From Glycomyces artemisiae (GTDB taxonomy: Bacteria; Actinomycetota; Actinomycetes; Mycobacteriales; Micromonosporaceae): DNA of 64,000 nt. The notes beneath the pieces are model-generated. The model was not told the DNA's origin, searched no databases, and saw only the letters and a program-made list of their open reading frames with translations. Position numbers and translations under genes: made by a program. Positions 1-64,000 of the stretch are shown piece after piece (positions within the stretch are counted from its first letter, which is position 1; each line of letters opens with the position of its first letter). The DNA lies in the NCBI RefSeq assembly GCF_003002955.1, contig NZ_PVTJ01000006.1:62001-126000 (forward strand), in the 5' to 3' direction.

Positions 1-1164
1 CTCGCCGAGTTCGCGCAGGGCGGTCTTGGCGAGGGTCGCGTCGTCGTACTGGAGGAGCGCCTCCTCGCCGAGGCGGCCCATGGAGACGCGCACGATCTGG
101 CGGCGGCGCCCCAGGTGCGGCCACTTCTTCGACGCGAAGGTCGCGGCCTTGACGGTCTTGCCTTCGGATGCGGGCGTGAGGAATCCGGAGCGCTCGGGGA
201 GTTCGATGCCGTCGAAGGCGAACGCGGCCAGGGCGACCGAGGCGTAGGCGACTCCGGAGAGCGCGGCGGCGGCCTCGGGGGCGACGGCGCGCAGCAGCTC
301 GGCGGCGGGGGACGCGGGCACGGCGACCACGACGGCGTCGGCGCGGACCCGGATCGGGTCGGGCACGGGGCCGGTGATGACCTCCCAGCCGTCGGGGGGG
401 GTCTGGCGCAGCTCGCGCACGGTCATGCCGAGACGGATTTCAGCGCGGGCGGCGGCGGACGTGGCGGTCACGAGCCGGTCCAGGCCGCCGTCGATCGTCG
501 CGAACACCGGTTTCCCAGTGGCGGGCCGCTTGATCTCGGCGACCGCTTCGGTCAGGCGCGCATGGCGTTCGAGCGCGGCGGCGAGCTGCGGCATGACGGC
601 GCGCACGGAGAGGCGGTCGACGTCCCCGGCGTAGACGCCCGCGAGCATCGGGGACACGAGCCGGTCCAGGACCTCGTCCCCCAGGCGCGAACGCACCAGC
701 GCGCCGACGGACATGTCCTGGCCCGCTTCGAGGATCGGGAGGCCGTTGTCGGGGCGCTCCTTCGCGTTCGCGATGGCGGCGACGTCGGCGGGGTCCCCGG
801 GGATGCCCATCATGTGCCCGGCAGGGAAGTCGACGAGCTCGCCGCCGAGGCTCAGCGCGGGCTTGAGGGCCGCGGGATGGACGATCGCGTCGCCCAGGCC
901 CACGGCTTCGGCGAGCCTGACGGCCTCGGGCCGGGCCGCGAGGAGCGATTCGGCGCCGGTCTCGACCGGGCGCCCGGCGAAGTCGGCGGTGCGGATCTTG
1001 CCGCCGAGGCGCATCGACTGCTCGGCGATGATGATCTCGGCGTCGGGTCCGAGGCGCTCGCGGAGCCGGTGCGCCGCGGCGACCCCGGTGATGCCGCCGC
1101 CCGCGACGAGGACCCGGGTGCGTCCCGGCGTGCCCGTGACGCGGGCGGGCGTCATGGGGCTCAT
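1..1164 (-). CDS. hemG: Protoporphyrinogen/coproporphyrinogen oxidase, 3' end cut by window edge
   Basis: FAD-dependent oxidase that aromatises the porphyrinogen ring late in haem synthesis (HemY/HemG superfamily; in actinobacteria usually the coproporphyrinogen III-to-coproporphyrin form). Reading from 1164 leftwards gives MSPMTPARV and then the Rossmann motif [17 protein letters not shown] at about residues 14-30, a dinucleotide-binding GxGxxG fold, followed by [15 protein letters not shown] and [19 protein letters not shown], typical of this family. The C-terminal part lies outside the window. The ATG overlaps the stop of hemE in an ATGA (1161-1164), so the two haem genes are translationally coupled; a second in-frame ATG at 1155 is possible. 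Confidence 0.92.
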
Positions 1165-2201
1165 CGGGCGGTGGTCTCGTGCACGCGGTCGACCACGAGC
1201 TTCAGCTTCGCGGGGTCGGAGTACGGGAGGACGCCGTGCCCGAGGTTGAAGATGTGGCCCTTGGCGGCCCGGCCCGCGGCGACGACCTTGTCGGTCTCGG
1301 CGATCAGCGCGTCGTCGTCGGCGAGGATGAGCGCCGGGTCGAGGTTCCCCTGGAGGACCTTGCCGGGCAGGCGCTTCGCGGCCTCGTCCAGCGGGGTGCG
1401 GAAGTCGACGCCGGAGATCTCGGCGCCGGTCTCGGCCATCGCTTCGAGCAGGTGCCCGGTGCCGACGCCGAAGTGGATGCGCGGCACCGACTCGGCGACG
1501 CCCGCCAGCGCGGCGGTGGAGTGCGGGAGGGCGAACTCGCGGTAGTCGGCCTCCGAGAGGGCCCCGGCCCAGGAGTCGAAGAGCTGCACGGCGTTCGCTC
1601 CGGCGTCCACTTGGACGCGGAGGAACTCGCCGCAGATGGCGGCGAGGCGGGAGGCGAGGGCGTGCCAGACGTCGGGGCGGGACTTCATGAGCGCCTTGGT
1701 CTTCGCGTGGTCGCGGGAGGGGCCGCCCTCGACGAGGTAGGACGCGAGGGTGAACGGGGCCCCGGCGAAGCCGATGAGCGGGGTGGCGCCGAGCTCCTTG
1801 CCGAGGAGGCCGACCGCCTCGGTGATGTAGGGGACGTCGCAGGGGTCGAGGTTGCGCAGGCGCTTGACGTCGGCCTCGGTGCTGAACGGCTCGGCGACGA
1901 CGGGGCCGACGCCGGGGACGATCTCGATGCCGACGCCGATCGCGGCGAGGGGGACGACGATGTCGGAGAAGAAGACCGCGGCGTCGACGCCGTGGCGGCG
2001 CACCGGCTGCATCGTGATCTCGCAGACGAGTTCGGGGGTGCGGCAGGCCTCCAGCATGGAGGTCTCGCCGCGGGCGGCCTTGTACTCGGGGAGGGAGCGG
2101 CCGGCCTGGCGCATGAACCAGACGGGCGTGTGAACGGGCTCCTCACCGCGGCAGGCCGCGAGGAACGGGGACTCGTGCGGGGAAGGAACGGCGTTGACCA
2201 C
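1161..2201 (-). CDS. hemE: Uroporphyrinogen decarboxylase
   Basis: Removes four acetate carboxyl groups from uroporphyrinogen III to give coproporphyrinogen III in haem synthesis. About 346 residues, normal family length. The substrate-binding N-terminal motif [14 protein letters not shown] and the [13 protein letters not shown] stretch are intact, as is the C-terminal [10 protein letters not shown] choose the GTG at 2201 ([10 protein letters not shown]) because AAGGA lies 7 nt upstream; an in-frame ATG at 2276 would add 25 residues unlike the family. First gene of a hemE-hemG operon, divergent from rnd. Confidence 0.94.
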
Positions 2202-2328
2202 AGGGCCATCCTTGCACGCGCGGGGGCGGTCCGCCCGCAGCGGCGAGTGCGATGTGGCCCGCACCGGGAGGGGCACTGTGAGGGAGGTCGGCGGGGGCGG
2301 CCGTCCACGATAGAGGAGAAATAGGGTG

Positions 2329-2415
2329 ATGAGCCCACTATCGGGTGGAAATCGGTCTCCTGGACGGCGGGGCAGTAGCGCGCGCAGGTTACCTGCCCGT
2401 ACGGTGAACAGGTGA
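2329..2415 (+). CDS. Possible 28-codon leader ORF overlapping the rnd start
   Basis: A short frame starts at GTG 2326 or ATG 2329 behind GAGGAG (2313-2318) and ends with a TGA that overlaps the rnd start codon as GTGA (2412-2415). The peptide is Arg/Ser/Pro-rich with no recognisable domain. The 13-bp palindrome GCAGGTTACCTGC lies inside it at 2384-2396. The ribosome site and the overlap are what suggest translational coupling; there is no other evidence of expression. Confidence 0.25.
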
Positions 2416-3626
2416 CCGATCCCCAGCCCGAACCAGAAGCCGTGCTCCTCACCGAGCCTCGCGAAGGCATGCCCCCGCTGATCCAGACCTCCGCGGACCT
2501 CGCCGAGGCCGCCGAGCGGCTCGAAGCAGGGTCGGGTCCGATCGCGGTGGACACCGAGCGCGCCTCAGGCTTCCGGTACTCGGGCCGGGCGTACCTGATC
2601 CAGCTGCGCCGGGCCGGCGCGGGCACGATCCTGGTCGACCCCATCCCGATCGAGGACCTCGGCCCGCTGCGCCGGGCGCTCACGGGCCCGGAGTGGATCC
2701 TGCACGCCGCGAGCCAGGACCTGCCGTGCCTGGAGGAGCTGGAGCTCCACCCCACACGCCTGTTCGACACGGAGCTGGCCGCGCGCCTGTGCGACTTCGA
2801 GAAGGTCGGGCTCGCCTCGATCACGGAGCAGCTGCTGGGGTACCGGCTGGAGAAGCAGCACTCGGCGGCCGACTGGTCCTCGCGCCCGCTCCCCCACGAC
2901 TGGCTCGTGTACGCCGCGCTCGACGTGGAGCTGCTGACGGAGCTGCGCGGCAAGCTGGCCGCGGAGCTGGCGAAGCAGGGGAAGTCCGCGTGGGCCGAGG
3001 CCGAGTTCGAGCACGTGCGCACCGCGGGCCCGCCGAAGCCCCGCAAGGAGCCGTGGCGGCGCACCTCCGGCATCCACAAGGTCCGCGGCGCGAAGGCCCT
3101 GGGCCGGGTGCGCGCGGTGTGGGAGGCGCGGGACGCCTTGGCGCGCAAGCTCGACCGCGCGCCCGGGAAGGTCCTGCCGGACGCGGCGATCGTGGAGGCG
3201 GCGACCGCCGACCCGACTGACTTCGCGGAGCTGATGGGCCTGCCCGGGTTCCGCCGCCGCGGCGGGCGCACGAACGCGCGGCTGTGGCTCCAGGCCCTCG
3301 CCGACGCGCGCCTCGTCCCCGCCGACGAGCTGCCGTCGACGACCCCGCCCCAGGACGGCCCGCCCGCGACCCACCGCTGGGCCGACCGCGACCCGGTCGC
3401 GGCCGAGCGCCTCGCCGCGGCCCGGGAGGTCGTCACCGAGATCGCCGGCAAGCACCGCCTCCCGGCCGAGAACCTCATCTCCCCCGCGCTGGTGCGGGGC
3501 CTGGCGTGGGAGCCGCCGAAGAAGGTCTCCGAGAAGCACGTCCGCACGGTCCTCGCAGAAGGCGGCGCCCGCGAATGGCAGATCGACCTCCTCGCCGAGC
3601 GCCTCGCCGAGGCGCTCAAGGACTGA
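2412..3626 (+). CDS. rnd: Ribonuclease D family 3'-5' exoribonuclease with HRDC domain
   Basis: 404-residue DEDD-superfamily exonuclease for 3' trimming of stable RNA precursors. Exo I is visible as [19 protein letters not shown] (about residues 44-62), Exo II as [14 protein letters not shown] and Exo III as [16 protein letters not shown], supplying the acidic metal ligands. An HRDC-type helical domain follows (about residues 215-295). The C-terminal 100 residues are a variable extension typical of actinobacterial members. GTG start at 2412. A strong hairpin follows the stop codon. Confidence 0.88.
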
Positions 3627-3644
3627 ACCCCTGCACGACGGAAC

Positions 3645-3664
3645 GGCCCCGCCGAGGCGGGGCC
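3645..3664 (+). terminator. Intrinsic terminator of rnd
   Basis: GGCCCCGCC and GGCGGGGCC form a GC-rich stem with a very short loop 19 nt after the rnd stop, followed by TTC. No long U-run, as is normal in high-GC actinobacteria. Confidence 0.7.
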
Positions 3665-3741
3665 TTCGCCGTCTCCCGGGGCGGTCGCGAGCAGGGCGAA
3701 CGTTTCGCGGAAGACGGATGTCCGACACGCGGCGGGGGGCC

Positions 3742-3770
3742 GTGACACTGAACTTACTAACGGGTAACAT
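3742..3770 (+). promoter_or_regulatory. fadAB promoter with embedded inverted-repeat operator
   Basis: GTGACA (3742-3747), a 17-bp spacer and TAACAT (3765-3770) form a good housekeeping-type promoter about 70 bp upstream of fadA. The inverted repeat TTAC-N6-GTAA (3754-3767) sits between and over the -10 box, where a repressor would block polymerase. The regulator is not in this window; a fatty-acid or acyl-CoA-responsive TetR-type factor is a guess from the gene content. Confidence 0.5.
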
Positions 3771-3839
3771 CGGTTGTGACGTTGCACTCGTGCCGACGTG
3801 CACTCTCACCGACGCTGCATACCCAAAGGAGGGGCTGGC

Positions 3840-5027
3840 GTGAACGACACCATCCGCGATGTCGTCTTCGTCGACGGGGTCCGCACCCCGTTCGGCAAGG
3901 CGGGGAAACTCTTCGAGGAGACCCGCGCCGACGACTTGATCATCCGCTGCATCAGGACGCTGCTGCGCCGCAACCCGGGTCTGCCGCCTGAGCGGGTCGA
4001 CGAGGTGGCGCTGGCGGCCACGACGCAGATCGGCGACCAGGGCCTGACGCTGGGCCGCACCGCCGCGCTCCTGGCGGGCCTGCCGCGGTCCGTCCCGGGC
4101 TACTCGATCGACCGCATGTGCGCGGGCGCGATGACCGCGGTGACCAACGTCGCCGCCGCGATCGCCTCGCGCCAGTACGACATCGCCATCGCCGGGGGCG
4201 TGGAGTCGATGTCGAACCACCCGATGGGCGAGGGCGTGGACCCGAACCCGCGGATCATCGCCGAGCGCCTGGTCGACCCGGACGCGCTTCAGATGGGCGT
4301 GACCGCCGAGAACCTCCACGACCTGTACCCGCAGCTCACCAAGGAGCGTGCCGACGCGTACGCGGTGCAGACGCAGCAGCGCTATGCGGCCGCCGTCGAG
4401 CAGCTGTCGGCGGACATCACCACGATGGCCGCCCGCTCCGACGAGGGCTGGACCGTGGCCGTCGCCGACGAGCTGCCGCGGCCGTCGACGAGCATGGAGG
4501 GGCTCGCGAACCTGCGCACCCCGTTCCGCCCGCACGGGCGCGTCACCGCCGGGACCTCCTCGCCGAACACCGACGGCGCCACCGCGTGCCTCATCGCCGA
4601 CGCCGAGACCGCCGCCGAGCTGGGCCTGCCGGTCGCCATGAAGATGGTCGGCTTCGCGTTCGCGGGCGTCGACCCCGAGACCATGGGCGTCGGGCCGATC
4701 CCGTCCACCGAGAAGGCCCTCGCGCGCGCCGGGCTCACGATCGACGACATCGGCCTGTTCGAGATCAACGAGGCGTTCGCCGTCCAGGTGCTGGCGTTCC
4801 TCGACCACTTCAAGATCGCCGACGACGACCCGCGGGTGAACCCGTGGGGCGGCGCCATCGCGATGGGCCACCCGCTGGCCTCCTCGGGCGTGCGGCTGAT
4901 GACGCAGCTCGCCCGCGAGTTCGCCGTGCACCCCGAGGTGCGCTACGGCATCACGACCATGTGCGTCGGCCTCGGCCAGGGCGGCACGGTCATCTGGGAG
5001 AACCCGAACTTCAAGGGGGCCAACTAA
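3840..5027 (+). CDS. fadA: Acetyl-CoA C-acyltransferase (3-ketoacyl-CoA thiolase)
   Basis: Last step of beta-oxidation: thiolytic cleavage of 3-ketoacyl-CoA. About 395 residues. The acyl-accepting Cys is in SIDRMCAGAMTAV (about residue 93); the C-terminal catalytic motifs are INEAFAVQVLAF, GGAIAMGHPLASSG (His) and TMCVGLGQGGTVIWE (Cys). The GTG at 3840 is preceded by AAAGGAGG (3825-3832). The stop TAA shares its last A with the ATG of fadB, so the thiolase and multifunctional subunits are translationally coupled, as expected for a trifunctional beta-oxidation complex. Confidence 0.94.
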   Translation: MNDTIRDVVFVDGVRTPFGKAGKLFEETRADDLIIRCIRTLLRRNPGLPPERVDEVALAATTQIGDQGLTLGRTAALLAGLPRSVPGYSIDRMCAGAMTAVTNVAAAIASRQYDIAIAGGVESMSNHPMGEGVDPNPRIIAERLVDPDALQMGVTAENLHDLYPQLTKERADAYAVQTQQRYAAAVEQLSADITTMAARSDEGWTVAVADELPRPSTSMEGLANLRTPFRPHGRVTAGTSSPNTDGATACLIADAETAAELGLPVAMKMVGFAFAGVDPETMGVGPIPSTEKALARAGLTIDDIGLFEINEAFAVQVLAFLDHFKIADDDPRVNPWGGAIAMGHPLASSGVRLMTQLAREFAVHPEVRYGITTMCVGLGQGGTVIWENPNFKGAN

Positions 5028-7105
5028 TGTCCGCGACGCCGCTCGACCTCCCCGACTTCGAGGAAGAGGTCGTCACCGAGTCCTACGTGCGCTTCGTCGA
5101 GCCCCGCGGGCTCGGCGGCAAGGCCGCGATCATCACGCTCGACAACGGCTACGACCACACCAAGCCGTCGTCGTTCGGGCCGGGTGGCCTCAAGAGCCTG
5201 TGGCGGGCCCTCGACACCGTCGAGGCCGAGGACGGGGTCAAGCTCGTCGCCGTCACCGGGAAGCCGTTCATCTTCCTGGCGGGCGCCGACATCAAGCTCA
5301 TGCCGAGCCTGGAGACCCGCGAGCAGGGCCTGGCGCTCGCGCAGGCCGGGCACGCGCTGTACAAGCGGCTCAAGGACTCCGCGGTGCCGACGTTCGCGTT
5401 CGTGAACGGCACGGCGCTCGGCGGCGGATTCGAGCTGGCGCTGCACTGCCACTACCGCACCGTCTCCAAGACCGCGGTGGGCCTGGGCCTGCCGGAGGTC
5501 TCGATCGGGCTCATCCCCGGCTGGGGCGGCTCGCAGCTCCTGCCGAACCTCATCGGCATCGAGAAGGCCGCGCAGGTCGTCGTCGGGAACCCGCTGAACC
5601 AGAACAAGATGCTCAAGGGCGCCGACCTGGTGCCGCTGGGCATCGCCGACGCCGAGTTCGAGGGCGCCGACTTCATCGAGGAGTCCCTGGACTGGGCGGT
5701 GGGAGTCGCCACGGGCGCGATCACCGTCGAGCGACCCGAGATCGACCGGGACGTCTGGCCGGCCGTGATCGCGGGCGCCCGCAAGCTCGTCGACGAGAAG
5801 GTCCACAACGCCTCCGCCGCCGCGGTGCGGGCCCTGGACCTGCTCGAACTCGCGCAGCACGCCTCCTTCGAGGAGGGGTCCCTCGCCGAGGACGAGGCCC
5901 TCGCCGACCTGGAGGCCGGGCCGCAGTTCCAGGCCAGCATCTACGCGTTCAACCTGGTCCGCTCGCTCGGCAAGCGCCCCGAGGGCGCCCCGAGCCCCGG
6001 GCTCGCGAAGGACGTCACGAAGGTCGGCGTCGTCGGCGCCGGGCTCATGGCCGGGCAGATCGCGCTCATGTTCGCGCGCCGCCTCGAAGTACCCGTGGTC
6101 ATGACCGACCTCGACGAGGAGCGGGCCCAGAGGGGCCTGGCGTACGTGCAGGCCGAGATCGACAAGCTCGAAGCGAAGGGCCGCACCTCGAAGCTCAAGG
6201 CCGCCAAGCTCCGCGCGCTCGTCTCCGCCAGCGCGGACAAGTCGGTGTACGCCGACTGCGACCTGGTCATCGAGGCGGTCTTCGAGGAGCTCGGCGTCAA
6301 GCAGGCCGTGTTCGCCGAGATCGAGCCGATCGTCTCGGAGGAGGCCCTGCTCGTCACGAACACCTCGGGGCTCTCGATCACCGCGATGGCCTCGCAGCTG
6401 AAGCACCCCGAGCGGCTCGTGGGCATGCACTTCTTCAACCCGGTGGCCGTCATGCCGCTCGTGGAGGTCATCGCGACCGACTCGACCGACGACGAGACCC
6501 TGGCGACGGCCTACGCGGTCGCGAAGAAGCTCAAGAAGACCGCCGTGGGCTCGGCGGACCGGCCGGCGTTCATCGTGAACCGCCTGCTCGGCCGCATGCT
6601 CGCCGAGGTCACCGGCGCGGTGGACGCGGGCACGCCCGTCGAGACCGCCGACGTGGCCCTCGACCGGCTGGGCCTGCCGATGCGCCCGTTCGCGCTCCTG
6701 GAGCTCGTGGGCCTCCAGGTGGCCTGGCACCTGTGCCAGCACCTGAACGAGGACCTCGGGCCGCGCTTCCCCGCGTCGGAGAACCTGCGGCGCATGGCCG
6801 AGGCGGACTTCCCCGTCTTCGACCCGGCGCACAAGGGCAAGGGGAAGCTCACCGAGGAAGCCAAGGCGCAGATCGCGCTCGGGGACTCGCCGCAGTCCGC
6901 GGAGGAGGTCGAGCAGCGCGTGCTGCGCGGCCTGACCGAGGAGATCGGCCTCATGCTCGACGAGGGCGTCGTGCCCTCGGCGAAGCAGGTGGACCTCGCG
7001 ATGATCCTCGGCGCGGGCTTCCCGTTCTGGCTCGGCGGCCTCACGCCGTACCTGGACCGCGAGGGGATTTCGACCGATGTGACCGGAAAGCCCTTCGCCT
7101 CGTAG
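5027..7105 (+). CDS. fadB: Multifunctional fatty-acid oxidation protein (enoyl-CoA hydratase / 3-hydroxyacyl-CoA dehydrogenase)
   Basis: 692-residue alpha subunit of the beta-oxidation complex. Residues 1 to about 200 are a crotonase domain (FIFLAGADIKLMPSL oxyanion loop; GTALGGGFELALHCHY; LPEVSIGLIPGWGGSQLLP). From about residue 327 an NAD-binding 3-hydroxyacyl-CoA dehydrogenase domain begins with VGVVGAGLMAGQIALMFARR; NTSGLSITAMA and MHFFNPVAVMPLVEVI carry the catalytic Ser/His region. Pairs with fadA immediately upstream. Length and domain order match actinobacterial FadB/FadJ. Confidence 0.93.
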   Translation: MSATPLDLPDFEEEVVTESYVRFVEPRGLGGKAAIITLDNGYDHTKPSSFGPGGLKSLWRALDTVEAEDGVKLVAVTGKPFIFLAGADIKLMPSLETREQGLALAQAGHALYKRLKDSAVPTFAFVNGTALGGGFELALHCHYRTVSKTAVGLGLPEVSIGLIPGWGGSQLLPNLIGIEKAAQVVVGNPLNQNKMLKGADLVPLGIADAEFEGADFIEESLDWAVGVATGAITVERPEIDRDVWPAVIAGARKLVDEKVHNASAAAVRALDLLELAQHASFEEGSLAEDEALADLEAGPQFQASIYAFNLVRSLGKRPEGAPSPGLAKDVTKVGVVGAGLMAGQIALMFARRLEVPVVMTDLDEERAQRGLAYVQAEIDKLEAKGRTSKLKAAKLRALVSASADKSVYADCDLVIEAVFEELGVKQAVFAEIEPIVSEEALLVTNTSGLSITAMASQLKHPERLVGMHFFNPVAVMPLVEVIATDSTDDETLATAYAVAKKLKKTAVGSADRPAFIVNRLLGRMLAEVTGAVDAGTPVETADVALDRLGLPMRPFALLELVGLQVAWHLCQHLNEDLGPRFPASENLRRMAEADFPVFDPAHKGKGKLTEEAKAQIALGDSPQSAEEVEQRVLRGLTEEIGLMLDEGVVPSAKQVDLAMILGAGFPFWLGGLTPYLDREGISTDVTGKPFAS

Positions 7106-7136
7106 CGTCCGGTGTGCCCGATCACATTATCTTTGC

Positions 7137-7178
7137 GACGAGCCCGGACTCCTCCGAAAGGACGAGTCCGGGCTCGTC
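7137..7178 (+). terminator. Terminator of fadAB
   Basis: Perfect 15-bp stem GACGAGCCCGGACTC / GAGTCCGGGCTCGTC with a 12-nt loop, 31 nt after the fadB stop. Confidence 0.85.
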
Positions 7179-7320
7179 CCGTGTACCGACGGGGCCGGAC
7201 GGCAGCGGTGACGCGCTCGGGCGAGGGCGCCGATAGGGCCGGTACCGGGCAAAAGCCATAGAGCCTACTCGCCGGTACGGAAACCCCTTGCCACCTGCGT
7301 TTCCGCGGTCGCGACCCGGT

Positions 7321-7348
7321 TTGACCTGGGGATTTTCGCCCCTAGGTT
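7321..7348 (+). promoter_or_regulatory. Promoter for a probably leaderless mRNA
   Basis: TTGACC (7321-7326), 16-bp spacer, TAGGTT (7343-7348). The GTG start of the next gene lies 6 nt after the -10 box, at the expected transcription start, and no Shine-Dalgarno sequence is present. The 140 bp further upstream hold only short inverted repeats (GTACCGG/CCGGTAC around 7239-7277; GGAAAC/GTTTCC around 7280-7305) and no recognisable riboswitch. Confidence 0.55.
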
Positions 7349-7354
7349 TGCCCA

Positions 7355-8164
7355 GTGCATTTTCGCAAGATCATCGAAGGCGTGACCGGTCCGGTCCGGA
7401 GCGCCGCCGCCGCGCTCTCCCAGCGGCTGTCCTTCAATGACGCGGCCGGGGAGCACCACCGCTTCCGCCGCATCGCCACCGTCGGCCTCGCGGCCGCCGT
7501 GTTCACGGGCACGGGCGCCACCGCCGCCTGGGCCATCTCGAACACCGACGAGCCGGTCGAGGAGACCGCCGCCGTCGAGCAGGCCCCGGCCACCACCGAG
7601 GAGGCGACCACCGAGGAAGCGGCCCCCGCGACCGAGGAGCCGACCGAGGAGGCCACCACCGAGCCGGCCCCCGAGCCGGTCGTGGAGGAGACCACCGAGG
7701 AGCCCGCCGGGCCCGTCGACATCGATGTCGAGGGCATCGACGACGAGCAGGAGGCCAACGCCGTCACGATCATCGAGACCGGCAAGGACATGGGCTTCGA
7801 CGAGAACGGCTGGGCCGTCGCCCTCGCCACCGCGATGCAGGAGGCGAAGCTCTACAACGCCGCCTCCAACGACGTCCCCGAGTCCTGGGACTACACCGAC
7901 TCCGACGTCCACTACGAGGACCACGACTCGGTCGGCATCTTCCAGCAGCGCACCTCGATGGGCTGGGGCTCGGTCGAAGAGCTCATGGACGTCTCCACCT
8001 CCGCGAGCAAGTTCTACGGGACCCTTGAGGACGTCGACGGCTGGGAGGACATGTCCATCGCCTCCGCCGCCCAGGCCGTCCAGGTCTCGGCCTTCCCGGA
8101 CTACTACGCCCAGTGGGAGGACCTCGCCTGGTCCATCATCGACGCCTACGAGAGCGCGTCTTAA
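7355..8164 (+). CDS. Surface protein with Thr/Glu/Pro linker and lysozyme-like (transglycosylase-fold) C-terminal domain
   Basis: 269 residues. An N-terminal signal or anchor segment (VGLAAAVFTGTGATAAWA, about residues 44-61) is followed by an acidic Thr/Glu/Pro-rich linker of about 60 residues with repeated TTEEAT/EEP units, then a compact domain from about residue 125. That domain contains AVALATAMQEAKLYNA and DSVGIFQQRTSMGWG, the pattern of a family common in actinobacterial cell-wall proteins that resembles the lytic-transglycosylase fold: a candidate catalytic Glu in MQEAKL and the GIFQQR substrate-loop motif. I infer peptidoglycan binding or cleavage outside the membrane; enzymatic activity is not certain. 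Leaderless GTG start. Confidence 0.7.
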   Translation: MHFRKIIEGVTGPVRSAAAALSQRLSFNDAAGEHHRFRRIATVGLAAAVFTGTGATAAWAISNTDEPVEETAAVEQAPATTEEATTEEAAPATEEPTEEATTEPAPEPVVEETTEEPAGPVDIDVEGIDDEQEANAVTIIETGKDMGFDENGWAVALATAMQEAKLYNAASNDVPESWDYTDSDVHYEDHDSVGIFQQRTSMGWGSVEELMDVSTSASKFYGTLEDVDGWEDMSIASAAQAVQVSAFPDYYAQWEDLAWSIIDAYESAS

Positions 8165-8188
8165 CGACTTATCCTCCTCCCGACGGAA

Positions 8189-8220
8189 CGGGCCTCGCGA
8201 TCTCCACAACGCGAGGCCCG
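8189..8220 (+). terminator. Terminator of the surface-protein gene
   Basis: CGGGCCTCGCG and CGCGAGGCCCG form an 11-bp perfect stem with a 10-nt loop, 24 nt after the stop, followed by TTCCTATTTC. Confidence 0.85.
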
Positions 8221-8317
8221 TTCCTATTTCCCCGGAATGTCGTACCCCCGAGAGATACTGAAAACCGGGGGTCCCTTAGGCGCTCCGATGCCGGGTGCCC
8301 TCGATTCGGCTCCGCGG

Positions 8318-8451
8318 CCGCGGTTCGTTTGGAGGAACCCGAGAAAAACGGGGCGACCGGACGGCGCGGTGGCTCCGGACACTGTCGAAACTCCACAAAT
8401 CCTGCCCGATTTGTCCGGTTACTGGTTTGACATCGCCTCGACACTGTGCGT
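8318..8451 (+). promoter_or_regulatory. Upstream module shared by the two SCO7613-type paralogues, copy 1
   Basis: Contains GTTTGGAGGAA (8327-8337), then ACGGGG, GCCCGATTTGT (8404-8414), TTTGACA (8426-8432) and ACACTGTGC (8441-8449) just before the ATG at 8452. All five blocks recur in the same order and nearly the same spacing before the second paralogue. TTGACA is only 19 bp from the start codon, so it cannot be an ordinary -35 box for that start. The rest of the 287-bp gap after the preceding gene is a terminator plus unremarkable sequence. Confidence 0.45.
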
Positions 8452-10722
8452 ATGGATCAGCCCGTAGCCGCATCGGAACACCTTCCGCCGCAAGCCCCTC
8501 CGCCTCCCGCGGACCGACCCGGCCGCCGCGCCGAGGTCACCGCCAAGTCCGTCCAGATCGTCCTGCTGTGCCTCGGCGGGCTCCTGCTCACCGCCGGGGT
8601 CATCGTCTTCACCGCCGTCGCCTGGCGCCAGCTCGGCGACGGCGGACGGCTCACCATCCTCGCCGGGACCACCGGCCTGCTCATGGCCGTCCCGTTCGCG
8701 CTCACCAGGTCCCGCCTGTGGGCGACCGCCGAGACCCTCGCGGCCACCGCCACGCTCGCGCTGTGGTGCTCCGCACTCGCCGGGTACTACCTGTACCTGC
8801 CGAGCGGCACCGGCCTCACCGCCGTGTCCGTCGCCCGCTGGACCGCGGCCGTCCTCGTCGCCGCGACCCTCTACCGGATCGCCGCCCGCGTCGCCGCCCC
8901 CGCCTGGGCGCTGCTCCCCCTCGCCGCGACCGGCGCCGCGTTCGCCGCCTTCGGCGACGCCCTCGAAGCCGCACTCCACATGGGCGCCATCGGGCTCCTC
9001 CTCGCCGGCGCCGCCTGGACCGTGAAAGCCGCCCCGACCCGCCACGCGGGCGCCGACCAGTAGTCCGCGCGCGTGCTCCTCGCCGCAGGGATCACCACGG
9101 TCTTCCTCGCAGGCATGCGGGCCGCCTTCGGCCTCGACGCCGCGATCCTGCCGGTGGCGGCGGCAACCGGCTGCCTCCTCGCCGCCGCGTGCATGCTCGC
9201 AACCGCCCACGCCCGCTTCGCAGGAGCCTCCACCGCGGCCGTCGCAGTCCTCGGCTCGGCAGCCGGCGCGCTCACCATCGCCTCGTGGGTCCTCGCACTC
9301 CGTTCCCTGGAGCCGCTGGTCGCGCTCCCCGCATTCGGCCTCTCGGCGGTCGCGGTCATCCTGGCCGCCTCCTGGACCGACCCGAACGGCTACGAGCGCC
9401 TGCCGCTCGGTGCGGCCGCCAGTGCGGTCACCGCTTCGCTCGCGGTGCTCGGCGCGGTGATCACCGATGCGTACGAGCTGACGGCGTTCTTCGCCGCCGC
9501 GGTGCTCTCGCTCGCCGTCTCCTTCATCTTCCCCGCAGCGCTCGCAGACGCCCTCCGCAAGGGCGCCATGGTCATCGGCGCCTCGGTGTTGGCCTGGTGC
9601 ACGTTCGTGAGCGCCACGGCGCTGCCGGTCGCCTACGGGGCCGAGCCGAACCCGCTGGTGCAGTGGGAGGTTCCGGCGATCGCGGTCGGGAGCGCGGTCG
9701 GCGCCTTCCTCGTCGCCAAGGGCTGGCGGCGCGACTTCCTGGCGCTGGCCGCGGCCACGGCCGCCATGAGCGCAGGGGCGCTGGCCGGGAGGTCGGCCGC
9801 ATCCCTGGCCGCGGTCGCGGCGCTGGCGGTGTTCGTGGCGTTCACCTCGCCCGGCACGGGCCGCAGAGTCCTGGGGTGGACGGCGGCGTACCCGGCGGTC
9901 ACCGCGGCGGCGCTGGCGTGGGCTTACCGTCCAGCGACGAACGACCTCGATCCCGGGCCGGCCCTGGCGGTCGCGGTCGGGGTCGTCTCGGTGCCGCTCG
10001 CGGCGACCTGGTTCGTTCGCCGCGGCGGCGACAGCAGCGGCCACCGCGGCCGCGCGGATTTGGTGTGGGGCCGGGTCGGCGCGCACTCCATGATCGGGGT
10101 GTACCTGGTGTGGCTCACCGGGATCGCGCTGGCAGACGGGATCGGCCTGGACACGCCATTGGGGTTCACGGCCTACGCGGGCGCACTGGCGGCGGCCGCG
10201 ATCGCGAACCCGGCGAAGCGGCTCGGGCATGTGCTCGGCTCGTGCGCCTCGATGGTCGTTGCCGCGCTCATGTTCGCCGCGTACGGCGGGGCGACCGCCG
10301 TCGAGTGGTACACCGTGCCGCCTGCCGTCGTGCTGGTCGGCTTGGGACTGTGGCTGCTGCGGCGGGACGCGGCGACGAGCTCGTGGCTCGCGCTGGGCCC
10401 GGCGCTCGCGGTGGGCTTCGGCCCGTCGCTGGTCATGGCGCTCGGGCCAGAGGGCGACCCTTGGCGCCGGATCACGGTCGGCGCGGCCGCCGTGGCGGTG
10501 CTGATGGCGGGCGCCTGGCGGCGCTGGCAGGCGCCGCTGGTCCTCGGGGCGGTGGTGTTGACGGCCTTGGCGGTCAACGAGATCGCCCTGGTGTGGAGCG
10601 CGGTCCCCAAGTGGATCCCGCTCTCGATCGGCGGCGCGGTCCTCATCGCCGCGGGCGCGACCTTGGAGCAGCGGCGCCGCGACCTCGCCCGGATCGGCCG
10701 GTCGCTCAAGGCCATGCGCTGA
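8452..10722 (+). pseudogene. SCO7613-family multi-spanning membrane protein interrupted by an in-frame amber codon
   Basis: One continuous frame of about 756 codons is broken by TAG at 9061-9063. Upstream: MDQPVAASEH, a Pro-rich segment and four or five hydrophobic helices (VQIVLLCLGGLLLTAGVIVF; LALWCSALAGYYLYLP). Downstream, possibly restarting at GTG 9073, about 14 more helices ending in RRRDLARIGRSLKAMR. The intact paralogue at 11846-14437 aligns through the stop without a gap: DLWASRLL there against DQ-stop-SARVLL here, so a Trp codon (TGG) is replaced by TAG. This copy lacks the N-terminal zinc ribbon. Options are a pseudogene, a sequencing error, a split gene, or readthrough. No function is known for the family. 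Confidence 0.7.
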
Positions 10723-10740
10723 CGCTTGTCGGGGACATGG

Positions 10741-10775
10741 AAGGGCCCTCGCATCGGGATGGTGCGGGGGTCCTT
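10741..10775 (+). terminator. Terminator after the interrupted membrane-protein gene
   Basis: AAGGGCCCTCGCA and TGCGGGGGTCCTT pair over 13 positions as RNA (two G-U wobbles) with a 9-nt loop, 18 nt after the stop, followed by GCTGCTTG. Confidence 0.75.
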
Positions 10776-11590
10776 GCTGCTTGCGGGTGGGGTGGGGGTT
10801 GGGGTTCGTGCGGGCGGCGACGAGAGGGTGGACGGTGGGCCGGGGTGGGGCGGGTTGCCTTGGGGCCGTGGGGGTCCGGGGGTGGAACGTGAGGATGTTC
10901 CCCGCGTGTGGGTGATGACAGTGGCACCTGGTGCGAGGGATGATTGGGGTACGCACAGGGACAGGGAAATCGTACAGGTGTCGGGCGGTGCAAGCAGACT
11001 AAGCCAAGCCTCTGGCCGACCGGCAAACCAGACGATCTCCGAGGCAGTGTCGCCGACGCAAGGTGTCGGGCCGACGGCAGATCTCATCCCCGCAGTGCTA
11101 TCGGGACCCGCAGCAGTCAACCACCCCCACGGGGGCATGGTGATCGGGCGGGGGACCCGGGGAAGGGATCACCTCGACCCCGGGCGGTGTCCGCTACGAG
11201 GCACACGACCGGACCACCAAGCGACCGACAGGCCGAACACACACCGCACGCAGCGACCGCGCATGGAGAAGCAGTGCCGCACCCGGCCGGGCATTCGAGG
11301 ACCCGGCACCGCGACACCACCCCCACACGCGCAGACCCGCACCCCTGCGGCCACGGCCCACCCACCGCACCACCCCGACACGGGCGCCAGCCTGCCCACA
11401 GGGACACACTCTCCTGACACGGGCGAAGCCTGCCCGGACGGGCGCACTCTCCCGACGGGCAGCCAACGCGCCCACCGGGAAGCAATATCCGCCAGGCGCA
11501 CCCGCGACCCGGGGGAGCGACACCGGACAGCCGGCCGTCCAGGAGTGGAAGTCGGCGGCGACACACCACATGAGGAGGTGAATCAACCAC
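10776..11590 (+). other. Long non-coding stretch with strand-biased composition
   Basis: About 0.8 kb with no supportable gene on either strand. Open frames exist but their translations are low-complexity Arg/Pro or Cys/Gly/Val strings without domains. From about 11230 to 11480 the plus strand is strikingly rich in C and A (CACCCC, CACGC runs). A direct repeat (11377-11460) and inverted repeats such as GGTGATC/GATCACC (around 11139-11175) are present. I recognise no mobile-element remnant. Confidence 0.5.
11377..11460 (+). repeat. Two degenerate tandem copies of a 38-39 bp unit plus a partial third
   Basis: Unit 1 (11377-11415) and unit 2 (11416-11453) both begin GACACGGGCG, continue AGCCTGCCC and end CACTCTCC; a third unit starts GACGGGC at 11454. 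Non-coding; looks like a decayed duplication. Confidence 0.6.
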
Positions 11591-11824
11591 ATGGGCGTCC
11601 CTAGCGCGGTTCCGTCAGATCCGAATCGCCCTGACACCGGGAGAAGGGATATCGACTTCCCGGATTTGGCGGTGCAGGCTTCCGCTTTTGGGATTCCAAG
11701 GGGAGCGCGTGGGTGGTCCGTTTGGAGGAAACCTGAAGAATACGGGGTCCCTGACGAGGCCGCAGGGCGGTCGGGTTGTGGGACGTGCACAACTGGCGCC
11801 CGTTTTGTGCCGTGCTTGATTTGA
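11591..11824 (+). CDS. Possible 77-codon small ORF with an ideal ribosome-binding site
   Basis: ATG at 11591 is preceded by AGGAGGTGA (11573-11581), a nine-base match to the anti-Shine-Dalgarno sequence, at 9-nt spacing. The product is hydrophilic with no domain I recognise. Its C-terminal half includes VWRKPEEYGVPDEA; the corresponding frame before the first paralogue reads VWRNPRKTGRPDGA, with third-position changes at the shared Pro and Ala codons. The frame before the first copy has no ribosome site, so coding status is doubtful; the DNA may be conserved for another reason. Confidence 0.3.
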   Translation: MGVPSAVPSDPNRPDTGRRDIDFPDLAVQASAFGIPRGARGWSVWRKPEEYGVPDEAAGRSGCGTCTTGARFVPCLI

Positions 11825-11845
11825 CAGGCCCAGCACACTGTGCAC
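11711..11845 (+). promoter_or_regulatory. Upstream module shared by the two SCO7613-type paralogues, copy 2
   Basis: Blocks GTTTGGAGGAA (11719-11729), ACGGGG, GCCCGTTTTGT (about 11799-11809), TTTGACA (11820-11826) and ACACTGTGC (11835-11843) match copy 1 at 8318-8451; the distance from the GTTTGGAGG block to the ATG is about 126 bp here and 125 bp there. It indicates duplication together with the regulatory region, or a shared regulator or RNA leader. Confidence 0.45.
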
Positions 11846-14437
11846 ATGACGACGTACAACTGCCCCCGCTGCGGGCGTCCATCGACGGCCGCCGGGTGCG
11901 CCGCCTGCGGGCGCGGACCCGAGCCGCTGCTGCAGCGGCTCGGCGACCTCGACGCGGTCCTGGCGTCGATGCCCACCGCCCTCACCAGCCGCGCCGCCGT
12001 GGAGGCGGAGCGGATCGAGGTGCTCGACGGCCTCCGCGAGGTGGCCGCCGGATATCTCGCCGAAGCCGAGCGGCAGGCCCAGGCCGCTCCGGCGCCGCAA
12101 GTGCCGCAGACGCCCGCGCACGGCACTCCGCAGGCGGCACCGGCCGCCGCCGCGCCCTACGCGCCCCAGCCGCACACGCCGCCCAGCGGCGCACCGGCCG
12201 CCTACCTTCCCCCGCCGCCTCCGCCTCCGGGCGGGGAGGTCGGGACGAAGACCGTGCAGACCGTGCTGCTGAGCCTCGGCGGGCTGCTCGTCGCCGCCGC
12301 GCTCATCATCTTCACGGCCGTGGCCTGGCGCAACATGGGCAACGGGGGCCGGGCCGCGGTGCTGAGCATCGCGACGATCCTGCTGCTCGCGGTGCCGTTC
12401 CCGTTCAAGCGGTTCAAGCTGTGGGCCACCGCCGAGACGTTCGCCGCGCTCGGCGCGCTCGCGCTGTGGTGCACGACCCTCGCGGGCTACTACCTGTACC
12501 GCCCGCCGGGCACCGACTTCGGGCCCGACACCGTGGGCGCCTGGACCGCCGGAGTCCTGGCCGTGCTCGCCGCCTACCGCGGCGCGTCGCGGCTGAGCGC
12601 CACGAGCTGGGCGATGCTCCCGCTGGCCGCGATCGGCGCCTCGTACGCCGCCGCGAGCGACCTCGGCCTCGCCGTCATCCTCATGCTCACCATCGCGCTC
12701 GCCCTCGGCATCGCCGCGTGGCTGACCGCCCGCTTCCCGGGCCGGTACGCGCGCTCGGACCTGTGGGCCTCCCGCCTCCTCACCTGCGCGGCAGTGGTCG
12801 CCGCGTGCTCGGCCGGGCTGCGGGCCGCGTTCGGGCTCGACGACCCGGTCGTCCCGCCCGTCGCCGCCGCCGTCGCCGTGCTCGCCGCCGCGAACCTCGT
12901 CGGCGTAGGCTTCGCGAAGCGGCTGCGCGTCTCCACCACGTCGATGCTCATCGCCGCCTCGGCGGCCGGGTCGCTCGTGCTGTGCGCATGGACGCTCGCC
13001 GTCCGCTCCGACTCGGGCGAGCTGGCCGTGCCGTCGCTCGCGCTCCTCGCCGCCGCGTTCGTCCCCTTCGCCACCGCCGGGTCGCGCGACTACAAGTGGG
13101 GCTTCGCGCTCGCGCAGGGCGCCGGACTCGCCGCGCTCGTGGCCTTCGCCACCGTCGCGTTCGACGCGCCGGACCTGAGCGCCTACTTCGCCGTGTTCCT
13201 CGCCGCCCGCCTGGTCGCGCCGCTTCTCGGCGAGCCGCTCGGGGAGCCGCTGCGGATCGCCTCCTACCTGGTCGGCGCGGGGACCGCGCTCGCGGCCTCG
13301 CTCATCACGCTCGGCGGCCTCGGCGTGCTGTGGTTCGGCGCCGAACCGGCCGGGGTGTTCACATGGGAGATCCCGATCGTCCTGGTGGCCTTGGCGTTCG
13401 CGGCAGTGCTGCTGCCGGTGCGGTTCCGCGTCCAGGGCGCGGCGCTCGCGCTCACGTTCGCGGTCGTCTCCACCTCGATCCTGCTGTGGCACAGCGACCC
13501 CGAGCAGTGGGACGCGGTGCCGTTCATCGGCTTCACGCTGTGCGCGGTCGTCGGCCTCGTCACGGCCCTCGCCTCCCGCACGCTCGCGGGCCGGTGCTGC
13601 GGCTGGGTCGCCCTCGCGGTGTGGGCCCCGATCGCGGCCCTCGCGGCCTCCGACTCGCGCTCGATCGACCCCGGTGAAGGCTGGGTCCCGTTCTGGCTCA
13701 CCGTGACCGCCGCCGCGATGCTCGCCGTCGCCGCGGGCGCGCCGCGGCGCAGCCGCCCCGACCGGGTCCTGGGCTCGGTCCTCGCTCACGTCGTCGCCGC
13801 CGTCTCCGTGATCGGCGGCCTGTTCCCGTGGGTCGAGGCGGTCTGGGAGGGCTCGGACCTGCGGCTGTTCCTGCCCGCCCAGTTCGGGGTGTACACGCTG
13901 GCGCTCGCGGGGACCGCGCTCATGGTGCCGGTCCGCAAGTGGGGCTACATCATCGCGGCCCTGTGCACCGGCACCGTCGGCTGGTGGCTGCTGCTGGCCG
14001 CGCAGGAGGTGCAGACCCTTGAGTTCTTCACTGCGCCTCCGGCCGCGGTCCTGTTCCTCATCGGCCTGTGGCGCTTGGAGAAGCGCCCGCAGACCGGGTC
14101 GTGGGCGACGCTCGCCGTGCCGATCCTCATCGGCATCGGGCCCTCGCTGCTGCTCGCGCTCGGCGACGGCGAACCGGCCCGCCGCGTCGGCGTGGGGGCC
14201 GCCGCCATCGCGGTCATCATCGCGGGACTGGGACGCCGCTGGCAGGCGCCGCTGGTGCTCGGGTCGATCGCGCTCGCGGTGCTCACGATCAACGAGCTGT
14301 CGCTGGTGTGGGACTACATCCCGGTGTGGATCCCGCCCGCGATCGGCGGCGTCGTCCTCATCGGCGCGGGCGCGACGTTCGAGAAGCGTCGCCGCGACCT
14401 CGCCCGGATCAGGCAGGGACTGAAAGCGATGCGATGA
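11846..14437 (+). CDS. SCO7613-family multi-spanning membrane protein with N-terminal zinc ribbon
   Basis: About 863 residues. The N-terminus has a Cys4 zinc ribbon (CPRCGRPSTAAGCAACG), then a helical segment (LLQRLGDLDAVLASMPTAL), an Ala/Pro-rich linker to about residue 130, and then roughly 20 hydrophobic helices to the C-terminus, which ends EKRRRDLARIRQGLKAMR. The first helices (LLSLGGLLVAAALIIFTAVAW) and FKLWATAETFAALGALALWC match the interrupted paralogue closely. This is the actinobacterial family named for SCO7613; its function is unknown. A GTG two codons upstream (11840) is an alternative start. The zinc ribbon must be translated from the very first residues, which fixes the start. 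Confidence 0.75.
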   Translation: MTTYNCPRCGRPSTAAGCAACGRGPEPLLQRLGDLDAVLASMPTALTSRAAVEAERIEVLDGLREVAAGYLAEAERQAQAAPAPQVPQTPAHGTPQAAPAAAAPYAPQPHTPPSGAPAAYLPPPPPPPGGEVGTKTVQTVLLSLGGLLVAAALIIFTAVAWRNMGNGGRAAVLSIATILLLAVPFPFKRFKLWATAETFAALGALALWCTTLAGYYLYRPPGTDFGPDTVGAWTAGVLAVLAAYRGASRLSATSWAMLPLAAIGASYAAASDLGLAVILMLTIALALGIAAWLTARFPGRYARSDLWASRLLTCAAVVAACSAGLRAAFGLDDPVVPPVAAAVAVLAAANLVGVGFAKRLRVSTTSMLIAASAAGSLVLCAWTLAVRSDSGELAVPSLALLAAAFVPFATAGSRDYKWGFALAQGAGLAALVAFATVAFDAPDLSAYFAVFLAARLVAPLLGEPLGEPLRIASYLVGAGTALAASLITLGGLGVLWFGAEPAGVFTWEIPIVLVALAFAAVLLPVRFRVQGAALALTFAVVSTSILLWHSDPEQWDAVPFIGFTLCAVVGLVTALASRTLAGRCCGWVALAVWAPIAALAASDSRSIDPGEGWVPFWLTVTAAAMLAVAAGAPRRSRPDRVLGSVLAHVVAAVSVIGGLFPWVEAVWEGSDLRLFLPAQFGVYTLALAGTALMVPVRKWGYIIAALCTGTVGWWLLLAAQEVQTLEFFTAPPAAVLFLIGLWRLEKRPQTGSWATLAVPILIGIGPSLLLALGDGEPARRVGVGAAAIAVIIAGLGRRWQAPLVLGSIALAVLTINELSLVWDYIPVWIPPAIGGVVLIGAGATFEKRRRDLARIRQGLKAMR

Positions 14438-14483
14438 GGATGCAACCGATCAGCGCTTCGCGGCGTCTGAATGAGTAGCACCG

Positions 14484-14514
14484 GGCGCGGCGGTCCCACC
14501 AGGACCGCCGCGCC
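14484..14514. terminator. Bidirectional terminator between the membrane-protein gene and dxs
   Basis: Perfect 13-bp stem GGCGCGGCGGTCC / GGACCGCCGCGCC with loop CACCA, centred between two convergent genes, so it can serve both. Confidence 0.85.
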
Positions 14515-14529
14515 GCTCTGCGTCTACGG

Positions 14530-16455
14530 CTAGTGGTGGTGGTGCGCTTCGGCTTCGCCGCGGCGGTGGACCTCGGCGGCGAGGCGCTCGGCGATCGCCG
14601 CGGGCGTGAGCCCCAGGTCCTCCAGCAGCTCGCCGCGGGAGCCGTGCGGGTGCCAGCCGCGCTCGACGGCGAAGTCCACGAGCGGGGTCTCGTCGCCGGA
14701 GTCGCGCAGGGCCTGCGCGAGCGCGTCCCCGAAGCCGCCGGTGCGGATGCCGTCCTCGACGGTGGCGACGAGCGGGTACTGGCCTGCGAGCTTCACGAGC
14801 GCGTCCGGGACCGGGGAGATCCAGCGCGGGTCCACCACGGTGGCGCGGATGCCTTGGGCCGCAAGGAGGGACGCGGCCTCGACCGCCGTCCCGGCGAGGG
14901 AGCCGCACGCGGTGATCAGGAGCTCGTCGTCCTCGTGCTTGACGAGCACGTCGAGTCCTTCGTGGACGTCGACGGCGGCGATGTCCTGCTCGGGCACCGC
15001 GCCGGTGGGCCAGCGCAGCATCGTCGGCCCGTCGTCCACGGTGAGCGCCTCGGCGAACTCCTCGCGGAGCGTGGCGGCGTCGCGCGGCGCGGCGATGCGC
15101 AGGCCGGGGACGACGCGGAAGATCGAGGTGTCCCAGATGCCGTAGTGGCTGGGCCCGTCGGGGCCGGTGATCCCGGCCCGGTCGAGCACGAACGTCACCG
15201 GCAGCTTGTGCATGGCGACGTCGAGCACGGTCTGGTCGAACGCGCGGTTCATGAACGTGGAGTACACGGCCACGACGGGGTGCATGCCGTTCATGGCGAG
15301 CCCGGCCGCGGAGGTGACGGCGTGCTGCTCGGCGATGCCGACGTCGAAGACGCGGTTCGGGTGCAGCTTCATGAGCTTGTCGACGCCCGTGGGGCCGGGC
15401 ATGGCCGCGGTGATCGCGACGACCTCGGGGCGCAGGTTCGCCTGGGCGACGAGCTCGTCGGCGAACACGCCGGTCCAGCGGCGCTTGGAGGAGCCGACGG
15501 GCTCGCCGGTGATCGGGTCGAACGCGGGCGGGGAGTGCATCTGCTCGGCCTCGTCGGCGCGGGCGGGGGCCCAGCCGCGGCCCTTCTCGGTGAGGGCGTG
15601 GACGATGACGGGGCCGCCGAAGCCCTTGGCGCGCTCCAGGGCGAGGGTGAGCTCGCCGAGGTCGTGGCCGTCGACGGGGCCGACGTACTTGATGCCGAGG
15701 TCGGAGAACATGCCCTGGGGGGCGAGGGCGTCCTTGAGGCCGGTCTTGGCGGCGTGGAGGCCCGCGTAGGCGGCGCGGCCGAACACGGGGATGCGCTCGA
15801 CGAGCTCCTGGATCTTGCGGAGCGCGGGCTCGTAGCCGGGGTTGAGGCGCAGGGCCGAGAGGCGCTTGGCGAGGCCGCCGACGGTGGGCGCGTAGGAGCG
15901 GCCGTTGTCGTTGACGACGATGACGAGCTTGAGGTCGTCGCGGGCGGCGATGTTGTTCAGGGCCTCCCAGCACATGCCGCCGGTGAGCGCGCCGTCGCCG
16001 ACGAGGGCCACGACGTGGCGGTCGGAGCCGGAGAGCGCGTGGGCCTTCGCGAGGCCGTCGGCGTACGAGAGGGACGTGGAGGCGTGGGAGTTCTCGACGA
16101 GGTCGTGGGGCGACTCGGCCCGGCTGGGGTAGCCGGTGAGGCCGCCGCGCCCGCGCAGGCCCGCGAAGTCGCCGGCGCGGCCGGTGAGGGCCTTGTGGAC
16201 GTACGACTGGTGGCCGGTGTCGAAGACGACCTGGTCGTGGGGGGAGTCGAAGACCCGGTGGATCGCCATGGTGAGCTCGACGACCCCGAGGTTGGGGCCG
16301 ATGTGGCCGCCGGTCCTGGCGACCGCGTCGACGAGGAACCGGCGCAGCTCGTCGGCGAGCTCCGGGAGGTCGTCCTCGTCCAGCGACTTGAAATCGGCCA
16401 GTGCGCCGATGCTCGACAGCAGCGGGCCCATCTCGGGTTCGTCGTGCGGGTTCAT
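14530..16455 (-). CDS. dxs: 1-deoxy-D-xylulose-5-phosphate synthase
   Basis: Thiamine-diphosphate-dependent condensation of pyruvate and glyceraldehyde 3-phosphate, first step of the MEP isoprenoid pathway. About 641 residues. Near the N-terminus RTGGHIGPNLGVVELTMAIH and DTGHQSYVHKALTGR carry the catalytic and ThDP-contacting His residues; GDGALTGGMCWEALNNIA is the ThDP/Mg motif; transketolase pyrimidine-domain motifs GIAEQHAV and YSTFMNRAFDQ follow. I take the ATG at 16455 (MNPHDEPEMG); the ATG at 16431 (MGPLLSSIG) aligns even better with typical family N-termini, and neither has a strong ribosome site. The protein ends in HHHH, apparently natural. Confidence 0.94.
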   Translation of the reverse strand: MNPHDEPEMGPLLSSIGALADFKSLDEDDLPELADELRRFLVDAVARTGGHIGPNLGVVELTMAIHRVFDSPHDQVVFDTGHQSYVHKALTGRAGDFAGLRGRGGLTGYPSRAESPHDLVENSHASTSLSYADGLAKAHALSGSDRHVVALVGDGALTGGMCWEALNNIAARDDLKLVIVVNDNGRSYAPTVGGLAKRLSALRLNPGYEPALRKIQELVERIPVFGRAAYAGLHAAKTGLKDALAPQGMFSDLGIKYVGPVDGHDLGELTLALERAKGFGGPVIVHALTEKGRGWAPARADEAEQMHSPPAFDPITGEPVGSSKRRWTGVFADELVAQANLRPEVVAITAAMPGPTGVDKLMKLHPNRVFDVGIAEQHAVTSAAGLAMNGMHPVVAVYSTFMNRAFDQTVLDVAMHKLPVTFVLDRAGITGPDGPSHYGIWDTSIFRVVPGLRIAAPRDAATLREEFAEALTVDDGPTMLRWPTGAVPEQDIAAVDVHEGLDVLVKHEDDELLITACGSLAGTAVEAASLLAAQGIRATVVDPRWISPVPDALVKLAGQYPLVATVEDGIRTGGFGDALAQALRDSGDETPLVDFAVERGWHPHGSRGELLEDLGLTPAAIAERLAAEVHRRGEAEAHHHH

Positions 16456-16665
16456 AACGCGGAAGTCTATCCGCGGCACCGCCTGGAGGGAACCTCAGCG
16501 AGTGCGCCTGGGACGTGTCTCATGGGGGTCCGGGGGCCGTGATCAGGGAGTCATTCCGGGGCCGCGGGGCGGTCACGGTCCCGACGGGCGGCCGTCACGG
16601 CGGCAGGTGTACGACGGAGTCCGCAGCCGGGCACCGGAAATTCATCCGAAGGAGGGACACCAGAC

Positions 16666-16731
16666 GTGACTGTCGGAAAGCGGTCAGTCCCCGAAAGGGA
16701 CACGCCGGGCGAAAGCCCGGCCCCTCCGTGA
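16666..16731 (+). CDS. Possible 21-residue leader peptide upstream of the deaminase-like gene
   Basis: GTG at 16666 follows AAGGAGGG (16649-16656) at 9-nt spacing and the frame closes at TGA 16729-16731, 21 bp before the next gene. The peptide is charged and Pro-rich (ends GESPAPP). Two adjacent GAAA-loop hairpins lie inside it: GTCCC-CGAAA-GGGAC (16687-16701) and GCCGGGC-GAAA-GCCCGGC (16704-16721). It could be a leader with an attenuator-like structure, or chance. The rest of the 297-bp gap between dxs and 16753 shows nothing I can name. Confidence 0.25.
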   Translation: MTVGKRSVPERDTPGESPAPP

Positions 16732-16752
16732 TCGGAATGTGATCATCCCAAC

Positions 16753-17652
16753 ATGGACCTCATCGACCTGCACCAGAACACGGAATGGCCCGCGCGCCTC
16801 GATCAGGTGTTGAGCTCCTCCCCGGTGGACTGGGGCGACCGGCGCGACAGCGTGCGGGACGTCGCGCCGGGGCTGGCCCGGCTCCAGCGGATGTCCGCGG
16901 TGCCGCGGTTCGACCTGGACGTGGTGGACCCGGAGGTCTACGAGGGCATCCTGGTCGACGCGCTGGCGGCGGCGGCGCGCGGGGGCGCCGTCTACACCGA
17001 GCTGCGGCTGCCGCAGGAGTCGGTGGTGTACCCGCAGTTCATGGAGCGGTTCGAGGCGGCGCGGGAGCGGGTCGCGGAGGACTACCCGGAGTTCGACGCG
17101 GGCGCGGTGCTGTCGATGAACCTGTGGGACCCGATGCTGCGGGAGCTGTGCGACGCGTTCGCGGACGCGGCGGCGGCGGGCCTGTCGGGCGTGGAGATCA
17201 TCTACGTCCCGTATGCGGCCGAGGCGGACTGGTCGCGGGGCCGGGTGGTGGCCGAGGCGGCGGGCGCGGCGGGCCTGGGGGTGACGGTCCCGGCGGGGGC
17301 GTTCAACGCCTCGAACCTGGCGGTGCTCGCGGAGATCGAGGAGATCGGGCGGATCGGGCACGCCGTGGGGGCGGCGAGCGACCCGGGGATCATGCGGCTC
17401 CTCGCGGAGCGGAACGTGACGGTCGAGGTGTGCCTGACGTCGGCGGTGGTGCTGGGGATGGTGCCCGCACTGGAGGCGCACCCGCTGCCGCGGTTCCTGG
17501 AGGCGGGGATCGCAGTGGTGCTCGGGACGGACTCGCCGATGCGGATGGGCACCAACATCGCCGGGGAGTACGAGAAGGCCCGCAAGCTCGGGCTGAGCGA
17601 CGGGGACCTGGCGGACCTGACGGCGCGCGCGAAGGCGGCCCGGCTGAAGTAG
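16753..17652 (+). CDS. Adenosine-deaminase-like protein lacking key catalytic residues
   Basis: 299 residues aligning along the C-terminal two thirds with adenosine deaminases: YTELRLPQE, RIGHAVGAA, VEVCLTSA, HPLPRFLEAGIAVVLGTDSP. Compared with the E. coli Add pattern, the zinc motif HxH at the N-terminus is DLHQN (second His lost), the HAGE motif is PAGA (zinc His and catalytic Glu lost), and TDDP is TDSP. The GHG-type His and the first Asp remain. It is also shorter than most enzymes of the family (about 330-350). I infer it is not an ordinary deaminase; it could bind a ligand, have changed chemistry, or be a decayed copy. Start ATG 16753 has a weak ribosome site. Confidence 0.7.
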   Translation: MDLIDLHQNTEWPARLDQVLSSSPVDWGDRRDSVRDVAPGLARLQRMSAVPRFDLDVVDPEVYEGILVDALAAAARGGAVYTELRLPQESVVYPQFMERFEAARERVAEDYPEFDAGAVLSMNLWDPMLRELCDAFADAAAAGLSGVEIIYVPYAAEADWSRGRVVAEAAGAAGLGVTVPAGAFNASNLAVLAEIEEIGRIGHAVGAASDPGIMRLLAERNVTVEVCLTSAVVLGMVPALEAHPLPRFLEAGIAVVLGTDSPMRMGTNIAGEYEKARKLGLSDGDLADLTARAKAARLK

Positions 17653-17716
17653 CGACCGGGTACGAGGTCACAAATCGGACTCGAAGGGGTCTCCGCACGG
17701 TCTCAATTCTGTCGAA

Positions 17717-17732
17717 TGTCTGTTTGTAGACA
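17717..17732 (+). promoter_or_regulatory. Inverted repeat in the proVWX upstream region
   Basis: TGTCT-GTTTGT-AGACA in a 290-bp, locally AT-rich non-coding stretch (17653-17943) between the deaminase-like gene and proV; candidate operator about 210 bp upstream of proV. Spacing and symmetry suit a dimeric helix-turn-helix regulator; identity unknown. Confidence 0.35.
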
Positions 17733-17832
17733 ATCCAACTGGCAACAAGCTTACTGCGACTTTCACGGCTTCTACCTGGGTAAACACAGGTCCGCAACGT
17801 CCCGTGTCGATCTTCTCACGCGATGCTCGGGG

Positions 17833-17860
17833 TTGAAAAACCACAGTTGTTGACTACTGT
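17833..17860 (+). promoter_or_regulatory. Candidate promoter of proVWX
   Basis: TTGAAA (17833-17838), 16-bp spacer, TACTGT (17855-17860), placing the start about 75 nt upstream of proV. The segment is much more AT-rich than its surroundings. Confidence 0.45.
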
Positions 17861-17943
17861 TCCAAGTGTTGCCGCCCCCGGATGACGCCCCGCGCCGCGC
17901 CCCCTCCCCCAAGGCCGGGCGTGCCGCGCTGTGAAAGGAAGCA

Positions 17944-18996
17944 ATGCCAGCGATCGAAGTGGAGTCCCTGTACAAGGTCTTCGGCAAAGGCGCGAAGAGC
18001 GCCGTCGCCCAGCTCAAGGCCGGAGTCCCGAAGGAAGAACTCAACGCCAGGAACGTGACCGCCGCCGTCGTGGACCACGGCTGGGCCATCGAGCCCGGTG
18101 AGATCTTCGTGGTCATGGGCCTGTCGGGATCGGGGAAGTCCACCCTGATCCGGATGCTCAACGGCCTCATCAAGCCCACCTCCGGGACGATCCGCATCGA
18201 CGGCGTCGAGCTCGGCTCGCTCTCGGCCCGGGAGCTGCGCCGCCTGCGCCGCGAGAAGATCTCGATGGTGTTCCAGCACTTCGCGCTCCTCCCCCACCGC
18301 ACGGTCGTCGAGAACGTCGCGTTCGGCCTGGAGATCAAGGGCCTGAACAAGACCGAGCGCCTGGAGCGCGCGAGGGAGGCCGTCGAGCTCGTCGGCCTCG
18401 CCGGGCACGAGGACAAGCTGCCCGCGCAGCTGTCGGGCGGCATGAAGCAGCGCGTGGGCCTGGCCCGGGCGCTCGCGGCCGACACCGAGATCCTGCTCAT
18501 GGACGAGGCGTTCAGCGCCCTCGACCCGCTCATCCGCCAGGAGATGCAGGACCAGCTCCTCGACCTCCAGGGGAAGCTCGGCAAGACCATCGTCTTCATC
18601 ACCCACGACCTCAACGAGGCCATGCGGATCGGCGACCGGATCGCCATCTGCGACGGCGAGGTCAAGCAGCTCGGCACCGCCGAGGAGATCCTCATGCACC
18701 CGGCCGACGAGTACGTCGCCGAGTTCACCGCCGACGTCGACCGCACCCGCGTGCTCACCGCCGAGGCGGTCATGGAGCCGTGCGGGACCCGCGACACCAG
18801 CGCGTTCACCACAGTGGAGTCCGGCGTGCCCGTGAACGAGCTGTACGAGCCGGTCCTCAACTCCAAGGCCCCGCTGCTCGTCGTCGACGACAACGCCGAC
18901 CCGCTCGGCGTGGTCACGCCCCGGTCCATCATCAAGTCGCTCGCGCCCGACCCCGAAGCGGTCGGCGACACCGAGCAGGAGGCCCAGCCCGCATGA
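17944..18996 (+). CDS. proV: Glycine betaine/proline ABC transporter ATP-binding protein
   Basis: 350-residue ATPase of an osmoprotectant importer. N-terminal VESLYKVFGKG is typical of ProV/OpuAA; Walker A is MGLSGSGKSTLIRM (about residues 60-70), the signature is QLSGGMKQRVGLARALA and Walker B LLMDEAFSALDPLIR. The C-terminal 85 residues (from about 265) form a CBS-domain-like regulatory segment used by ProV/OpuA proteins to sense ionic strength. ATG preceded by AAAGGA. The stop overlaps the start of proW as ATGA. Confidence 0.93.
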   Translation: MPAIEVESLYKVFGKGAKSAVAQLKAGVPKEELNARNVTAAVVDHGWAIEPGEIFVVMGLSGSGKSTLIRMLNGLIKPTSGTIRIDGVELGSLSARELRRLRREKISMVFQHFALLPHRTVVENVAFGLEIKGLNKTERLERAREAVELVGLAGHEDKLPAQLSGGMKQRVGLARALAADTEILLMDEAFSALDPLIRQEMQDQLLDLQGKLGKTIVFITHDLNEAMRIGDRIAICDGEVKQLGTAEEILMHPADEYVAEFTADVDRTRVLTAEAVMEPCGTRDTSAFTTVESGVPVNELYEPVLNSKAPLLVVDDNADPLGVVTPRSIIKSLAPDPEAVGDTEQEAQPA

Positions 18997-19895
18997 TCGA
19001 GTACCTCCGCAACTGGCTCTGGACCTACATCTGGAAGCCCCTGCCCGACATGCCGTTCGGCGACTGGATGGAGACGTTCATCCGCTGGGCGCGGGACGCG
19101 TGGGCCGCCGGGTTCGACGCCGTCGACGCCGGGCTGGAGTTCCTGTACACGCACCTCGCCGACGGACTGCTGTGGCTCCCTTCGGGGGTCATGGTGCTGC
19201 TGTTCGCCGCGGCCGCCTGGGCCGCGAAGGGGTGGAAGCTCGGCGCCGGGATCGGCCTGGGCATGTTCGTCGTCGCGTGGACCCCGTACTGGGAGCAGAC
19301 GATGCAGACCCTGTCGATGGTCCTCGTCGCCGCCGTCATCGCGATCGTCCTCGCGATCCCGCTCGGGATCGCCGCCGCGGAGAACCGCACGTTCTCGGCG
19401 ATCGCGAGGCCCGTGCTGGACTTCATGCAGACGCTGCCCGCGTTCGTGTACCTCATCCCCGTGGTGATGCTCTTCAGCGTCGGCGTGGTGCCCGGCATCA
19501 TCGCCACCATCATCTTCGCGATGCCCCCGGGGGTGCGCCTCACCGAACTCGGCCTGCGCCAGGTCGACCGCGAGGTCGTCGAAGCCGGGCAGGCCTTCGG
19601 CGCCTCCCCCGCGCGCATCCTCGTGCGGATCAAGCTGCCGCTCGCGCTGCCCACGATCATGGCCGGGCTCAACCAGGTCATCATGCTCGCACTGTCCATG
19701 GTGGTCATCGCAGGGCTCGTCGGCGGGGGCGGCCTCGGGGCCGTCATCTCCGGCTCGCTCGGCCGCCTCGACATCGCCGCCGGGTTCAACGCCGGGCTCG
19801 CCGTGGTCCTGCTCGCGATCCTCCTGGACCGCGTCACGCAGGGCCTGTCCGACCGCACCCCGGTGGCCCGCGCCGCCAGGCTCGCGGCCCGCTAG
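18993..19895 (+). CDS. proW: Glycine betaine/proline ABC transporter permease
   Basis: 300-residue inner-membrane permease. After an amphipathic N-terminal region come six or so helices (GVMVLLFAAAAWAAKGW; SMVLVAAVIAIVLAIPLGI; LPAFVYLIPVVMLFSVG; VVPGIIATIIFAMPPG). The EAA loop contacting the ATPase is EAGQAFGASPARILVRIKLPLALPTIMAG. Overlaps proV by 4 nt (ATGA) and precedes proX by 45 bp: a standard proVWX operon. Confidence 0.93.
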   Translation: MIEYLRNWLWTYIWKPLPDMPFGDWMETFIRWARDAWAAGFDAVDAGLEFLYTHLADGLLWLPSGVMVLLFAAAAWAAKGWKLGAGIGLGMFVVAWTPYWEQTMQTLSMVLVAAVIAIVLAIPLGIAAAENRTFSAIARPVLDFMQTLPAFVYLIPVVMLFSVGVVPGIIATIIFAMPPGVRLTELGLRQVDREVVEAGQAFGASPARILVRIKLPLALPTIMAGLNQVIMLALSMVVIAGLVGGGGLGAVISGSLGRLDIAAGFNAGLAVVLLAILLDRVTQGLSDRTPVARAARLAAR

Positions 19896-19940
19896 ACCGC
19901 CCCACCAGTACCGAACGCCCCCAGAGGAAGGCGCGCGCCC

Positions 19941-20867
19941 GTGCGCCGGAAAGCAGGAGACATGCAACGACGTTCGATCATGAAGGGCGCCGTCGCCACC
20001 GGCGGCGCGATCGCCTTGGCCGCCTGCTCGGTCGAGGAGGAGCCCGGCGACGCCGCCGCCGAGGGCGTCGACTTCGGCCTGCCCGAAGGCGAAGGCGAGA
20101 TCGTCATCGGCTACATCAACTGGGACGAGGCCGTCGTCGCCACCGAGCTGTGGCGCCAGGCCCTCGAATCCGCCGGGTACACCGTCACCACGCAGGAGTT
20201 CACCGAGGTCGGACCGCTGTTCGAGGGCCTGTCCTCGGGCGACCTCGACGTGTTCCTCGACGGCTGGCTGCCGATCACCCACCAGACCTATATGGACACG
20301 TACGGGGACCAGCTGGAGCAGCTCGGCACCTGGAACGAGAACGCCGCGCTCACCGTCGCCGTCCCGACCTATGTGGATGTCGACTCGCTGGAGGACCTCA
20401 ACGCCAACGCCGACCTCTTCGGCGGCCGCATCGTCGGCATCGAGGCCAGCGCCGGACTCACCGAAGCCGTGCAGAACAGCGCGATCCCGACGTACGGCAT
20501 CACCGACCTGACGCTGGAGACCTCTTCGACGACGGCGATGCTCACCGAGCTCGACTCGGCCATCGCCGCGGAGGAGCCGATCGTGGTGACCCTGTGGCAG
20601 CCGCACTGGGCGTACGCGAAGTACGACCTGAAGAACCTCGCGGACCCGCAGACGACCCTCGGCGAGGCCGAGACCATCAACGTGCTGGCGCGCACCGGGT
20701 TCAGCGAGGAGTTCGCGGATGTCGCGGGCGCGCTGGAGACGTTCGCGATGAGCGACGAGCAGCTCGCGGACCTGGAGAACCTGGTGTTCGCCGAGAACGG
20801 CGGCGACGTCCAGGCCGGGGTCACGGCGTGGCTCCAGGACAACGAGTTCAAGGACCTCATCGCATAG
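19941..20867 (+). CDS. proX: Glycine betaine ABC transporter substrate-binding lipoprotein
   Basis: 308-residue lipoprotein. The signal sequence ends in a lipobox (IALAAC, Cys at about residue 29) after an N-terminal MQRRSIMKGA segment; mature chain has the OpuAC fold pattern IGYINWDEAVVATELWRQALESAGY and VFLDGWLPITHQTYMD, whose aromatic residues suit quaternary-amine binding. GTG 19941 is preceded by AGAGGAAGG; an ATG at 19962 is also possible but too close to its own AGGAG. Last gene of proVWX; a giant hairpin follows. Confidence 0.9.
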   Translation: MRRKAGDMQRRSIMKGAVATGGAIALAACSVEEEPGDAAAEGVDFGLPEGEGEIVIGYINWDEAVVATELWRQALESAGYTVTTQEFTEVGPLFEGLSSGDLDVFLDGWLPITHQTYMDTYGDQLEQLGTWNENAALTVAVPTYVDVDSLEDLNANADLFGGRIVGIEASAGLTEAVQNSAIPTYGITDLTLETSSTTAMLTELDSAIAAEEPIVVTLWQPHWAYAKYDLKNLADPQTTLGEAETINVLARTGFSEEFADVAGALETFAMSDEQLADLENLVFAENGGDVQAGVTAWLQDNEFKDLIA

Positions 20868-20928
20868 TGCCCGCGCGCGGCGCCGCGGCTCCGGGGCATT
20901 GGGGGCCCCGCGGCAGGAACGAGGATCA

Positions 20929-21090
20929 GGGCCTGGCCTGCGGGCCAGGGCGAGGCGGTATCCGAGACCGTTCGTTCGCTCGCAAGGCGGAGGCCCCTCC
21001 GAATACCGGTGTTGTATTCGGAGGGGCCGACAACGCAGCGAGCGGGCGAACGGGCCGGATAACGGCCGTTCTGGCCCGCAGGCCAGGCCC
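20929..21090. repeat. 162-bp near-perfect palindrome after proX
   Basis: Outer arms GGGCCTGGCCTGCGGGCCAG (20929-20948) and its exact reverse complement (21071-21090). Moving inward, CGGTATCCG (about 20956-20964) pairs with CGGATAACG, GTTCGTTCGCTCGC (20970-20983) with GCGAGCGGGCGAAC (21038-21051; two T.G wobbles as RNA), and GGCCCCTCCGAATAC (20992-21006) with GTATTCGGAGGGGCC (21014-21028) around a 7-nt loop. Function could be termination/3' mRNA protection of proVWX; its size also resembles a small non-autonomous inverted-repeat element. No target-site duplication is obvious. Confidence 0.8.
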
Positions 21091-21170
21091 TTAAGCCGCC
21101 TCCAGCTGCGGCGCACGCGCGCGTCGGCCGTACGCGGCCCGGCCGCCCGCCCCCACAGGCGGCGGCCTCC

Positions 21171-21203
21171 GGTGCGGGACCGGCCGATCCCCGGTCCCGC
21201 ACC
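21171..21203. repeat. 13-bp perfect hairpin
   Basis: GGTGCGGGACCGG and CCGGTCCCGCACC with a 7-nt loop. It lies in the 482-bp gene-free stretch 20868-21349, between the long palindrome and the promoter of the lyase-like gene; could be a terminator. Confidence 0.6.
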
Positions 21204-21230
21204 GGCACAGTCCCAGAGCGTTCATTTGTA

Positions 21231-21259
21231 TTGAAATATGTTGATGGGTCGGTTATGCT
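21231..21259 (+). promoter_or_regulatory. Promoter of the alginate-lyase-like gene
   Basis: TTGAAA (21231-21236), 17-bp spacer, TATGCT (21254-21259), in an AT-rich island. Transcription would start near 21266, giving a leader of about 85 nt. Confidence 0.65.
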
Positions 21260-21349
21260 GGCTCACGGCAACCGGTCTCAGGACCGGGGGCCGCCAGGTT
21301 GGCGGTGGCATTCCCCGGCATCGCGCACCGCATGGCGCATTGGAGCACC

Positions 21350-22654
21350 ATGTCGTACGACAACCACAGCAAGACCGAAACCCCGGTTTCGGGCCCGCGC
21401 CTCAAGCGGCGGCGCCTGATCCAGGGCGCGTTCGCCGCAGGCGGCCTCGCCGTCGCGGGCGCGGGCGGCCTCGGGCTCGCCGCGGCACAGGAATCTTCCA
21501 CTGAGGACGTCTCGGCTCTGGCCGTCCACCCCGGCCTCCTCCACACCCAGGCCGACTTCGACCGCATGAAGGCCAAAGTGAACGCGGGCCTGGAGCCGTG
21601 GCTCTCGGGCTGGAACAAGCTCATCGCGAACTCCCACGCCCAGAGCACCTGGACCGCCCGGCCCACCGCCACGATCATCCGCGGCGGCGACGGCCAGAAC
21701 TACCCGCAGCTGTACAACGACATCCACGCGGCGTACCAGAACGCCCTGCGCTGGCGCGTCGCCGGAACGACCGCGCACCGCGACAAGGCGATCGAGATCC
21801 TCAACGCCTGGTCGAACACGCTGACCACGGTGACCGGCAACGCCGACCGGTTCCTCGCGGCGGGCATCTACGGCTACCAGTTCTGCTGCGCCGCCGACAT
21901 CGTGCGCGGCCAGTCCGGGTTCGACCTGGGCGCGTTCCAGGGCATGATGACGAGCGTCTTCCTGCCGATGAACAACTCGTTCCTCACCAACCACAACGAC
22001 GCGTGCATCACGAACTACTGGGCGAACTGGGACCTCTGCAACATGGCGTCCAAGCTCGCGATCGGCCTCATCTGCGACGACAACGCCGTCCGGGACCAGG
22101 CGATCGACTACTTCTGGAACGGCGAGGGCAACGGCTCCATCGAGAACGCGATCCCGTTCGTGTACTCGGGCGGGCTCGCGCAGTGGCAGGAGTCCGGGCG
22201 CGACCAGGGGCACTCGATCATGGGCATCGGGCTCATGGCGACGTTCATGGAGATGGCCTGGAACCAGGGGATCGACCTCTACAGCGCCAACGGCAACTCG
22301 TTCGCGAAGGCCGCGGAGTACGTGGCGCGCTACAACCTCGGCAACACCGTCCCGTACACGACCTACAGCTGGGGCACGGGCCAGAACTGCGCCTACAGCG
22401 AGCAGACCGTCATCGGCTCGGGCGGGCGCGGCCAGGTCCGGCCGGTGTGGGAGATGGTGTTCCACCACTACACCTCCCGCAAGGGCTTCGCGATGCCGAA
22501 CGTGGCGAACATGTGCGGCGCGAACAGCCCCGAAGGCGGCGGTGGCGACTACGGCACCACGTCCGGCGGCTTCGACACCCTCGGCTTCGGGACCCTCGCG
22601 CACGTGCGCCTGACCTGGGACGAGATGCCGGACAACCTGACCCCCTTGGGGTAA
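21350..22654 (+). CDS. Secreted (Tat) alginate-lyase-family protein
   Basis: 434 residues from ATG 21350, chosen because GGAG lies 4 nt upstream. The N-terminus has a twin-arginine signal (KRRRLIQGAFAAGGLAVAG) and a cleavage region near LGLAAAQ. The mature chain begins VHPGLLHTQADFDRMKAKVNAG and continues with an alpha-helical repeat fold containing NALRWRVAGTTAHRDKAIEILNAW and TNHNDACITNYWANWDLCNM, the pattern of the AlgL/chondroitin-AC-type lyase superfamily; conserved NH, W and N residues in that segment suit uronic-acid binding. Substrate unproven. Stands alone, with its own promoter and terminator. Confidence 0.75.
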   Translation: MSYDNHSKTETPVSGPRLKRRRLIQGAFAAGGLAVAGAGGLGLAAAQESSTEDVSALAVHPGLLHTQADFDRMKAKVNAGLEPWLSGWNKLIANSHAQSTWTARPTATIIRGGDGQNYPQLYNDIHAAYQNALRWRVAGTTAHRDKAIEILNAWSNTLTTVTGNADRFLAAGIYGYQFCCAADIVRGQSGFDLGAFQGMMTSVFLPMNNSFLTNHNDACITNYWANWDLCNMASKLAIGLICDDNAVRDQAIDYFWNGEGNGSIENAIPFVYSGGLAQWQESGRDQGHSIMGIGLMATFMEMAWNQGIDLYSANGNSFAKAAEYVARYNLGNTVPYTTYSWGTGQNCAYSEQTVIGSGGRGQVRPVWEMVFHHYTSRKGFAMPNVANMCGANSPEGGGGDYGTTSGGFDTLGFGTLAHVRLTWDEMPDNLTPLG

Positions 22655-22662
22655 GGCCCGTT

Positions 22663-22691
22663 GCGGCCGGGTGCGCGCCGCACCCGGCCGC
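22663..22691 (+). terminator. Terminator of the lyase-like gene
   Basis: GCGGCCGGGTGCG / CGCACCCGGCCGC, 13-bp perfect stem with loop CGC, 8 nt after the stop. Confidence 0.75.
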
Positions 22692-22800
22692 CCTGGACGC
22701 GCGATCCGTTCGCGTTGCCAAGGGCCGGTAGCATCCCCGGGCAGGACCCGCCTTCAGCCGCCGGCCCCGCCGGTGTGCTGCCGACGAGCTAGGAGACCCG

Positions 22801-23922
22801 TTGTTCGGCATGCTCGCCCCCTGCCCGTCCCGCACCCCCGACGACCTCAAACCCCGCTGGATGGGCCACTTCTGCGGCCTGTGCCTCGAACTGCGCGACG
22901 ACGCCGGGCACCTCGCCCGCCTCACCACCAACTACGACGCGCTCGCGCTGTCGGTCCTCGTGGAGGCCCAGCTCGGCGACGACGCGGACTCGCGCAACGC
23001 CGGGCCGTGCGCGCTGCGCGGCATGCGCCGCCAGACCGTCGCCACCGGCGGCGGCCCGCGGCTCGCCGCGACCGCCTCGCTCCTGCTCGCCTCCGCGAAG
23101 CTGCGCGACCACGTCGAGGACGGCGACGGCATCGCCGCCCGCCCCGGCGCCCGCGGCCTCGCCGGGATGACAGCGGACCGCCTGCGCGCCAAAGCGATCG
23201 GACTCGGCGAGTCGATCGCCCTGGACGTCGAGCCGCTCGTCGCGGCCATCGCGGGCCAGCGCGGGGCCGAAGCCGCCTGCGGTCCCGGGACCGCGCTCGC
23301 CGAGGTCACGGCCCCGACCGAGACGGCCACCGCCGAGCTGTTCGCGCACGCCGCGGTCCTCGGCGGCAGGCCCGAGAACGCCGGGGCGTTCCGCAGGGCC
23401 GGGGCGGCGTTCGGCCGCCTGGCGCACCTGCTCGACGCCGCGGAGGACTTCGACGACGACGCCGCGCGGGGCGCGTGGAACCCGTTGGCCGCCACCGGGA
23501 CCGGCGTCGAGGGCGCGCGGCCGCTGGTGCGCGGGGCGCTCGCCGACCTGCGGGCGGCGCTGGAAGCGGCGTCGCTGGTCGACCGGACGATGACGGGCCT
23601 GCTGCTGGACCGCTATGCGCACCATGCGGTCTCGCGCACGTTCGGCTCGACCTGCGCGACCTACCCGGCCGCCGAGCGGCGCGAGCACCGCCGCTACCGG
23701 GAGCGCCGCCGCGACCGCGACTACTACGACCACGACCGGTACCGGCCCGAGGGGCGGAACTTCTTCGCAGGGCTCTGCGCGTTCACCTTCCTGTGCTGCA
23801 CCTGCCAGATGTGCTGCCGGGAGCACTACGAGGGCCCGTGGTCCCGCAAGCGCCGCGAAGGCTGCTGCCGGGACGGGTGCGACTGCTGCGACTGCGACTG
23901 CTGCCCGTGCGGGTGCGACTGA
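22801..23922 (+). CDS. DUF5685 family protein with Cys-rich C-terminal tail
   Basis: 373 residues starting at TTG 22801, supported by AGGAG at 22791-22795. N-terminal MFGMLAPCPSRTPDDL and HFCGLCLELRD (CxxC) are typical of DUF5685; a mainly helical Ala-rich body with repeated acidic motifs follows (HLLDAAEDFDDDAARG, reminiscent of metal-binding helices). The last 50 residues hold about 20 Cys in clusters (CCTCQMCC, CCRDGCDCCDCDCC). Function unknown; Cys pairs suggest metal or cluster binding. Convergent with the next gene. Confidence 0.75.
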   Translation: MFGMLAPCPSRTPDDLKPRWMGHFCGLCLELRDDAGHLARLTTNYDALALSVLVEAQLGDDADSRNAGPCALRGMRRQTVATGGGPRLAATASLLLASAKLRDHVEDGDGIAARPGARGLAGMTADRLRAKAIGLGESIALDVEPLVAAIAGQRGAEAACGPGTALAEVTAPTETATAELFAHAAVLGGRPENAGAFRRAGAAFGRLAHLLDAAEDFDDDAARGAWNPLAATGTGVEGARPLVRGALADLRAALEAASLVDRTMTGLLLDRYAHHAVSRTFGSTCATYPAAERREHRRYRERRRDRDYYDHDRYRPEGRNFFAGLCAFTFLCCTCQMCCREHYEGPWSRKRREGCCRDGCDCCDCDCCPCGCD

Positions 23923-23941
23923 CGCAGGGCCGCAGGCGGGT

Positions 23942-24655
23942 TCAGCGCGGCTGCTGCGGCCAGTTGTACTGCGGGCCGGGCTGCGGGGGCCCCGGCTGCT
24001 GCGGGGCGCCGTAGCCGTACGGGGCCTGCGCTCCCGGGCCCGCGGGGTCGCGCCACTGCGGCGGCGGCGCCTGCGGGGCCGCGGGCGGCGGTGCGTCGGT
24101 TCCCTTGCGGCGGTTGCCGGGGCGGTCGAGCCATGCGCGCACGGGCTTGGTGAACGCGAGCACCAGGACCAGCAGCGCGGCCGTGATCTGGAGGATCGCG
24201 GGGACCACCGTGAACGGGTTGAAGACCCGGAACAGCGCGATGAGGGCCAGTGCCCCGAGTCCGATATAGATCGGAAGCCGCGGGTCGTCAGAGCCGAAGC
24301 GGCCCAGGGCTTCTCGTGCGACCGCCCAGATGAGGACGAGGTTCACGGCCGCGGCCAGGATGCCCAGCGCGATGCTCAGCCCCGTAGAGCCAGTGAGGCC
24401 GAGCAGGGTCGCGACCACGGTGGCGGCCAAGTGGATCCACAGCGTCTGGAGGATCACCGTGACCTGCTTGGGCCGGTCGTCCTTCGGGAGGACGCCCCAG
24501 CGCTGGCCCCAGGTGGGCGGCGGCGGCAGGACCGGCCCGGTCGGCTGCCCGTACTGGACCTCCCCCGGGTCCTGCGGCCGGTACTGGAAGGCCGGGCCCT
24601 GCGGCGGGCGGTTTGGGTCGTGGGCTGGCCCGGAAGTGTAGGGAGAGTTGGTCAT
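23942..24655 (-). CDS. Conserved membrane protein with Pro/Gln-rich tails
   Basis: 237 residues: a 60-residue Pro/Gly/Tyr-rich cytoplasmic N-terminus, four hydrophobic helices (ILQTLWIHLAATVVATLLGL; LSIALGILAAAVNLVLIWAV; LPIYIGLGALALIALFRVF; ILQITAALLVLVLAF) and a Pro/Gln-rich C-terminal tail (GYGAPQQPGPPQPG). No enzyme motif. I do not recognise a specific function. Confidence 0.65.
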   Translation of the reverse strand: MTNSPYTSGPAHDPNRPPQGPAFQYRPQDPGEVQYGQPTGPVLPPPPTWGQRWGVLPKDDRPKQVTVILQTLWIHLAATVVATLLGLTGSTGLSIALGILAAAVNLVLIWAVAREALGRFGSDDPRLPIYIGLGALALIALFRVFNPFTVVPAILQITAALLVLVLAFTKPVRAWLDRPGNRRKGTDAPPPAAPQAPPPQWRDPAGPGAQAPYGYGAPQQPGPPQPGPQYNWPQQPR

Positions 24656-24719
24656 CGATCGGCTCCGAGGAGTGCGTTCAGGTGAGGCGACAGGCTACCT
24701 CACCCGACCATTGTGCGCC

Positions 24720-25892
24720 TCAGTCGACCGGCTCGAAGAGGGCGACCGTCTCGAAGTGCTGGGTCATCGGGAACGCGTCGAACGCGCGGATGCGCGTCAG
24801 CGCATAGCCTTCGATCGCGAGGTCGCTCGCGTCCCGCGCCAGCGCGCCCGCGTCGCACGCCACGTAGCAGATCGCGCGCGGCCGGGCCTCGCCGAGCGCC
24901 ACGACGACCTCGGGCCCGGCCCCGGCGCGGGGCGGGTCGAGGACGACGAGGTCGACCGAGCCGAGGTCGGGGGCGACGGAGGCGACGTCGCCGTCGATGG
25001 CCCCGGCGTTCTTGAACGCGGCGAGGTTCGCGGCGGTGCGCGCGGCGGGCGCGTTCTCGACGGCGATGACGCGGCCGGTGTCGCCGACGGCGGTGGCGAG
25101 GCCGCTCGCGAAGAGCCCGGCGCCCGCGTACAGGTCCCACGCGGACTCGCCTTCCCGCGGCTGGAGGAAGTCGAGCGCGGTCTCCAGGAACGTGGGGGCG
25201 GCGGCTGGGTGGACCTGCCAGAACGCGTCGAAGCCGATCTCGAAGGTCGTGTCGCCGACGGTCTGGTGGAGGAGCTTGGGGCCGCTCTTGTGGTGCGGGC
25301 GGGCGGTGCGGCGCAGCTGGGTGTAGACGGCGAGCTGCTCGTCGTCGGCCTCGACGACGCCGACGGCGCCCATGCCGTCCCAGGTCCGGTCGAGGACGTC
25401 GGCTTCGCGGAGGCGCTCGGAGGCGATGCGGCACCAGTCGATGTGGACGAGCTCGTGCGACTTGTGCTCGCGCAGCCCGGGGCGGCCGTCCTCGTCGACG
25501 GCGTACTGCATGCGGGTGCGCCATGCGAGGGGCCCGCCGGGGAGGGCCTCGACCTCGACGCCTTCGAGGAGGGCCGGGTCGATGCCGCCGATGCGGGTGA
25601 GCTGGTCGAACAGGACCTTCGCTTTGAGGCGGCGCTGGGCCTCGGGACTGGCGTGCTGGAAGTCGCAGCCGCCGCACTTGCCGGGCCCGGCCCACGGGCA
25701 CGGGGGCTCGACGCGGTCGGGTGAGGCGTCGAGGACCTCGACGGCGTCGGCGAACGCGAAGCGCTTCTTGCGGTCGGTGATCTCGATGCGGACGCGCTCG
25801 CCGGGGAGGGCGTGGCGCACGAAGTAGACCTCGCCGTCCACGCGGGCCACGCAGTGGCCTCCGGCCGCGACGTCTCCGACGGTGACGATCAT
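24720..25892 (-). CDS. 23S rRNA (uracil-5-)/tRNA methyltransferase of the TrmA/RlmD family
   Basis: 390-residue class I SAM-dependent RNA methyltransferase. N-terminal TRAM domain (VGDVAAGGHCVARVDGEVYFVRHALPGE); a 4Fe-4S cluster motif PPCPWAGPGKCGGCDFQ with a likely fourth Cys in HIDWCRIA; SAM-binding AWDLYAGAGLFASGLA and VLDPPRAGAG; the catalytic Cys is in YVACDAGALARDASDL. Which uridine it methylates cannot be told. Same strand as the upstream APC permease (64-bp gap), an arrangement common in actinomycetes. Confidence 0.88.
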   Translation of the reverse strand: MIVTVGDVAAGGHCVARVDGEVYFVRHALPGERVRIEITDRKKRFAFADAVEVLDASPDRVEPPCPWAGPGKCGGCDFQHASPEAQRRLKAKVLFDQLTRIGGIDPALLEGVEVEALPGGPLAWRTRMQYAVDEDGRPGLREHKSHELVHIDWCRIASERLREADVLDRTWDGMGAVGVVEADDEQLAVYTQLRRTARPHHKSGPKLLHQTVGDTTFEIGFDAFWQVHPAAAPTFLETALDFLQPREGESAWDLYAGAGLFASGLATAVGDTGRVIAVENAPAARTAANLAAFKNAGAIDGDVASVAPDLGSVDLVVLDPPRAGAGPEVVVALGEARPRAICYVACDAGALARDASDLAIEGYALTRIRAFDAFPMTQHFETVALFEPVD

Positions 25893-25956
25893 GGTGTCCT
25901 TCTTCCCCCCGGCCCGCGCCGGGCGCGGCGGGCCGCACGCAAGGATACGGGACGCG

Positions 25957-27903
25957 CTATTTGGGGATGCGGCGCAGCGGCGGCGGCTCGGTGCTGTCGC
26001 CGAGGATCCACGGCACGGTGCAGACCATGACGCCGGGCTCGTACTTGAGCTGGCGGTGGAGGGCCTTGGTGGTCTGGTTGTGGAGCAGGCTGGTCGACCA
26101 GTTGAAGTAGCCGCGGGACAGTCGCCCTTTCTGGGGGCCGAGGCCGACGACGTACTCGGGGAGGTAGACGGTGACGACGTCCCTGGGGGCGTCGCGGCGG
26201 CGGGCCTTGACGTAGTCGACGATCGGGCCGGTGATCTCGCGGTAGGGCGAGTCGAGGACGGTGAGGGGCACGCCGATGCGGCGGCGGTCCCATTCGGCGA
26301 CGAGGCGGCGGGACGCGGCGGCGTCGACGTTGACGGTGAGGGCCGTGACGGTGTCGGGGCGGGTGGCCTTCGCGTAGGAGAGCATCCGCATGAGCGGCAG
26401 GTTGACGCTGGAGGCGAGGACGATCGCGTGGCTGCGCGAGGGCAGCTGCGGCTTGCCCTTCGGGTGCTCGATCTCGCCGCGCACGGCCGCGTAGTGCCGG
26501 CTGATGGCGCGCATGAGGAGGTAGCAGCCGCCGATGATGAGGACGGCGATCCAGCCGCCGCGCCGGAACATCGTGAACGCGACGATCACGAGGACGGCGG
26601 CGCACGCGAGGACCGCGGCGACGGCGGTGGCGCGGGCCCGGTGGGCGCGGGCGCGGCGGGCCGGGTCGCGTTCGACGTCGAGGACGCGCCGCCAGTGGCG
26701 CGACATCGCGGCGTGCGACAGGACCATCGAGAGGAACACGCCGACGACGTACAGGCCGATGAGCTCGAACGCGCCGCCGCCGTAGAGGACGACGAGGAGC
26801 GCGGCGGCGACGGCGAGGATGAGGATGCCGTTGGAGTAGACGAGGCGGTCGCCGCGCTTGTGGAGCTGGCGCGGCAGCAGCGAGTCCTCGGCGAACACCG
26901 ACGCGAGCTGCGGGAAGCCGACGAACGCGGTGTTCGCGGCGAGCAGGAGCACCCCGGCGGTGGCGAGCATGACGGGCCACAGCGCGGCGGGCGAGGCGCC
27001 GAAGACGGCGTCCGAGAGCTGCGCGAGGAGCGGGTACCCGCGCGCTTCGGGGCCCTGCGCGCGGACGAGGAACGCGAGGACCACGGTGCCGATGAACAGG
27101 GCGACGGTGGCCGCGCCGACGGTGGTGATCGCGGCGGCGGCGTTGCGCCCGCGCGGGGGCCGGAAGAAGCGCACGCGGGTCGTGAAGGTCTCGACGCCGG
27201 TGACGGCGACCGACCCGGCCGCGAAGGCCCTGGCGCACAGCAGGAACAGGGCCGCGGAGGTCCATTCGGCCTCGTCGGCGGGGGCGGGCGCGGAAGAGGT
27301 CAGGTCCTCCCCTGCGGCGAGGCGCGCGAGCCCGGTGAGGACGATCGCGGCGACCCCGGCGACGAACGCGACGGTGACCGCGGCGGCGACGCGCCCGGAG
27401 ACGCGCAGGCCCCGCAGGTTGAACGCGGCGAGGAGCGCGATCGCGGCGGCGGCGAGCCATTCGCGCCACGGATGCAGGCCCGGCATGAGCGCGTCCAGGG
27501 CGGCGACGGCCGCGGCGGTCGAGACGGCGACGGTGAGGATGTAGTCGAGGACGAGCGCGGCCGCGGCGAGGCGGCCCGCGCCGGGCCCGAAGTTCGCGGT
27601 GACGACCCGGTAGTCCCCGCCGCCGCCCGGATAGGCCTGCACGGTGTACCGGTAGGAGGCGATGACCGCGACCATGACCGCCGCGACGGCGAGGCCGGTC
27701 CACGGCGACAGCGCGTACGCGGCCGTGCCCGCGACGCCGAGGACGAGGAACACCTGCTCGGGGGCGTACGCGATCGAGGAGATGGGGTTGATCGCGAGCA
27801 GCGGGATCGCGTACCGCTTCGAGAGCACGAGGGACGATCCGCGCCCGGAGGCGAACGGCTCGCCCACCAGCAGCCGCTTGAGGACCGCCCACGACCTTGT
27901 CAC
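25957..27903 (-). CDS. APC-family permease with cytoplasmic C-terminal domain
   Basis: About 648 residues. The N-terminal 450 form about 12 helices of the amino acid/polyamine/cation (APC) fold, starting LVLSKRYAIPLLAINPISSIAYAPEQVFLVLG; helix 1 has the unwound SSIAYAPE segment typical of APC and KUP-like carriers. A soluble C-terminal domain of about 170 residues (SHAIVLASSVNLPLMRMLSYAKATRPDTV) resembles universal-stress-type domains. Start GTG 27903 gives VTRSWAVLKRLLVG; the ribosome site is weak. Neighbouring TrkA-type genes suggest a role in K+ or amino-acid transport, but the substrate is not determinable. Confidence 0.82.
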   Translation of the reverse strand: MTRSWAVLKRLLVGEPFASGRGSSLVLSKRYAIPLLAINPISSIAYAPEQVFLVLGVAGTAAYALSPWTGLAVAAVMVAVIASYRYTVQAYPGGGGDYRVVTANFGPGAGRLAAAALVLDYILTVAVSTAAAVAALDALMPGLHPWREWLAAAAIALLAAFNLRGLRVSGRVAAAVTVAFVAGVAAIVLTGLARLAAGEDLTSSAPAPADEAEWTSAALFLLCARAFAAGSVAVTGVETFTTRVRFFRPPRGRNAAAAITTVGAATVALFIGTVVLAFLVRAQGPEARGYPLLAQLSDAVFGASPAALWPVMLATAGVLLLAANTAFVGFPQLASVFAEDSLLPRQLHKRGDRLVYSNGILILAVAAALLVVLYGGGAFELIGLYVVGVFLSMVLSHAAMSRHWRRVLDVERDPARRARAHRARATAVAAVLACAAVLVIVAFTMFRRGGWIAVLIIGGCYLLMRAISRHYAAVRGEIEHPKGKPQLPSRSHAIVLASSVNLPLMRMLSYAKATRPDTVTALTVNVDAAASRRLVAEWDRRRIGVPLTVLDSPYREITGPIVDYVKARRRDAPRDVVTVYLPEYVVGLGPQKGRLSRGYFNWSTSLLHNQTTKALHRQLKYEPGVMVCTVPWILGDSTEPPPLRRIPK

Positions 27904-27971
27904 GGCCGTAGCGTAGCGTCCCGCGGCCGGGCCCGGGGCCGCGAGTTTCCCCGCGGCCCCACCAGAGCGCG

Positions 27972-29000
27972 CTAGTCCTTCACGGCCGCTTCGACAGTGA
28001 GCGTCCCGGCATCGGTGTCGAGCACCGCCTCGGTCCCGAGGGGCACGACGCGCGGGTCGAGGTCGTGGCCGATCTTGAGGCCGCCGAGGACGGGCACGCC
28101 GAGGTCCCCGAGCTTGTCGAGGAGGACCTCGTTCATCGTCCACTCGCCGGGCTTGTGCTCGTCGAGCGGGTGCGGCACGAACTGGCCGACCGCGATCCCG
28201 GCGAGGCCGTCGAAGTGCCCGGCGCGGATGATCCGGGTGAGCATGTTGTCGACCCGGTAGCGGGCCTCCTCGACCTCCTCGACGAGGAGGATCGCGCCGT
28301 CGAGGTCGGGCCAGTTGGACCGGTCCGGCTCGGCGGCCATGAGCGAGAGGTTCCCGCCGAGGAGCTTCCCGGAGGCGGTCCCGGGGACCTCGACGCCCGC
28401 GGTGGACTCGGCCGGGTCGCGGGTGAGGACCACCGGGTCGGCGGTCATGATCGCGGCCTTCAGGGACTCGGCGGTCGCGGCGGTGTTGTTCGAGGACCAC
28501 GCCATCATCGGCGAGTGGAGCGTGGGGATGCGGGTCTGCTCGGCGACCGCGAAGTGCAGCGCGGTGATGTCGGAGTAGCCGATGACGAGCTTCGGGTGGT
28601 CTTCGAGGGCCTCGACATCGGCCCCGTCGATGATCCGGGTCGTGCCGTAGCCGCCGCGGACGGTCATGAGCGCCTTGGCCTCCGGGTGCGCGAGCGCGTA
28701 GTTGAGGTCGGCGAGGCGGTCCTCGTCGGGCGCCGAGAGGTACCCGAACGTGTCGAGCGCGTGCTCGGTGAGCTCGACGCGCAGGCCCCAGCTCTCCAGA
28801 ATGGCGGTGCCGCGGGCGACGGCCGCGGCGGTGGAGGGCCCGCCGGGGGCGGGGACGACGACGAGGTCGCCGGGGACGAGCTTCTTCGGCTTGCGGCCGC
28901 CTTTCGCGGCGGCGGGCGAGGCCGTCGCGGCGGCGGCGACGGCCCCGGCGGCGATGCCGCCGATGAGGGCGCGGCGGGACAGGGACGGGTGGTGTGCCAT
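27972..29000 (-). CDS. Exported LD-carboxypeptidase (peptidase family S66)
   Basis: 342 residues with a Tat signal (SRRALIGGIAAGAVAAAATASPAAA). Family S66 trims tetrapeptide stems (L,D-carboxypeptidase) or cleaves related peptides such as microcin C. The nucleophile Ser lies in VIGYSDITALHF, the catalytic Glu in LLVEEVEEARYRVDNML and the His in LKIGHDLDPRVVPLG, so the triad is complete; MTVRGGYGTTRIID is the typical preceding motif. ATG 29000 is preceded by AAAGGAG. Most S66 enzymes are cytoplasmic; export with a Tat signal suggests action on the wall. Confidence 0.87.
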   Translation of the reverse strand: MAHHPSLSRRALIGGIAAGAVAAAATASPAAAKGGRKPKKLVPGDLVVVPAPGGPSTAAAVARGTAILESWGLRVELTEHALDTFGYLSAPDEDRLADLNYALAHPEAKALMTVRGGYGTTRIIDGADVEALEDHPKLVIGYSDITALHFAVAEQTRIPTLHSPMMAWSSNNTAATAESLKAAIMTADPVVLTRDPAESTAGVEVPGTASGKLLGGNLSLMAAEPDRSNWPDLDGAILLVEEVEEARYRVDNMLTRIIRAGHFDGLAGIAVGQFVPHPLDEHKPGEWTMNEVLLDKLGDLGVPVLGGLKIGHDLDPRVVPLGTEAVLDTDAGTLTVEAAVKD

Positions 29001-29162
29001 CAGTGCTCCTTTGCGAGAGTGGGAGGTCCACTGTCTAGACGCTTTCGGGCGCCGGATGTTGCACGGTTCGGGCGGGAATTCCGGAATGTTCATCCCGGAC
29101 GCGAGCGGGGCGCGCCCCTGGCGGGCGCGGTAAGGTCACTGCACGTCCGATCGAGGGGTGGT

Positions 29163-29834
29163 GTGCCGGTGCACGTGGTCATCATGGGGTGCGGGCGCGT
29201 CGGCTCGTCCCTGGCGCGCAGCCTGGTCGAGCGCGGGCACACGGTCGGGATCATCGACCAGGACCCGAAGGCGTTCCGGCGGCTGGGACCGGACTTCGAC
29301 GAGACCACGGTGCGGGGTGTCGGGTTCGACCGGGAGGTGCTCGCGAAGGCCGGGATCGGGCGCGCGGACGCGTTCGTGTCGGTGTCCTCGGGCGACAACT
29401 CGAACATCATCGCGGCACGGGTCGCGCGCGAGAACTACGGCGTCCCGAAGGTGATCGCGCGGATCTACGACCCGCAGCGCGCCACCGTGTACGAGCGACT
29501 CGGCATCCCGACGGTGGCGACGGTGCGGTGGACGGCCGACCGGCTGCTGCGCCACCTCGTGCCCGACGGGCAGGAGGCGCTGTGGCGCGACCCGACGGCG
29601 ACGCTGTCGCTCATCGAGGTCATCTGCGACGAGGGCTGGTACGGGACGGCGCTGTCGGCGCTGGAGCAGGCCACGGGCCACCGGGTCGCGTACATCAACC
29701 GGTTCGGGCGGGCGGCGCTGCCGACCGCGTCGACGGTCCTCCAGGACGGCGACCAGGTGTTCATGCTCGTCGCCGACGGCGACGAGGCGGGCATCAAGCG
29801 GATCGCGGGCGCGGCCCCGCAGGGGGGTTCGTGA
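29163..29834 (+). CDS. ceoB: TrkA-type K+ channel/transporter regulatory protein
   Basis: 223 residues. Rossmann RCK_N domain starting VVIMGCGRVGSSLARSLVERGHTVGIID (GxGxxG and terminal acidic residue for NAD(H)) and a C-terminal RCK_C domain (from about residue 140; ATLSLIEVICDEGWYG). Peripheral membrane regulator of K+ uptake. GTG 29163 behind GAGGGG. Its TGA shares one base with the ATG of the paralogous next gene: the paired CeoB/CeoC arrangement of actinobacteria. Confidence 0.9.
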   Translation: MPVHVVIMGCGRVGSSLARSLVERGHTVGIIDQDPKAFRRLGPDFDETTVRGVGFDREVLAKAGIGRADAFVSVSSGDNSNIIAARVARENYGVPKVIARIYDPQRATVYERLGIPTVATVRWTADRLLRHLVPDGQEALWRDPTATLSLIEVICDEGWYGTALSALEQATGHRVAYINRFGRAALPTASTVLQDGDQVFMLVADGDEAGIKRIAGAAPQGGS

Positions 29835-30502
29835 TGCGGGTGGCGATCGCCGGGGCCGGGAACGTGGGCCGGTCCATCGCGTCGGAGCTGGTCGGCAACG
29901 GCCACCAGGTGCTCCTGATCGAACGGGACCCCGATTCGATGCGGCCCGAGCGGGTCCCGGACGCGGAGTGGCTGCTCGCCGACGCGTGCGAGCTGGAGAA
30001 CCTGCGGCAGGCGCACCTGGAGATGTGCGACGTCGCGGTGGCGGCGACCGGCGACGACAAGGTGAACCTGGTGGTGTCGCTGCTGTCGAAGACCGAGTTC
30101 GCGGTGCCGCGCGTGGTCGCGCGCGTGAACCGGGCCGAGAACGAGTGGCTGTTCAACGAGGAGTGGGGCGTCGACGTCTCGGTCTCGAAGCCGCGGCTGC
30201 TGGCCGCGCTCGTCGAGGAGGCCGTGAGCGTCGGGGACCTGGTGCGGCTCCTGACGTTCCGCCAGTCGCAGGCGAACCTCGTGGAGATCACCCTGCCCGC
30301 CGACGCCCCGCACGTGGGGCGGCGGGTCGCGGAGGTGCCGCTGCCGCACGACGTGGCGCTCGTAGCGGTCATCCGGGGCCGGCGGGTCATCGCGCCGACG
30401 CCCGACGACACCGTGGAGGCGGGCGACGAGCTGGTGTTCGTGTGCCACGAGGACGCCGAGGACGCGACGCGCGCGGTCATGCTCGGCAAGTCCCGCTTTT
30501 GA
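29834..30502 (+). CDS. ceoC: TrkA-type K+ transport regulatory protein, second subunit
   Basis: 222 residues. RCK_N domain beginning MRVAIAGAGNVGRSIASELVGNGHQVLLIERD, with VAAATGDDKVNLVVSLLSK typical of the family, and an RCK_C domain (ANLVEITLPADAPHVGRRVAEVPLP). Starts at the last base of ceoB, so the two are co-translated and probably form a heteromeric gating ring. Confidence 0.9.
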   Translation: MRVAIAGAGNVGRSIASELVGNGHQVLLIERDPDSMRPERVPDAEWLLADACELENLRQAHLEMCDVAVAATGDDKVNLVVSLLSKTEFAVPRVVARVNRAENEWLFNEEWGVDVSVSKPRLLAALVEEAVSVGDLVRLLTFRQSQANLVEITLPADAPHVGRRVAEVPLPHDVALVAVIRGRRVIAPTPDDTVEAGDELVFVCHEDAEDATRAVMLGKSRF

Positions 30503-30560
30503 CCGCACGAGCCGACGAAATTGCCCCTGGTGGGGTTTACTTCCGGTCCGCGCCCACGTT

Positions 30561-30580
30561 ACATTGAGAGTTCTCAATGT
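30561..30580. promoter_or_regulatory. Palindromic operator in the LPMO promoter
   Basis: ACATTGAGAGTTCTCAATGT: 9-bp arms with a 2-bp centre. It lies immediately upstream of the -10-like TATATT (30584-30589) and covers the -35/-10 spacer of a TTACAT-19-TATATT candidate promoter, so a bound protein would repress. Regulator unknown. Confidence 0.6.
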
Positions 30581-30590
30581 TCCTATATTT

Positions 30591-30604
30591 TGGGAGCGCT
30601 ATCA
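30591..30604. promoter_or_regulatory. CebR-like operator overlapping the LPMO ribosome-binding site
   Basis: TGGGAGCGCTATCA matches 12 of 14 positions of the CebR operator TGGGAGCGCTCCCA, which controls cellulose-utilisation genes in actinomycetes. It spans the Shine-Dalgarno sequence (GGGAG) and reaches the A of the start codon. Confidence 0.5.
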
Positions 30605-31722
30605 TGCTCAACGTCCGAAGACGAGGCGTCAGCGGCACACGGCTGCGCAGCCTCATCGTCCTCATCGCCGCGCTGTTCGCGGCCGGGACCGCCGCGGTCC
30701 TGTTCGTCCAGCCCGCCTCCAGCCACGGCACCGCCATCGGCCCCTCCTCCCGGCACTACAGCTGCTGGGAGCGGTGGGGCTCGGACTTCCAGAACCCGGA
30801 CATGGCGCAGGAGGACCCGATGTGCTGGGCCGCCTGGCAGAACGACCCCAACGCCATGTGGAACTGGAACGGCCTCTACCGCGAGCAGGTGGGCGGCAAC
30901 CACCAGGCGGCCCTGCCCGACAACCACCTCTGCTCCGGCGGCCTGACGGGCGGCACCCGGTACGCCCCCCTCGACGACCCCGGACCCTGGAAGACCACCC
31001 AGGTGGACGCGAACTTCACGTTCACCAACTGGGACCAGGCCAACCACGGGGCCGACTACTACCGGATCTACGTCACGAAGCAGGGCTACGACGCCGAGAC
31101 GGACGCGCTCGACTGGGCCGACCTCGAACTGCTCGCCGACACCGGCGACATCGACCCGGGCGTCGGGCGCACCCCGCCCAGCGGCGGCGGCACGCTCGTC
31201 GACATCCCGGTCTCGGCGCCCGGCCGCTCGGGCCACCACGTGGTCTTCATGATCTGGCAGGCCAGCCACTTCGACCAGTCGTTCTACTCGTGCTCCGACG
31301 TGTGGTTCGGCGACGGCCAGCCCGAGGAGCCCACCGGCGGGCCCACCACGGGCGGGCCGACCGGCGGCCCCACGAGCGGCGAGCCCACCGAGGAGCCCAC
31401 GACCGGCGGCCCGACCGCCGGGTACGCGTGCTCCGCGTCGGCCACCGTCAACTCGTGGGGCTCGGGCGCCACGGTCAGCGTGAAGGTCAAGAACACCGGC
31501 ACGCAGGCCATGCACAACTGGATGCTCCACTGGACCTGGCCGTCGTCGGGCGTGACGGTCAGCCAGATGTGGAACGCCGAGCACAGCACCATGGGCGGCG
31601 TCGAGATGGCGTCCCCGGTCTCCTGGAACGCGGCGGTCGCCTTGAACGGCACCGTCGAGTTCGGGTTCAACGTCTCCGGATCGCTCACGAGCGCACCGGA
31701 GTTCGAGTGCTTCCCGACCTAG
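30604..31722 (+). CDS. Secreted lytic polysaccharide monooxygenase (AA10) with CBM2
   Basis: 372 residues, ATG 30604 (GGGAG 7 nt upstream). Signal peptide ends PASS before His41, which becomes the N-terminal residue of the mature copper 'histidine brace' (HGTAIGPSSRHYSCW). The second brace His is probably in DQANHGADYYRIYVTKQGYD and the axial Phe region is QSFYSCSDVWF, all AA10 hallmarks. A Gly/Pro/Thr linker (GGPTTGGPTGGPTSGEP) leads to a C-terminal CBM2-type cellulose/chitin-binding domain (from about residue 277, CSASATVNSWGSGATVSVKVKNTG). Oxidative cleavage of cellulose or chitin is expected; the nearby CebR-like site favours cellulose. Confidence 0.9.
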   Translation: MLNVRRRGVSGTRLRSLIVLIAALFAAGTAAVLFVQPASSHGTAIGPSSRHYSCWERWGSDFQNPDMAQEDPMCWAAWQNDPNAMWNWNGLYREQVGGNHQAALPDNHLCSGGLTGGTRYAPLDDPGPWKTTQVDANFTFTNWDQANHGADYYRIYVTKQGYDAETDALDWADLELLADTGDIDPGVGRTPPSGGGTLVDIPVSAPGRSGHHVVFMIWQASHFDQSFYSCSDVWFGDGQPEEPTGGPTTGGPTGGPTSGEPTEEPTTGGPTAGYACSASATVNSWGSGATVSVKVKNTGTQAMHNWMLHWTWPSSGVTVSQMWNAEHSTMGGVEMASPVSWNAAVALNGTVEFGFNVSGSLTSAPEFECFPT

Positions 31723-31733
31723 GAGGACGGCGA

Positions 31734-31765
31734 GAACGGCCCGGAGCGTCCGCTCCGGGCCGTTC
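31734..31765. terminator. Bidirectional terminator between the LPMO gene and DUF3159 gene
   Basis: GAACGGCCCGGAGCG / CGCTCCGGGCCGTTC, 15-bp perfect inverted repeat between convergent genes. Confidence 0.88.
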
Positions 31766-31776
31766 TGCGCACGTCT

Positions 31777-32499
31777 CTAGGCCGCGTTCGGGGACGCGGC
31801 GCCCGCGGCCTCCACGGCCTTCATGTGGCGGCGCACCGCCCAGATCGTGAACGCCGTCAGCGCGATCGTCACCGGCCAGCCGCCGAACAGCGTCACCAGG
31901 CCCAGCGCGTTCTCCGCGTCGATCCAGTACAGCCACACCCGGACCGCGTTCTTGACGAGGAAGACGATCCCCCACAGGATCGTGATGCGGCAGAGCACGT
32001 CCACGAGCGGCTTGTTCTGCCGCCACTCCTTCTTGCCGCCCTGCGCCACGACCGCGTAGATCCACCCGATCACCGGGTGGCGCACCAGCGCCGAGACGAT
32101 GAGCAGGACCCCGTAGACCGCGCCCTGGATGATCCCGGGGAGGTAGAAGTTCCGGGCGTCCTCGGAGCGCCACGCCAGGAACGCGCCGAGCGCGATCCCG
32201 AAGAGCCCGTTGAGCGCGTGGCGGATCGGCTCCTTGCGCAGCGCCCGCCAGGTCGCGATGCCCAGCGCGCTCGCCGCGGAGAGGACGATGGCCCACTGGA
32301 GGCCGCTGAGCGGCCCCATCTGCTCGGGCAGGAGCGGGTTGAGGACCACGAACAGGGTGATCGGGACGGCGGCCTCGACGACGCCCTTGACGCCGCCGAG
32401 CTGCTGCGAGAGCTGCTCGGTGAACGGCGGGAGCTCGTCCGGGTCGGCCCCGTCGCGGGTCTCGGCGTCCGTCTTGCGGCTCGGCGTCTCGGTGCTCAA
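31777..32499 (-). CDS. DUF3159 family membrane protein
   Basis: 240 residues with a hydrophilic N-terminus (TEQLSQQLGGVKGVVEAAVPITLFVVL) and five or six helices; LGIATWRALRKEPIRHALNGLFGIALGAFLAWRSEDARNFYLPGI is the conserved core of DUF3159. Always found next to the OB-fold, DUF3710 and dut genes in actinomycetes. Function unknown; some members of this neighbourhood have been linked to membrane or envelope homeostasis, which the sequence does not show. Confidence 0.82.
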   Translation of the reverse strand: MSTETPSRKTDAETRDGADPDELPPFTEQLSQQLGGVKGVVEAAVPITLFVVLNPLLPEQMGPLSGLQWAIVLSAASALGIATWRALRKEPIRHALNGLFGIALGAFLAWRSEDARNFYLPGIIQGAVYGVLLIVSALVRHPVIGWIYAVVAQGGKKEWRQNKPLVDVLCRITILWGIVFLVKNAVRVWLYWIDAENALGLVTLFGGWPVTIALTAFTIWAVRRHMKAVEAAGAASPNAA

Positions 32500-32530
32500 A
32501 GCGGGCCTTCCAGATCGGGACGGTCCGCGC

Positions 32531-32905
32531 TCAGGGGCGCAGCTCGTAGGTCGGGTTGTAGATCGCGAGGCGTCCGTCGCCCAGCCGGCCGACCCGTCCG
32601 CGTGCGACGAGCCTGGTCCCGGCCTCCAATCCCACGATACGCCGTCGGCCCATCCAGACCAATGCGACCTGACCGGTGCCGTCGTAGAGTTCCGCCTCCA
32701 CGGAAGGCGAGCGGCCGTCGGTGCGGTGCACGACGGCCCGCAGGCGCCCGGCGACGACGGCGAGCTGCCGCGCCTCCAGGTCGGCGAGCGGGACCGCGTC
32801 CGGGTCGGTCTCGCGGCGGACCTCGGCGGCGAACAGCTCCTGGTGCGGGACGGCCAGGCGCCTGAACCAGCCGCGCAGGCCGCTCCGCGCGGGGGCGGCG
32901 TCCAC
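32531..32905 (-). CDS. OB-fold nucleic-acid-binding domain protein
   Basis: 124 residues. ARQLAVVAGRLRAVVHRTDGRSPSVEAELYDGTGQVALVWMGRRRIVGLEAGTRL fits the five-strand OB fold related to the tRNA/RecG-type anticodon-binding domains. GTG start at 32905 overlaps the TAG stop of the upstream DUF3710 gene by one base. Part of the dut-DUF3710-OB-fold-DUF3159 cluster. Confidence 0.82.
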   Translation of the reverse strand: MDAAPARSGLRGWFRRLAVPHQELFAAEVRRETDPDAVPLADLEARQLAVVAGRLRAVVHRTDGRSPSVEAELYDGTGQVALVWMGRRRIVGLEAGTRLVARGRVGRLGDGRLAIYNPTYELRP

Positions 32906-33648
32906 TACCGCTTCGGGCGGGGCGAGGGCTTGCGGCGCACCTGCGGCCGCGGGGTGTCCCCGGCGGCGATGATCGCGCGCGACCCGTCGCCGCCCTCGGC
33001 CTTGCGCTGCGCGATGCGGGCGGCGGCCTCCTCGGCCATCTTCGGCGGAAGCTTCAGCGGCAGCGGCTCGCGCACCGGCATGGCGATGCTCCCGCGGTCG
33101 ATGACGAGCTTCGTGAGGGCCTCGTCGAGCTCGGGCGCGGCGTCCTCGTCGAGGGCGCGCTGCCCCTGGAACGTGGCCTGCACGAACCAGCGGGGGCCGT
33201 CGACGCCGCAGAAGCGCACCGAGTTCACGCCCTTCTTCGTGGCGACCTTCGCGATGAGCTCGGTGCCCCAGCGTCCCTCGACCTCCTCGGTCTCCCCGCC
33301 CTGGCCCTTGACGGTGGCCGCGAGCTCCTCGCGGATCTCGGGCCAGATGCCCTCGGAGCGGGGTGCGGCGCGCACGAGGAGCTGGAGCGCGGACGCGCCC
33401 GTGGTGAGCAGGACCTGGCTGATGTTGCCCTTGGCGTCGGTCTGCGCCTGGAAGCCCACGCCCTTGGGGACGGGCAGTCGGATCGCTCCCAGGTCGATGC
33501 GCCGGATCTCGTCCTCGGGGGCGTCGGCGACGTCGTAGGGGCCCTCGGTGGCCTCACGCTCGTAGGTGTCGCCGCTCTCGGCCAGCGAGTCGAGGACCGC
33601 GCCCTCAGCGGGGCGCTGCTTCTTCGACCCCCGTCGCCGTTTAAACAC
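32905..33648 (-). CDS. DUF3710 family protein
   Basis: 247 residues from GTG 33648, chosen because AGAGGAGA is 6 nt upstream. Basic start ([12 protein letters not shown]), core domain from about residue 45 ([52 protein letters not shown]) typical of DUF3710, basic C-terminal tail. No function known. Overlaps the 3' end of dut by 8 nt. Confidence 0.84.
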
Positions 33649-34117
33649 GTTCGCTCTCCTCTGCAAGTCGGCGGTGCCCGCCGGTGGATCCGTGGCCGCC
33701 CGTGCCGCGCGCCGTGGGCGCGAACTCGTCGACTTCGGTGAAGCGGGCTCGCACCACCGGTTGGACAACCAATTGTGCGACACGGTCGCCGCGTTCGATG
33801 ACGGCGGTCCGCTCGGGGTCGAGGTTCACGAGGTTGATCTTGATCTCACCGCGGTAGCCGGAGTCGATCGTGCCGGGCGCGTTGACGATGGTCACGCCGA
33901 GCCGGTGCGCGAGCCCCGACCGCGGGTTCGTGTACCCCACGTGCCCATCGGGGATCGCCACGGCCACACCGGTGCCCACGAGCGCGCGCTCCCCCGGCTT
34001 CAGCTCCACGCCCTCCGCGGCGTACAGGTCGGCGCCCGCGTCGCCCTCGTGGGCGTAGGCGGGGACGGGCAGGTCGGGGTCGAGCCGCCGGATGGCGACC
34101 GGGACTTCCGCGGTCAT
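33641..34117 (-). CDS. dut: dUTP diphosphatase
   Basis: 158-residue trimeric dUTPase hydrolysing dUTP to dUMP. Motifs in order: 1 [12 protein letters not shown]; 2 [10 protein letters not shown]; 3 [20 protein letters not shown] (uracil pocket and catalytic Asp); 4 [11 protein letters not shown]; 5 [12 protein letters not shown] (C-terminal arm). All five are intact. First gene of the minus-strand cluster with DUF3710. Confidence 0.95.
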
Positions 34118-34183
34118 CGGGTTCCTCTCACTCGCGCCGCACGCCGCGTCACGGGTCCGGCGTGCGGGGATATGGTCTCAGAC

Positions 34184-34660
34184 ATGAGGAGTGGGGAACG
34201 GTACGCCGAGCGCATGAGCCTCCCGGTGGCGGGCTGGCTCGCCGTCCTGGCGCTGGCGGTGATCGCCGCGGCCCTGTCGAACATGGGCGACCTGCGCTGG
34301 TGGCGCGTGGCCGCCAGCGCGGTCGTGCTGGTCGCGCCCCTGGTCGGGGCGTGGTGGCTGGGGCGGCTCCCGGTGCGGGTGGTCGAGGAGTCCGGCGAGG
34401 TGTGGCTGCACGTGGACGACGCGCGGCTGCCGATGTCGGCCGTGGCCTCGGTCGAGGTGCTGGAGCCCGTCGCGTACTCCGACGCGCTGGGCGTGGCCCA
34501 GCACCCGCTGGCGTTCGCGGTGCAGCGGCCGTGGCTGAACCGGGGCGTGCGGATCGTCCTGGACGACCCGGAGGACCCGACCCCGTACTGGATCGTGTCC
34601 TCGCGCCGTCCTGAGCGCCTGCGCGACGCGATGCTGGCGCCGGAGTCGGCCGCAGTCTGA
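34184..34660 (+). CDS. DUF3093 family membrane protein
   Basis: 158 residues: MRSGERYAERMSLPVAGWLAVLAL, two adjacent membrane helices, then a soluble beta-rich domain (GEVWLHVDDARLPMSAVASVEVL) ending in an acidic segment (IVLDDPEDPTPYWIVSSRRPERL), the DUF3093 pattern. Divergent from dut, as in other actinomycetes. Starts at 34172 or 34214 are also possible. Confidence 0.82.
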   Translation: MRSGERYAERMSLPVAGWLAVLALAVIAAALSNMGDLRWWRVAASAVVLVAPLVGAWWLGRLPVRVVEESGEVWLHVDDARLPMSAVASVEVLEPVAYSDALGVAQHPLAFAVQRPWLNRGVRIVLDDPEDPTPYWIVSSRRPERLRDAMLAPESAAV

Positions 34661-34694
34661 ACGCGAGATGAACGGGCCCTCCCGGACAAGCGAG

Positions 34695-34723
34695 ACGGCC
34701 CGCGGAACGCTCCCGCAGGCCGT
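34695..34723. terminator. Bidirectional terminator between DUF3093 and DUF4193 genes
   Basis: ACGGCC/GGCCGT outer and GCGG/CCGC inner stem with one mismatch, between convergent genes. Confidence 0.6.
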
Positions 34724-34751
34724 GCGCTTTCCGAGGGGTCGATCTTCGCGC

Positions 34752-35048
34752 TTACGCGCAGTCCTTGCAGATCGGCTGCCCGTTCTTCTCCTTGGCGAAC
34801 TGGCTCCGGTGGTGGACCAGGAAGCACGAGGAGCAGCGGAACTCGTCCTGCTGCATGGGCAGGACCTTCACCGAGAGCTCCTCGTCGCCGAGGTCGGCGC
34901 CGGGCAGCTCGAAGTTCTCGGCGACCTCGGCTTCATCGACATCGACCGACCCCGATTGATCGGTGCGGCCCTTCGCAAGGGCCTCGATGCCGTCGGGCCC
35001 GGCGCTCTCTTCCTTGTCCCGGCGGGGGGCGTCGTAGTCGGTTGCCAT
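34752..35048 (-). CDS. DUF4193 family zinc-ribbon-like protein
   Basis: 98 residues from ATG 35048 (GGGAG 9 nt upstream). Acidic middle region (DVDEAEVAENFELPGADLGDEELSVKVLP) and a C-terminal Cys4 motif (RCSSCFLVHHRSQFAKEKNGQPICKDC). A universal actinobacterial neighbour of dut/sigA, related to RNA polymerase-binding-type small zinc proteins only by appearance; function unknown. Confidence 0.84.
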   Translation of the reverse strand: MATDYDAPRRDKEESAGPDGIEALAKGRTDQSGSVDVDEAEVAENFELPGADLGDEELSVKVLPMQQDEFRCSSCFLVHHRSQFAKEKNGQPICKDCA

Positions 35049-35395
35049 CGTTTTCCACTCCCATTGGTTTTGCAATCGTGGCACCGGATCCGGGCTCGGG
35101 GTGCCGCCGTCGTGCTCGGGTACACGGCGGCTCGGCTCGGGTTCGGCGGGTTCGGTTCCTCCGTGCAGGCGGCGTACCTTACCGCGTGCAGTCCATTCCT
35201 ATACACGATGCCCCCCGCTTTTTCATCCCCGTTGTGGCGAGAAACACTTTCTTTAGGAGGGCTGCGAGTGTACCGCCTCTCGCCCACGAAGACGACCCGC
35301 GCACGATAGCCTCTCCATGGCAACGTTTGCGGGACGTCGGATCGTCTAGGTGCCAGAAGATGAACTGCTGGTGTTGAACACTCGGGGAGGCAACC
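35049..35395 (+). other. Gene-free divergent region with a candidate 13-codon ORF
   Basis: 347 bp between the DUF4193 gene and the LytR_C gene. The only strong translation signal is AGGAGG (35255-35260) followed 7 nt later by GTG 35268, opening a frame of 13 residues (VYRLSPTKTTRAR) that stops at TAG 35307-35309; it may be a leader peptide. TATACA at about 35197 resembles a -10 box, without a good -35 partner. Nothing else recognisable. Confidence 0.3.
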
Positions 35396-35908
35396 GTGCG
35401 TATCGCTCGTATCCGCGCTTTGATCGTGCTGTGCGCATTGGCGCTGGTCGCTGGACTGGCAACGCTCTGGGCCATCAGGAACGACTCGCAGCTCTCCGCG
35501 AGCAGCGACTGCGAGCCCGGCGCCGTCGAGATCAAGACCGCGCCGATCCCCGACCCCTCCGAGATCGAAGTGGTCGTCCTCAACGGGACCGACCAGTCCG
35601 GCCTCGCCGAGCAGGCCGCCTCCCAGCTCGAAGACCGCGGCTTCGTCGTGGTCGACACCGGCGACGCCCCCGAGGAGTACGACGGCACCGCGCTGGTCCA
35701 GTACGGGCCCGAGCAGTACGCCGCCGGACTGCACACGTACGCGTACTTCTACCAGGGCCGGGACGGTTTCGCGCTCGACTGGGACCAGCCGATCACGATC
35801 ACCCTCGGGAGCGACTTCCGCGAGGTCAGGTCGGCCTCCGACGCGCGCCAGTCGTTCGCGCAGAGCGGCGGCATCGAGGCGCCGGAGGGCACCTGCACGG
35901 TAGAATAG
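35396..35908 (+). CDS. LytR C-terminal-domain membrane-anchored protein
   Basis: 170 residues: one N-terminal helix (LIVLCALALVAGLATLWAI) anchoring an extracytoplasmic LytR_C domain (IEVVVLNGTDQSGLAEQAASQLEDRGFVVVDTGDAP) to about residue 150. There is no LytR-CpsA-Psr catalytic domain, so it is not a wall-polymer transferase; role unknown. GTG start supported by GGGGAGG 5 nt upstream. It precedes sigA as in many actinomycetes. Confidence 0.85.
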   Translation: MRIARIRALIVLCALALVAGLATLWAIRNDSQLSASSDCEPGAVEIKTAPIPDPSEIEVVVLNGTDQSGLAEQAASQLEDRGFVVVDTGDAPEEYDGTALVQYGPEQYAAGLHTYAYFYQGRDGFALDWDQPITITLGSDFREVRSASDARQSFAQSGGIEAPEGTCTVE

Positions 35909-36112
35909 GCGGCCGTCACCCCCGACGCCCTCACTGAAAATGCGGAAACACAGCTCGAAACGGCATCACGGACGGGCCGCAGGCGAATTTCGGCGCTACA
36001 ATTCACGCCTGCCCGGTCGTTGTGCCGACCTGGGCTGCCGACCCAATATCCAATGCTCACCCGCTATGGAGCCCGGCTGCGCCGTGCCCGCCATTGCCTC
36101 GGAAGGTTGCTC

Positions 36113-37702
36113 GTGACTGACGCACGTCCCACCGGCACAGACGTCAATTCCCTGACCGACTCGCTGCTCGCTCTGGCCCGAGAGAGCAACGGGCAGCTGA
36201 CGTCCGCGACGGTCGCCCAGGTTCTGGAGTCGGCGTCGGCCTCCCCCGCCGAAGGCAAGAAGGTCCTCCGCGCGCTCGCCGAGGCCGACGTCACCGTGGT
36301 CGTGGACGGCTCCTCCTCCACCCGCAAGCGGGTGCCCGCCGCCCGCACCGCCACCTCCTCCCGGACCACGACGGCCAAGGCCGCCAAGAAGACCGCGGTG
36401 AAGAAGACGGCCGCGAAGAAGGCCGCCCCCGCCGCCGAGACCGACGAGGCCGAGGCCCCGGTCAAGAAGGCCGCCAAGAAGACCGCGAAGAAGGCCGCTG
36501 CGAAGAAGACGGCCAAGAAGGCCGTCCCCGCGAAGGCCCCCTCCGGCGACGAGGAGCCCGACGAGGCCGACCTCGCCGCCGCCGCGGAGGACGACGACGC
36601 GCTGGCCGAGGCCGCCGCCGCGGCCCCCGCGAAGAAGGCGTCCCGCAAGAAGGCCGCGAAGAAGGCGACGTCCCGCAAGTCCAAGAAGGACGACGAGGAC
36701 GACGACGAGGAAGACGGCTTCGAGTGGGACGAGGAGGACTCCGAAGCCCTGAAGCAGGCCCGCAAGGACGCCGAGATGACGGCCTCGGCCGACTCCGTCC
36801 GCGCCTACCTCAAGCAGATCGGCAAGGTCCCGCTGCTCAACGCGGCCCAGGAGGTCGAGCTCGCCAAGCGCATCGAGGCCGGCCTGTACGCCGTCGAGCG
36901 CATCAAGCAGCTCAAGGAGGCCGGCGGCGAGATCCCGACGCAGATGCGCCGCGACCTCGAATGGATCGTCCGCGACGGCGACCGCGCCAAGGACCACCTC
37001 CTCGAAGCGAACCTCCGCCTCGTCGTCTCGCTCGCGAAGCGCTACACCGGCCGCGGCATGGCGTTCCTGGACCTCATCCAGGAAGGGAACCTCGGCCTCA
37101 TCCGCGCCGTCGAGAAGTTCGACTACACCAAGGGCTACAAGTTCTCCACGTACGCCACGTGGTGGATCCGCCAGGCGATCACCCGGGCCATGGCCGACCA
37201 GGCGCGGACCATCCGCATACCGGTCCACATGGTCGAGGTCATCAACAAGCTCGGCCGCATCCAGCGCGAGCTGCTCCAGGACCTCGGCCGCGAGCCGAGC
37301 CCCGACGAGCTCGCCAAGGAGATGGACATCTCCCCGGAGAAGGTCCTGGAGATCCAGCAGTACGCCCGCGAGCCGATCTCGCTGGACCAGACCATCGGCG
37401 ACGAGGGCGACAGCCAGCTCGGCGACTTCATCGAGGACTCCGAGGCCATCGTGGCCGTCGACGCCGTCTCCTTCTCCCTCCTCCAGGGCCAGCTCCAGCA
37501 GGTGCTCCAGACGCTCTCCGAGCGCGAGGCCGGCGTCGTGCGGCTCCGCTTCGGCCTCACCGACGGCCAGCCGCGGACCCTGGACGAGATCGGTCAGGTC
37601 TACGGCGTCACGCGCGAGCGGATCCGCCAGATCGAGTCCAAGACGATGTCCAAATTGCGACACCCGTCGCGCTCGCAGGTGCTCCGCGACTACCTCGATT
37701 AG
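36113..37702 (+). CDS. sigA: Primary RNA polymerase sigma factor
   Basis: 529 residues; HrdB/SigA type. Residues 1 to about 215 include region 1.1 and a long Lys/Ala-rich stretch (repeats of [10 protein letters not shown]) then an acidic patch ([19 protein letters not shown]). Region 1.2 is [27 protein letters not shown]; region 2 contains [29 protein letters not shown] and [13 protein letters not shown] (-10 recognition); region 4.2 [21 protein letters not shown] (-35 recognition helix). GTG 36113 has GGAAGG upstream. A TACAAT (35997-36002) is a likely -10 box without a clear -35 element. Confidence 0.95.
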
Positions 37703-38010
37703 CGGCACCGCGTTCGCTGTCGGCAAACGCCGCAGGCGAACCGGCCGCCGCCGCGAGGCCCGGACCTGGTGTGTATCACCCGAACGGGTGGGTACCTGAA
37801 CAACGCGCCGGGTTGTCGATCGCCGCTAGGTGGGCTACGGTGTGGAACAACTATCGCGACCGCAAGAGCGAGTGAGCCGAGTCTCAGTCGGAACTTGTCG
37901 GGAAGGGGTAGTACAGTGCAGGCGTTGAACGGAACGAGCCGGTCAACCGGCTGACAGAACACCCGCGTTGTGCAGATCGCACAACGACCGAACGCAGCGG
38001 AGGACCTGGT
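37703..38010 (+). other. 308-bp region between sigA and the DUF7455 gene
   Basis: Holds the palindrome listed at 37774-37787 and two clean hairpins, AGCCGGT-CA-ACCGGCT (37937-37952) and GTTGTGC-AGATC-GCACAAC (37967-37985), in the probable 5' leader of the following gene. No convincing promoter pair and no open frame I would call a gene. Confidence 0.4.
37774..37787. promoter_or_regulatory. Palindrome CACCCG-AA-CGGGTG
   Basis: Perfect 6+2+6 inverted repeat flanked by GTAT on the left and GGGTAC on the right. A longer version of the same core lies upstream of lexA (60690-60707), suggesting a shared DNA-binding protein. Regulator unknown. Confidence 0.45.
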
Positions 38011-38250
38011 ATGACATCCACCCTGACGCCCCCGCCCCAGACGGAGGAACGTCCGATCGCGGGCGAGCGCTGCGATCGGTGTAGCGCCGCGGCAAAGCTT
38101 CGCGTGACCCTGGCCGAAGGCGGCGACCTCGTCTTCTGCGGCCACCACGCGAACCAGTTCGCCGAGAAGCTCGTCCCGATCGCCATCGACTTCACCGCCG
38201 ACCCCGAATTCGAGTGGCGCGGCACCGACCTCATGGCCTCGGAGAACTAG
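38011..38250 (+). CDS. Small DUF7455-type protein with CxxC and CxHH metal-binding pattern
   Basis: 79 residues: RCDRCSAAAKLRVTLAEGGDLVFCGHHANQF has two Cys and a C-x-H-H pair, a zinc-ribbon-like pattern conserved in this actinobacterial family. It regularly follows sigA. ATG preceded by GGAGG 8 nt upstream. Function unknown. Confidence 0.8.
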   Translation: MTSTLTPPPQTEERPIAGERCDRCSAAAKLRVTLAEGGDLVFCGHHANQFAEKLVPIAIDFTADPEFEWRGTDLMASEN

Positions 38251-38267
38251 CGCCTCACGAGACTTCA

Positions 38268-38297
38268 AGGGCCCGAGCGGAAATCCGCTCGGGCCCT
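38268..38297. terminator. Terminator between DUF7455 gene and helicase gene
   Basis: AGGGCCCGAGCGGA / TCCGCTCGGGCCCT inverted repeat with a tiny loop, 18 nt after the DUF7455 stop; it faces the 3' end of the convergent helicase gene. Confidence 0.8.
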
Positions 38298-38376
38298 GCC
38301 TCGTCTCCGGGCTATCGAGTCACCAGGAGCGGCTGCGCCTCCCGGCTGAGCCGCCCGGACCTGATCGCCCGCTTCG

Positions 38377-40089
38377 CTACCACGAGCGGATCTCCGCGAT
38401 CCGCTCCTCCAGCTGCTCGATGGTCGCCTGCGCGCTCGGCGGGCCGCCGCACTTGGAGCGCAGCGTCGCGTGGATCTTCCCGTGCGGCTCGTTCGTCGCG
38501 AACGAGCGGGCGCCCACCAGAGCGTTCAACTGCTTGCGCAGCTTCAACCGCCGCTGCGCGTTCGTCATCGGCGGCTCGGCCGTCTGGCGCTCGGCGACCT
38601 CCGTGCGCGCGCCGCCGCCCTGCTTCGACATCTGCTCGCGCTGCCGCTTCTGGAGCAGCAGGTGGATCTGCTCGGGCGTCAGGAGCCCCGGCAGGCCCAA
38701 GTACTCCTGCTCCTCGTGGCTCCCCGACTGCACCGGCAGGCCGAACGAGCCGCCGTCGAAGATCACCTGGTCGAGCTCCGCGCTCGACTCCAGAGTCTCG
38801 CGCTGCCCGCCGAGTTCGGTGCCCTCGTTGAGGACCCGCTGCGCCTGCTCCAGCAGCAGCTCGGGGTCCTGGTCCTCGGACTTCGGCTTGATCACGTGGT
38901 CGCGGTCCTGCTCCAGGTTCTCCGCGAGGCTCAGCAGCGGCACCACGCTCGGCAGGAACACCGACGCGGTCTCCCCCGGGCGCCGCGACCGCACGAAGCG
39001 GCCGATCGCCTGCGCGAAGTACAGCGGGGTGTGCGCGTTCGTCGCGTACACGCCGACCGCCAGGCGCGGGATGTCCACGCCCTCCGACACCATGCGCACC
39101 GCCACCAGCCATTCCTGATCGGACACCGCGAACTTCGCGATCTTCTCCGAGGAGCCCGCGTCGTCCGACAGCACGATCGTGGCGCTCTTGCCGGTGACCC
39201 GCTTCAGGATGCCCGCATACGCGCGGGCCGAGTTCTGGTCCGAGGCGATGATGAGGCCGCCCGCGTCCGGGATGCCCGCGGCGCGCAGCGACGAGAGGCG
39301 CCGGTCGGCGGCCCGGATCACCTGCGAGATCCACTCCCCCTCCGGGTCGAGCGCGGTGCGCCACGCCTGGCTGGTGAGGTCCTTCGTGAGCGGCTCCCCG
39401 AGGCGCACGGCGAGCTCGTCGCCCGCGCTCGTGCGCCACTTCGCCTGGCCGGAGTAGGCCATGAACATGACGGGGCGGACCACGCCGTCGGCGAGGGCGT
39501 CCCGGTAGCCGTAGAGGGAGTCGGCGCGCGAGCGCTTCGCGCCGTCGTCGTACTCCTCGTACCCCACGAACGGGATCGGGTTGTCATCGCTGCGGAACGG
39601 GGTGCCGGTGAGCGCCAGGCGCCGCTCGGCCTCCTCGAACGCGGTCTTGACGCCGTCGCCCCACGAGCGGGCGTCGCCCGCGTGGTGGATCTCGTCGAGG
39701 ATCACGAGCGTGCGGCGGGCGAGCGTGCGCCGCCGGTGCACGGCCGGGTCCGCGCCGATCTGCGCGTAGGTGAGGACCACGCCGTGGTAGTCGGTGGCGC
39801 TGTGGACGTCGGAGTTGCGGAACGCCGGGTCGAGCTGGATGCCGAACCGCGCCGCCGCGCCCGACCACTGGACCTTCAGGTGCTCGGTCGGGCAGACCAC
39901 CGTGACCGTGTCGACGGTGCCGTCGGCGAGCAGGTCGTAGGCGATGCGCAGGGCGAACGTGGTCTTCCCGGCGCCCGGGGTGGCGACGGCGAGGAAGTCC
40001 CGCGACTGACCCCGGTGGTACGACACCATCGCCTTGCGCTGCCAGACCCGAAGCGACGGAAGCGACTCGGGTGGGGCGGCCGGGATCAT
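38377..40089 (-). CDS. DEAD/DEAH box superfamily II helicase
   Basis: 570 residues. Motif I LAVATPGAGKTTFALRI (about residues 34-50), motif II VILDEIHHAGDA, motif III LALTGTPFR, motif VI QAIGRFVRSRRPGE; RecA-like domain 2 lies at about 240-345. The remainder is charged and helical (LLLQKRQREQMSKQGG; NAQRRLKLRKQLNALVG). SF2 type related to restriction-enzyme R subunits and UvrB-like DNA translocases; it is a standard actinobacterial gene near sigA, not a restriction system: no methylase or specificity gene is adjacent. ATG preceded by AAGGAG. Confidence 0.88.
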   Translation of the reverse strand: MIPAAPPESLPSLRVWQRKAMVSYHRGQSRDFLAVATPGAGKTTFALRIAYDLLADGTVDTVTVVCPTEHLKVQWSGAAARFGIQLDPAFRNSDVHSATDYHGVVLTYAQIGADPAVHRRRTLARRTLVILDEIHHAGDARSWGDGVKTAFEEAERRLALTGTPFRSDDNPIPFVGYEEYDDGAKRSRADSLYGYRDALADGVVRPVMFMAYSGQAKWRTSAGDELAVRLGEPLTKDLTSQAWRTALDPEGEWISQVIRAADRRLSSLRAAGIPDAGGLIIASDQNSARAYAGILKRVTGKSATIVLSDDAGSSEKIAKFAVSDQEWLVAVRMVSEGVDIPRLAVGVYATNAHTPLYFAQAIGRFVRSRRPGETASVFLPSVVPLLSLAENLEQDRDHVIKPKSEDQDPELLLEQAQRVLNEGTELGGQRETLESSAELDQVIFDGGSFGLPVQSGSHEEQEYLGLPGLLTPEQIHLLLQKRQREQMSKQGGGARTEVAERQTAEPPMTNAQRRLKLRKQLNALVGARSFATNEPHGKIHATLRSKCGGPPSAQATIEQLEERIAEIRSW

Positions 40090-40185
40090 GCGGGCTCCTT
40101 CCGGTGGACGACGGACCCGGATGATTCTAGGCCGCGGCGGCCGTCCCGGCGCCCGCTTGCCAGCCGTACATCGGGACGGTCACGT

Positions 40186-40608
40186 TCAGCGCTCCAGGAG
40201 GATGGTGTTGGGGCCCACGTTGACGCTGGAGACGCGCATCATCGCCCCGAACTTCCCGGTCTCGACGTGCGCGCCGAGCGCGCGGAGGCGGGCCGCGACG
40301 GCCTCCACCAGCGGTTCGGCCACCGGGCCGGGGGCCGCGGCGTTCCAGGACGGGCGGCGGCCCTTGCGGGTGTCGGCGTAGAGCGTGAACTGGCTGACGA
40401 GCAGGATCGGCGCCTCGTTGTCGGACGCGGACCGCTCGCCCTCCATGATGCGGAGGCTCCAGATCTTCTCGGCGATCCAGCGCGCCTCGTCGTCTCCATC
40501 CGTATGGGTGACGCCGACGAGGACGAGGAGCCCTTCCCCGATCTTGCCGACGCTCGCGCCGTCCACGGTGACTTCGGCCTCGGCGACGGTCTGCACCACT
40601 GCTCTCAT
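40186..40608 (-). CDS. dtd: D-aminoacyl-tRNA deacylase
   Basis: 140-residue DTD that hydrolyses D-aminoacyl-tRNA and Gly-tRNA(Ala) mischarges. Family landmarks: [17 protein letters not shown] start, [20 protein letters not shown] (SQxxLY motif) and [11 protein letters not shown] (GPxT motif, where most members read GPVT). Divergent from the DUF3099 gene 17 bp away. Confidence 0.92.
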
Positions 40609-40625
40609 GCCCCCGATCCTCCCCT

Positions 40626-40973
40626 ATGGCGCAGGCGTACGCTCGAAGGGTGGGTCGGCGTGAGAAGACAGCGGTCATCACCGATGCGGCCATCTCCCTT
40701 GAAGAGGAGCGCCGGTACCGGACGATCCGCTATGTCGTGATGATGTCGATCCGCGCGTTCCTGGTGATCCTCCTGGGCATTCTCGTCATGCTCGACGTGC
40801 CGCTGCTGTGGCTGTGGCTGCTGTTCGGCGTCGCGGGCATGGCGGTGCTGCCGTGGCTGGCGGTGCTCCTGGCGAACGACCGGGTCGTCAGGCGCCCCGG
40901 GAGCTTCTTCCACCGCCAGCGCCGGGCCGAGACGCTCCAGGCGCCCGACAGGCCCATGATCGATTCCGAGTGA
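40626..40973 (+). CDS. DUF3099 family membrane protein
   Basis: 115 residues: ITDAAISLEEERRYRTIRYVVMMSIRAFLVILLGIL is the DUF3099 core, two helices (residues about 38-83) and a basic C-terminal tail (DRVVRRPGSFFHRQRRAETLQAP). A later in-frame GTG (40647) could be the real start. Function unknown. Confidence 0.8.
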   Translation: MAQAYARRVGRREKTAVITDAAISLEEERRYRTIRYVVMMSIRAFLVILLGILVMLDVPLLWLWLLFGVAGMAVLPWLAVLLANDRVVRRPGSFFHRQRRAETLQAPDRPMIDSE

Positions 40974-40986
40974 GGGCCCGCCGCGT

Positions 40987-41008
40987 GGCAATATTGACGG
41001 ATATTGCC
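40987..41008. promoter_or_regulatory. AT-rich palindrome upstream of the DUF3039 gene
   Basis: GGCAATAT-TGACGG-ATATTGCC: 8-bp perfect arms, 24 bp before the GTG of the next gene. It includes TTGACG. Candidate operator or promoter-proximal site; regulator unknown. Confidence 0.4.
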
Positions 41009-41031
41009 CGCGCGATGAGGAGTGAGTCAAC

Positions 41032-41307
41032 GTGAGCGGACTTCCCGAGACCGGCACCGGCGGCCTGGACGGCGGCGGTTCCACCCTGCTCGAAGAGCAG
41101 ACCCAGACCCAGCCGAACTACACCTACGAGGACGGCGACGAGGAGCGCTTCTCGCACTACGTCCCGAAGGACAAGCTCATGGCCGCGATGGTCGACGGCG
41201 TCCCGGTGAAGGCCCTGTGCGGCAAGATGTGGGTCCCCTCGCGCGACCCCGACCGGTTCCCGATCTGCCCGCAGTGCAAGGACATCTACGAGAAGATGAA
41301 GGCCTAG
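41032..41307 (+). CDS. DUF3039 family protein
   Basis: 91 residues: acidic N-terminus, RFSHYVPKDKLMAAMVDGVPVKALCGKMWVPSRDPDRFPICPQCKDIYEKM with a Cys pair plus CxxC, the DUF3039 metal-binding-like pattern. GTG start with GAGGAG upstream. Function unknown. Confidence 0.85.
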   Translation: MSGLPETGTGGLDGGGSTLLEEQTQTQPNYTYEDGDEERFSHYVPKDKLMAAMVDGVPVKALCGKMWVPSRDPDRFPICPQCKDIYEKMKA

Positions 41308-41377
41308 CGCGGACCGCGGCTCCCGCCTTCCCCCCGGAGCACCGGTGTGACGCGGCGCTGCCTGCTATAACGCACGT

Positions 41378-42016
41378 GTGGTCACTGCAATCTCGGGATT
41401 CGAGCCGACGAGCCTGAGCCTCGTCGCGGAGCTCATCGGCACCGCGGTGTTCGCCGCCTCCGGCGCGAGCGCCGCGGTCGGCAAGCGCCTCGACCTGTTC
41501 GGGGTGGTCGTGATCGGGACGCTGTGCGCGCTCGGCGGCGGCGCCGTGCGCGACATCCTCATCGACGCCAAGCCCCTGGTGCTCACCGACTGGCGGTACC
41601 CCCTCGTCGCCGTCCTCGCGTCGCTCGTCGTGTTCCGGTTCCACCCCGCGCTGTCGCGGATGCGCCCCACGATGCTGGTCCTCGACGCGGCCGGGCTCGC
41701 GCTGTTCACCGTGGTCGGGACGCTGAAGGGCCTCGACTACGGCTTCGCGGTCTACGCGGCTTGCATCGTCGGAGTACTCTCCGGTATCGGCGGCGGCATC
41801 CTGCGCGACGTGCTCGTCCAGGAGATCCCCGCGGTCCTGCGCGAGGACTTCTACGCGATGGCCGCGGTGATCGGCGCGATCATCGTGTCGGTGGGCGCGC
41901 GGTGGGAGTCGCAGATCGGGCACTGGACGCTCATGCTGATCGCCATCGCGACGATCTTCGTTGTACGGATGGTGGCCATCAGGTATCGCTGGCAGGCCCC
42001 GAAGCCGAATATCTGA
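41378..42016 (+). CDS. Trimeric intracellular cation channel (TRIC/UPF0126) family membrane protein
   Basis: 212 residues, seven helices. The two inverted repeats each hold the glycine motif GGGAVRDIL / GGGILRDVL of TRIC-type channels. Expected role: monovalent-cation permeation; not proven for bacterial members. A strong -10 box TATAAC (41366-41371) ends 6 nt before the GTG and there is no ribosome site, so the mRNA is probably leaderless; no matching -35 box is visible. Confidence 0.85.
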
Positions 42017-42164
42017 TCGTGTCTCCCGGGTTCGTGCCACCCTTCGAGCCGGGGGATCGCAACGCTCGAAATCCGCTGCAAGCTGGTACTCCTCAGCCCG
42101 GTGCCCGCCGGGCGCGGTGCGGGGCCCCTCCCGCACGGGGGGATTGCAGCGAAAGGCGAAACCG

Positions 42165-43133
42165 ATGGCACCTGTCGACAGCATCCGTCAGCGACCGGCC
42201 CAGCGACCGGCGCAGCGCGCGACCGAGTACTCCGGCGACCCCGTGCGCGCCTATCTCAACGGCATCGGCAAGCACCGCCTCCTCACCGCGTGCGAGGAGG
42301 TCGAGTGCGCGAAGGCCATCGAGGCCGGCCTCATGGCCGAGTGCCGCATCTCCGAGACCACCGACCCCGACCTGCGCAGCGACCTGGCCCGCGTCGCCGC
42401 CGACGGCCGCGCCGCCAAGCAGCGGATGCTGGAGTCGAACCTGCGCCTGGTCGTGTCCGTGGCGAAGCGCTACTCCGGCGCCGGGATGAGCCTGCTGGAC
42501 CTGATCCAGGAGGGGAACCTGGGCCTGATCCGCGCGGTCGAGAAGTTCGACTACCAGAAGGGCTACAAGTTCTCCACGTACGCCACGTGGTGGATCCGCC
42601 AGGCCATCAACCGGGCCGTCACCGACCAGTCCCGCACGATCCGCGTCCCCGCCCACACGGTGGACCAGATCAAGCGGATGAACCGGGTGCGCCAGGACCT
42701 CATGGCCGAGCTGGGCCGCGAGCCCCGCTACGAGGAGATCGCCCGCGAGCTCGACACGACCCCGGGCAAGGTCCTGGAGCTCATGTCCTACGACCGCGAG
42801 CCGGTGAGCCTCGACCAGACCGTCGGCGAGGACGACTCCACGGCCCTCGGCGACCTCGTCGCGCACCTGCCGCGCGAGAACGCCGGCGACGACGCGGTCT
42901 CCTACGCGCTGCTGCGCCGCCACATCGCGAACGTCCTCGCCTCCCTCCCCGAGCGGGAACAAACCGTCCTCCGCCTGCGTTTCGGCATCGACGACGGGCG
43001 CCAGCGCACCCTCGAAGAGGTCTCCGCGGACTTCGGTCTCTCCCGCGAGCGGGTCCGCCAGATCGAGAAGAACGCGCTGCACCGCCTCCGCCAGCCCGAC
43101 TACGCGGGTCGGCTCGCCGACTATGTGGCCTGA
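42165..43133 (+). CDS. sigB: RNA polymerase sigma-70 factor, SigB/HrdA type
   Basis: 322 residues, a principal-like (group 2) sigma without region 1.1. [32 protein letters not shown] (1.2), [38 protein letters not shown] and [17 protein letters not shown] (2), then [21 protein letters not shown] (3), [27 protein letters not shown] (4.2). ATG 42165 has GAAAGG upstream. The next gene is ideR, the conserved sigB-ideR pair of actinobacteria. Expected role: stress or stationary-phase transcription. Confidence 0.92.
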
Positions 43134-43228
43134 TCGCCGTATACCATTGGTGCAGACAGGGGGTCTGGCGGCTACTTGACCCACCCCGCCCGGTGCCCTG
43201 CGGGCGGACAGAGTGAAGGAACGAAGCT

Positions 43229-43915
43229 GTGACCACGGACCTCGTCGACACCACCGAGATGTACCTGCGCACCATCCTCGAACTGGAGGAGGAGGGCGTC
43301 CCCGCGCTGCGCGCCCGGATCGCCGAGCGGCTGGAGCAGAGCGGTCCGACGGTCTCGCAGACCGTCGGCCGGATGCAGCGCCACGGCCTGCTGAACGTGA
43401 AGAGCGACCGGCACCTGGAGCTCACCGAGGAGGGCCGCCGCCAGGCGGTCGCGGTGATGCGCAAGCACCGGCTCGCCGAGCGGCTCCTGGTCGACGTCAT
43501 CGGGATGTCCTACACCGAGGCGCACGACGAGGCGTGCAAGTGGGAGCACGTCATGAGCGACACCGTCGAGAAGCGCGTGTACGAGCTGCTCAAGCACCCC
43601 ACCCGGTCGCCGTACGGGAACACGATCCCCGGCCTGGGCGAGCTGGACGCGAACGCGCCGTCCGACGCGCACGAGGCCGACGAGCGGCCCATGAGCGTGG
43701 TCTCCGCGGGCGCGAAGGTGCGCGTGACGCGCCTGTGCGAGTCGGCGCAGACCCACCCGGACCTGCTGAACGCGCTGCACGAGGCGGGCGTGGACCCGGG
43801 CGCCGAGATCGCGGTGGACCGCCAGGAGGGGCAGGTCGCGGTGACCTCCGCGACGCAGACCCTGCGCCTGTCGGTGGACGACGCCGCGAAGATCTTCGCC
43901 GTTCCTGTCGTTTAG
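43229..43915 (+). CDS. ideR: Iron-dependent transcriptional regulator, DtxR/IdeR family
   Basis: 228 residues, Fe(II)-activated repressor. N-terminal winged HTH (LVDTTEMYLRTILELEEEGVPALRARIAERLEQSGPTVSQTVGRM; the Met in TTEMYL is a metal ligand), dimerisation domain with the metal site DEACKWEHVMS (Cys, Glu, His all present) and a C-terminal SH3-like domain from about residue 150. GTG start behind AAGGA. Length and residues match a functional DtxR. Confidence 0.94.
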   Translation: MTTDLVDTTEMYLRTILELEEEGVPALRARIAERLEQSGPTVSQTVGRMQRHGLLNVKSDRHLELTEEGRRQAVAVMRKHRLAERLLVDVIGMSYTEAHDEACKWEHVMSDTVEKRVYELLKHPTRSPYGNTIPGLGELDANAPSDAHEADERPMSVVSAGAKVRVTRLCESAQTHPDLLNALHEAGVDPGAEIAVDRQEGQVAVTSATQTLRLSVDDAAKIFAVPVV

Positions 43916-43982
43916 TCCGTTTCCGTTGCGGCGCAAGCCGTTTCACCGGCACTACGGTGTGTTTCGAGCACCTGACCGAGTC

Positions 43983-44011
43983 TTGACCACCGGACTACCG
44001 GGTAGTAGGCT
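43983..44011 (+). promoter_or_regulatory. Promoter downstream of ideR driving no annotated gene
   Basis: TTGACC (43983-43988), exactly 17 bp, TAGGCT (44006-44011). Predicted start about 44018. No open frame on the plus strand follows, only a terminator-like hairpin about 80 bp later. Confidence 0.6.
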
Positions 44012-44017
44012 GGCCAA

Positions 44018-44140
44018 AGCGTTGGAAACGGTTTCAACCGCGCGGCAGCTCCGCTGCCGGAGCCGATGGGCTGAAACCCCCGAACTGCACTCCGCACCTG
44101 AGCGCCCTCCTTGCACCCCCGGCAAGGAGGGCGCTCGCGT
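44018..44140 (+). ncRNA. Candidate small RNA between ideR and a lipoprotein gene
   Basis: A promoter and a terminator-like hairpin bracket about 120 nt with no open frame. The RNA would contain a 5' hairpin GTTGGAAAC-G-GTTTCAAC (44021-44038), a small stem GGCAGC/GCTGCC (44044-44058), a C5 run in an unpaired segment closed by GGAG/CTCC (44059-44093) and a 15-bp terminal hairpin with another C5 run in its loop. Two C-rich loops resemble the actinobacterial 6C RNA, but I cannot run the covariance model. The 5' repeat could also be a LacI-type operator at the DNA level. Confidence 0.5.
44100..44136 (+). terminator. Terminator of the candidate small RNA
   Basis: GAGCGCCCTCCTTGC / GCAAGGAGGGCGCTC, 15-bp perfect stem with a C-rich 7-nt loop. 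Confidence 0.8.
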
Positions 44141-44151
44141 TCAGGAGAGGA

Positions 44152-44182
44152 ACGGCCGCCGGACCACAGGTCCGGCGGCCGT
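44152..44182 (-). terminator. Terminator of the lipoprotein operon
   Basis: ACGGCCGCCGGACC / GGTCCGGCGGCCGT, 14-bp perfect stem with loop ACA (5'-3' on the plus strand), 16 nt after the lipoprotein stop. Confidence 0.8.
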
Positions 44183-44198
44183 TTCGGGTCTTCGCGGG

Positions 44199-44810
44199 TT
44201 ATCCGGCGGCCTCGGCGTGGGCCGTCGAGACGCCGACGGCGAGCTGCGCGAAGCCGTCCACGAGGCCCTCGACCACGGCCGCGTCGGTGCCGGCGGGCGT
44301 GGTGTAGCGCATCTCGAAGATGGTGCCGCCCTCGTACCAGCCCATCTCCAGGGCCGGGCCCGCGCCGGTGTCCTCGGTGTGGACGACCCAGTAGGCGGCC
44401 TCGCCGAGGCCGGAGACCTCCGAGGTGCCGTCGGCGAGCTCGTCCTCGTAGACGTCCACGGTGGCCTCGGTGCCGATGATGAACAGCGTCAGGTCCGGGT
44501 AGGCGGCCTCGCCGGTCTGGACGGCGCAGGTGAGCTGCGCGGGCGCGTCCTCCCCCGCGTCCTCGCCGGGCCCGCCCGAGGCGAACCGGAAGTCCTCGCC
44601 GGTCGTGGAGTTGAGGAGGTCGGAGTCGATGTACGGGCAGGCGCCCGCGGCGTCGGCGAGGTCGAGCTCCACGGGCTCGGTGTCCTCCGCGGAGGCGGTC
44701 TCCTCGTTGGCGGCCGTGTCGAGCGGGCCCTCGTCCTCGGGCGCCTCGTCGCTGCACGCGCCGAGCGCGAAGAGGAGCGCCGCCGGGGCGGCGATCAGGA
44801 GTCGCTTCAT
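44199..44810 (-). CDS. Putative lipoprotein
   Basis: 203 residues. Signal peptide MKRLLIAAPAALLFALGAC with lipobox (Cys at 19), an acidic Glu/Asp/Ala-rich linker, then a globular domain with two Cys (GACPYID; LTCAVQTGEAAYPDLTLFIIG) and YEGGTIFEMRYTTPAG, like small DUF3558-type actinobacterial lipoproteins. Its ATG overlaps the sulfurtransferase stop by 4 nt (ATGA). No specific function can be assigned. Confidence 0.72.
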   Translation of the reverse strand: MKRLLIAAPAALLFALGACSDEAPEDEGPLDTAANEETASAEDTEPVELDLADAAGACPYIDSDLLNSTTGEDFRFASGGPGEDAGEDAPAQLTCAVQTGEAAYPDLTLFIIGTEATVDVYEDELADGTSEVSGLGEAAYWVVHTEDTGAGPALEMGWYEGGTIFEMRYTTPAGTDAAVVEGLVDGFAQLAVGVSTAHAEAAG

Positions 44811-45601
44811 GATTCCTCCCCGCGGGCGACCTCGCGGCCCCGTGAGGCCCAGTCGCTCCAGGATCCGATGTACACCGGCGGCGTCGGCAGCCCGGCGGCG
44901 GTGACGGCGAGCGCGCTGCGGGCCGCGCCGACCCCGGAGCCGCAGTAGAACGCGGGCTCGGGGAGGGACTCGTAGCGGGCGCGGAGGCGATCGACGTCGG
45001 CGAGGTCGTCTTCGCCGAGGAACCGGTTGATCGCGCCGGGGATGTGCCCGGCGACGGGGTCGACGGGCTCCATCTCGCCGCGGTACCGCTCGGGGCTGCG
45101 CACGTCGACGAGGCTGTGCTCGGCGGCCCAGGCGGCGGCGCCGTCGGCGTCGAGCACGGGCATCCCGCCGGGGCGCACCGTGACGTTTCCTTCAGGCCGC
45201 TGCGGCACCTGCGTCTCCAGGGGGAGCCCGGCCGCGTTCCAGGCGGCGAGTCCGCCGGCGAGGACGCGCACGTCCTCGATCCCGGCCCAGCGGAGCGTCC
45301 ACCAGGTGCGGGCGGCGGACATGCCGTCGCCGCCGTCGTAGACGAGCACGGGCGTGCCGTCGTCGATCCCCGCGGCGCGCAGGACCGCTTGGAGCGCTTC
45401 GGGTTCGGGCAGCGGATGGCGGCCGCCGACGGGGCCGACCTTCCCGCAGACGTCCCGGTCGAAGTCGAGCCAGACGGCCCCGGGCAGGTGCCCGGCGGCG
45501 TACTCGGCTTCCTTGGAGTCGCCGCCGAGCGTCCACCGGACGTCGATGCGGACCGCGTCGGTCCAGGCGGCGGCCTCGACAGCGTCGATGATCGGCCTCA
45601 T
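44807..45601 (-). CDS. Sulfurtransferase (thiosulfate/3-mercaptopyruvate type, two rhodanese domains)
   Basis: 264 residues. N-terminal inactive rhodanese domain (IDVRWTLGGDSKEAEYAAGHLPGAVWLDFDRDV) and C-terminal active domain with the nucleophile loop YCGSGVGAARSA (Cys in CGSGV), which resembles mercaptopyruvate sulfurtransferases more than thiosulfate ones. Middle of a deaminase-sulfurtransferase-lipoprotein operon; 10 bp after the deaminase. Confidence 0.9.
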   Translation of the reverse strand: MRPIIDAVEAAAWTDAVRIDVRWTLGGDSKEAEYAAGHLPGAVWLDFDRDVCGKVGPVGGRHPLPEPEALQAVLRAAGIDDGTPVLVYDGGDGMSAARTWWTLRWAGIEDVRVLAGGLAAWNAAGLPLETQVPQRPEGNVTVRPGGMPVLDADGAAAWAAEHSLVDVRSPERYRGEMEPVDPVAGHIPGAINRFLGEDDLADVDRLRARYESLPEPAFYCGSGVGAARSALAVTAAGLPTPPVYIGSWSDWASRGREVARGEES

Positions 45602-45611
45602 GGGTCCCAGG

Positions 45612-46088
45612 TTATAGGAGGTGCGCGTTCGGCTCTTCGGCCGCCGCCGCGAATTCGGGCATCACGGTCACCGCGACGCCGTGCTCCCGCAGGAAGGCGT
45701 CCCCGCCGGGCGCGGACACGAAGTTCGCGGGCTCGGGCATGGCGTACGCGACGCGCGCGACCCCGGCGTCGGCGAGCAGGTGCGCGCACGGCCGCGGCCG
45801 GGAGGCGCGGCGCGCGCACGGCTCCATGGACGAGTAGGCGACCGCGCCGCGGGCGGCGGGCCCGGCCTGGCGCAGCGCGACCTCCTCTGCGTGGTCGTGC
45901 GGGCCCTCGGCGCGCGACCAGCCCTCGCCGACGACGCGCCCGTCCGCGACGATCACCGCGCCGACGCTGAACGCGGTCGCCGACGGCGGGCAGCGCAGCG
46001 CCAGGTCGCAGGCGCGGCGCATCCACGCGGCGTCGTCCGCATCGGACCTGTTGGCGGCGTTCGGGGGCGGGCTCTTCGGGTGCTGCAC
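45612..46088 (-). CDS. RibD-type zinc deaminase (CMP/dCMP deaminase fold)
   Basis: 158 residues. Zinc site: HAEE (His plus catalytic Glu) and EPCARRASRPRPC, where the two Cys are ten residues apart as in RibD (EPCxHxGRTPPC), not the PCxxC of cytidine deaminases. No reductase domain follows. It may deaminate a pyrimidine or riboflavin precursor; no rib genes are nearby. Begins a minus-strand operon divergent from glnX. Confidence 0.78.
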   Translation of the reverse strand: MQHPKSPPPNAANRSDADDAAWMRRACDLALRCPPSATAFSVGAVIVADGRVVGEGWSRAEGPHDHAEEVALRQAGPAARGAVAYSSMEPCARRASRPRPCAHLLADAGVARVAYAMPEPANFVSAPGGDAFLREHGVAVTVMPEFAAAAEEPNAHLL

Positions 46089-46242
46089 GGGGCCTACCGT
46101 ACCGGGAGGATTCGCGACAGGGCGGCAGCCCGCGTTCCTTGCCGCTTGCCGATACCATGTGGGAGTCCCCCGACACTCCAGTCACGGTTCCGTGCGCGCG
46201 GCGCAGTCCCGACAGTCGTCTTCGAGTTGAGGTGCAGCAGTT

Positions 46243-47604
46243 TTGGCCGTCCAGTCCCCTCCAGCCCCGACCCAGGCGCCGCCTGCCGCGGGACCGCCCG
46301 CGCCCGGCGCGGCGCCCGGGCGGTGGACCGACCGGGTCGCGGCCGCGCTGCGGCAGACGCCCGGCCAGCTGCGGGGCGTCCTCGCGGTCCTCGCGGTCCT
46401 CATCCTCGGCGCCGGGGTCACCGGCATGACCTCGATCCTCGCGAAGTCCGCGGTCATCGAGGAGACCACCAGCCAGTCCGGGCGCCTCTCGGTGGCCGCG
46501 CTCCAGCTGTACCAGGCGCTCTCGCAGGCCGACGCGACGGCGGCGTCCTCGTACCTGACGGCGGGCACGCCCTCGGAGTCGATGAACGAGGCGTACCGGA
46601 CCGCGCTGCGCGACGCCACGGTCGCGCTCGCGACCGCCGCGGGCGAGGTCGAGCATGCTGAGGACGTCGAGCTCGTGGCCCAGCTCAACGCCCGCCTCCC
46701 CGTGTACACGGGCCTGGTCGAGTCGGCGCGCACGTTCAACCGCCTCGGCGAGCCCGTCGGCGCGACGTACCAGGAGCAGGCCTCGACGCTCATGCGCCAG
46801 GAGATGCTCCCGTCGGCGCACACGCTCCAGGAGAACGCGCTCGCGCAGCTCACCGAGTCGCGCGACGGCGCCGCGGCGTTCCCGTGGGCCGCCGCCGCGC
46901 TCGTGATCGCCGCGCTCGGCACGCTCGTGTGGGCGCAGCTGTGGCTCACCCGCAAGACCAACCGCACGTTCAACCTCGGGCTCGTGGGCGCCACGGTCCT
47001 GCTCGTGGTGTTCGCCGGCTGGCTGGCGATGGCGTCGCTGGCGTCGGCGAGCCACACGTCCCGGTCCCACGAGGAGGGCTCGCGGCCGCTCGAACTGCTC
47101 GCGCAGGCCGAGATCGCGGCCCAGCAGGCCCGCGCCGAGGAGTCGCTGCTGCTCATCGCCCGCGGCGAGGCCCCCGAGGCGGCCGACCGGTACGCCGAGC
47201 ACATCGAGGAGCTGACCTCCGACGGCGGCCTGCTCGACCAGCTCGACGACGCGTTCGCCGACGACCCCGACCTCGCGGCGAAGATCGGCGACGCCCGCGA
47301 CGCGGCCACCGCGTGGAGCAACGGCCACGGCGAAGTCGTCAAGCTCGCCCAGGAGGGCAGCTACACCGAGGCCGTGGCGCTCGCCGTCGGCGACGACGAG
47401 GCGAGCCTCCAGACCTCCTTCAACGGCCTCAACGCGGCCCTGACCGAGGCCACCGAGACCAGTGCCGACCGGTTCGTGGACGCGACCCTCGACGCGCAGC
47501 GGTCGCTCCAGGGCGCCGCCGCGGGCCTCGCGGCCCTGTCCCTGGCAGCGCTCATCTGCGCGGCCGTCGGCATCCAAGTCCGAGTGGCGGAGTACTACGC
47601 ATGA
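46243..47604 (+). CDS. glnX: GlnX-type membrane protein of the GlnX-GlnH-PknG signalling system
   Basis: 453 residues, TTG start behind GAGG. A Pro-rich N-terminus, a helix (about 45-65), an extracytoplasmic helical domain (residues 66-205), two helices (about 210-266), a second extracytoplasmic helical domain and a last helix (about 425-447). In mycobacteria GlnX couples the periplasmic amino-acid sensor GlnH to the kinase PknG. Identification rests on topology and on the gene order glnX-glnH-pknG; sequence conservation in this family is low. TGA overlaps the glnH ATG (ATGA). Confidence 0.8.
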   Translation: MAVQSPPAPTQAPPAAGPPAPGAAPGRWTDRVAAALRQTPGQLRGVLAVLAVLILGAGVTGMTSILAKSAVIEETTSQSGRLSVAALQLYQALSQADATAASSYLTAGTPSESMNEAYRTALRDATVALATAAGEVEHAEDVELVAQLNARLPVYTGLVESARTFNRLGEPVGATYQEQASTLMRQEMLPSAHTLQENALAQLTESRDGAAAFPWAAAALVIAALGTLVWAQLWLTRKTNRTFNLGLVGATVLLVVFAGWLAMASLASASHTSRSHEEGSRPLELLAQAEIAAQQARAEESLLLIARGEAPEAADRYAEHIEELTSDGGLLDQLDDAFADDPDLAAKIGDARDAATAWSNGHGEVVKLAQEGSYTEAVALAVGDDEASLQTSFNGLNAALTEATETSADRFVDATLDAQRSLQGAAAGLAALSLAALICAAVGIQVRVAEYYA

Positions 47605-48563
47605 ACCGAACCGGAAGAACCGCCGCCGCGTTCGCCGCGGCCGCGTGCCTCGCCCTCGCCGCGTGCACCGGGCCCGCGAGCATGGAGCCGCCCGTGGTCG
47701 ACGTGCCGACGCCGCTGCCCGACGGGGTCAACTTCTCGCCCGACGCGAGCCCCGCCGACGCCGACACCTCCTGCGACCCGCTCTCCTCCTACTCCCCCGG
47801 CTCGGTCACCGCCGAGCAGGCGCGCGCGCTCCTGGAGGACCCCGAGCAGATCAGCATCGGCATCAGCCAGTCCACGAACCTCATGGGCTACCGCGACCCC
47901 GAGACGAACGAGCTCGCCGGGTTCGACATCGACATCGCGACCGCGATGGTCCAGGCCGTCATGGGCGACGCGACGAAGGTCCGCTGGGTGCCGATGAACT
48001 CCGCCGACCGCGAGCAGGCCCTCGCCGACGGCCGCGTGGACATGGTCGTGCGGACCATGTCCATCACCTGCGAGCGCTGGGAGAACGTCGAGTTCTCGAC
48101 CGAGTACTACCACGCGGGCCAGCGCCTCCTCGTCGCGAAGGACTCCGGGATCGCCGGCCTCGCCGAGATGACCGCCGACCAGCTGGTGTGCACCGGTGCG
48201 AGCTCCACCTCGGTGGGGAACATCGCGGCGGTGAACCCGGAGGTCCAGCCGGTCACGGTCCCGGACTTCAACGACTGCCTGGTGCTGCTCCAGCAGGGCA
48301 CCGTCGACGGCGTCGCCATCGACGACACGATCCTCGCGGGGATGGCCGTGCAGGACCCGACGCTCCAGGTCGTGGGGGACGCGTTCTCGGAGGAGCACTA
48401 CGGGATCGCGTTCCAGAAGGGCGACACCGACCTCGCGCGGTTCGTCAACGGCGCGCTCGCGGCGATGATCGCGGACGGGCGCTGGCAGGACTCGTACGAC
48501 GAGTGGCTGGCCGGGCCGCTCGCGACGGGACCGGCCGCGCTGACCACGCAGTACCGGGATTGA
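47601..48563 (+). CDS. glnH: GlnH-type amino-acid-binding lipoprotein
   Basis: 320 residues. Signal peptide with lipobox LAAC (Cys22), then an SBP_bac_3 fold: ISIGISQSTNLMGYRDPETNELAGFDIDIATAM, MVVRTMSITCERWENVEFSTEYYHAG (Arg/Thr ligand region) and GVAIDDTILAGMA. The mycobacterial homologue binds Asp/Glu and signals instead of transporting; no ABC permease or ATPase is encoded here, which fits signalling. Starts within the glnX stop; 9 bp before pknG. Confidence 0.88.
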   Translation: MNRTGRTAAAFAAAACLALAACTGPASMEPPVVDVPTPLPDGVNFSPDASPADADTSCDPLSSYSPGSVTAEQARALLEDPEQISIGISQSTNLMGYRDPETNELAGFDIDIATAMVQAVMGDATKVRWVPMNSADREQALADGRVDMVVRTMSITCERWENVEFSTEYYHAGQRLLVAKDSGIAGLAEMTADQLVCTGASSTSVGNIAAVNPEVQPVTVPDFNDCLVLLQQGTVDGVAIDDTILAGMAVQDPTLQVVGDAFSEEHYGIAFQKGDTDLARFVNGALAAMIADGRWQDSYDEWLAGPLATGPAALTTQYRD

Positions 48564-48572
48564 GGGGACCGC

Positions 48573-51020
48573 ATGAGCGACCAGCAGCCGCCGCCCGAGC
48601 ACACCCAGCGGTACATGGCGGGCCAGTACCAGCAGCCGCAGACCGAGGAGAGCGACACGCTCGCGGTCCGCAGGCGCATGTCGACGCCGCCGGCGGTGCC
48701 GCCGCAGCCGGGCTTCGCGCCCGCGCCTCCCGGGCCGCCCGGGACGGGCTCGCCGCCCCCGAACGCGGCGCTCCCGACCGGGACGGCGGCGCTGTCGCCG
48801 CCGAGCATGACGGCGCCCGTCGGGCCGCCGCAGGCCCATGCGGCACAAGCGCAGACAGCCCAGTCGCAGCAGGTGGTGCCCGCGAACGCGGTCGCCTCGC
48901 CGCCTCCGGCGCCGTACCGGGCCCCGGCCGCACCGCTGCCGCAGCCGATCACCGGGCCGGTGACGCGGTCGACGACGTCGAGCACGCGCCAGCGCGGGGG
49001 CCTGTCGGACATGCCGCCGGTGCCGCCGCGCGACCCCGCCGAGGCGGTCATGGCGACCCCGCAGGTGCCCGAGCACAAGCGGTTCTGCTCCTCGTGCGGG
49101 AAGCCCGTGGGGCGCCCGCAGGCGGGCCGCGCGGGCCGCGTGGAGGGCTTCTGCCCGTACTGCCGGGCGCGGTACTGGTTCACCCCGGCGCTGTCGCCCG
49201 GGGACCTCCTGTCGGACCGGTACGAGGTGCTGGGCGCGATCGCGCACGGCGGGCTCGGCTGGATCTACCTGGCGAACGACCGGAACTTCGCCGACGACCT
49301 GACGCAGCGGTGGGTCGTCATCAAGGGCCTCATCAACACCTCGGACGAGGACGCGATCGAGGCGGCGATCAACGAGCGGCGGTTCCTGGTCGGGATCGAC
49401 CACCCGAACGTGGTGGACATCCACGACTTCGTGACCGCGGCGGACCCGCGGTCGGGGCAGCTCCAGTCGTACATCGTGATGGAGTACATCGCGGGGAAGT
49501 CCCTGCGCGACATCAGGGACGCGACGGACGACGAGGGCGAGCGCAAGCCCCTGCCGCTGGAGCAGGTGCTGACGTACACCGCGGAGCTGCTGCCCGCGTT
49601 CAGCTACCTGCACGACCGGGGCCTGCTGTTCTGCGACTTCAAGCCCGACAACGTGATCCACGTGGAGACGTGGCTGAAGCTCATCGACCTCGGGGCCGTG
49701 CGGCACGTCGAGGACATGGAGTCGGCGATCTACGGGACGCCCGGGTACTCGGTGCCGAACGACGAGATCCTCTCGGTGGGCCCGTCGGTGACCTCGGACC
49801 TGTACACGATCGGCCGGTCGATGGCCGTGCTGGCCTTGGACTTCAAGGGCTTCACGACCACGTACCGGGACCACCTGCCCCCGGCGTCGGAGGCCCCGCA
49901 GTTCGCGGAGTACGGGTCGTTCCACCGGCTGCTGCTGCGCGCCACGCACATCGAGCCGCGCTCGCGGTTCCAGGACGCGGACGACATGCGCACGCAGGTG
50001 CGCGGGGTGCTCCACGAGGTGCAGTCGGTGCAGCGCGGGGAGCCGCGCTCGGAGCCGTCGACGCTGTTCTCCGGCGAGCAGTCGGTGTTCGGGGAGCCGG
50101 ACGTGGAGTACGACGTCCACAAGATCGGCGACCCGTTCGAGGTGGCGCACGCGCTGCCGACGCCGATGGTGGACCTCGCGGACCCGATGGCGGCGTTCCT
50201 GGCGACGCAGCAGGCCACGGACGTGAACGGCATCCTCCAGGAGCTGAACTCGGCGCCGCAGCAGAGCCCGGAGGTGCAGCTGCGGCGGGTGCGCACGCTC
50301 GTGAACGCGGGCGAGCTGCACCAGGCCGCGGCGGTGCTCGACCAGTTCGCGCAGCGCGAGGGGAACACGTGGCAGGTGACGTGGCTGCGCGGGATCATCT
50401 CGCTGCTGGCCGCGGACTTCGCGACCGCGGCGGCGCATTTCGACGCGGTCTACTCGCACCTGCCCGGCGAGCTGTCGCCGCGCCTGGCGCTGGCGGCGTG
50501 CGCGGAGCTCGCGGGCCGCGCGGACCTGGCGCTGCCGCACTACACGCGGATCTGGGCGTGCGACCACCGGTTCGTGTCGGCCGCCTACGGGCGGGCGCGC
50601 CTGCTCGACCTCGAAGGCAATTCGACGGACGCGATCACGACGCTGCACCAGGTCCCGAAGACCTCGGCGCAGTACGGGATCGCGCAGACCGCGGCGATCC
50701 AGACGGCGCTGCACTCGCGCACCGCGCCGCCGTCGCTGCTGGACCTGCACCACATGGCCGGGCGGCTGGACGAGCTGAAGCTCGAACCGCGGCGCCGGCA
50801 CCTGGTGTCCACGCGGATCCTGCACCTGGCGCTGGACACGGTGCAGCGCACCGGTCCGGCCGCGGAGCCGCCGGTCTTCGGGGCGCGCCCCGAGGAGCGG
50901 GAGCTGCGCCTGGCGCTGGAGCGGGCCTACCGGGACCTGGCCCACGCCTGCACCCGCAGGGAGGACCAGGTGTACTACTTCGACCTGGCGAACCGCCACC
51001 GCCCCCGCACGATGCTGTAG
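48573..51020 (+). CDS. pknG: Soluble Ser/Thr protein kinase PknG with rubredoxin and TPR domains
   Basis: 815 residues. An N-terminal disordered Pro/Gln/Thr region (contains TEESDTLAVRRR, a likely autophosphorylation cluster); rubredoxin-like Cys4 (FCSSCGKPVG and GFCPYCR, about 170-197); kinase domain about 210-470 with AHGGLGWIYLA P-loop, VVIKGL Lys, YIVMEYIAGKSLRDI hinge, catalytic CDFKPDNV in place of HRDLKPEN and DLGAVR for DFG; C-terminal TPR domain (about 560-815). These are the specific deviations of PknG. Target in mycobacteria is GarA, controlling the TCA cycle and glutamate use. Confidence 0.93.
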   Translation: MSDQQPPPEHTQRYMAGQYQQPQTEESDTLAVRRRMSTPPAVPPQPGFAPAPPGPPGTGSPPPNAALPTGTAALSPPSMTAPVGPPQAHAAQAQTAQSQQVVPANAVASPPPAPYRAPAAPLPQPITGPVTRSTTSSTRQRGGLSDMPPVPPRDPAEAVMATPQVPEHKRFCSSCGKPVGRPQAGRAGRVEGFCPYCRARYWFTPALSPGDLLSDRYEVLGAIAHGGLGWIYLANDRNFADDLTQRWVVIKGLINTSDEDAIEAAINERRFLVGIDHPNVVDIHDFVTAADPRSGQLQSYIVMEYIAGKSLRDIRDATDDEGERKPLPLEQVLTYTAELLPAFSYLHDRGLLFCDFKPDNVIHVETWLKLIDLGAVRHVEDMESAIYGTPGYSVPNDEILSVGPSVTSDLYTIGRSMAVLALDFKGFTTTYRDHLPPASEAPQFAEYGSFHRLLLRATHIEPRSRFQDADDMRTQVRGVLHEVQSVQRGEPRSEPSTLFSGEQSVFGEPDVEYDVHKIGDPFEVAHALPTPMVDLADPMAAFLATQQATDVNGILQELNSAPQQSPEVQLRRVRTLVNAGELHQAAAVLDQFAQREGNTWQVTWLRGIISLLAADFATAAAHFDAVYSHLPGELSPRLALAACAELAGRADLALPHYTRIWACDHRFVSAAYGRARLLDLEGNSTDAITTLHQVPKTSAQYGIAQTAAIQTALHSRTAPPSLLDLHHMAGRLDELKLEPRRRHLVSTRILHLALDTVQRTGPAAEPPVFGARPEERELRLALERAYRDLAHACTRREDQVYYFDLANRHRPRTML

Positions 51021-51032
51021 CGAAGGAGCCCT

Positions 51033-52100
51033 ATGCAGCCCTCACCGACCATGGGCGCCGCGAAGCGTTGCACCGCTTGCGGTCTCCCGGCAGACCTCGG
51101 CCGCTTCTGCGAGGACTGCGGCGGCGACCTGGAGGAGTTCGAGGTCCCCGCCGAGGCCCTCCCGTGGCGCTCGTCGGCGGCGGTCGAGGAGAACCCGGAC
51201 CATCCGGGCGGCTCCGACGACCACCTGACGTTCGAGATGCCGGGGATCGGCGCGGCGACGGACGTCGGGAAGCGCCACCACTACAACCAGGACTCGATCG
51301 CGATCGCGCTGGCCGAGGACGGCCGGAAGATCGCGGTGGTGTGCGACGGCGTCTCGGGCGCCTCCGACTCCGAGCGGGCTTCACTCGCAGGGGTGGAAGC
51401 GGCTGTGACGGAGATCCGCTCGGCGCTCGCCGAGGGCCTGTCGGCGGAGGACGCGTCGCGGCGCGGGGTGGGCGCGGCCCACTCGGCGGTGGCCGCGGTC
51501 GGCAAGCAGTACCCGAACTCGCCGCCGTCGTCGACGTACGTGTCGGCGGTGGTCGAGGGGAACCAGGCGGTGCTGTGCTGGGTCGGGGACTCGCGGGCGT
51601 ACTGGGCCGGCGAGAAGGAGGCGCGGTGCCTGACGGTGGACGACACGATCCAGGCGCGGCTGGAGTACCAGGGCGTGGACCCGTCCGATGAAAGGTACAA
51701 GAATCCGTACGCGAAAGCCCTGCTGGCGTGGCTCGGCGCGGACGCGCCGACCCTGAACCCGAACCTCCTCCGCGTGGATCTGGGCGGAGGGCATGTCGTA
51801 GTGTGCAGCGATGGTCTGTCGCGTTATTTCAATGACGATCACGACCTTCTGCCACTGCCGGACGGCAGTGTTGGCGAGAAGGCGGTAGCGTTGACACGAC
51901 AAGCGCTCGCTAACGGCGGGCATGACAACATCAGTGTCGCGGTGGTGGAACTCGAATCCCCCGGTTCGGTCCAGGTCGACGAACGCGCGCGCGAGCGCGC
52001 TGACCAGGGCTCGCCGAACGGGGAGAACGGGGCCGCCCCGCTGCTCGGTGTCGTCAGCGAGGCCGAGTACACCCAAATGCTTGGAGGGGGACGACCTTGA
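51033..52100 (+). CDS. PP2C-type Ser/Thr protein phosphatase with N-terminal zinc ribbon
   Basis: 355 residues. N-terminal Cys4 ribbon ([20 protein letters not shown]), then a PPM domain: [20 protein letters not shown] (metal-binding Asp), [20 protein letters not shown] and [11 protein letters not shown]: metal-coordinating Asp residues are present. Ends with an acidic tail. The operon position (12 bp after pknG, overlapping the FHA gene by 4 nt, TTGA) implies it reverses phosphorylation by PknG, an inference. Confidence 0.88.
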
Positions 52101-53281
52101 CCTACCAGCCGACCTACGGCGGTGCCCCACAGCCGGGCGGGTACCAGTGCGCGTGCGGGGCGTTCCCGCAGGCACAGTTCTGCGAGCAGTGCGGGACCCC
52201 GAACCCGGCGTGGCAGCAAGGCCAGCCTCCGCAGTCCCCTGCCGCGTTCGGGCAGGGCTACCCGTCGAACGACCCGTACGGTCAGCCCGACCCTTACGGA
52301 CAGCAGCAGCCGGGGGGCTACGGGCAGGACCCCTACGGGCAGCCGCAGCAGCAGGACCCTTACGGCCAGCAGCCTGGCGGCTACGGCCAGGACCCCTACG
52401 GGCAGCCGTCGCAGCCGCAGGGCGGCGGGTACGGCCAGCAGGACCCGTACGGGCAGCAGCAGCCCGGCGGCTACGGGCAGGACCCGTACGGCCAGCCGCA
52501 GCAGCAGGACCCGTATGGGCAGCAGCCCGGCGGGTACGGGCAGGACCCCTACGGGCAGCCGCAGCAGCAGGACCCTTACGGCCAGCAGCCCGGCGGCTAC
52601 GGCCAGGACCCGTACGGTCAGCCGTCGCAGCAGGACCCGTACGGCCAGCCCGCGCAGGACCCGTACGGGCAGCAGCCCGGCGGGTACGGGCAGGACCCGT
52701 ACGCGCAGCAGTCGTACGCGCCGACCTCGGCGCCTCCCGGGCCGCCTCCGGGCGTCCCGGCCGCGCCGTTCGGCGCCCCGACCTCCGCGCCGCCCTCGAC
52801 GGGCACCGGCGGGTTCTCGATGCCGGACGCGCAGCCCGCGGACCTCGCGTCGAACTACGCGCCCGCCGGCCAGGCGGCCACCCGCTGGGGCGTCGCCGTC
52901 ACCGCGGACCAGGGGTACTTCAACAAGGTCGCGGCCTCCGACGGGGCCTCGCAGCTCCAGTACCCGTCGTTCGCGAAGCCGCGCCGCTTCCCGCTCGACA
53001 AGAACGAGCTGGGCATCGGCCGCTACAGCGCCAAGCGGGGCATCACCCCGGACATCGACCTGTCGGGCGACGTCGCGGACCCGGGCGTGAGCGCCCAGCA
53101 CGCGCGGCTGTACGCCAAGCCCGACGGCTCGTGGACGATCATGGACGTCGGCTCCTCGAACGGCACGTTCCTCAACGGCTCCGACGAGCCGCTGGCGCCG
53201 AACGTGGAGTTCCCGGTCGGGGACGGCACCTACATCAACATCGGTGCGTGGACGCGCCTGACGATCCACTACGAAGGCTAA
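52097..53281 (+). CDS. FHA-domain protein with N-terminal zinc ribbon and Gln/Pro/Gly/Tyr repeats
   Basis: 394 residues from TTG 52097. Cys4 ribbon ([16 protein letters not shown], residues 16-31), a disordered region of about 150 residues built from QDPYGQ and PGGYGQ repeats, an Ala/Pro linker, then a C-terminal FHA domain: [35 protein letters not shown] (Gly-Arg and Ser/His of the phosphothreonine pocket) and [16 protein letters not shown]. It may play the GarA-like part but lacks the ETTS phosphoacceptor motif of mycobacterial GarA. Terminator follows. Confidence 0.85.
52255..52720 (+). repeat. Tandem coding repeats in the FHA protein (unit about 63 bp)
   Basis: Five to six repeats, unit about 21 residues ([21 protein letters not shown]), some with indels ([14 protein letters not shown]). 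The DNA repeats closely enough to expand or contract by slippage. Low-complexity; not a CRISPR array. Confidence 0.8.
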
Positions 53282-53295
53282 GCGAGACAGCAGGA

Positions 53296-53323
53296 AAGGC
53301 CGGGTCCGTTCGGACCCGGCCTT
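53296..53323. terminator. Terminator of the glnX-FHA operon
   Basis: AAGGCCGGGTCCG / CGGACCCGGCCTT, 13-bp arms with a 2-nt centre (real loop 4 nt), 15 nt after the FHA stop and followed by CTGCTTC; the facing hydrolase gene ends at 53345, so it may serve both. Confidence 0.85.
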
Positions 53324-53344
53324 CTGCTTCCCCACCCCTGCTTC

Positions 53345-54241
53345 TTAGCTCTGCTGCTTCAAGAACTGCGTGACGGCGCTGCTGACGGCCGGGCTCACCA
53401 GGATCTTGCGGTGGCCCAGGCCCTCGGTGGCGAGGAGCTCGGCGTTCGGCCAGGCGGCGGCGACGGCCTCGCCGTGGCGGAACGGGTTGGGCCGGTCGCG
53501 GCGGTCGTGGACGACGAGCGCCGGTGACTGGACTTCAAGGCCGCGCAGGGAGAAGTCGTCGAGCTTCACCCCGGCCTTGGCCTCCCCGAGGGGCGCGAGG
53601 CGGTCCATGATGCGCGGGCCCACGGGCACGATCGCGCCGATCGTGTCGCGGAAGCCCTCCTTGCCGCCGATGAACGGCGCGAGCATCGCCAGGCGGACGG
53701 CCGCGAGGTCCTCCCCGTTCGCGAGCATCCCGTGGACGGCGCTGAGGCAGCCCATGGAGTGGCCCACGACCGCGTACGGCGTGCCGAACTTCTCGTGGAC
53801 CGCGCTCATCGCGTCGACCAGGTGCATGCCGTTGGCGTGCCGGTCGCCCCACGGGCCCGCCCCGGAGTTGCCGTGGCTGGGCGCGTCGAAGGCGACCACG
53901 CGGAAGCCGGAGGCGACGAGGTTCGCGGCGATGAACTTGAAGTCGCCGGTCGAGCCGCCCCAGCCGTGCACGAGGTAGACGAGGGGGCCCTCGCCCCAGT
54001 CGTAGCCCCAGACGGTCGTGCCGAGGCATTCGAGCTCGAAGACCGAGGACCCCGCGGGGGCCTCGCCGCGCAGGCGCTTGTCGGGTCCCGCGGGGAGGCG
54101 GAACCACATCTCGCACAGGAACTTCGCGGCCGGACCCGGCGCGACGCGCTCGGCGGCGGTGAAGGCGGAGCGGAGGTACCAAGGAGCACGAACGGTCGTG
54201 CTTTTATTTGACGAGCCGGAGCTCTGGGTGGTGGACGCCAT
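53345..54241 (-). CDS. Alpha/beta hydrolase
   Basis: 298 residues. Oxyanion-hole segment LVYLVHGWGGSTGDF, nucleophile elbow VVGHSMGCLSAVHG (Ser in GHSMG), acid in VVHDRRDRPNPF and catalytic His in EGLGHRKIL: complete catalytic set. Lacks a signal peptide. Substrate unknown. Same strand as the TetR gene 19 bp upstream, so probably one operon under that regulator. Confidence 0.85.
   Translation of the reverse strand: MASTTQSSGSSNKSTTVRAPWYLRSAFTAAERVAPGPAAKFLCEMWFRLPAGPDKRLRGEAPAGSSVFELECLGTTVWGYDWGEGPLVYLVHGWGGSTGDFKFIAANLVASGFRVVAFDAPSHGNSGAGPWGDRHANGMHLVDAMSAVHEKFGTPYAVVGHSMGCLSAVHGMLANGEDLAAVRLAMLAPFIGGKEGFRDTIGAIVPVGPRIMDRLAPLGEAKAGVKLDDFSLRGLEVQSPALVVHDRRDRPNPFRHGEAVAAAWPNAELLATEGLGHRKILVSPAVSSAVTQFLKQQS
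54185..54202. promoter_or_regulatory. Second TetR-like operator candidate, within the hydrolase N-terminal codons
   Basis: AGCACG-AACGGT-CGTGCT. Shares AGCACGACCGT (reverse strand) with the site in the TetR promoter at 54854-54867, but the spacing differs and it lies about 40 bp inside the annotated hydrolase frame, so it may be coincidental or mark a later start. Confidence 0.3.
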
Positions 54242-54260
54242 GGGTGCGTGGCCTTCCTGG

Positions 54261-54842
54261 TCAAGAACGGTGACTGTCGATCAGCCGGTGGAACGCCGCC
54301 CAAGCGCGGTCGGCGGCGTCGGGATAGGACAGGATGCGGCTCATCCAGTTGTAGGACAGCAGGATGCCGAAGACCTCCTGCGCGACCTGGAAGACGTCGG
54401 TGTCTTCGTCGAGCTCGCCTTCGGCGACCGCCGTCGAGGCGATCCGGGCGAGCGAGTCGAGCATCAGGCGCTGCTCGGCCACCATGCGGTCGTGCACGGG
54501 GCCGGGCAGGTCGTCGAACTCGGCGGCGGCGGCCAGGAACAGGCAGCCGCCCGGGCGCGCGTACCAGGCCATCCAGTGCTCGACCACGGCCTGGAGCCGG
54601 GTCGTCCCGCGCGGCTTCTTCAGCGCGGGGCGCACGACCTCCTCGCTGAACTGCTCGCTGTTGCGCTCCATGCAGGCGAGCTGAAGGGCCTCTTTGGACT
54701 TGAAGTGGGCGTACACGCCGGACTTGGACATGTCGGCGGCGGCCGCGAGCGACCCGATGGTCAGCCCGGACAGCCCCGAGTACCTGGCCATCCGGACCGC
54801 GACGTCGAGGATGGCCTGCCTGGTGAGTTCGCCTTTCCGCAC
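54261..54842 (-). CDS. TetR family transcriptional regulator
   Basis: 193 residues. N-terminal HTH: GELTRQAILDVAVRMARYSGLSGLTIGSLAAAADMSKSGVYAHFKSKEALQLACME; the C-terminal domain contains PGGCLFLAAAAEFDDLPGPVHDRMV, seen in a subfamily of TetR proteins. Ligand unknown. Probably autorepressed through the palindrome just upstream and co-transcribed with the hydrolase. Confidence 0.9.
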   Translation of the reverse strand: MRKGELTRQAILDVAVRMARYSGLSGLTIGSLAAAADMSKSGVYAHFKSKEALQLACMERNSEQFSEEVVRPALKKPRGTTRLQAVVEHWMAWYARPGGCLFLAAAAEFDDLPGPVHDRMVAEQRLMLDSLARIASTAVAEGELDEDTDVFQVAQEVFGILLSYNWMSRILSYPDAADRAWAAFHRLIDSHRS

Positions 54843-54853
54843 GTCCTCAAAAT

Positions 54854-54867
54854 AGCACGGTCGTGCT
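54854..54867. promoter_or_regulatory. Likely autoregulatory operator of the TetR gene
   Basis: Perfect palindrome AGCACG-GT-CGTGCT, centred 18 bp upstream of the TetR start codon (ATG at 54842 on the minus strand), with AT-rich flanks (CAAAATAGC; TTGAAAAAGC). Confidence 0.6.
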
Positions 54868-54875
54868 TGAAAAAG

Positions 54876-56900
54876 CTAGGCCGGCGCGTACACCGCCGCC
54901 GTGAACTCCACCTTCATCCAGGCCGAGGAGTCCTCCGGCACCACCGATGTGACGTCGGCGACCACGATCTGGAGCTTGTCGGTGTACATGCACAGGCTCA
55001 TGCCCTCGGTCAGCGGCGCCGAGCCCGGGTCCCACGGGTCGATCGTCCAGTACAGCTCCGGGTACGACCCGTCGATCTCCGCCCAGCAGTCCTCCGGGGT
55101 CACCGAGGCGTCGAAGAACGTCCCGGAGATCCCCGTGGGCGTGTACAGGTAGCTGGTCAGGCCCGTGTTCGTCGAGTAGTCGATGTCGCACGGGTTCAGG
55201 ACCAGGTCCGTGTAGGACGCCGCCGCGTCGTCGGTGAGGTACTCGACGTAGATCGAGCCGGTCGTGGTGATGTCGTCGAAGTCGACCATCGCGTACTCGC
55301 AGGTCGAGTTCTCGTCGAACGTCGTCGTCAGCGTGATCGGGTAGTCGGAGTAGACCTCCGTCCACCCGCCCGAGGCGGCCGTGGTCTCCTCGTCGGGCTC
55401 GGTCGTCTCGGGGTCGTCGGGGTCCGAGGTCTCCAGGTCGTCAGGGTCGTTCTGCGAGATCGCCCCGGTCGGGTCGTCGTCGCCCCCCGGGTCGCCCCCG
55501 TCGCCGTTGAGGAACCACACCAGGCCCCCGATGAGCGCGATCGCGAGGATCGCCGCGATCACCGTGACGCCCACGGCCGTCGCGTTCGACTTCTGCGGCT
55601 GCCCGAACGGCGGCGGCGCCCCGTACGCCGGCGGCTGGCCCGGGTACTGCGGCGGCCCGAACTGCCCCGCCTGCTGCGGAGCGGTGTACTGCGGGGCCGT
55701 CTGCTGCGGCGCCGTGTACTGCATCGTCGGCTGCCCGGCCGGGTACTGGCCAGGCGAGACCTGCCCGGGCGCATAGCCCGGCGCCGGGGACTGCGGGGGC
55801 GCCGAGTAGGACCCCGGCTGCGCGTACGGCACCGAGGTCACCGGCGAGGCGGGCGGCGCGGACATCGGGAACGCCGTGCTCGGCGCCGGGGGCTCGCCGC
55901 CGGGCACCGCGCCCGGGTACGGCGAGTCGAACACCGACGTCGGCGCGTTCGGCGTCGGCGGCGGGCCCGTCGGGGCGGCGCTGTCGACGAGCGTCGAGGG
56001 CACGCCCGAGTCCCCCAGGAGGCTCGACAGCTCCCAGCGCTGGCGCTCCGCGAGTGCGTTCACCGCGTCCGGCCACGGGCGCGTAGAGGGCGCCACAGGG
56101 CCGATGAGCGACATCAGCTCCGCGGGGGTGGGGCGCGCGCCGGGGAGGCGGATGAGGCACCGCTCGGCGATCGCGCGCACGCGCGGCGACAGCGCCGACA
56201 GGTCCGGCTGCGACCGGACCACGTTGTTCAGCGTCTCCAGCGTCGAGGCGCCCGTGAACGGGCTCGTGCCGGTCGCGGCGAGCACCAGGACCGAGCCGAG
56301 CGAGAACACGTCCGACGCGGCCGAGACCGTCCCGGACTCGGCCTGCTCGGGCGACATGAACCCGGGCGTGCCGATGACGCCACCGGTCTTCGTCAGGTTC
56401 GTGTCGGTGATCCCGTCGGCGGCGCGCGCGATCCCGAAGTCGATCACCCGCGGTCCGTCCGCGGCCAGGATCACGTTGGCGGGCTTCAGGTCCCGGTGGA
56501 CCATCCCGGCCTTGTGGATCGCGGCCAGCGCCGACGCGAGCCCAGCCGCGAGGCGCAGCACGGCCGCCTCCGGCAGCGGCCCGGACGACTCCACGACGTC
56601 CTTCAGGTTGGGGCCCAGCAGGAACTCGGAGGCGAGCCACGGGACCTGGTCGTCGGGCCCGGCGTCGAGCACCGAGGCCGTGTACGCGCCCGCGACCTGC
56701 TTCGAGGCGTCCACTTCGCGGCGGAACCTGGCCCGGAACTCCTCATCCTGGATGAGCGCGGCCGCGATGAGCTTGACGGCCACGGGGCGGCCGTCGGGGG
56801 CACTGGCGAGGAACACGCGGCCCATGGCGCCGCGGCCGAGTTCGGCGATGGTCCGGTAGGGACCGATCCGTTCGGGATCGCCGGGAGCCAAGGGCTGCAT
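54876..56900 (-). CDS. Membrane-anchored Ser/Thr protein kinase
   Basis: 674 residues from ATG 56900 (GGAGG 5 nt upstream). Kinase domain about 12-270: ELGRGAMGRVFLASAPDGRPVAVKLI, MVHRDLKPANVILAADGPRVIDFGIARA, GTPGFMSPEQAES. A long Pro/Gln/Gly/Tyr juxtamembrane linker (APQQTAPQYTAPQQAGQFG) precedes one helix (VTVIAAILAIALIGGLVWFLN, about 445-465), then an Asp/Thr-rich hinge and an extracellular domain of about 160 residues with four Cys. No PASTA repeats, so it is not PknB. Confidence 0.9.
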   Translation of the reverse strand: MQPLAPGDPERIGPYRTIAELGRGAMGRVFLASAPDGRPVAVKLIAAALIQDEEFRARFRREVDASKQVAGAYTASVLDAGPDDQVPWLASEFLLGPNLKDVVESSGPLPEAAVLRLAAGLASALAAIHKAGMVHRDLKPANVILAADGPRVIDFGIARAADGITDTNLTKTGGVIGTPGFMSPEQAESGTVSAASDVFSLGSVLVLAATGTSPFTGASTLETLNNVVRSQPDLSALSPRVRAIAERCLIRLPGARPTPAELMSLIGPVAPSTRPWPDAVNALAERQRWELSSLLGDSGVPSTLVDSAAPTGPPPTPNAPTSVFDSPYPGAVPGGEPPAPSTAFPMSAPPASPVTSVPYAQPGSYSAPPQSPAPGYAPGQVSPGQYPAGQPTMQYTAPQQTAPQYTAPQQAGQFGPPQYPGQPPAYGAPPPFGQPQKSNATAVGVTVIAAILAIALIGGLVWFLNGDGGDPGGDDDPTGAISQNDPDDLETSDPDDPETTEPDEETTAASGGWTEVYSDYPITLTTTFDENSTCEYAMVDFDDITTTGSIYVEYLTDDAAASYTDLVLNPCDIDYSTNTGLTSYLYTPTGISGTFFDASVTPEDCWAEIDGSYPELYWTIDPWDPGSAPLTEGMSLCMYTDKLQIVVADVTSVVPEDSSAWMKVEFTAAVYAPA

Positions 56901-57066
56901 TGATGCCTCCGGGAAGCGAGGGGCGGGCGGTAACCACCATTCTATTGCCGTTGTGCCAGCGTGCGCTGGACGCGAACGCCTGGGCCTATGGGACACAAGC
57001 GGATCAGACCACGCGAAAGGGGCCGCTCCGCGGGTGCGGAACGACCCCTCTCACGTCAATCGATGC

Positions 57067-59913
57067 TTAGCTGCAACCGCTGGTCGCGCCGCAGCCCTCG
57101 CAGGCGTAGCAGGAGCCCGCGGGGCGCATCTTCGTGCCGCAGTTCATGCACAGCGGCGCGTCGGCGCTGCGGGCCTGGGCCGAGGTGAGGATGTCCAGGC
57201 GCGAGGGCTTGGACTCGATCTGGACGCGTTCGGCCACCGCTTCCTCGATGGGGGCCGAGGCGCGGAGCGCGTCGAGGTCGACCTCCGGCTGCGAGACCTT
57301 GGCGGGGTCCTCGCCGTTGAGCTCGGCGGTGCGCTCGGCCGTGGTGAGGATGCCGATGGCGGCGCGCTCCTCGTACGGCAGGTAGTCCAGGGCCAGGCGG
57401 CGGAAGATGTAGTCGACCACCGACGAGGCCATGCGGATGTCCGGGTCGTCGGTCATGCCGGCGGGCTCGAAGCGCATGTTGGTGAACTTCTCGACGTACT
57501 TCTCCAGCGGCACGCCGTACTGGAGGGCGATCGAGATGGACACCGACAGGGCGTCCATGACGCCAGCGAGGGTCGAGCCCTGCTTGGACATCTTGAGGAA
57601 GACCTCGCCGAGGCCGTCGTCGGGGTAGGACGAGGAGGTCATGTAGCCCTCCGCGCCGCCGACCGAGAACGAGATGGTCTGGCTCGGGCGCTTCTTGGGG
57701 AGCTTGCGGCGGACCGGGCCGTGCACGGCGATGGTCTCGACGGCCTGCTCCACGGCCTCCTCGACGGCCTTGTCGATCTCCTTCTTCTTCGCGGAGAGCG
57801 GCTGGCCGACCTTGCAGTTGTCGCGGTAGATCGCGAGGGCCTTGAGGCCGAGCTTCCAGCCCTGGAAGTAGACCTCCTCGATGTCCTCGACGGTGGCCGA
57901 CTCGGGCAGGTTCACGGTCTTGGAGATCGCGCCCGACAGGAACGGCTGGACCGCGGCCATCATGAGCACGTGGCCCATCGGCGCGATGGCGCGCTCGCCC
58001 ATGGCGCAGTCGAACACCGGGTAGTGCTCCTCGCGCAGGGCCGGGGCGCCGACGACGTGGCCGTGCTCGGCGACGTAGTCGACGATGGCCTGGCGGTCGT
58101 CCGCGTTGTAGCCGAGGCGGGTGAGCGCGCGCGGGATGGACTGGTTGACGATCTCCATGGAGCCGCCGCCGACGAGCTTCTTGTGCTTGACGAGGGCGAG
58201 GTCCGGCTCGATGCCGGTGGTGTCGGAGTCCATCATGAACGAGATGGTGCCGGTCGGCGCGAGCACCGAGGCCTGGGCGTTGCGCCAGCCGTTGACGGCG
58301 CCGATCTCGTTGCCCTTGGCCCACTCGGCCTTCGCGGCTTCGAGGACGGTGGCGTCGACGTCGCCGAACGTCTCGACCGCGTCGGCGGCCGCGGCGTGCT
58401 TGGCCATGACGCGCTGGTGCGGCTCGGCGTTGCGCTCGTACCCGGCGTAGGGGCCGACGGCCCCGGCGATCTCGGCGGAGCGGCGGTAGGACACGCCGGT
58501 CATGAGCGCGGTGATGGCGGCGGCCAGGGCGCGGCCCTCGTCGGAGTCGTACGCGTAGCCCGAGGTCATGAGCAGGGCGCCCAGGTTCGAGTAGCCGATG
58601 CCGAGCTGGCGGTAGTCGCGGGTGGTCTCGCCGATCTTCTCGGTCGGGAAGTCCGCGAAGGAGATCGAGATCTCCATGGCGGTGATGACGAACTCGACGG
58701 CCTTGGTGAAGCGGTCGACGTCGAACGAGCCGTCATCGCCGAGGAACTTCATGAGGTTGAGGCTGGCGAGGTTGCACGAGGAGTCGTCGAGGCTCATGTA
58801 CTCCGAGCACGGGTTGGACGCGTAGATGCGGTCCGTGTTCGGGTTGGTGTGCCAGTCGTTGATGATGTCGTCGTACTGGATGCCCGGGTCGGCGCACTCC
58901 CACGCGGCCTGGGCCATGCGGCGGAACACGGCGCGGGCGTCGCGGCGCTCGATCTCGGCGCCGGTCTGGCGGGCGGTGAGGGCGTAGTCGGTGCCCTCCT
59001 CGACGGCCTTCATGAACACGTCGGAGACGCGCACGGAGTTGTTGGCGTTCTGGTACTGGACCGAGAACATGTCCTCGCCGCCGAGGTCGACGTCGAAGCC
59101 GGCGTCGCGCAGGGCCCGGATCTTGTCCTCTTCGCGGGCCTTGGTGTCGATGAACGCCTCGATGTCGGGGTGGTCGACGTCGAGGACGACCATCTTCGCG
59201 GCGCGGCGGGTGGCGCCGCCGGACTTGATGGTGCCCGCGGAGGCGTCGGCGCCGCGCATGAAGCTGATCGGGCCGGAGGCGTTGCCGCCGGAGGAGAGCA
59301 GCTCGGCGGAGGCGCGGATCTTGGAGAGGTTGACCCCGGCGCCGGAGCCGCCCTTGAAGATCATGCCCTCTTCCTTGTACCAGTCGAGGATCGACTCCAT
59401 GGTGTCGTCCACGCTGAGGATGAAGCACGCGGAGACCTGCTGGGGCGCGGCGGTGCCGACGTTGAACCAGACCGGGGAGTTGAAGCTGAAGTACTGGTGG
59501 AGCAGGAGCCAGGTGAGCTCGTCGGCGAAGACCTGCGCGTCCTCCGCGGTCGCGAAGTAGCCGTGCTTCTCGCCCGCCACGTGGTAGGCGTGGACGACGC
59601 GGTCGATGACCTGCTTGAGGCCGGTCTCGCGCTGCGGGGTGCCGAGGGCGCCGCGGAAGTACTTCGAGGTGACGATCTGGGTGGCGTTCTGGCTCCAGAA
59701 CTCCGGGAACTCGACGCCGCGCTGCTCGAAGTTGATCGAGCCGTCGCGCCAGTTCGTCATGACGACGTCGCGCTGCTCCCATTCGACCTCGTCGTACGGG
59801 TGGACGCCGGCGGTCGTGAAGACGCGCTCGACCGTGAGGCCCTTCTCCGCGGGCCCGGTGGTCTTCTTGGCGGTCCTGGTGGTCGTCGCTGCGGCCTTGG
59901 TGGTCTTCGGCAT
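57067..59913 (-). CDS. nrdJ: Adenosylcobalamin-dependent (class II) ribonucleotide reductase
   Basis: About 948 residues. Converts ribonucleotides to deoxyribonucleotides using a B12-derived thiyl radical. Seen: SACFILSVDDTMESIL, INFEQRGVEFPEFWSQNA, NPCSEYMSLDDSSCNLASLN (catalytic Cys and Glu region), GTISFMMDSDTTGIEP, and a C-terminal Cys-rich tail (CMNCGTKMRPAGSCYACEGCG) acting in reduction or as a zinc ribbon. An N-terminal Lys/Thr/Ala stretch (about 25 residues) precedes the conserved part. ATG 59913 with GAGG upstream. Follows nrdR in one operon. Confidence 0.95.
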   Translation of the reverse strand: MPKTTKAAATTTRTAKKTTGPAEKGLTVERVFTTAGVHPYDEVEWEQRDVVMTNWRDGSINFEQRGVEFPEFWSQNATQIVTSKYFRGALGTPQRETGLKQVIDRVVHAYHVAGEKHGYFATAEDAQVFADELTWLLLHQYFSFNSPVWFNVGTAAPQQVSACFILSVDDTMESILDWYKEEGMIFKGGSGAGVNLSKIRASAELLSSGGNASGPISFMRGADASAGTIKSGGATRRAAKMVVLDVDHPDIEAFIDTKAREEDKIRALRDAGFDVDLGGEDMFSVQYQNANNSVRVSDVFMKAVEEGTDYALTARQTGAEIERRDARAVFRRMAQAAWECADPGIQYDDIINDWHTNPNTDRIYASNPCSEYMSLDDSSCNLASLNLMKFLGDDGSFDVDRFTKAVEFVITAMEISISFADFPTEKIGETTRDYRQLGIGYSNLGALLMTSGYAYDSDEGRALAAAITALMTGVSYRRSAEIAGAVGPYAGYERNAEPHQRVMAKHAAAADAVETFGDVDATVLEAAKAEWAKGNEIGAVNGWRNAQASVLAPTGTISFMMDSDTTGIEPDLALVKHKKLVGGGSMEIVNQSIPRALTRLGYNADDRQAIVDYVAEHGHVVGAPALREEHYPVFDCAMGERAIAPMGHVLMMAAVQPFLSGAISKTVNLPESATVEDIEEVYFQGWKLGLKALAIYRDNCKVGQPLSAKKKEIDKAVEEAVEQAVETIAVHGPVRRKLPKKRPSQTISFSVGGAEGYMTSSSYPDDGLGEVFLKMSKQGSTLAGVMDALSVSISIALQYGVPLEKYVEKFTNMRFEPAGMTDDPDIRMASSVVDYIFRRLALDYLPYEERAAIGILTTAERTAELNGEDPAKVSQPEVDLDALRASAPIEEAVAERVQIESKPSRLDILTSAQARSADAPLCMNCGTKMRPAGSCYACEGCGATSGCS

Positions 59914-59974
59914 GTTCCTCGCCCCTGTCTGCTCATGCCTGGTCATGGGAATCGGATGTTCTGAGGGTGGTGCG

Positions 59975-60439
59975 CTAGCCGCCGTTGCGGGCGGCGTGCT
60001 CCTCGCGGAGCTGGGCTATGGCGGCCTCGAAGTCCTCCAGGGACTCGAAGTCCTGGTAGACGCTGGCGAAGCGCAGGTAGGCGACCTCGTCGAGCTGGCG
60101 GAGCGGCTTGAGGATCGCGAGGCCCACCTCGTGGGCGGGGACCTCGGCGGCGCCGGTCGAGCGGATCTCGTCCTCGACGGCCTGGGCCAGCTTCGCGACG
60201 TCGTCGGCGTCCACGGGACGGCCCTGGCAGGCCTTGAGGACGCCGCTGGCGACCTTCCCGCGGCTGAACGGCTCGGTGGCCCCTGAGCGCTTGACGACGG
60301 CGAGGATGGACTCCTCGACGGTGGTGAAGCGCTTCTCGCACTCCTGGCAGACCCGGCGGCGGCGGATGATCTTGCCGTCCTCCGCCTCGCGCGAATCGAC
60401 CACGCGACTGTCGGGATGGCGACAGTAAGGGCATCGCAT
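59975..60439 (-). CDS. nrdR: Ribonucleotide reductase transcriptional repressor NrdR
   Basis: 154 residues: N-terminal zinc ribbon [18 protein letters not shown] and [12 protein letters not shown] (four Cys), then the ATP-cone domain (from about residue 46: [30 protein letters not shown]) which reads ATP/dATP. ATG 60439 has AAGGAG 8 nt upstream. First gene of the nrdR-nrdJ operon; 62 bp separate the genes. Confidence 0.95.
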
Positions 60440-60555
60440 ATCGCTAGTCTCCTTCTCACAACCATCGTCTCGCGGACCACCGACACCGTCGGGCGGCCCG
60501 GCCGTCGCGCCGGGAGGGACAGTCTGCCCCCTCGCCATCCCGGCGGGTGCGGGAA

Positions 60556-60571
60556 CCCCAACACCTAGTGA
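60556..60571. promoter_or_regulatory. Weaker upstream NrdR box
   Basis: CCCCAACACCTAGTGA fits about 10 of 16 positions of the NrdR-box consensus, with the right half (TAGTG) best conserved. Its start is 32 bp (three helical turns) from that of the stronger box, the geometry needed for NrdR cooperativity. Confidence 0.45.
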
Positions 60572-60577
60572 GAGACG

Positions 60578-60606
60578 ATACAACACACCACAAGATCTAG
60601 TGCCAA
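60578..60606 (-). promoter_or_regulatory. Promoter of nrdR-nrdJ
   Basis: On the minus strand TTGGCA (60606-60601), 17-bp spacer, TTGTAT (60583-60578). The strong NrdR box fills the spacer. Confidence 0.6.
60588..60603. promoter_or_regulatory. NrdR box
   Basis: CCACAAGATCTAGTGC matches 13 of 16 positions of the consensus acaCwAtATaTwGtgt and is nearly palindromic (CACAAGATCTAGTG). Lies between the -35 and -10 boxes of the nrdR promoter, so binding would repress nrdRJ. Confidence 0.65.
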
Positions 60607-60689
60607 GAATAGCGCAGAACGGCGACTCGCGAGCACCGGAGACCGGACACCCCGGGACATGCAGTCAACCAGGCTGCCGCGTATTATCG

Positions 60690-60707
60690 TTCACCCGTTC
60701 GGGTGAA
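60690..60707. promoter_or_regulatory. Palindrome TTCACCCG-TT-CGGGTGAA upstream of lexA
   Basis: Perfect 8+2+8 inverted repeat, with GTATT to the left and TAC to the right, 57 bp upstream of the lexA -35 box in the 398-bp divergent nrdR-lexA region (60440-60837). Same core as 37774-37787. It is not a LexA box (CGAAC-N4-GTTCG). Confidence 0.5.
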
Positions 60708-60763
60708 TACGCCCCGAAACACATTCCTACCAGCGCGGCGACACGCCGACGTCGCACGAATGT

Positions 60764-60792
60764 TTGACTAGAACCTGCACGTGAGTTACATT
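60764..60792 (+). promoter_or_regulatory. Promoter of lexA
   Basis: TTGACT (60764-60769), 17-bp spacer, TACATT (60787-60792); start about 60799. No clear SOS box is visible near it; CGAATGTTTG at 60758-60767 is only a poor, too-short match. Confidence 0.7.
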
Positions 60793-60837
60793 GTCGGAAT
60801 CAGACATACCGTCCCATTTGTCTTACAGGAGCCTCCT

Positions 60838-61494
60838 GTGGCTAGCGAGACCACGACATCCCGGCCGAAAACGCGCAAGTTGACGCGTCGGCAGCAGCAA
60901 GTCCTCGAATACATCGAGGAGTTCATCAACAACAAGGGCTACCCCCCGAGCGTCCGCGAGATCGGTGCGGAGGTCGGACTCGCCTCGGCGTCGTCCGTCG
61001 CGTACCAGATGAAGCAGCTCGAACGGAAGGGCTACCTCAACCGCCTGGCCGGACGGCCGCGCGCGGTGGGGGTGCGCCAGTCCACGCCGGGCGGCGTCCA
61101 GACCTGCTCCCAGCACCCGCGGCCCCGGTACGTCCCGATGGTCGGCGAGATCGCCGCGGGGCAGCCGATCCTGGCCGAGGAGCGCGACTACGACGTCATG
61201 CCCCTGCCCGCGGAGTTCGTGGGCGAGGGCGTCCACTTCCTCCTGCGCGTCAAGGGCGACTCGATGACCGAGGCCGCGATCACCGACGGCGACTGGGTCG
61301 TGGTGCGCCAGCAGCCCGACGCGCTCAACGGCGAGATCGTGGCCGCGATGATCGACGGCGAGGCCACCGTGAAGACCTGGAAGCGCAAGAACGGCAAGCC
61401 GTGGCTGCTCCCGGCGAACGCCCTGTACGACCCCATCGACGCCTCGGAGGCCGAGATCCTCGGCCGCGTGGTCGCGGTGCTCCGCAAGATCTAG
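60838..61494 (+). CDS. lexA: SOS response repressor LexA
   Basis: 218 residues from GTG 60838, preceded by AGGAG at 6-nt spacing; the farther-upstream GTG 60781 lies before the predicted transcription start. N-terminal winged HTH (LTRRQQQVLEYIEEFINNKGYPPSVREIGAEVGLASASSVAYQMKQLERKGYLNR), self-cleavage Ala107-Gly108 in EIAAGQPI, and catalytic Ser142 (KGDSMTEAAI) and Lys179 (ATVKTW). All autoproteolysis residues are present. Confidence 0.96.
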   Translation: MASETTTSRPKTRKLTRRQQQVLEYIEEFINNKGYPPSVREIGAEVGLASASSVAYQMKQLERKGYLNRLAGRPRAVGVRQSTPGGVQTCSQHPRPRYVPMVGEIAAGQPILAEERDYDVMPLPAEFVGEGVHFLLRVKGDSMTEAAITDGDWVVVRQQPDALNGEIVAAMIDGEATVKTWKRKNGKPWLLPANALYDPIDASEAEILGRVVAVLRKI

Positions 61495-61538
61495 CGCGAC
61501 GGCGGAATCAGTACTCGAACGCCAACTACATTGTGCGC

Positions 61539-63260
61539 CTAGCGGTTTCGACCGTAAGTCGTGCCGCTTTCAGGCGGGCCCCAGTAGCCGTCATCGGCGT
61601 CAGGGGTCCGTTCGGCGTTTCCGGCGCCGTAGACCCCGCCCTGCGGGCGCTGCTGCTGTTGCCGGCCGCCTCCGGCGCCGTACATGTTGCCGGTGGGCTC
61701 GCGCCGCGGCGGCTGCTGGCCCCCGCCGCCTCCGGCACCGTAGACGTTCCCGGAGGGCTCCGGGCGGGCGGCGAAGGACTGGCCGGGCCCGGCGTTGTCG
61801 TAGACGCTGCCGTGGCCGCCGCCTTCGAACGCCCCGTACTGGGGCTCCTGGCGGCCGCCTTGCGGGGGGCGGCCCTGCGGCGGCTGGCCGCCTCCGCCGC
61901 CGTAGACGTTCCCGGACGGCTCCTGGCGCGCGCCGCCGCCGTAGACGCCGCCCTGCGGCTCGGGGCGGGCCTGCTGGCCGCCGCCACCGTAGACGTTGCC
62001 GCTCGGCTCCTGGCGGGCGCCGCCGTACACGTTGCCGCGGGCGACCTCCCCCAGGTCCGGGTCGGGCTGGCCGGAGTCGATCCCCAGGTCGACAGGGTCG
62101 TCGTCGGCGAGGAAGGACGACTCCCTGCGCCCGCGCGGGGGCTCCTCGGCGGCGAAGCCGAGCTCGTCGTCCTCGTCCTTGCCGTCGCCGTTCGCCTTGC
62201 GGTGCTTGCGGATCACCACGATGCCCAGGACCATGACGAGCATGCCGAGGATCGCGATGGCCGCGAGGATCTTCACGATCGTGCCGAAGCCCAGGTCCAG
62301 GATCCGGTCGACGAGGCTCTTGCCGTCGTCGCCGGAGGCGGGCGCGGCCTCGTCGTCGCCGCCGGAGGTCTCCTCCTCGGCGACCGGTGCGGCGGGCGCG
62401 TACTGGGTGACGGTGCCGAACGAGCCGTCGTTGTCCTCCGAGGCGAGAGTGATGAAGTTGCCGTCGGCGTCGTAGGTGAGGCCCTCGGCCTGGCCGGAGT
62501 CGGCGACCGGCGTCGCCACTGGCTCCCCGCCCAGGGCCGCGAGCACGTCGCCGCCCTCGACGGTCCACTCGTAGACGTTGCCCTCGGTGCGCAGCGCGAC
62601 CTTCGAGCCGTCGGCGTTCAGGGCGCCGCCGGAGACCGTGCCGCCGTCGGGGAGGGCGACCGTGCCGACCTCGTCGAGCGGGGTGTTCTCCTCCTGGTTG
62701 TCGCCGGGAGGCGAGTACAGGGTGGCCTCGCCCGCGTCCGCGGTCACGAACAGCGGCTTCTTGCCCGGCAGGAGCAGGAACGTGCCGACGTCCTGGGGCC
62801 CGTCGGGGAAGACGTAGCGCCAGACCGCGCTGTTGGGGAGGTCGTTCAGGTCGAGCTGGTTCAGCGTCAGCCACTCGCGGTTGGCGCCGTCGCCGATGTC
62901 GCCGACCCACAGGTACTCGCCGTTCTCGTTGTCGAGGACCAGCGCCTGCGGGTCGCGGGGCTGGTGGTCGATCCACGCCTCGTCCGCGGGGCGCACGTTG
63001 CAGTCCGCGCCGGTCCGGTCCACCGACAGGGTCGCGTCCTGCTCGGTGCCGCCGGACACGATCCACCAGCCGTCGCCGTCAGCGGCGGCGGCGATGCCCG
63101 CGGGGGCCTGAGTGCCGTGGAGATTGCACAGCACCTCGCCGCCGGACTCTTCATCCTGGGCGAAGACGGGGGACGCGGCCGTGGCCAGGACCAGCACTCC
63201 GGCCGTCCCGGCGACGAGCCGCGCAGGCAGGGGCCGACGGCCCACACGGCGCTCTCGCAT
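61539..63260 (-). CDS. Secreted/membrane-anchored protein with propeller-like exodomain and repeated NVYG tail
   Basis: 573 residues. Signal peptide (LVAGTAGVLVLATAASPVFAQ), an extracytoplasmic domain of about 290 residues with short repeating motifs (ALVLDNENGEYLWVGDIGDGANRE; TEGNVYEWTVEGGDVLAALGGEP) like beta-propeller or PQQ-type blades, one helix (TIVKILAAIAILGMLVMVLGIVVI) and a cytoplasmic Gly/Gln/Pro-rich tail with at least eight NVYG/GVYG/NMYG repeats. Tyr repeats in such a tail could be modification or protein-binding sites. Function not recognised. ATG 63260 is chosen over 63281. Confidence 0.7.
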   Translation of the reverse strand: MRERRVGRRPLPARLVAGTAGVLVLATAASPVFAQDEESGGEVLCNLHGTQAPAGIAAAADGDGWWIVSGGTEQDATLSVDRTGADCNVRPADEAWIDHQPRDPQALVLDNENGEYLWVGDIGDGANREWLTLNQLDLNDLPNSAVWRYVFPDGPQDVGTFLLLPGKKPLFVTADAGEATLYSPPGDNQEENTPLDEVGTVALPDGGTVSGGALNADGSKVALRTEGNVYEWTVEGGDVLAALGGEPVATPVADSGQAEGLTYDADGNFITLASEDNDGSFGTVTQYAPAAPVAEEETSGGDDEAAPASGDDGKSLVDRILDLGFGTIVKILAAIAILGMLVMVLGIVVIRKHRKANGDGKDEDDELGFAAEEPPRGRRESSFLADDDPVDLGIDSGQPDPDLGEVARGNVYGGARQEPSGNVYGGGGQQARPEPQGGVYGGGARQEPSGNVYGGGGGQPPQGRPPQGGRQEPQYGAFEGGGHGSVYDNAGPGQSFAARPEPSGNVYGAGGGGGQQPPRREPTGNMYGAGGGRQQQQRPQGGVYGAGNAERTPDADDGYWGPPESGTTYGRNR

Positions 63261-63331
63261 CACGCAAGTGTTCCAGAACACGCCATGTCAGCGCGGGGAC
63301 CCCCATGAGACATGTTCAGGACCACTGCGAT

Positions 63332-64000
63332 TCAGTCCTTTTCCAGGACGAACGCTCGCAATTCACCGGCCAGCCGGTCGTCCACACGGGCCGTGATGAC
63401 CGTGCCGTCACCTCGGTGTTCAGTGGTGAGCACCTCGCCGCGCGACCGCAGTCGCGACACGAGATCGCCTCTGACGTAAGGGATGCAGACCGTCAGCTCC
63501 GTGTCCGGCTGCGGCAGCGCCTGCTCGATCGCGTCACGGAGCTTGTCGATCCCCTCACCCGAATGCGCCGACACGAACACCGCGTCGGGCCAGTCCGAGC
63601 GCAGCTGGAGCATCGTGTCCGGGTCGACCAGGTCGAGCTTGTTGACCACGACCAGCTCCGGGATCTCCTCGGCGCCGACCTCGGCGAGCACCTCGCGGAC
63701 CGCCTCGGCCTGGCCGAGCGGGTCCGGGTGCGAGCCGTCGATCACGTGGACCACCAGGTCCGACTCGGCGACCTCTTCGAGGGTCGAGCGGAACGCCTCC
63801 ACGAGCTGGTGCGGCAGGTGCCGCACGAAGCCGACCGTGTCGGTCACCGTGTACTCCCGGCCCTCGGCCGTGCGCGAGCGCCGCGTCGACGTGTCGAGGG
63901 TCGCGAACAGCGCGTCCTGCACGAGGATGCCCGCGCCCGTGAGCGCATTGAGCAGGCTCGACTTCCCGGCGTTCGTGTACCCGGCGATCGCGACACCCGG
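63332..64000 (-). CDS. hflX: GTPase HflX, N-terminal part cut by window edge
   Basis: C-terminal part of the ribosome-associated GTPase HflX. At the right edge it reads GVAIAGYTNAGKSSLLNAL (G1), then VTDTVGFVRHLPHQLVEAFRSTLEEV (G3 and switch II), VVVNKLDLVD (G4) and VSAHSGEGI (G5). HflX splits stalled ribosomes under stress. The N-terminal glycine-rich segment lies outside the window. Ends RAFVLEKD. Confidence 0.95.
   Translation of the reverse strand, partial: PGVAIAGYTNAGKSSLLNALTGAGILVQDALFATLDTSTRRSRTAEGREYTVTDTVGFVRHLPHQLVEAFRSTLEEVAESDLVVHVIDGSHPDPLGQAEAVREVLAEVGAEEIPELVVVNKLDLVDPDTMLQLRSDWPDAVFVSAHSGEGIDKLRDAIEQALPQPDTELTVCIPYVRGDLVSRLRSRGEVLTTEHRGDGTVITARVDDRLAGELRAFVLEKD

Follow-up and report, generated by a model that had tools for sequence, protein, structure and literature searches.

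In mycobacteria and corynebacteria, the protein kinase PknG is encoded in the three-gene operon glnX-glnH-pknG, and the papers on it consulted here concern such operons, with GarA or OdhI, encoded elsewhere, as the FHA partner (PMC6069109, PMC9769921, PMC8546545). Chloroflexi and Cyanobacteria are also named as carriers of PknG (PMC8546545). The same papers connect the sensor proteins with PknG, and in M. tuberculosis GlnH the residues contacting Asp are Arg147, Thr162, Ser164, Arg169, Trp232 and Asp250 (PMC6069109). Three further systems combine similar parts. The TerY-P triad consists of a TerY-like vWA protein, a PP2C phosphatase and a Ser/Thr kinase that bears a fused zinc ribbon (PMC11090510). 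In Archaea, ArnA, a zinc finger joined to an FHA domain, works with the vWA protein ArnB in a network that also includes kinases and a phosphatase; the C terminus of ArnB is crucial for ArnA binding and carries most of the phosphosites, and changes of single phosphosites in ArnB were without effect on motility (PMC6509490). Finally, a ribbon kinase, a PP2C and a stand-alone vWA protein likewise adjoin as neighbours of actinobacterial GAP1-N2 GTPase systems, for which the available parts of the paper mention neither PknG nor the word 'solute', and hence no solute-binding sensor (PMC7159879). What is said of all these sources refers to the portions of their text that were available; among the open-licence papers that our searches brought up, we found no study of a dedicated PP2C, vWA protein or FHA reader as partners of PknG.

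Here we describe a locus within a window of 64,000 nucleotides from Glycomyces artemisiae (assembly GCF_003002955.1, contig NZ_PVTJ01000006.1, positions 62,001 to 126,000 of the forward strand). Its first three genes are those of the mycobacterial and corynebacterial operons, likewise ordered, and its PknG shares the domain composition of the mycobacterial one, with rubredoxin and TPR; it differs from these operons in that genes for a PP2C and a ribbon-FHA protein follow within the same unit.

The five-gene operon

All five open reading frames of the order glnX-glnH-pknG-PP2C-FHA were found, with the following features:

46243..47604, + strand: glnX, transmembrane sensor, TTG start
47601..48563, + strand: glnH, solute-binding lipoprotein, overlapping glnX by ATGA
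48573..51020, + strand: pknG, 9-bp gap after glnH
48603..48989, + strand: Thr islands of the PknG tail, HTQRY (T11), SDTLAVRRR (T29) and TRSTTSST (131-138)
48987-49193, 49224-49838 and 50055-51011, + strand: rubredoxin (PF16919), kinase (PF00069) and TPR (PF16918) domains of PknG, with the tail at its start
51033..52100, + strand: PP2C phosphatase, 12-bp gap after pknG
51069-51119 and 51267-51956, + strand: N-terminal Cys4 ribbon and catalytic part of PP2C (PF13672, structure alignment)
52097..53281, + strand: FHA (ribbon-FHA protein), TTGA overlap with PP2C
52148-52192 and 53018-53245, + strand: CxC...CxxC ribbon and, following a repeat linker, FHA domain (PF00498)
52276..52709, + strand: QDPYGQ/GGYG repeats of the Tyr/Gln-rich linker (Tandem Repeats Finder)
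53285..53335, + strand: hairpin, likely terminator (-32.8 kcal/mol, z -5.34)

The tight junctions noted in a preliminary description of this DNA are evident from these coordinates, which give 4-nt overlaps at two of them and gaps of 9 bp and 12 bp at the others, and the single terminator proposed there agrees with a strong hairpin directly after the FHA gene, for which none of 200 shuffled sequences folded equally well; its T run is weak, and a scan for T-run terminators did not have it in its output. The claim that kinase, phosphatase and FHA protein form one unit beneath a GlnH/GlnX sensor is likewise supported. When compared with six Glycomyces, the aligned domains of PknG, PP2C and the FHA protein yield dN/dS values of 0.13-0.26, 0.08-0.18 and 0.14-0.24, so that all three are under purifying selection.

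GlnX scores 371.6 bits with the GlnX subfamily model NF058618 (cut-off 250) and falls below the cut-off of the mycobacterial equivalog NF041460 (213.7 versus 780 bits). GlnH exceeds the cut-off for SBP_bac_3 (105.8 bits), its nearest solved structure by sequence being M. tuberculosis GlnH (6h2t, E 8.3e-57). The pocket is largely kept: five of the six Asp-contact residues (R, T, S, R, D) are retained and Trp232 is replaced by Phe, and specificity for Asp/Glu appears likely from the sequence. PknG, directly downstream of glnX-glnH, passes the cut-offs of PknG_rubred PF16919 (86.3 bits), PF00069 (77.4 bits) and PknG_TPR PF16918 (236.5 bits), and is closest by sequence to the solved structure 2pzi (E 1.1e-133). 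An N-terminal Thr cluster had been proposed for it, and Thr islands are indeed found there: the first two recur in all 12 Glycomyces tails printed (one reads HTMRY), and the third wherever a printed tail reaches that far. These islands are candidate sites of autophosphorylation and FHA docking.

The phosphatase is assigned to the PP2C family by its score (PP2C_2 PF13672, 53.4 bits, above cut-off) and by its alignment with PstP (1txo, E 2.6e-16), in which the motifs DG, GDSR, SDGLS and DN, which we take to be the metal site, line up; it is likely to be the opponent of PknG. The FHA domain scores 48.1 bits with PF00498, again above cut-off, and an AlphaFold2 model of residues 255-394 shows an FHA fold (pLDDT 89.1). 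Model residues G54, R55, S78, H81, N101 and G102, presumably the phosphate site, are invariant in 24 aligned rows. As had been suggested, this protein is no GarA: it lacks ETTS and reaches 22 bits with the OdhI model, the cut-off of which is 200.

The statement that PknG, PP2C and FHA protein each start with a CxxC...CxxC module needs revision. It is correct for PP2C (C13/C16/C26/C29); the FHA ribbon is of the form CxC...CxxC (C18/C20/C29/C32), and the four Cys of PknG (C172/C175/C194/C197) belong to an internal rubredoxin and not to its start. Ribbon-like motifs occur in all 18 PP2C frames and in 16 of the 18 FHA frames of five-gene type, the two misses being cut frames, compared with 64 of 5871 control frames (first 180 residues scanned; a longer stretch for FHA). 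The ribbons are not a special trait of the five-gene operon: in the clusters of relatives described below, PP2C and FHA carry them, as does the start of PknG in 27 of 52 cases, and an N-terminal CxxC is also present in GarA orthologues of several other families.

Related clusters in other actinobacteria

Protein searches, of which the best 120 of 840 and the best 120 of 7998 matches were considered, bore out the expectation that the five-gene order would be found in other actinomycete genomes. Among 20 loci found via PP2C (19 Glycomyces, one MAG), the order is intact in 15 and interrupted by contig ends in the other five; with the window and two more loci, which we take to be those of Natronoglycomyces albus and Haloglycomyces albus, it is unbroken in 18.

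A larger cluster was encountered beyond these genera. In 52 of 100 PknG neighbourhoods, a number that is no frequency because the neighbourhoods were chosen for spread among matching genomes (110/296 and 108/200), pknG is followed by genes for a ribbon-PP2C, a vWA protein and a ribbon-FHA protein, with glnX-glnH at one end. This arrangement spans seven family codes, to which we attach family names presumptively, and in an eighth code the block sits on a contig that is cut. Between glnH and pknG, all 11 vWA-bearing loci looked at have an open frame, here called gene X, and the same block, with X upstream of pknG, is present in one genome of another class. The vWA protein has an invariant Ser and an invariant Thr near its C-terminus in all 50 tails that were read from the 52 loci. 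The middle of one vWA-FHA fusion protein (P0240) appears by eye to be out of frame, upstream of the usual FHA start, and the protein was not used.

In contrast to these clusters, the operon of the window has neither vWA gene nor X, and garA is located elsewhere in the genome. Hence, contrary to what had been proposed, the circuit is not 'self-contained'. Cluster-type vWA genes do occur in Glycomyces, namely in 7 of the 11 genomes, where they lie next to a second pknG; this is also the only place where the source genome has its own. The three-gene operon ascribed to mycobacteria was likewise recovered, six loci of family f2, taken to be Mycobacteriaceae, being ordered glnX-glnH-pknG with no PP2C or FHA gene beside pknG. 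No cluster-type vWA was found in the 12 f2 genomes (one match of 20.6 bits), and the X search found no X in them; the latter absences weigh less than those of vWA, since the X search missed the vWA-bearing genomes G128 and G190, although G128 does have an open frame there.

GarA as a possible alternative output

A garA orthologue lies elsewhere in the source genome, beside a gcvH-like gene, and GarA matches were obtained in 72 of 72 genomes. Because GarA is encoded elsewhere, the FHA protein of the operon may not be the sole output, and one may propose that GarA is the real one: PknG would phosphorylate GarA and so release 2-oxoglutarate dehydrogenase, PP2C would reset GarA, and the FHA protein would serve only as scaffold or tether. 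The ubiquity of GarA and the Thr kept in its N-terminal tail, which here reads DVTATMNL instead of the mycobacterial ETTS, speak for this proposal. Yet ETTS is absent not only from the window organism's own GarA but from all 31 f1 tails read, and GarA is also present in two family genomes without a PF16918 match (G082, G175), so that its presence is independent of PknG. Taken together, we consider GarA as the real output a serious possibility, albeit one that is rather less than even.

Among the 44 GarA tails read (49 loci, five of which gave no reading by pattern), ETTS is confined to the five of f2, all of which have it, and the single one of f12; it is absent also from the three f17 tails and the single f3, f16, f24 and f38 tails. 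The idea that an ETTS-less GarA marks a rewiring in Glycomyces was therefore dismissed.

Direction of change

Of 122 loci, 97 entered a first tree, after removal of those that were short or cut and of near-identical Glycomyces. In it, the vWA-less loci form a clade (support 100) nested in a clade (support 99) that holds three vWA-bearing loci, one of them taken to be Stackebrandtia albiflava. For a rooted tree, a further 16 rows were set aside, second paralogues and long branches for the most part, and one outgroup, the genome of another class, was added; the f2 clade then falls within a node of support 99 that holds vWA-bearing lineages. The rooting relies on a single genome with a long branch, whose position could reflect transfer; one intermediate branch has support 81, and there is an open fork among several lines with the f2 clade.

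The preliminary description had contrasted the five-gene set with a mycobacterial operon that stops at pknG. An addition to that operon is probably not what the set represents, given that the wider cluster is found class-wide, and in one genome beyond, and that f2 is nested. Because the f2 clade nests inside vWA-bearing lineages in the rooted tree, the textbook glnX-glnH-pknG operon looks like a stripped form of a larger actinobacterial cluster. The window operon suggests a separate and partial reduction, in which vWA and X were lost and the FHA linker gained Tyr/Gln-rich repeats. Alternatively, the three-gene operon might be ancestral, the PP2C-vWA-FHA-X block having joined pknG later, once or several times. 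Without the outgroup the deepest forks have a support of just 47, one f3 locus likewise has only glnX-glnH-pknG, and kinase-PP2C-vWA triads are described in other settings (PMC11090510), so that the block could travel. Against this, one genome from a different class carries the block and X next to pknG, the block is spread over eight family codes, and f2 is nested in the outgroup-rooted tree, in which the f3 locus stands apart from f2; we thus regard three-gene ancestry as unlikely.

Changes in the vWA-less loci

The window linker comprises 24 Tyr in 230 residues. For the linkers read (16 of 18 vWA-less and 51 of 52 vWA-bearing loci), the medians are 234.5 residues with 24 Tyr and 70 residues with 1 Tyr. 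That the Tyr/Gln-rich linker replaced the lost vWA protein as a multivalent scaffold through self-association would accord with this difference, but appears quite improbable, as the expansion is confined to one clade and thus counts as one event, long linkers (112 to 384 residues, 5 to 9 Tyr) are found in five vWA-bearing f18 loci too, and repeats are prone to drift.

A T29-type pattern, T-[LVIMQ]-x-[VIL]-[RKF]-[RKP], which was devised only once the sequences had been seen, occurs in the PknG tails of 17 of 18 vWA-less and in none of 52 vWA-bearing loci, and further in three cut Glycomyces loci and in L040, L084 and L086. The notion that vWA-less PknG tails took over the vWA phosphosite motif was rejected after its control failed in the window. 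A score matrix made from vWA tails gives median best values of 7.43 for vWA-less and -1.73 for vWA-bearing PknG tails, in each order, and reaches up to 13.55 in two congeners; the vWA-less loci are one clade, and the comparison was not used as evidence. The tail site of the window scores 1.37, which 1986 of 5000 shuffles equalled or exceeded, and 366 of 5151 Thr sites in the window's frames match that score.

Proposed mechanism

Based on gene content, order, families and tree, we consider it reasonably probable that the window holds the Glycomycetaceae version of an actinobacterial GlnX, GlnH, X, PknG, PP2C, vWA and ribbon-FHA cluster, operating as the following circuit, each interaction and phosphorylation of which we infer. 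GlnH would sense a periplasmic amino acid, probably Asp or Glu, and GlnX would relay its state to the TPR domain of PknG, as work on orthologues leads one to expect. PknG would then autophosphorylate Thr in its disordered tail and phosphorylate a partner, the co-transcribed PP2C would remove these marks, and the FHA protein would read phosphothreonine. The vWA protein, with its invariant C-terminal Ser and Thr, is probably this partner in the majority of relatives, much as ArnB works with ArnA. With vWA and X gone from Glycomyces, Natronoglycomyces and Haloglycomyces, the FHA protein there would have to read something else, the simplest candidate being the PknG tail. From the f2 genomes, the PP2C-vWA-FHA arm would have disappeared together with X, the GarA output being kept.

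The clusters of the relatives resemble the TerY-P triad in that kinase, PP2C, vWA protein and zinc ribbons are combined, and differ from it in that the kinase is a PknG with TPR domain, in the placement of the ribbons and in having a GlnX/GlnH sensor and an FHA reader besides (PMC11090510). Their pairing of a zinc-ribbon FHA protein with a vWA protein is reminiscent of ArnA-ArnB, a likeness by description; that system is archaeal, and PknG, GlnX and GlnH are not named in the available parts of its description (PMC6509490). The operon of the window, devoid of vWA, is neither a TerY-P triad nor a match for the ArnA-ArnB pair. One may speculate, and we do so with considerable doubt, that PknG, known in mycobacteria as a metabolic kinase, originated as the kinase component of a switch of TerY-P/ArnA-ArnB type under the control of a sensor, in which PknG and PP2C would write and erase phosphothreonine on the C-terminal tail of the vWA protein, the ribbon-FHA protein would read it and zinc ribbons would hold the parts together. 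Mycobacteriaceae would have dropped this arm, keeping only GarA, and Glycomycetaceae would have kept writer, eraser and reader, with the tail of PknG and a Tyr/Gln-rich FHA linker capable of self-association taking the place of the vWA protein.

Implications

Should the larger cluster prove ancestral, many PknG kinases would work with a dedicated phosphatase, a vWA protein and an FHA reader, and the role of PknG in the cell may exceed the control of 2-oxoglutarate metabolism. The Thr that is invariant close to the C-terminus of the vWA protein offers a direct point at which to test this, and the five-gene form of the window, without vWA and X, would represent a natural minimal writer-eraser-reader system.

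Architecture of the operon

The reading of the five genes in the preliminary description as a single unit with short overlaps and gaps of 9–12 bp is borne out by the ORF coordinates, listed here with a neighbouring kinase gene:

46243-47604, glnX, first gene of the unit
47601-48563, glnH, second gene, ATGA overlap with glnX
48573-51020, pknG, third gene, 9 bp gap after glnH
51033-52100, PP2C, fourth gene, 12 bp gap after pknG
52097-53281, FHA, fifth gene, TTGA overlap with PP2C
54876-56996, minus strand, neighbouring gene a short way downstream, encodes another Ser/Thr kinase (Pkinase of Pfam, 128.7 bits)

The hairpin (−32.8 kcal/mol; z −5.34) lies 3' of the FHA gene. The opposite strand carries a cytidine-deaminase-like gene and a rhodanese upstream, and an alpha/beta hydrolase and the Ser/Thr kinase downstream.

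PknG exhibits all three domains above cut-off and aligns with the M. tuberculosis structure 2pzi from the rubredoxin onward. PP2C aligns to PstP including its motifs, known to bind metal. The FHA domain model adopts the FHA fold (pLDDT 89.1); its best Foldseek E-value is to a subunit chain from the 2-oxoglutarate dehydrogenase complex of C. glutamicum and its best Z-score to a Bdellovibrio FHA, with so many ties among the matches that the model informs on fold and not on function. GlnX scores above the GlnX subfamily cut-off and below the equivalog cut-off. GlnH is a close relative of M. tuberculosis GlnH and retains five of the six ligand-contact residues named in the consulted part of PMC6069109, Trp232 being replaced by Phe.

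The same genome contains a second, paralogous PknG locus:

L008:6585-13354 (G000:C8:314584-321353), minus strand, pknG2, vWA, ribbon-FHA, glnX2 and glnH2, without PP2C

This order recurs in five further Glycomyces loci. GlnH2 carries Ala at the position of a pocket Thr in GlnH, so that its ligand may possibly differ. The vWA gene of this locus changes frame near its end (about 9390-9660 of L008), two frames each holding part of the tail, for which sequencing error, decay and frameshifting are alternative explanations; protein P0240 appears to resemble it in this respect.

Distribution of PknG clusters

The window, G000:C6:62001-126000, belongs to a genome of Glycomyces type. Its PP2C shares 97% identity with the PP2C of three named Glycomyces species, and the PP2C-FHA junction DNA is near-identical across the 12 loci listed (11 Glycomyces, one MAG). 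The five-gene order, looked for in relatives, is indeed unbroken in 15 of the 20 loci found via PP2C, the other five being cut by contig ends, and in two further loci taken as Natronoglycomyces albus and Haloglycomyces albus. Purifying selection acts on PknG, PP2C and FHA.

PknG_TPR searches matched 110 of 296 genomes in the class, 108 of 200 in the family as coded, and 31 of 246 in the phylum (18 of these above cut-off). One hundred chosen PknG neighbourhoods were scored with profiles from window, second-cluster and PP2C seeds. The order glnX-glnH-pknG-PP2C-vWA-FHA occurs in 40 and pknG-PP2C-vWA-FHA-glnX-glnH in 12, glnX-glnH-pknG stands alone in eight (six f2, one f3, one f17), and two are of the vWA-less five-gene type; the other 38 belong to second paralogues or are partial or cut. 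Family f2, with its three-gene operon and GarA tail ETTSVFR, is taken as Mycobacteriaceae (a guess), and f1 includes Glycomyces plus, as taken, Stackebrandtia, Rhizomonospora, Phytohabitans and Plantactinospora. Published accounts, as far as seen, describe glnX-glnH-pknG and GarA/OdhI (PMC6069109, PMC8546545, PMC9769921) and TerY-P triads of vWA, PP2C and ribbon kinase (PMC11090510); among the open-licence papers searched, judged by title, beginning of the abstract and portions of text, including those of PMC1262709 and PMC7159879, we found no description of a PknG cluster with PP2C, vWA and FHA.

All 11 vWA-bearing loci examined contain an open frame of 371–473 residues, gene X, between glnH and pknG, for example:

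L118:11817-12956, minus strand, gene X, conserved protein of about 370-470 residues, also between glnH and pknG in other vWA-bearing loci

A search with a single X as query matched 11 of 37 genomes: nine out of 11 in this set that bear vWA, plus two from Glycomyces, where the match lies close to the second cluster. Since it missed two vWA-bearing genomes, the family is divergent. The sole strong PknG_TPR match outside the class (phylum search, 246 genomes), G654 with 231.9 bits, has pknG, ribbon-PP2C, vWA and ribbon-FHA consecutively, X upstream of pknG, and glnX-glnH adjoining the block on the opposite strand.

Loss versus relocation of vWA

In a tree of 97 rows the vWA-less loci form a single clade (support 100), adjoined by three vWA-bearing loci, one taken as Stackebrandtia albiflava. 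When rooted on G654, the three-gene clade of f2 falls within a node (99) common to vWA-bearing lineages; the three-gene locus of f3 is separate from that clade. Of the 12 f2 genomes, 11 yielded nothing in searches for the cluster-type vWA and the twelfth a match of 20.6 bits; gene X had no match in any of them. Seven of 11 Glycomyces genomes hold the cluster-type vWA, adjoining the second pknG; none was found in the other four or in two related genera. Because of these searches and the tree, whose root is one genome and whose deep support is modest, loss is a simpler reading than relocation for both f2 and the Glycomyces type.

The FHA linker spans 218–314 residues with 17–29 Tyr in 16 vWA-less loci. 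In 51 vWA-bearing loci its median length is 70 residues and its median Tyr count 1; five of the latter, from f18 (a single genus, by guess Streptomyces-like), carry 5–9 Tyr. Since the vWA-less loci are a single clade, linker growth counts as one event.

Ribbons and outputs

Among 52 vWA-bearing loci, PP2C has the ribbon motif in all 52 and FHA in 48; on PknG it precedes the rubredoxin in 27, and none of 51 vWA tails has it. Control frames yield 64 of 5871. Where a second-paralogue cluster lacks PP2C and FHA, the vWA tail carries a ribbon in 12 of 18 cases. GarA orthologues of f12, f16, f17, f24 and f38 have at least one N-terminal CxxC (f12 at least two). As judged from sequence, these counts indicate that ribbons are a mark of the pathway in general, and it is a fair guess that they serve as docking modules; nothing in these data points to redox control. 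The GarA loci with N-terminal CxxC are L172, L173, L174, L176, L178, L188 and L189; none is among the f1, f2 and f3 tails listed. A simple rubredoxin pattern is absent from 17 of 52 vWA-bearing PknG and from many second-paralogue PknG (rows L048-L139), the pattern or its spacing possibly being at fault; the consulted part of PMC8546545 states that within Actinobacteria only Corynebacterium lacks this module.

GarA matches were obtained in all 72 genomes tested; garA of the window's genome lies outside the operon and adjoins a gcvH-like gene. All five f2 tails and the single f12 tail examined contain ETTS; the other tails show ERTS, TST, TAT or TRT-like stretches. The vWA protein has an invariant Ser and Thr near its C-terminal end (50 of 50 tails). 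The ribbon-FHA and vWA of the relatives resemble the archaeal pair of zinc-finger FHA protein ArnA and vWA protein ArnB: according to the part of PMC6509490 consulted, most phosphosites sit in the ArnB C terminus, a region crucial to the interaction with ArnA, although single-site changes left motility unaffected. Based on this parallel, the vWA tail would be a candidate site written by PknG and read by FHA. A score-matrix control gave the site in the window PknG tail no support beyond conservation. As the window is devoid of vWA, this tail, with its Thr islands (T11, T29, 131–138), is the likeliest partner of FHA there.
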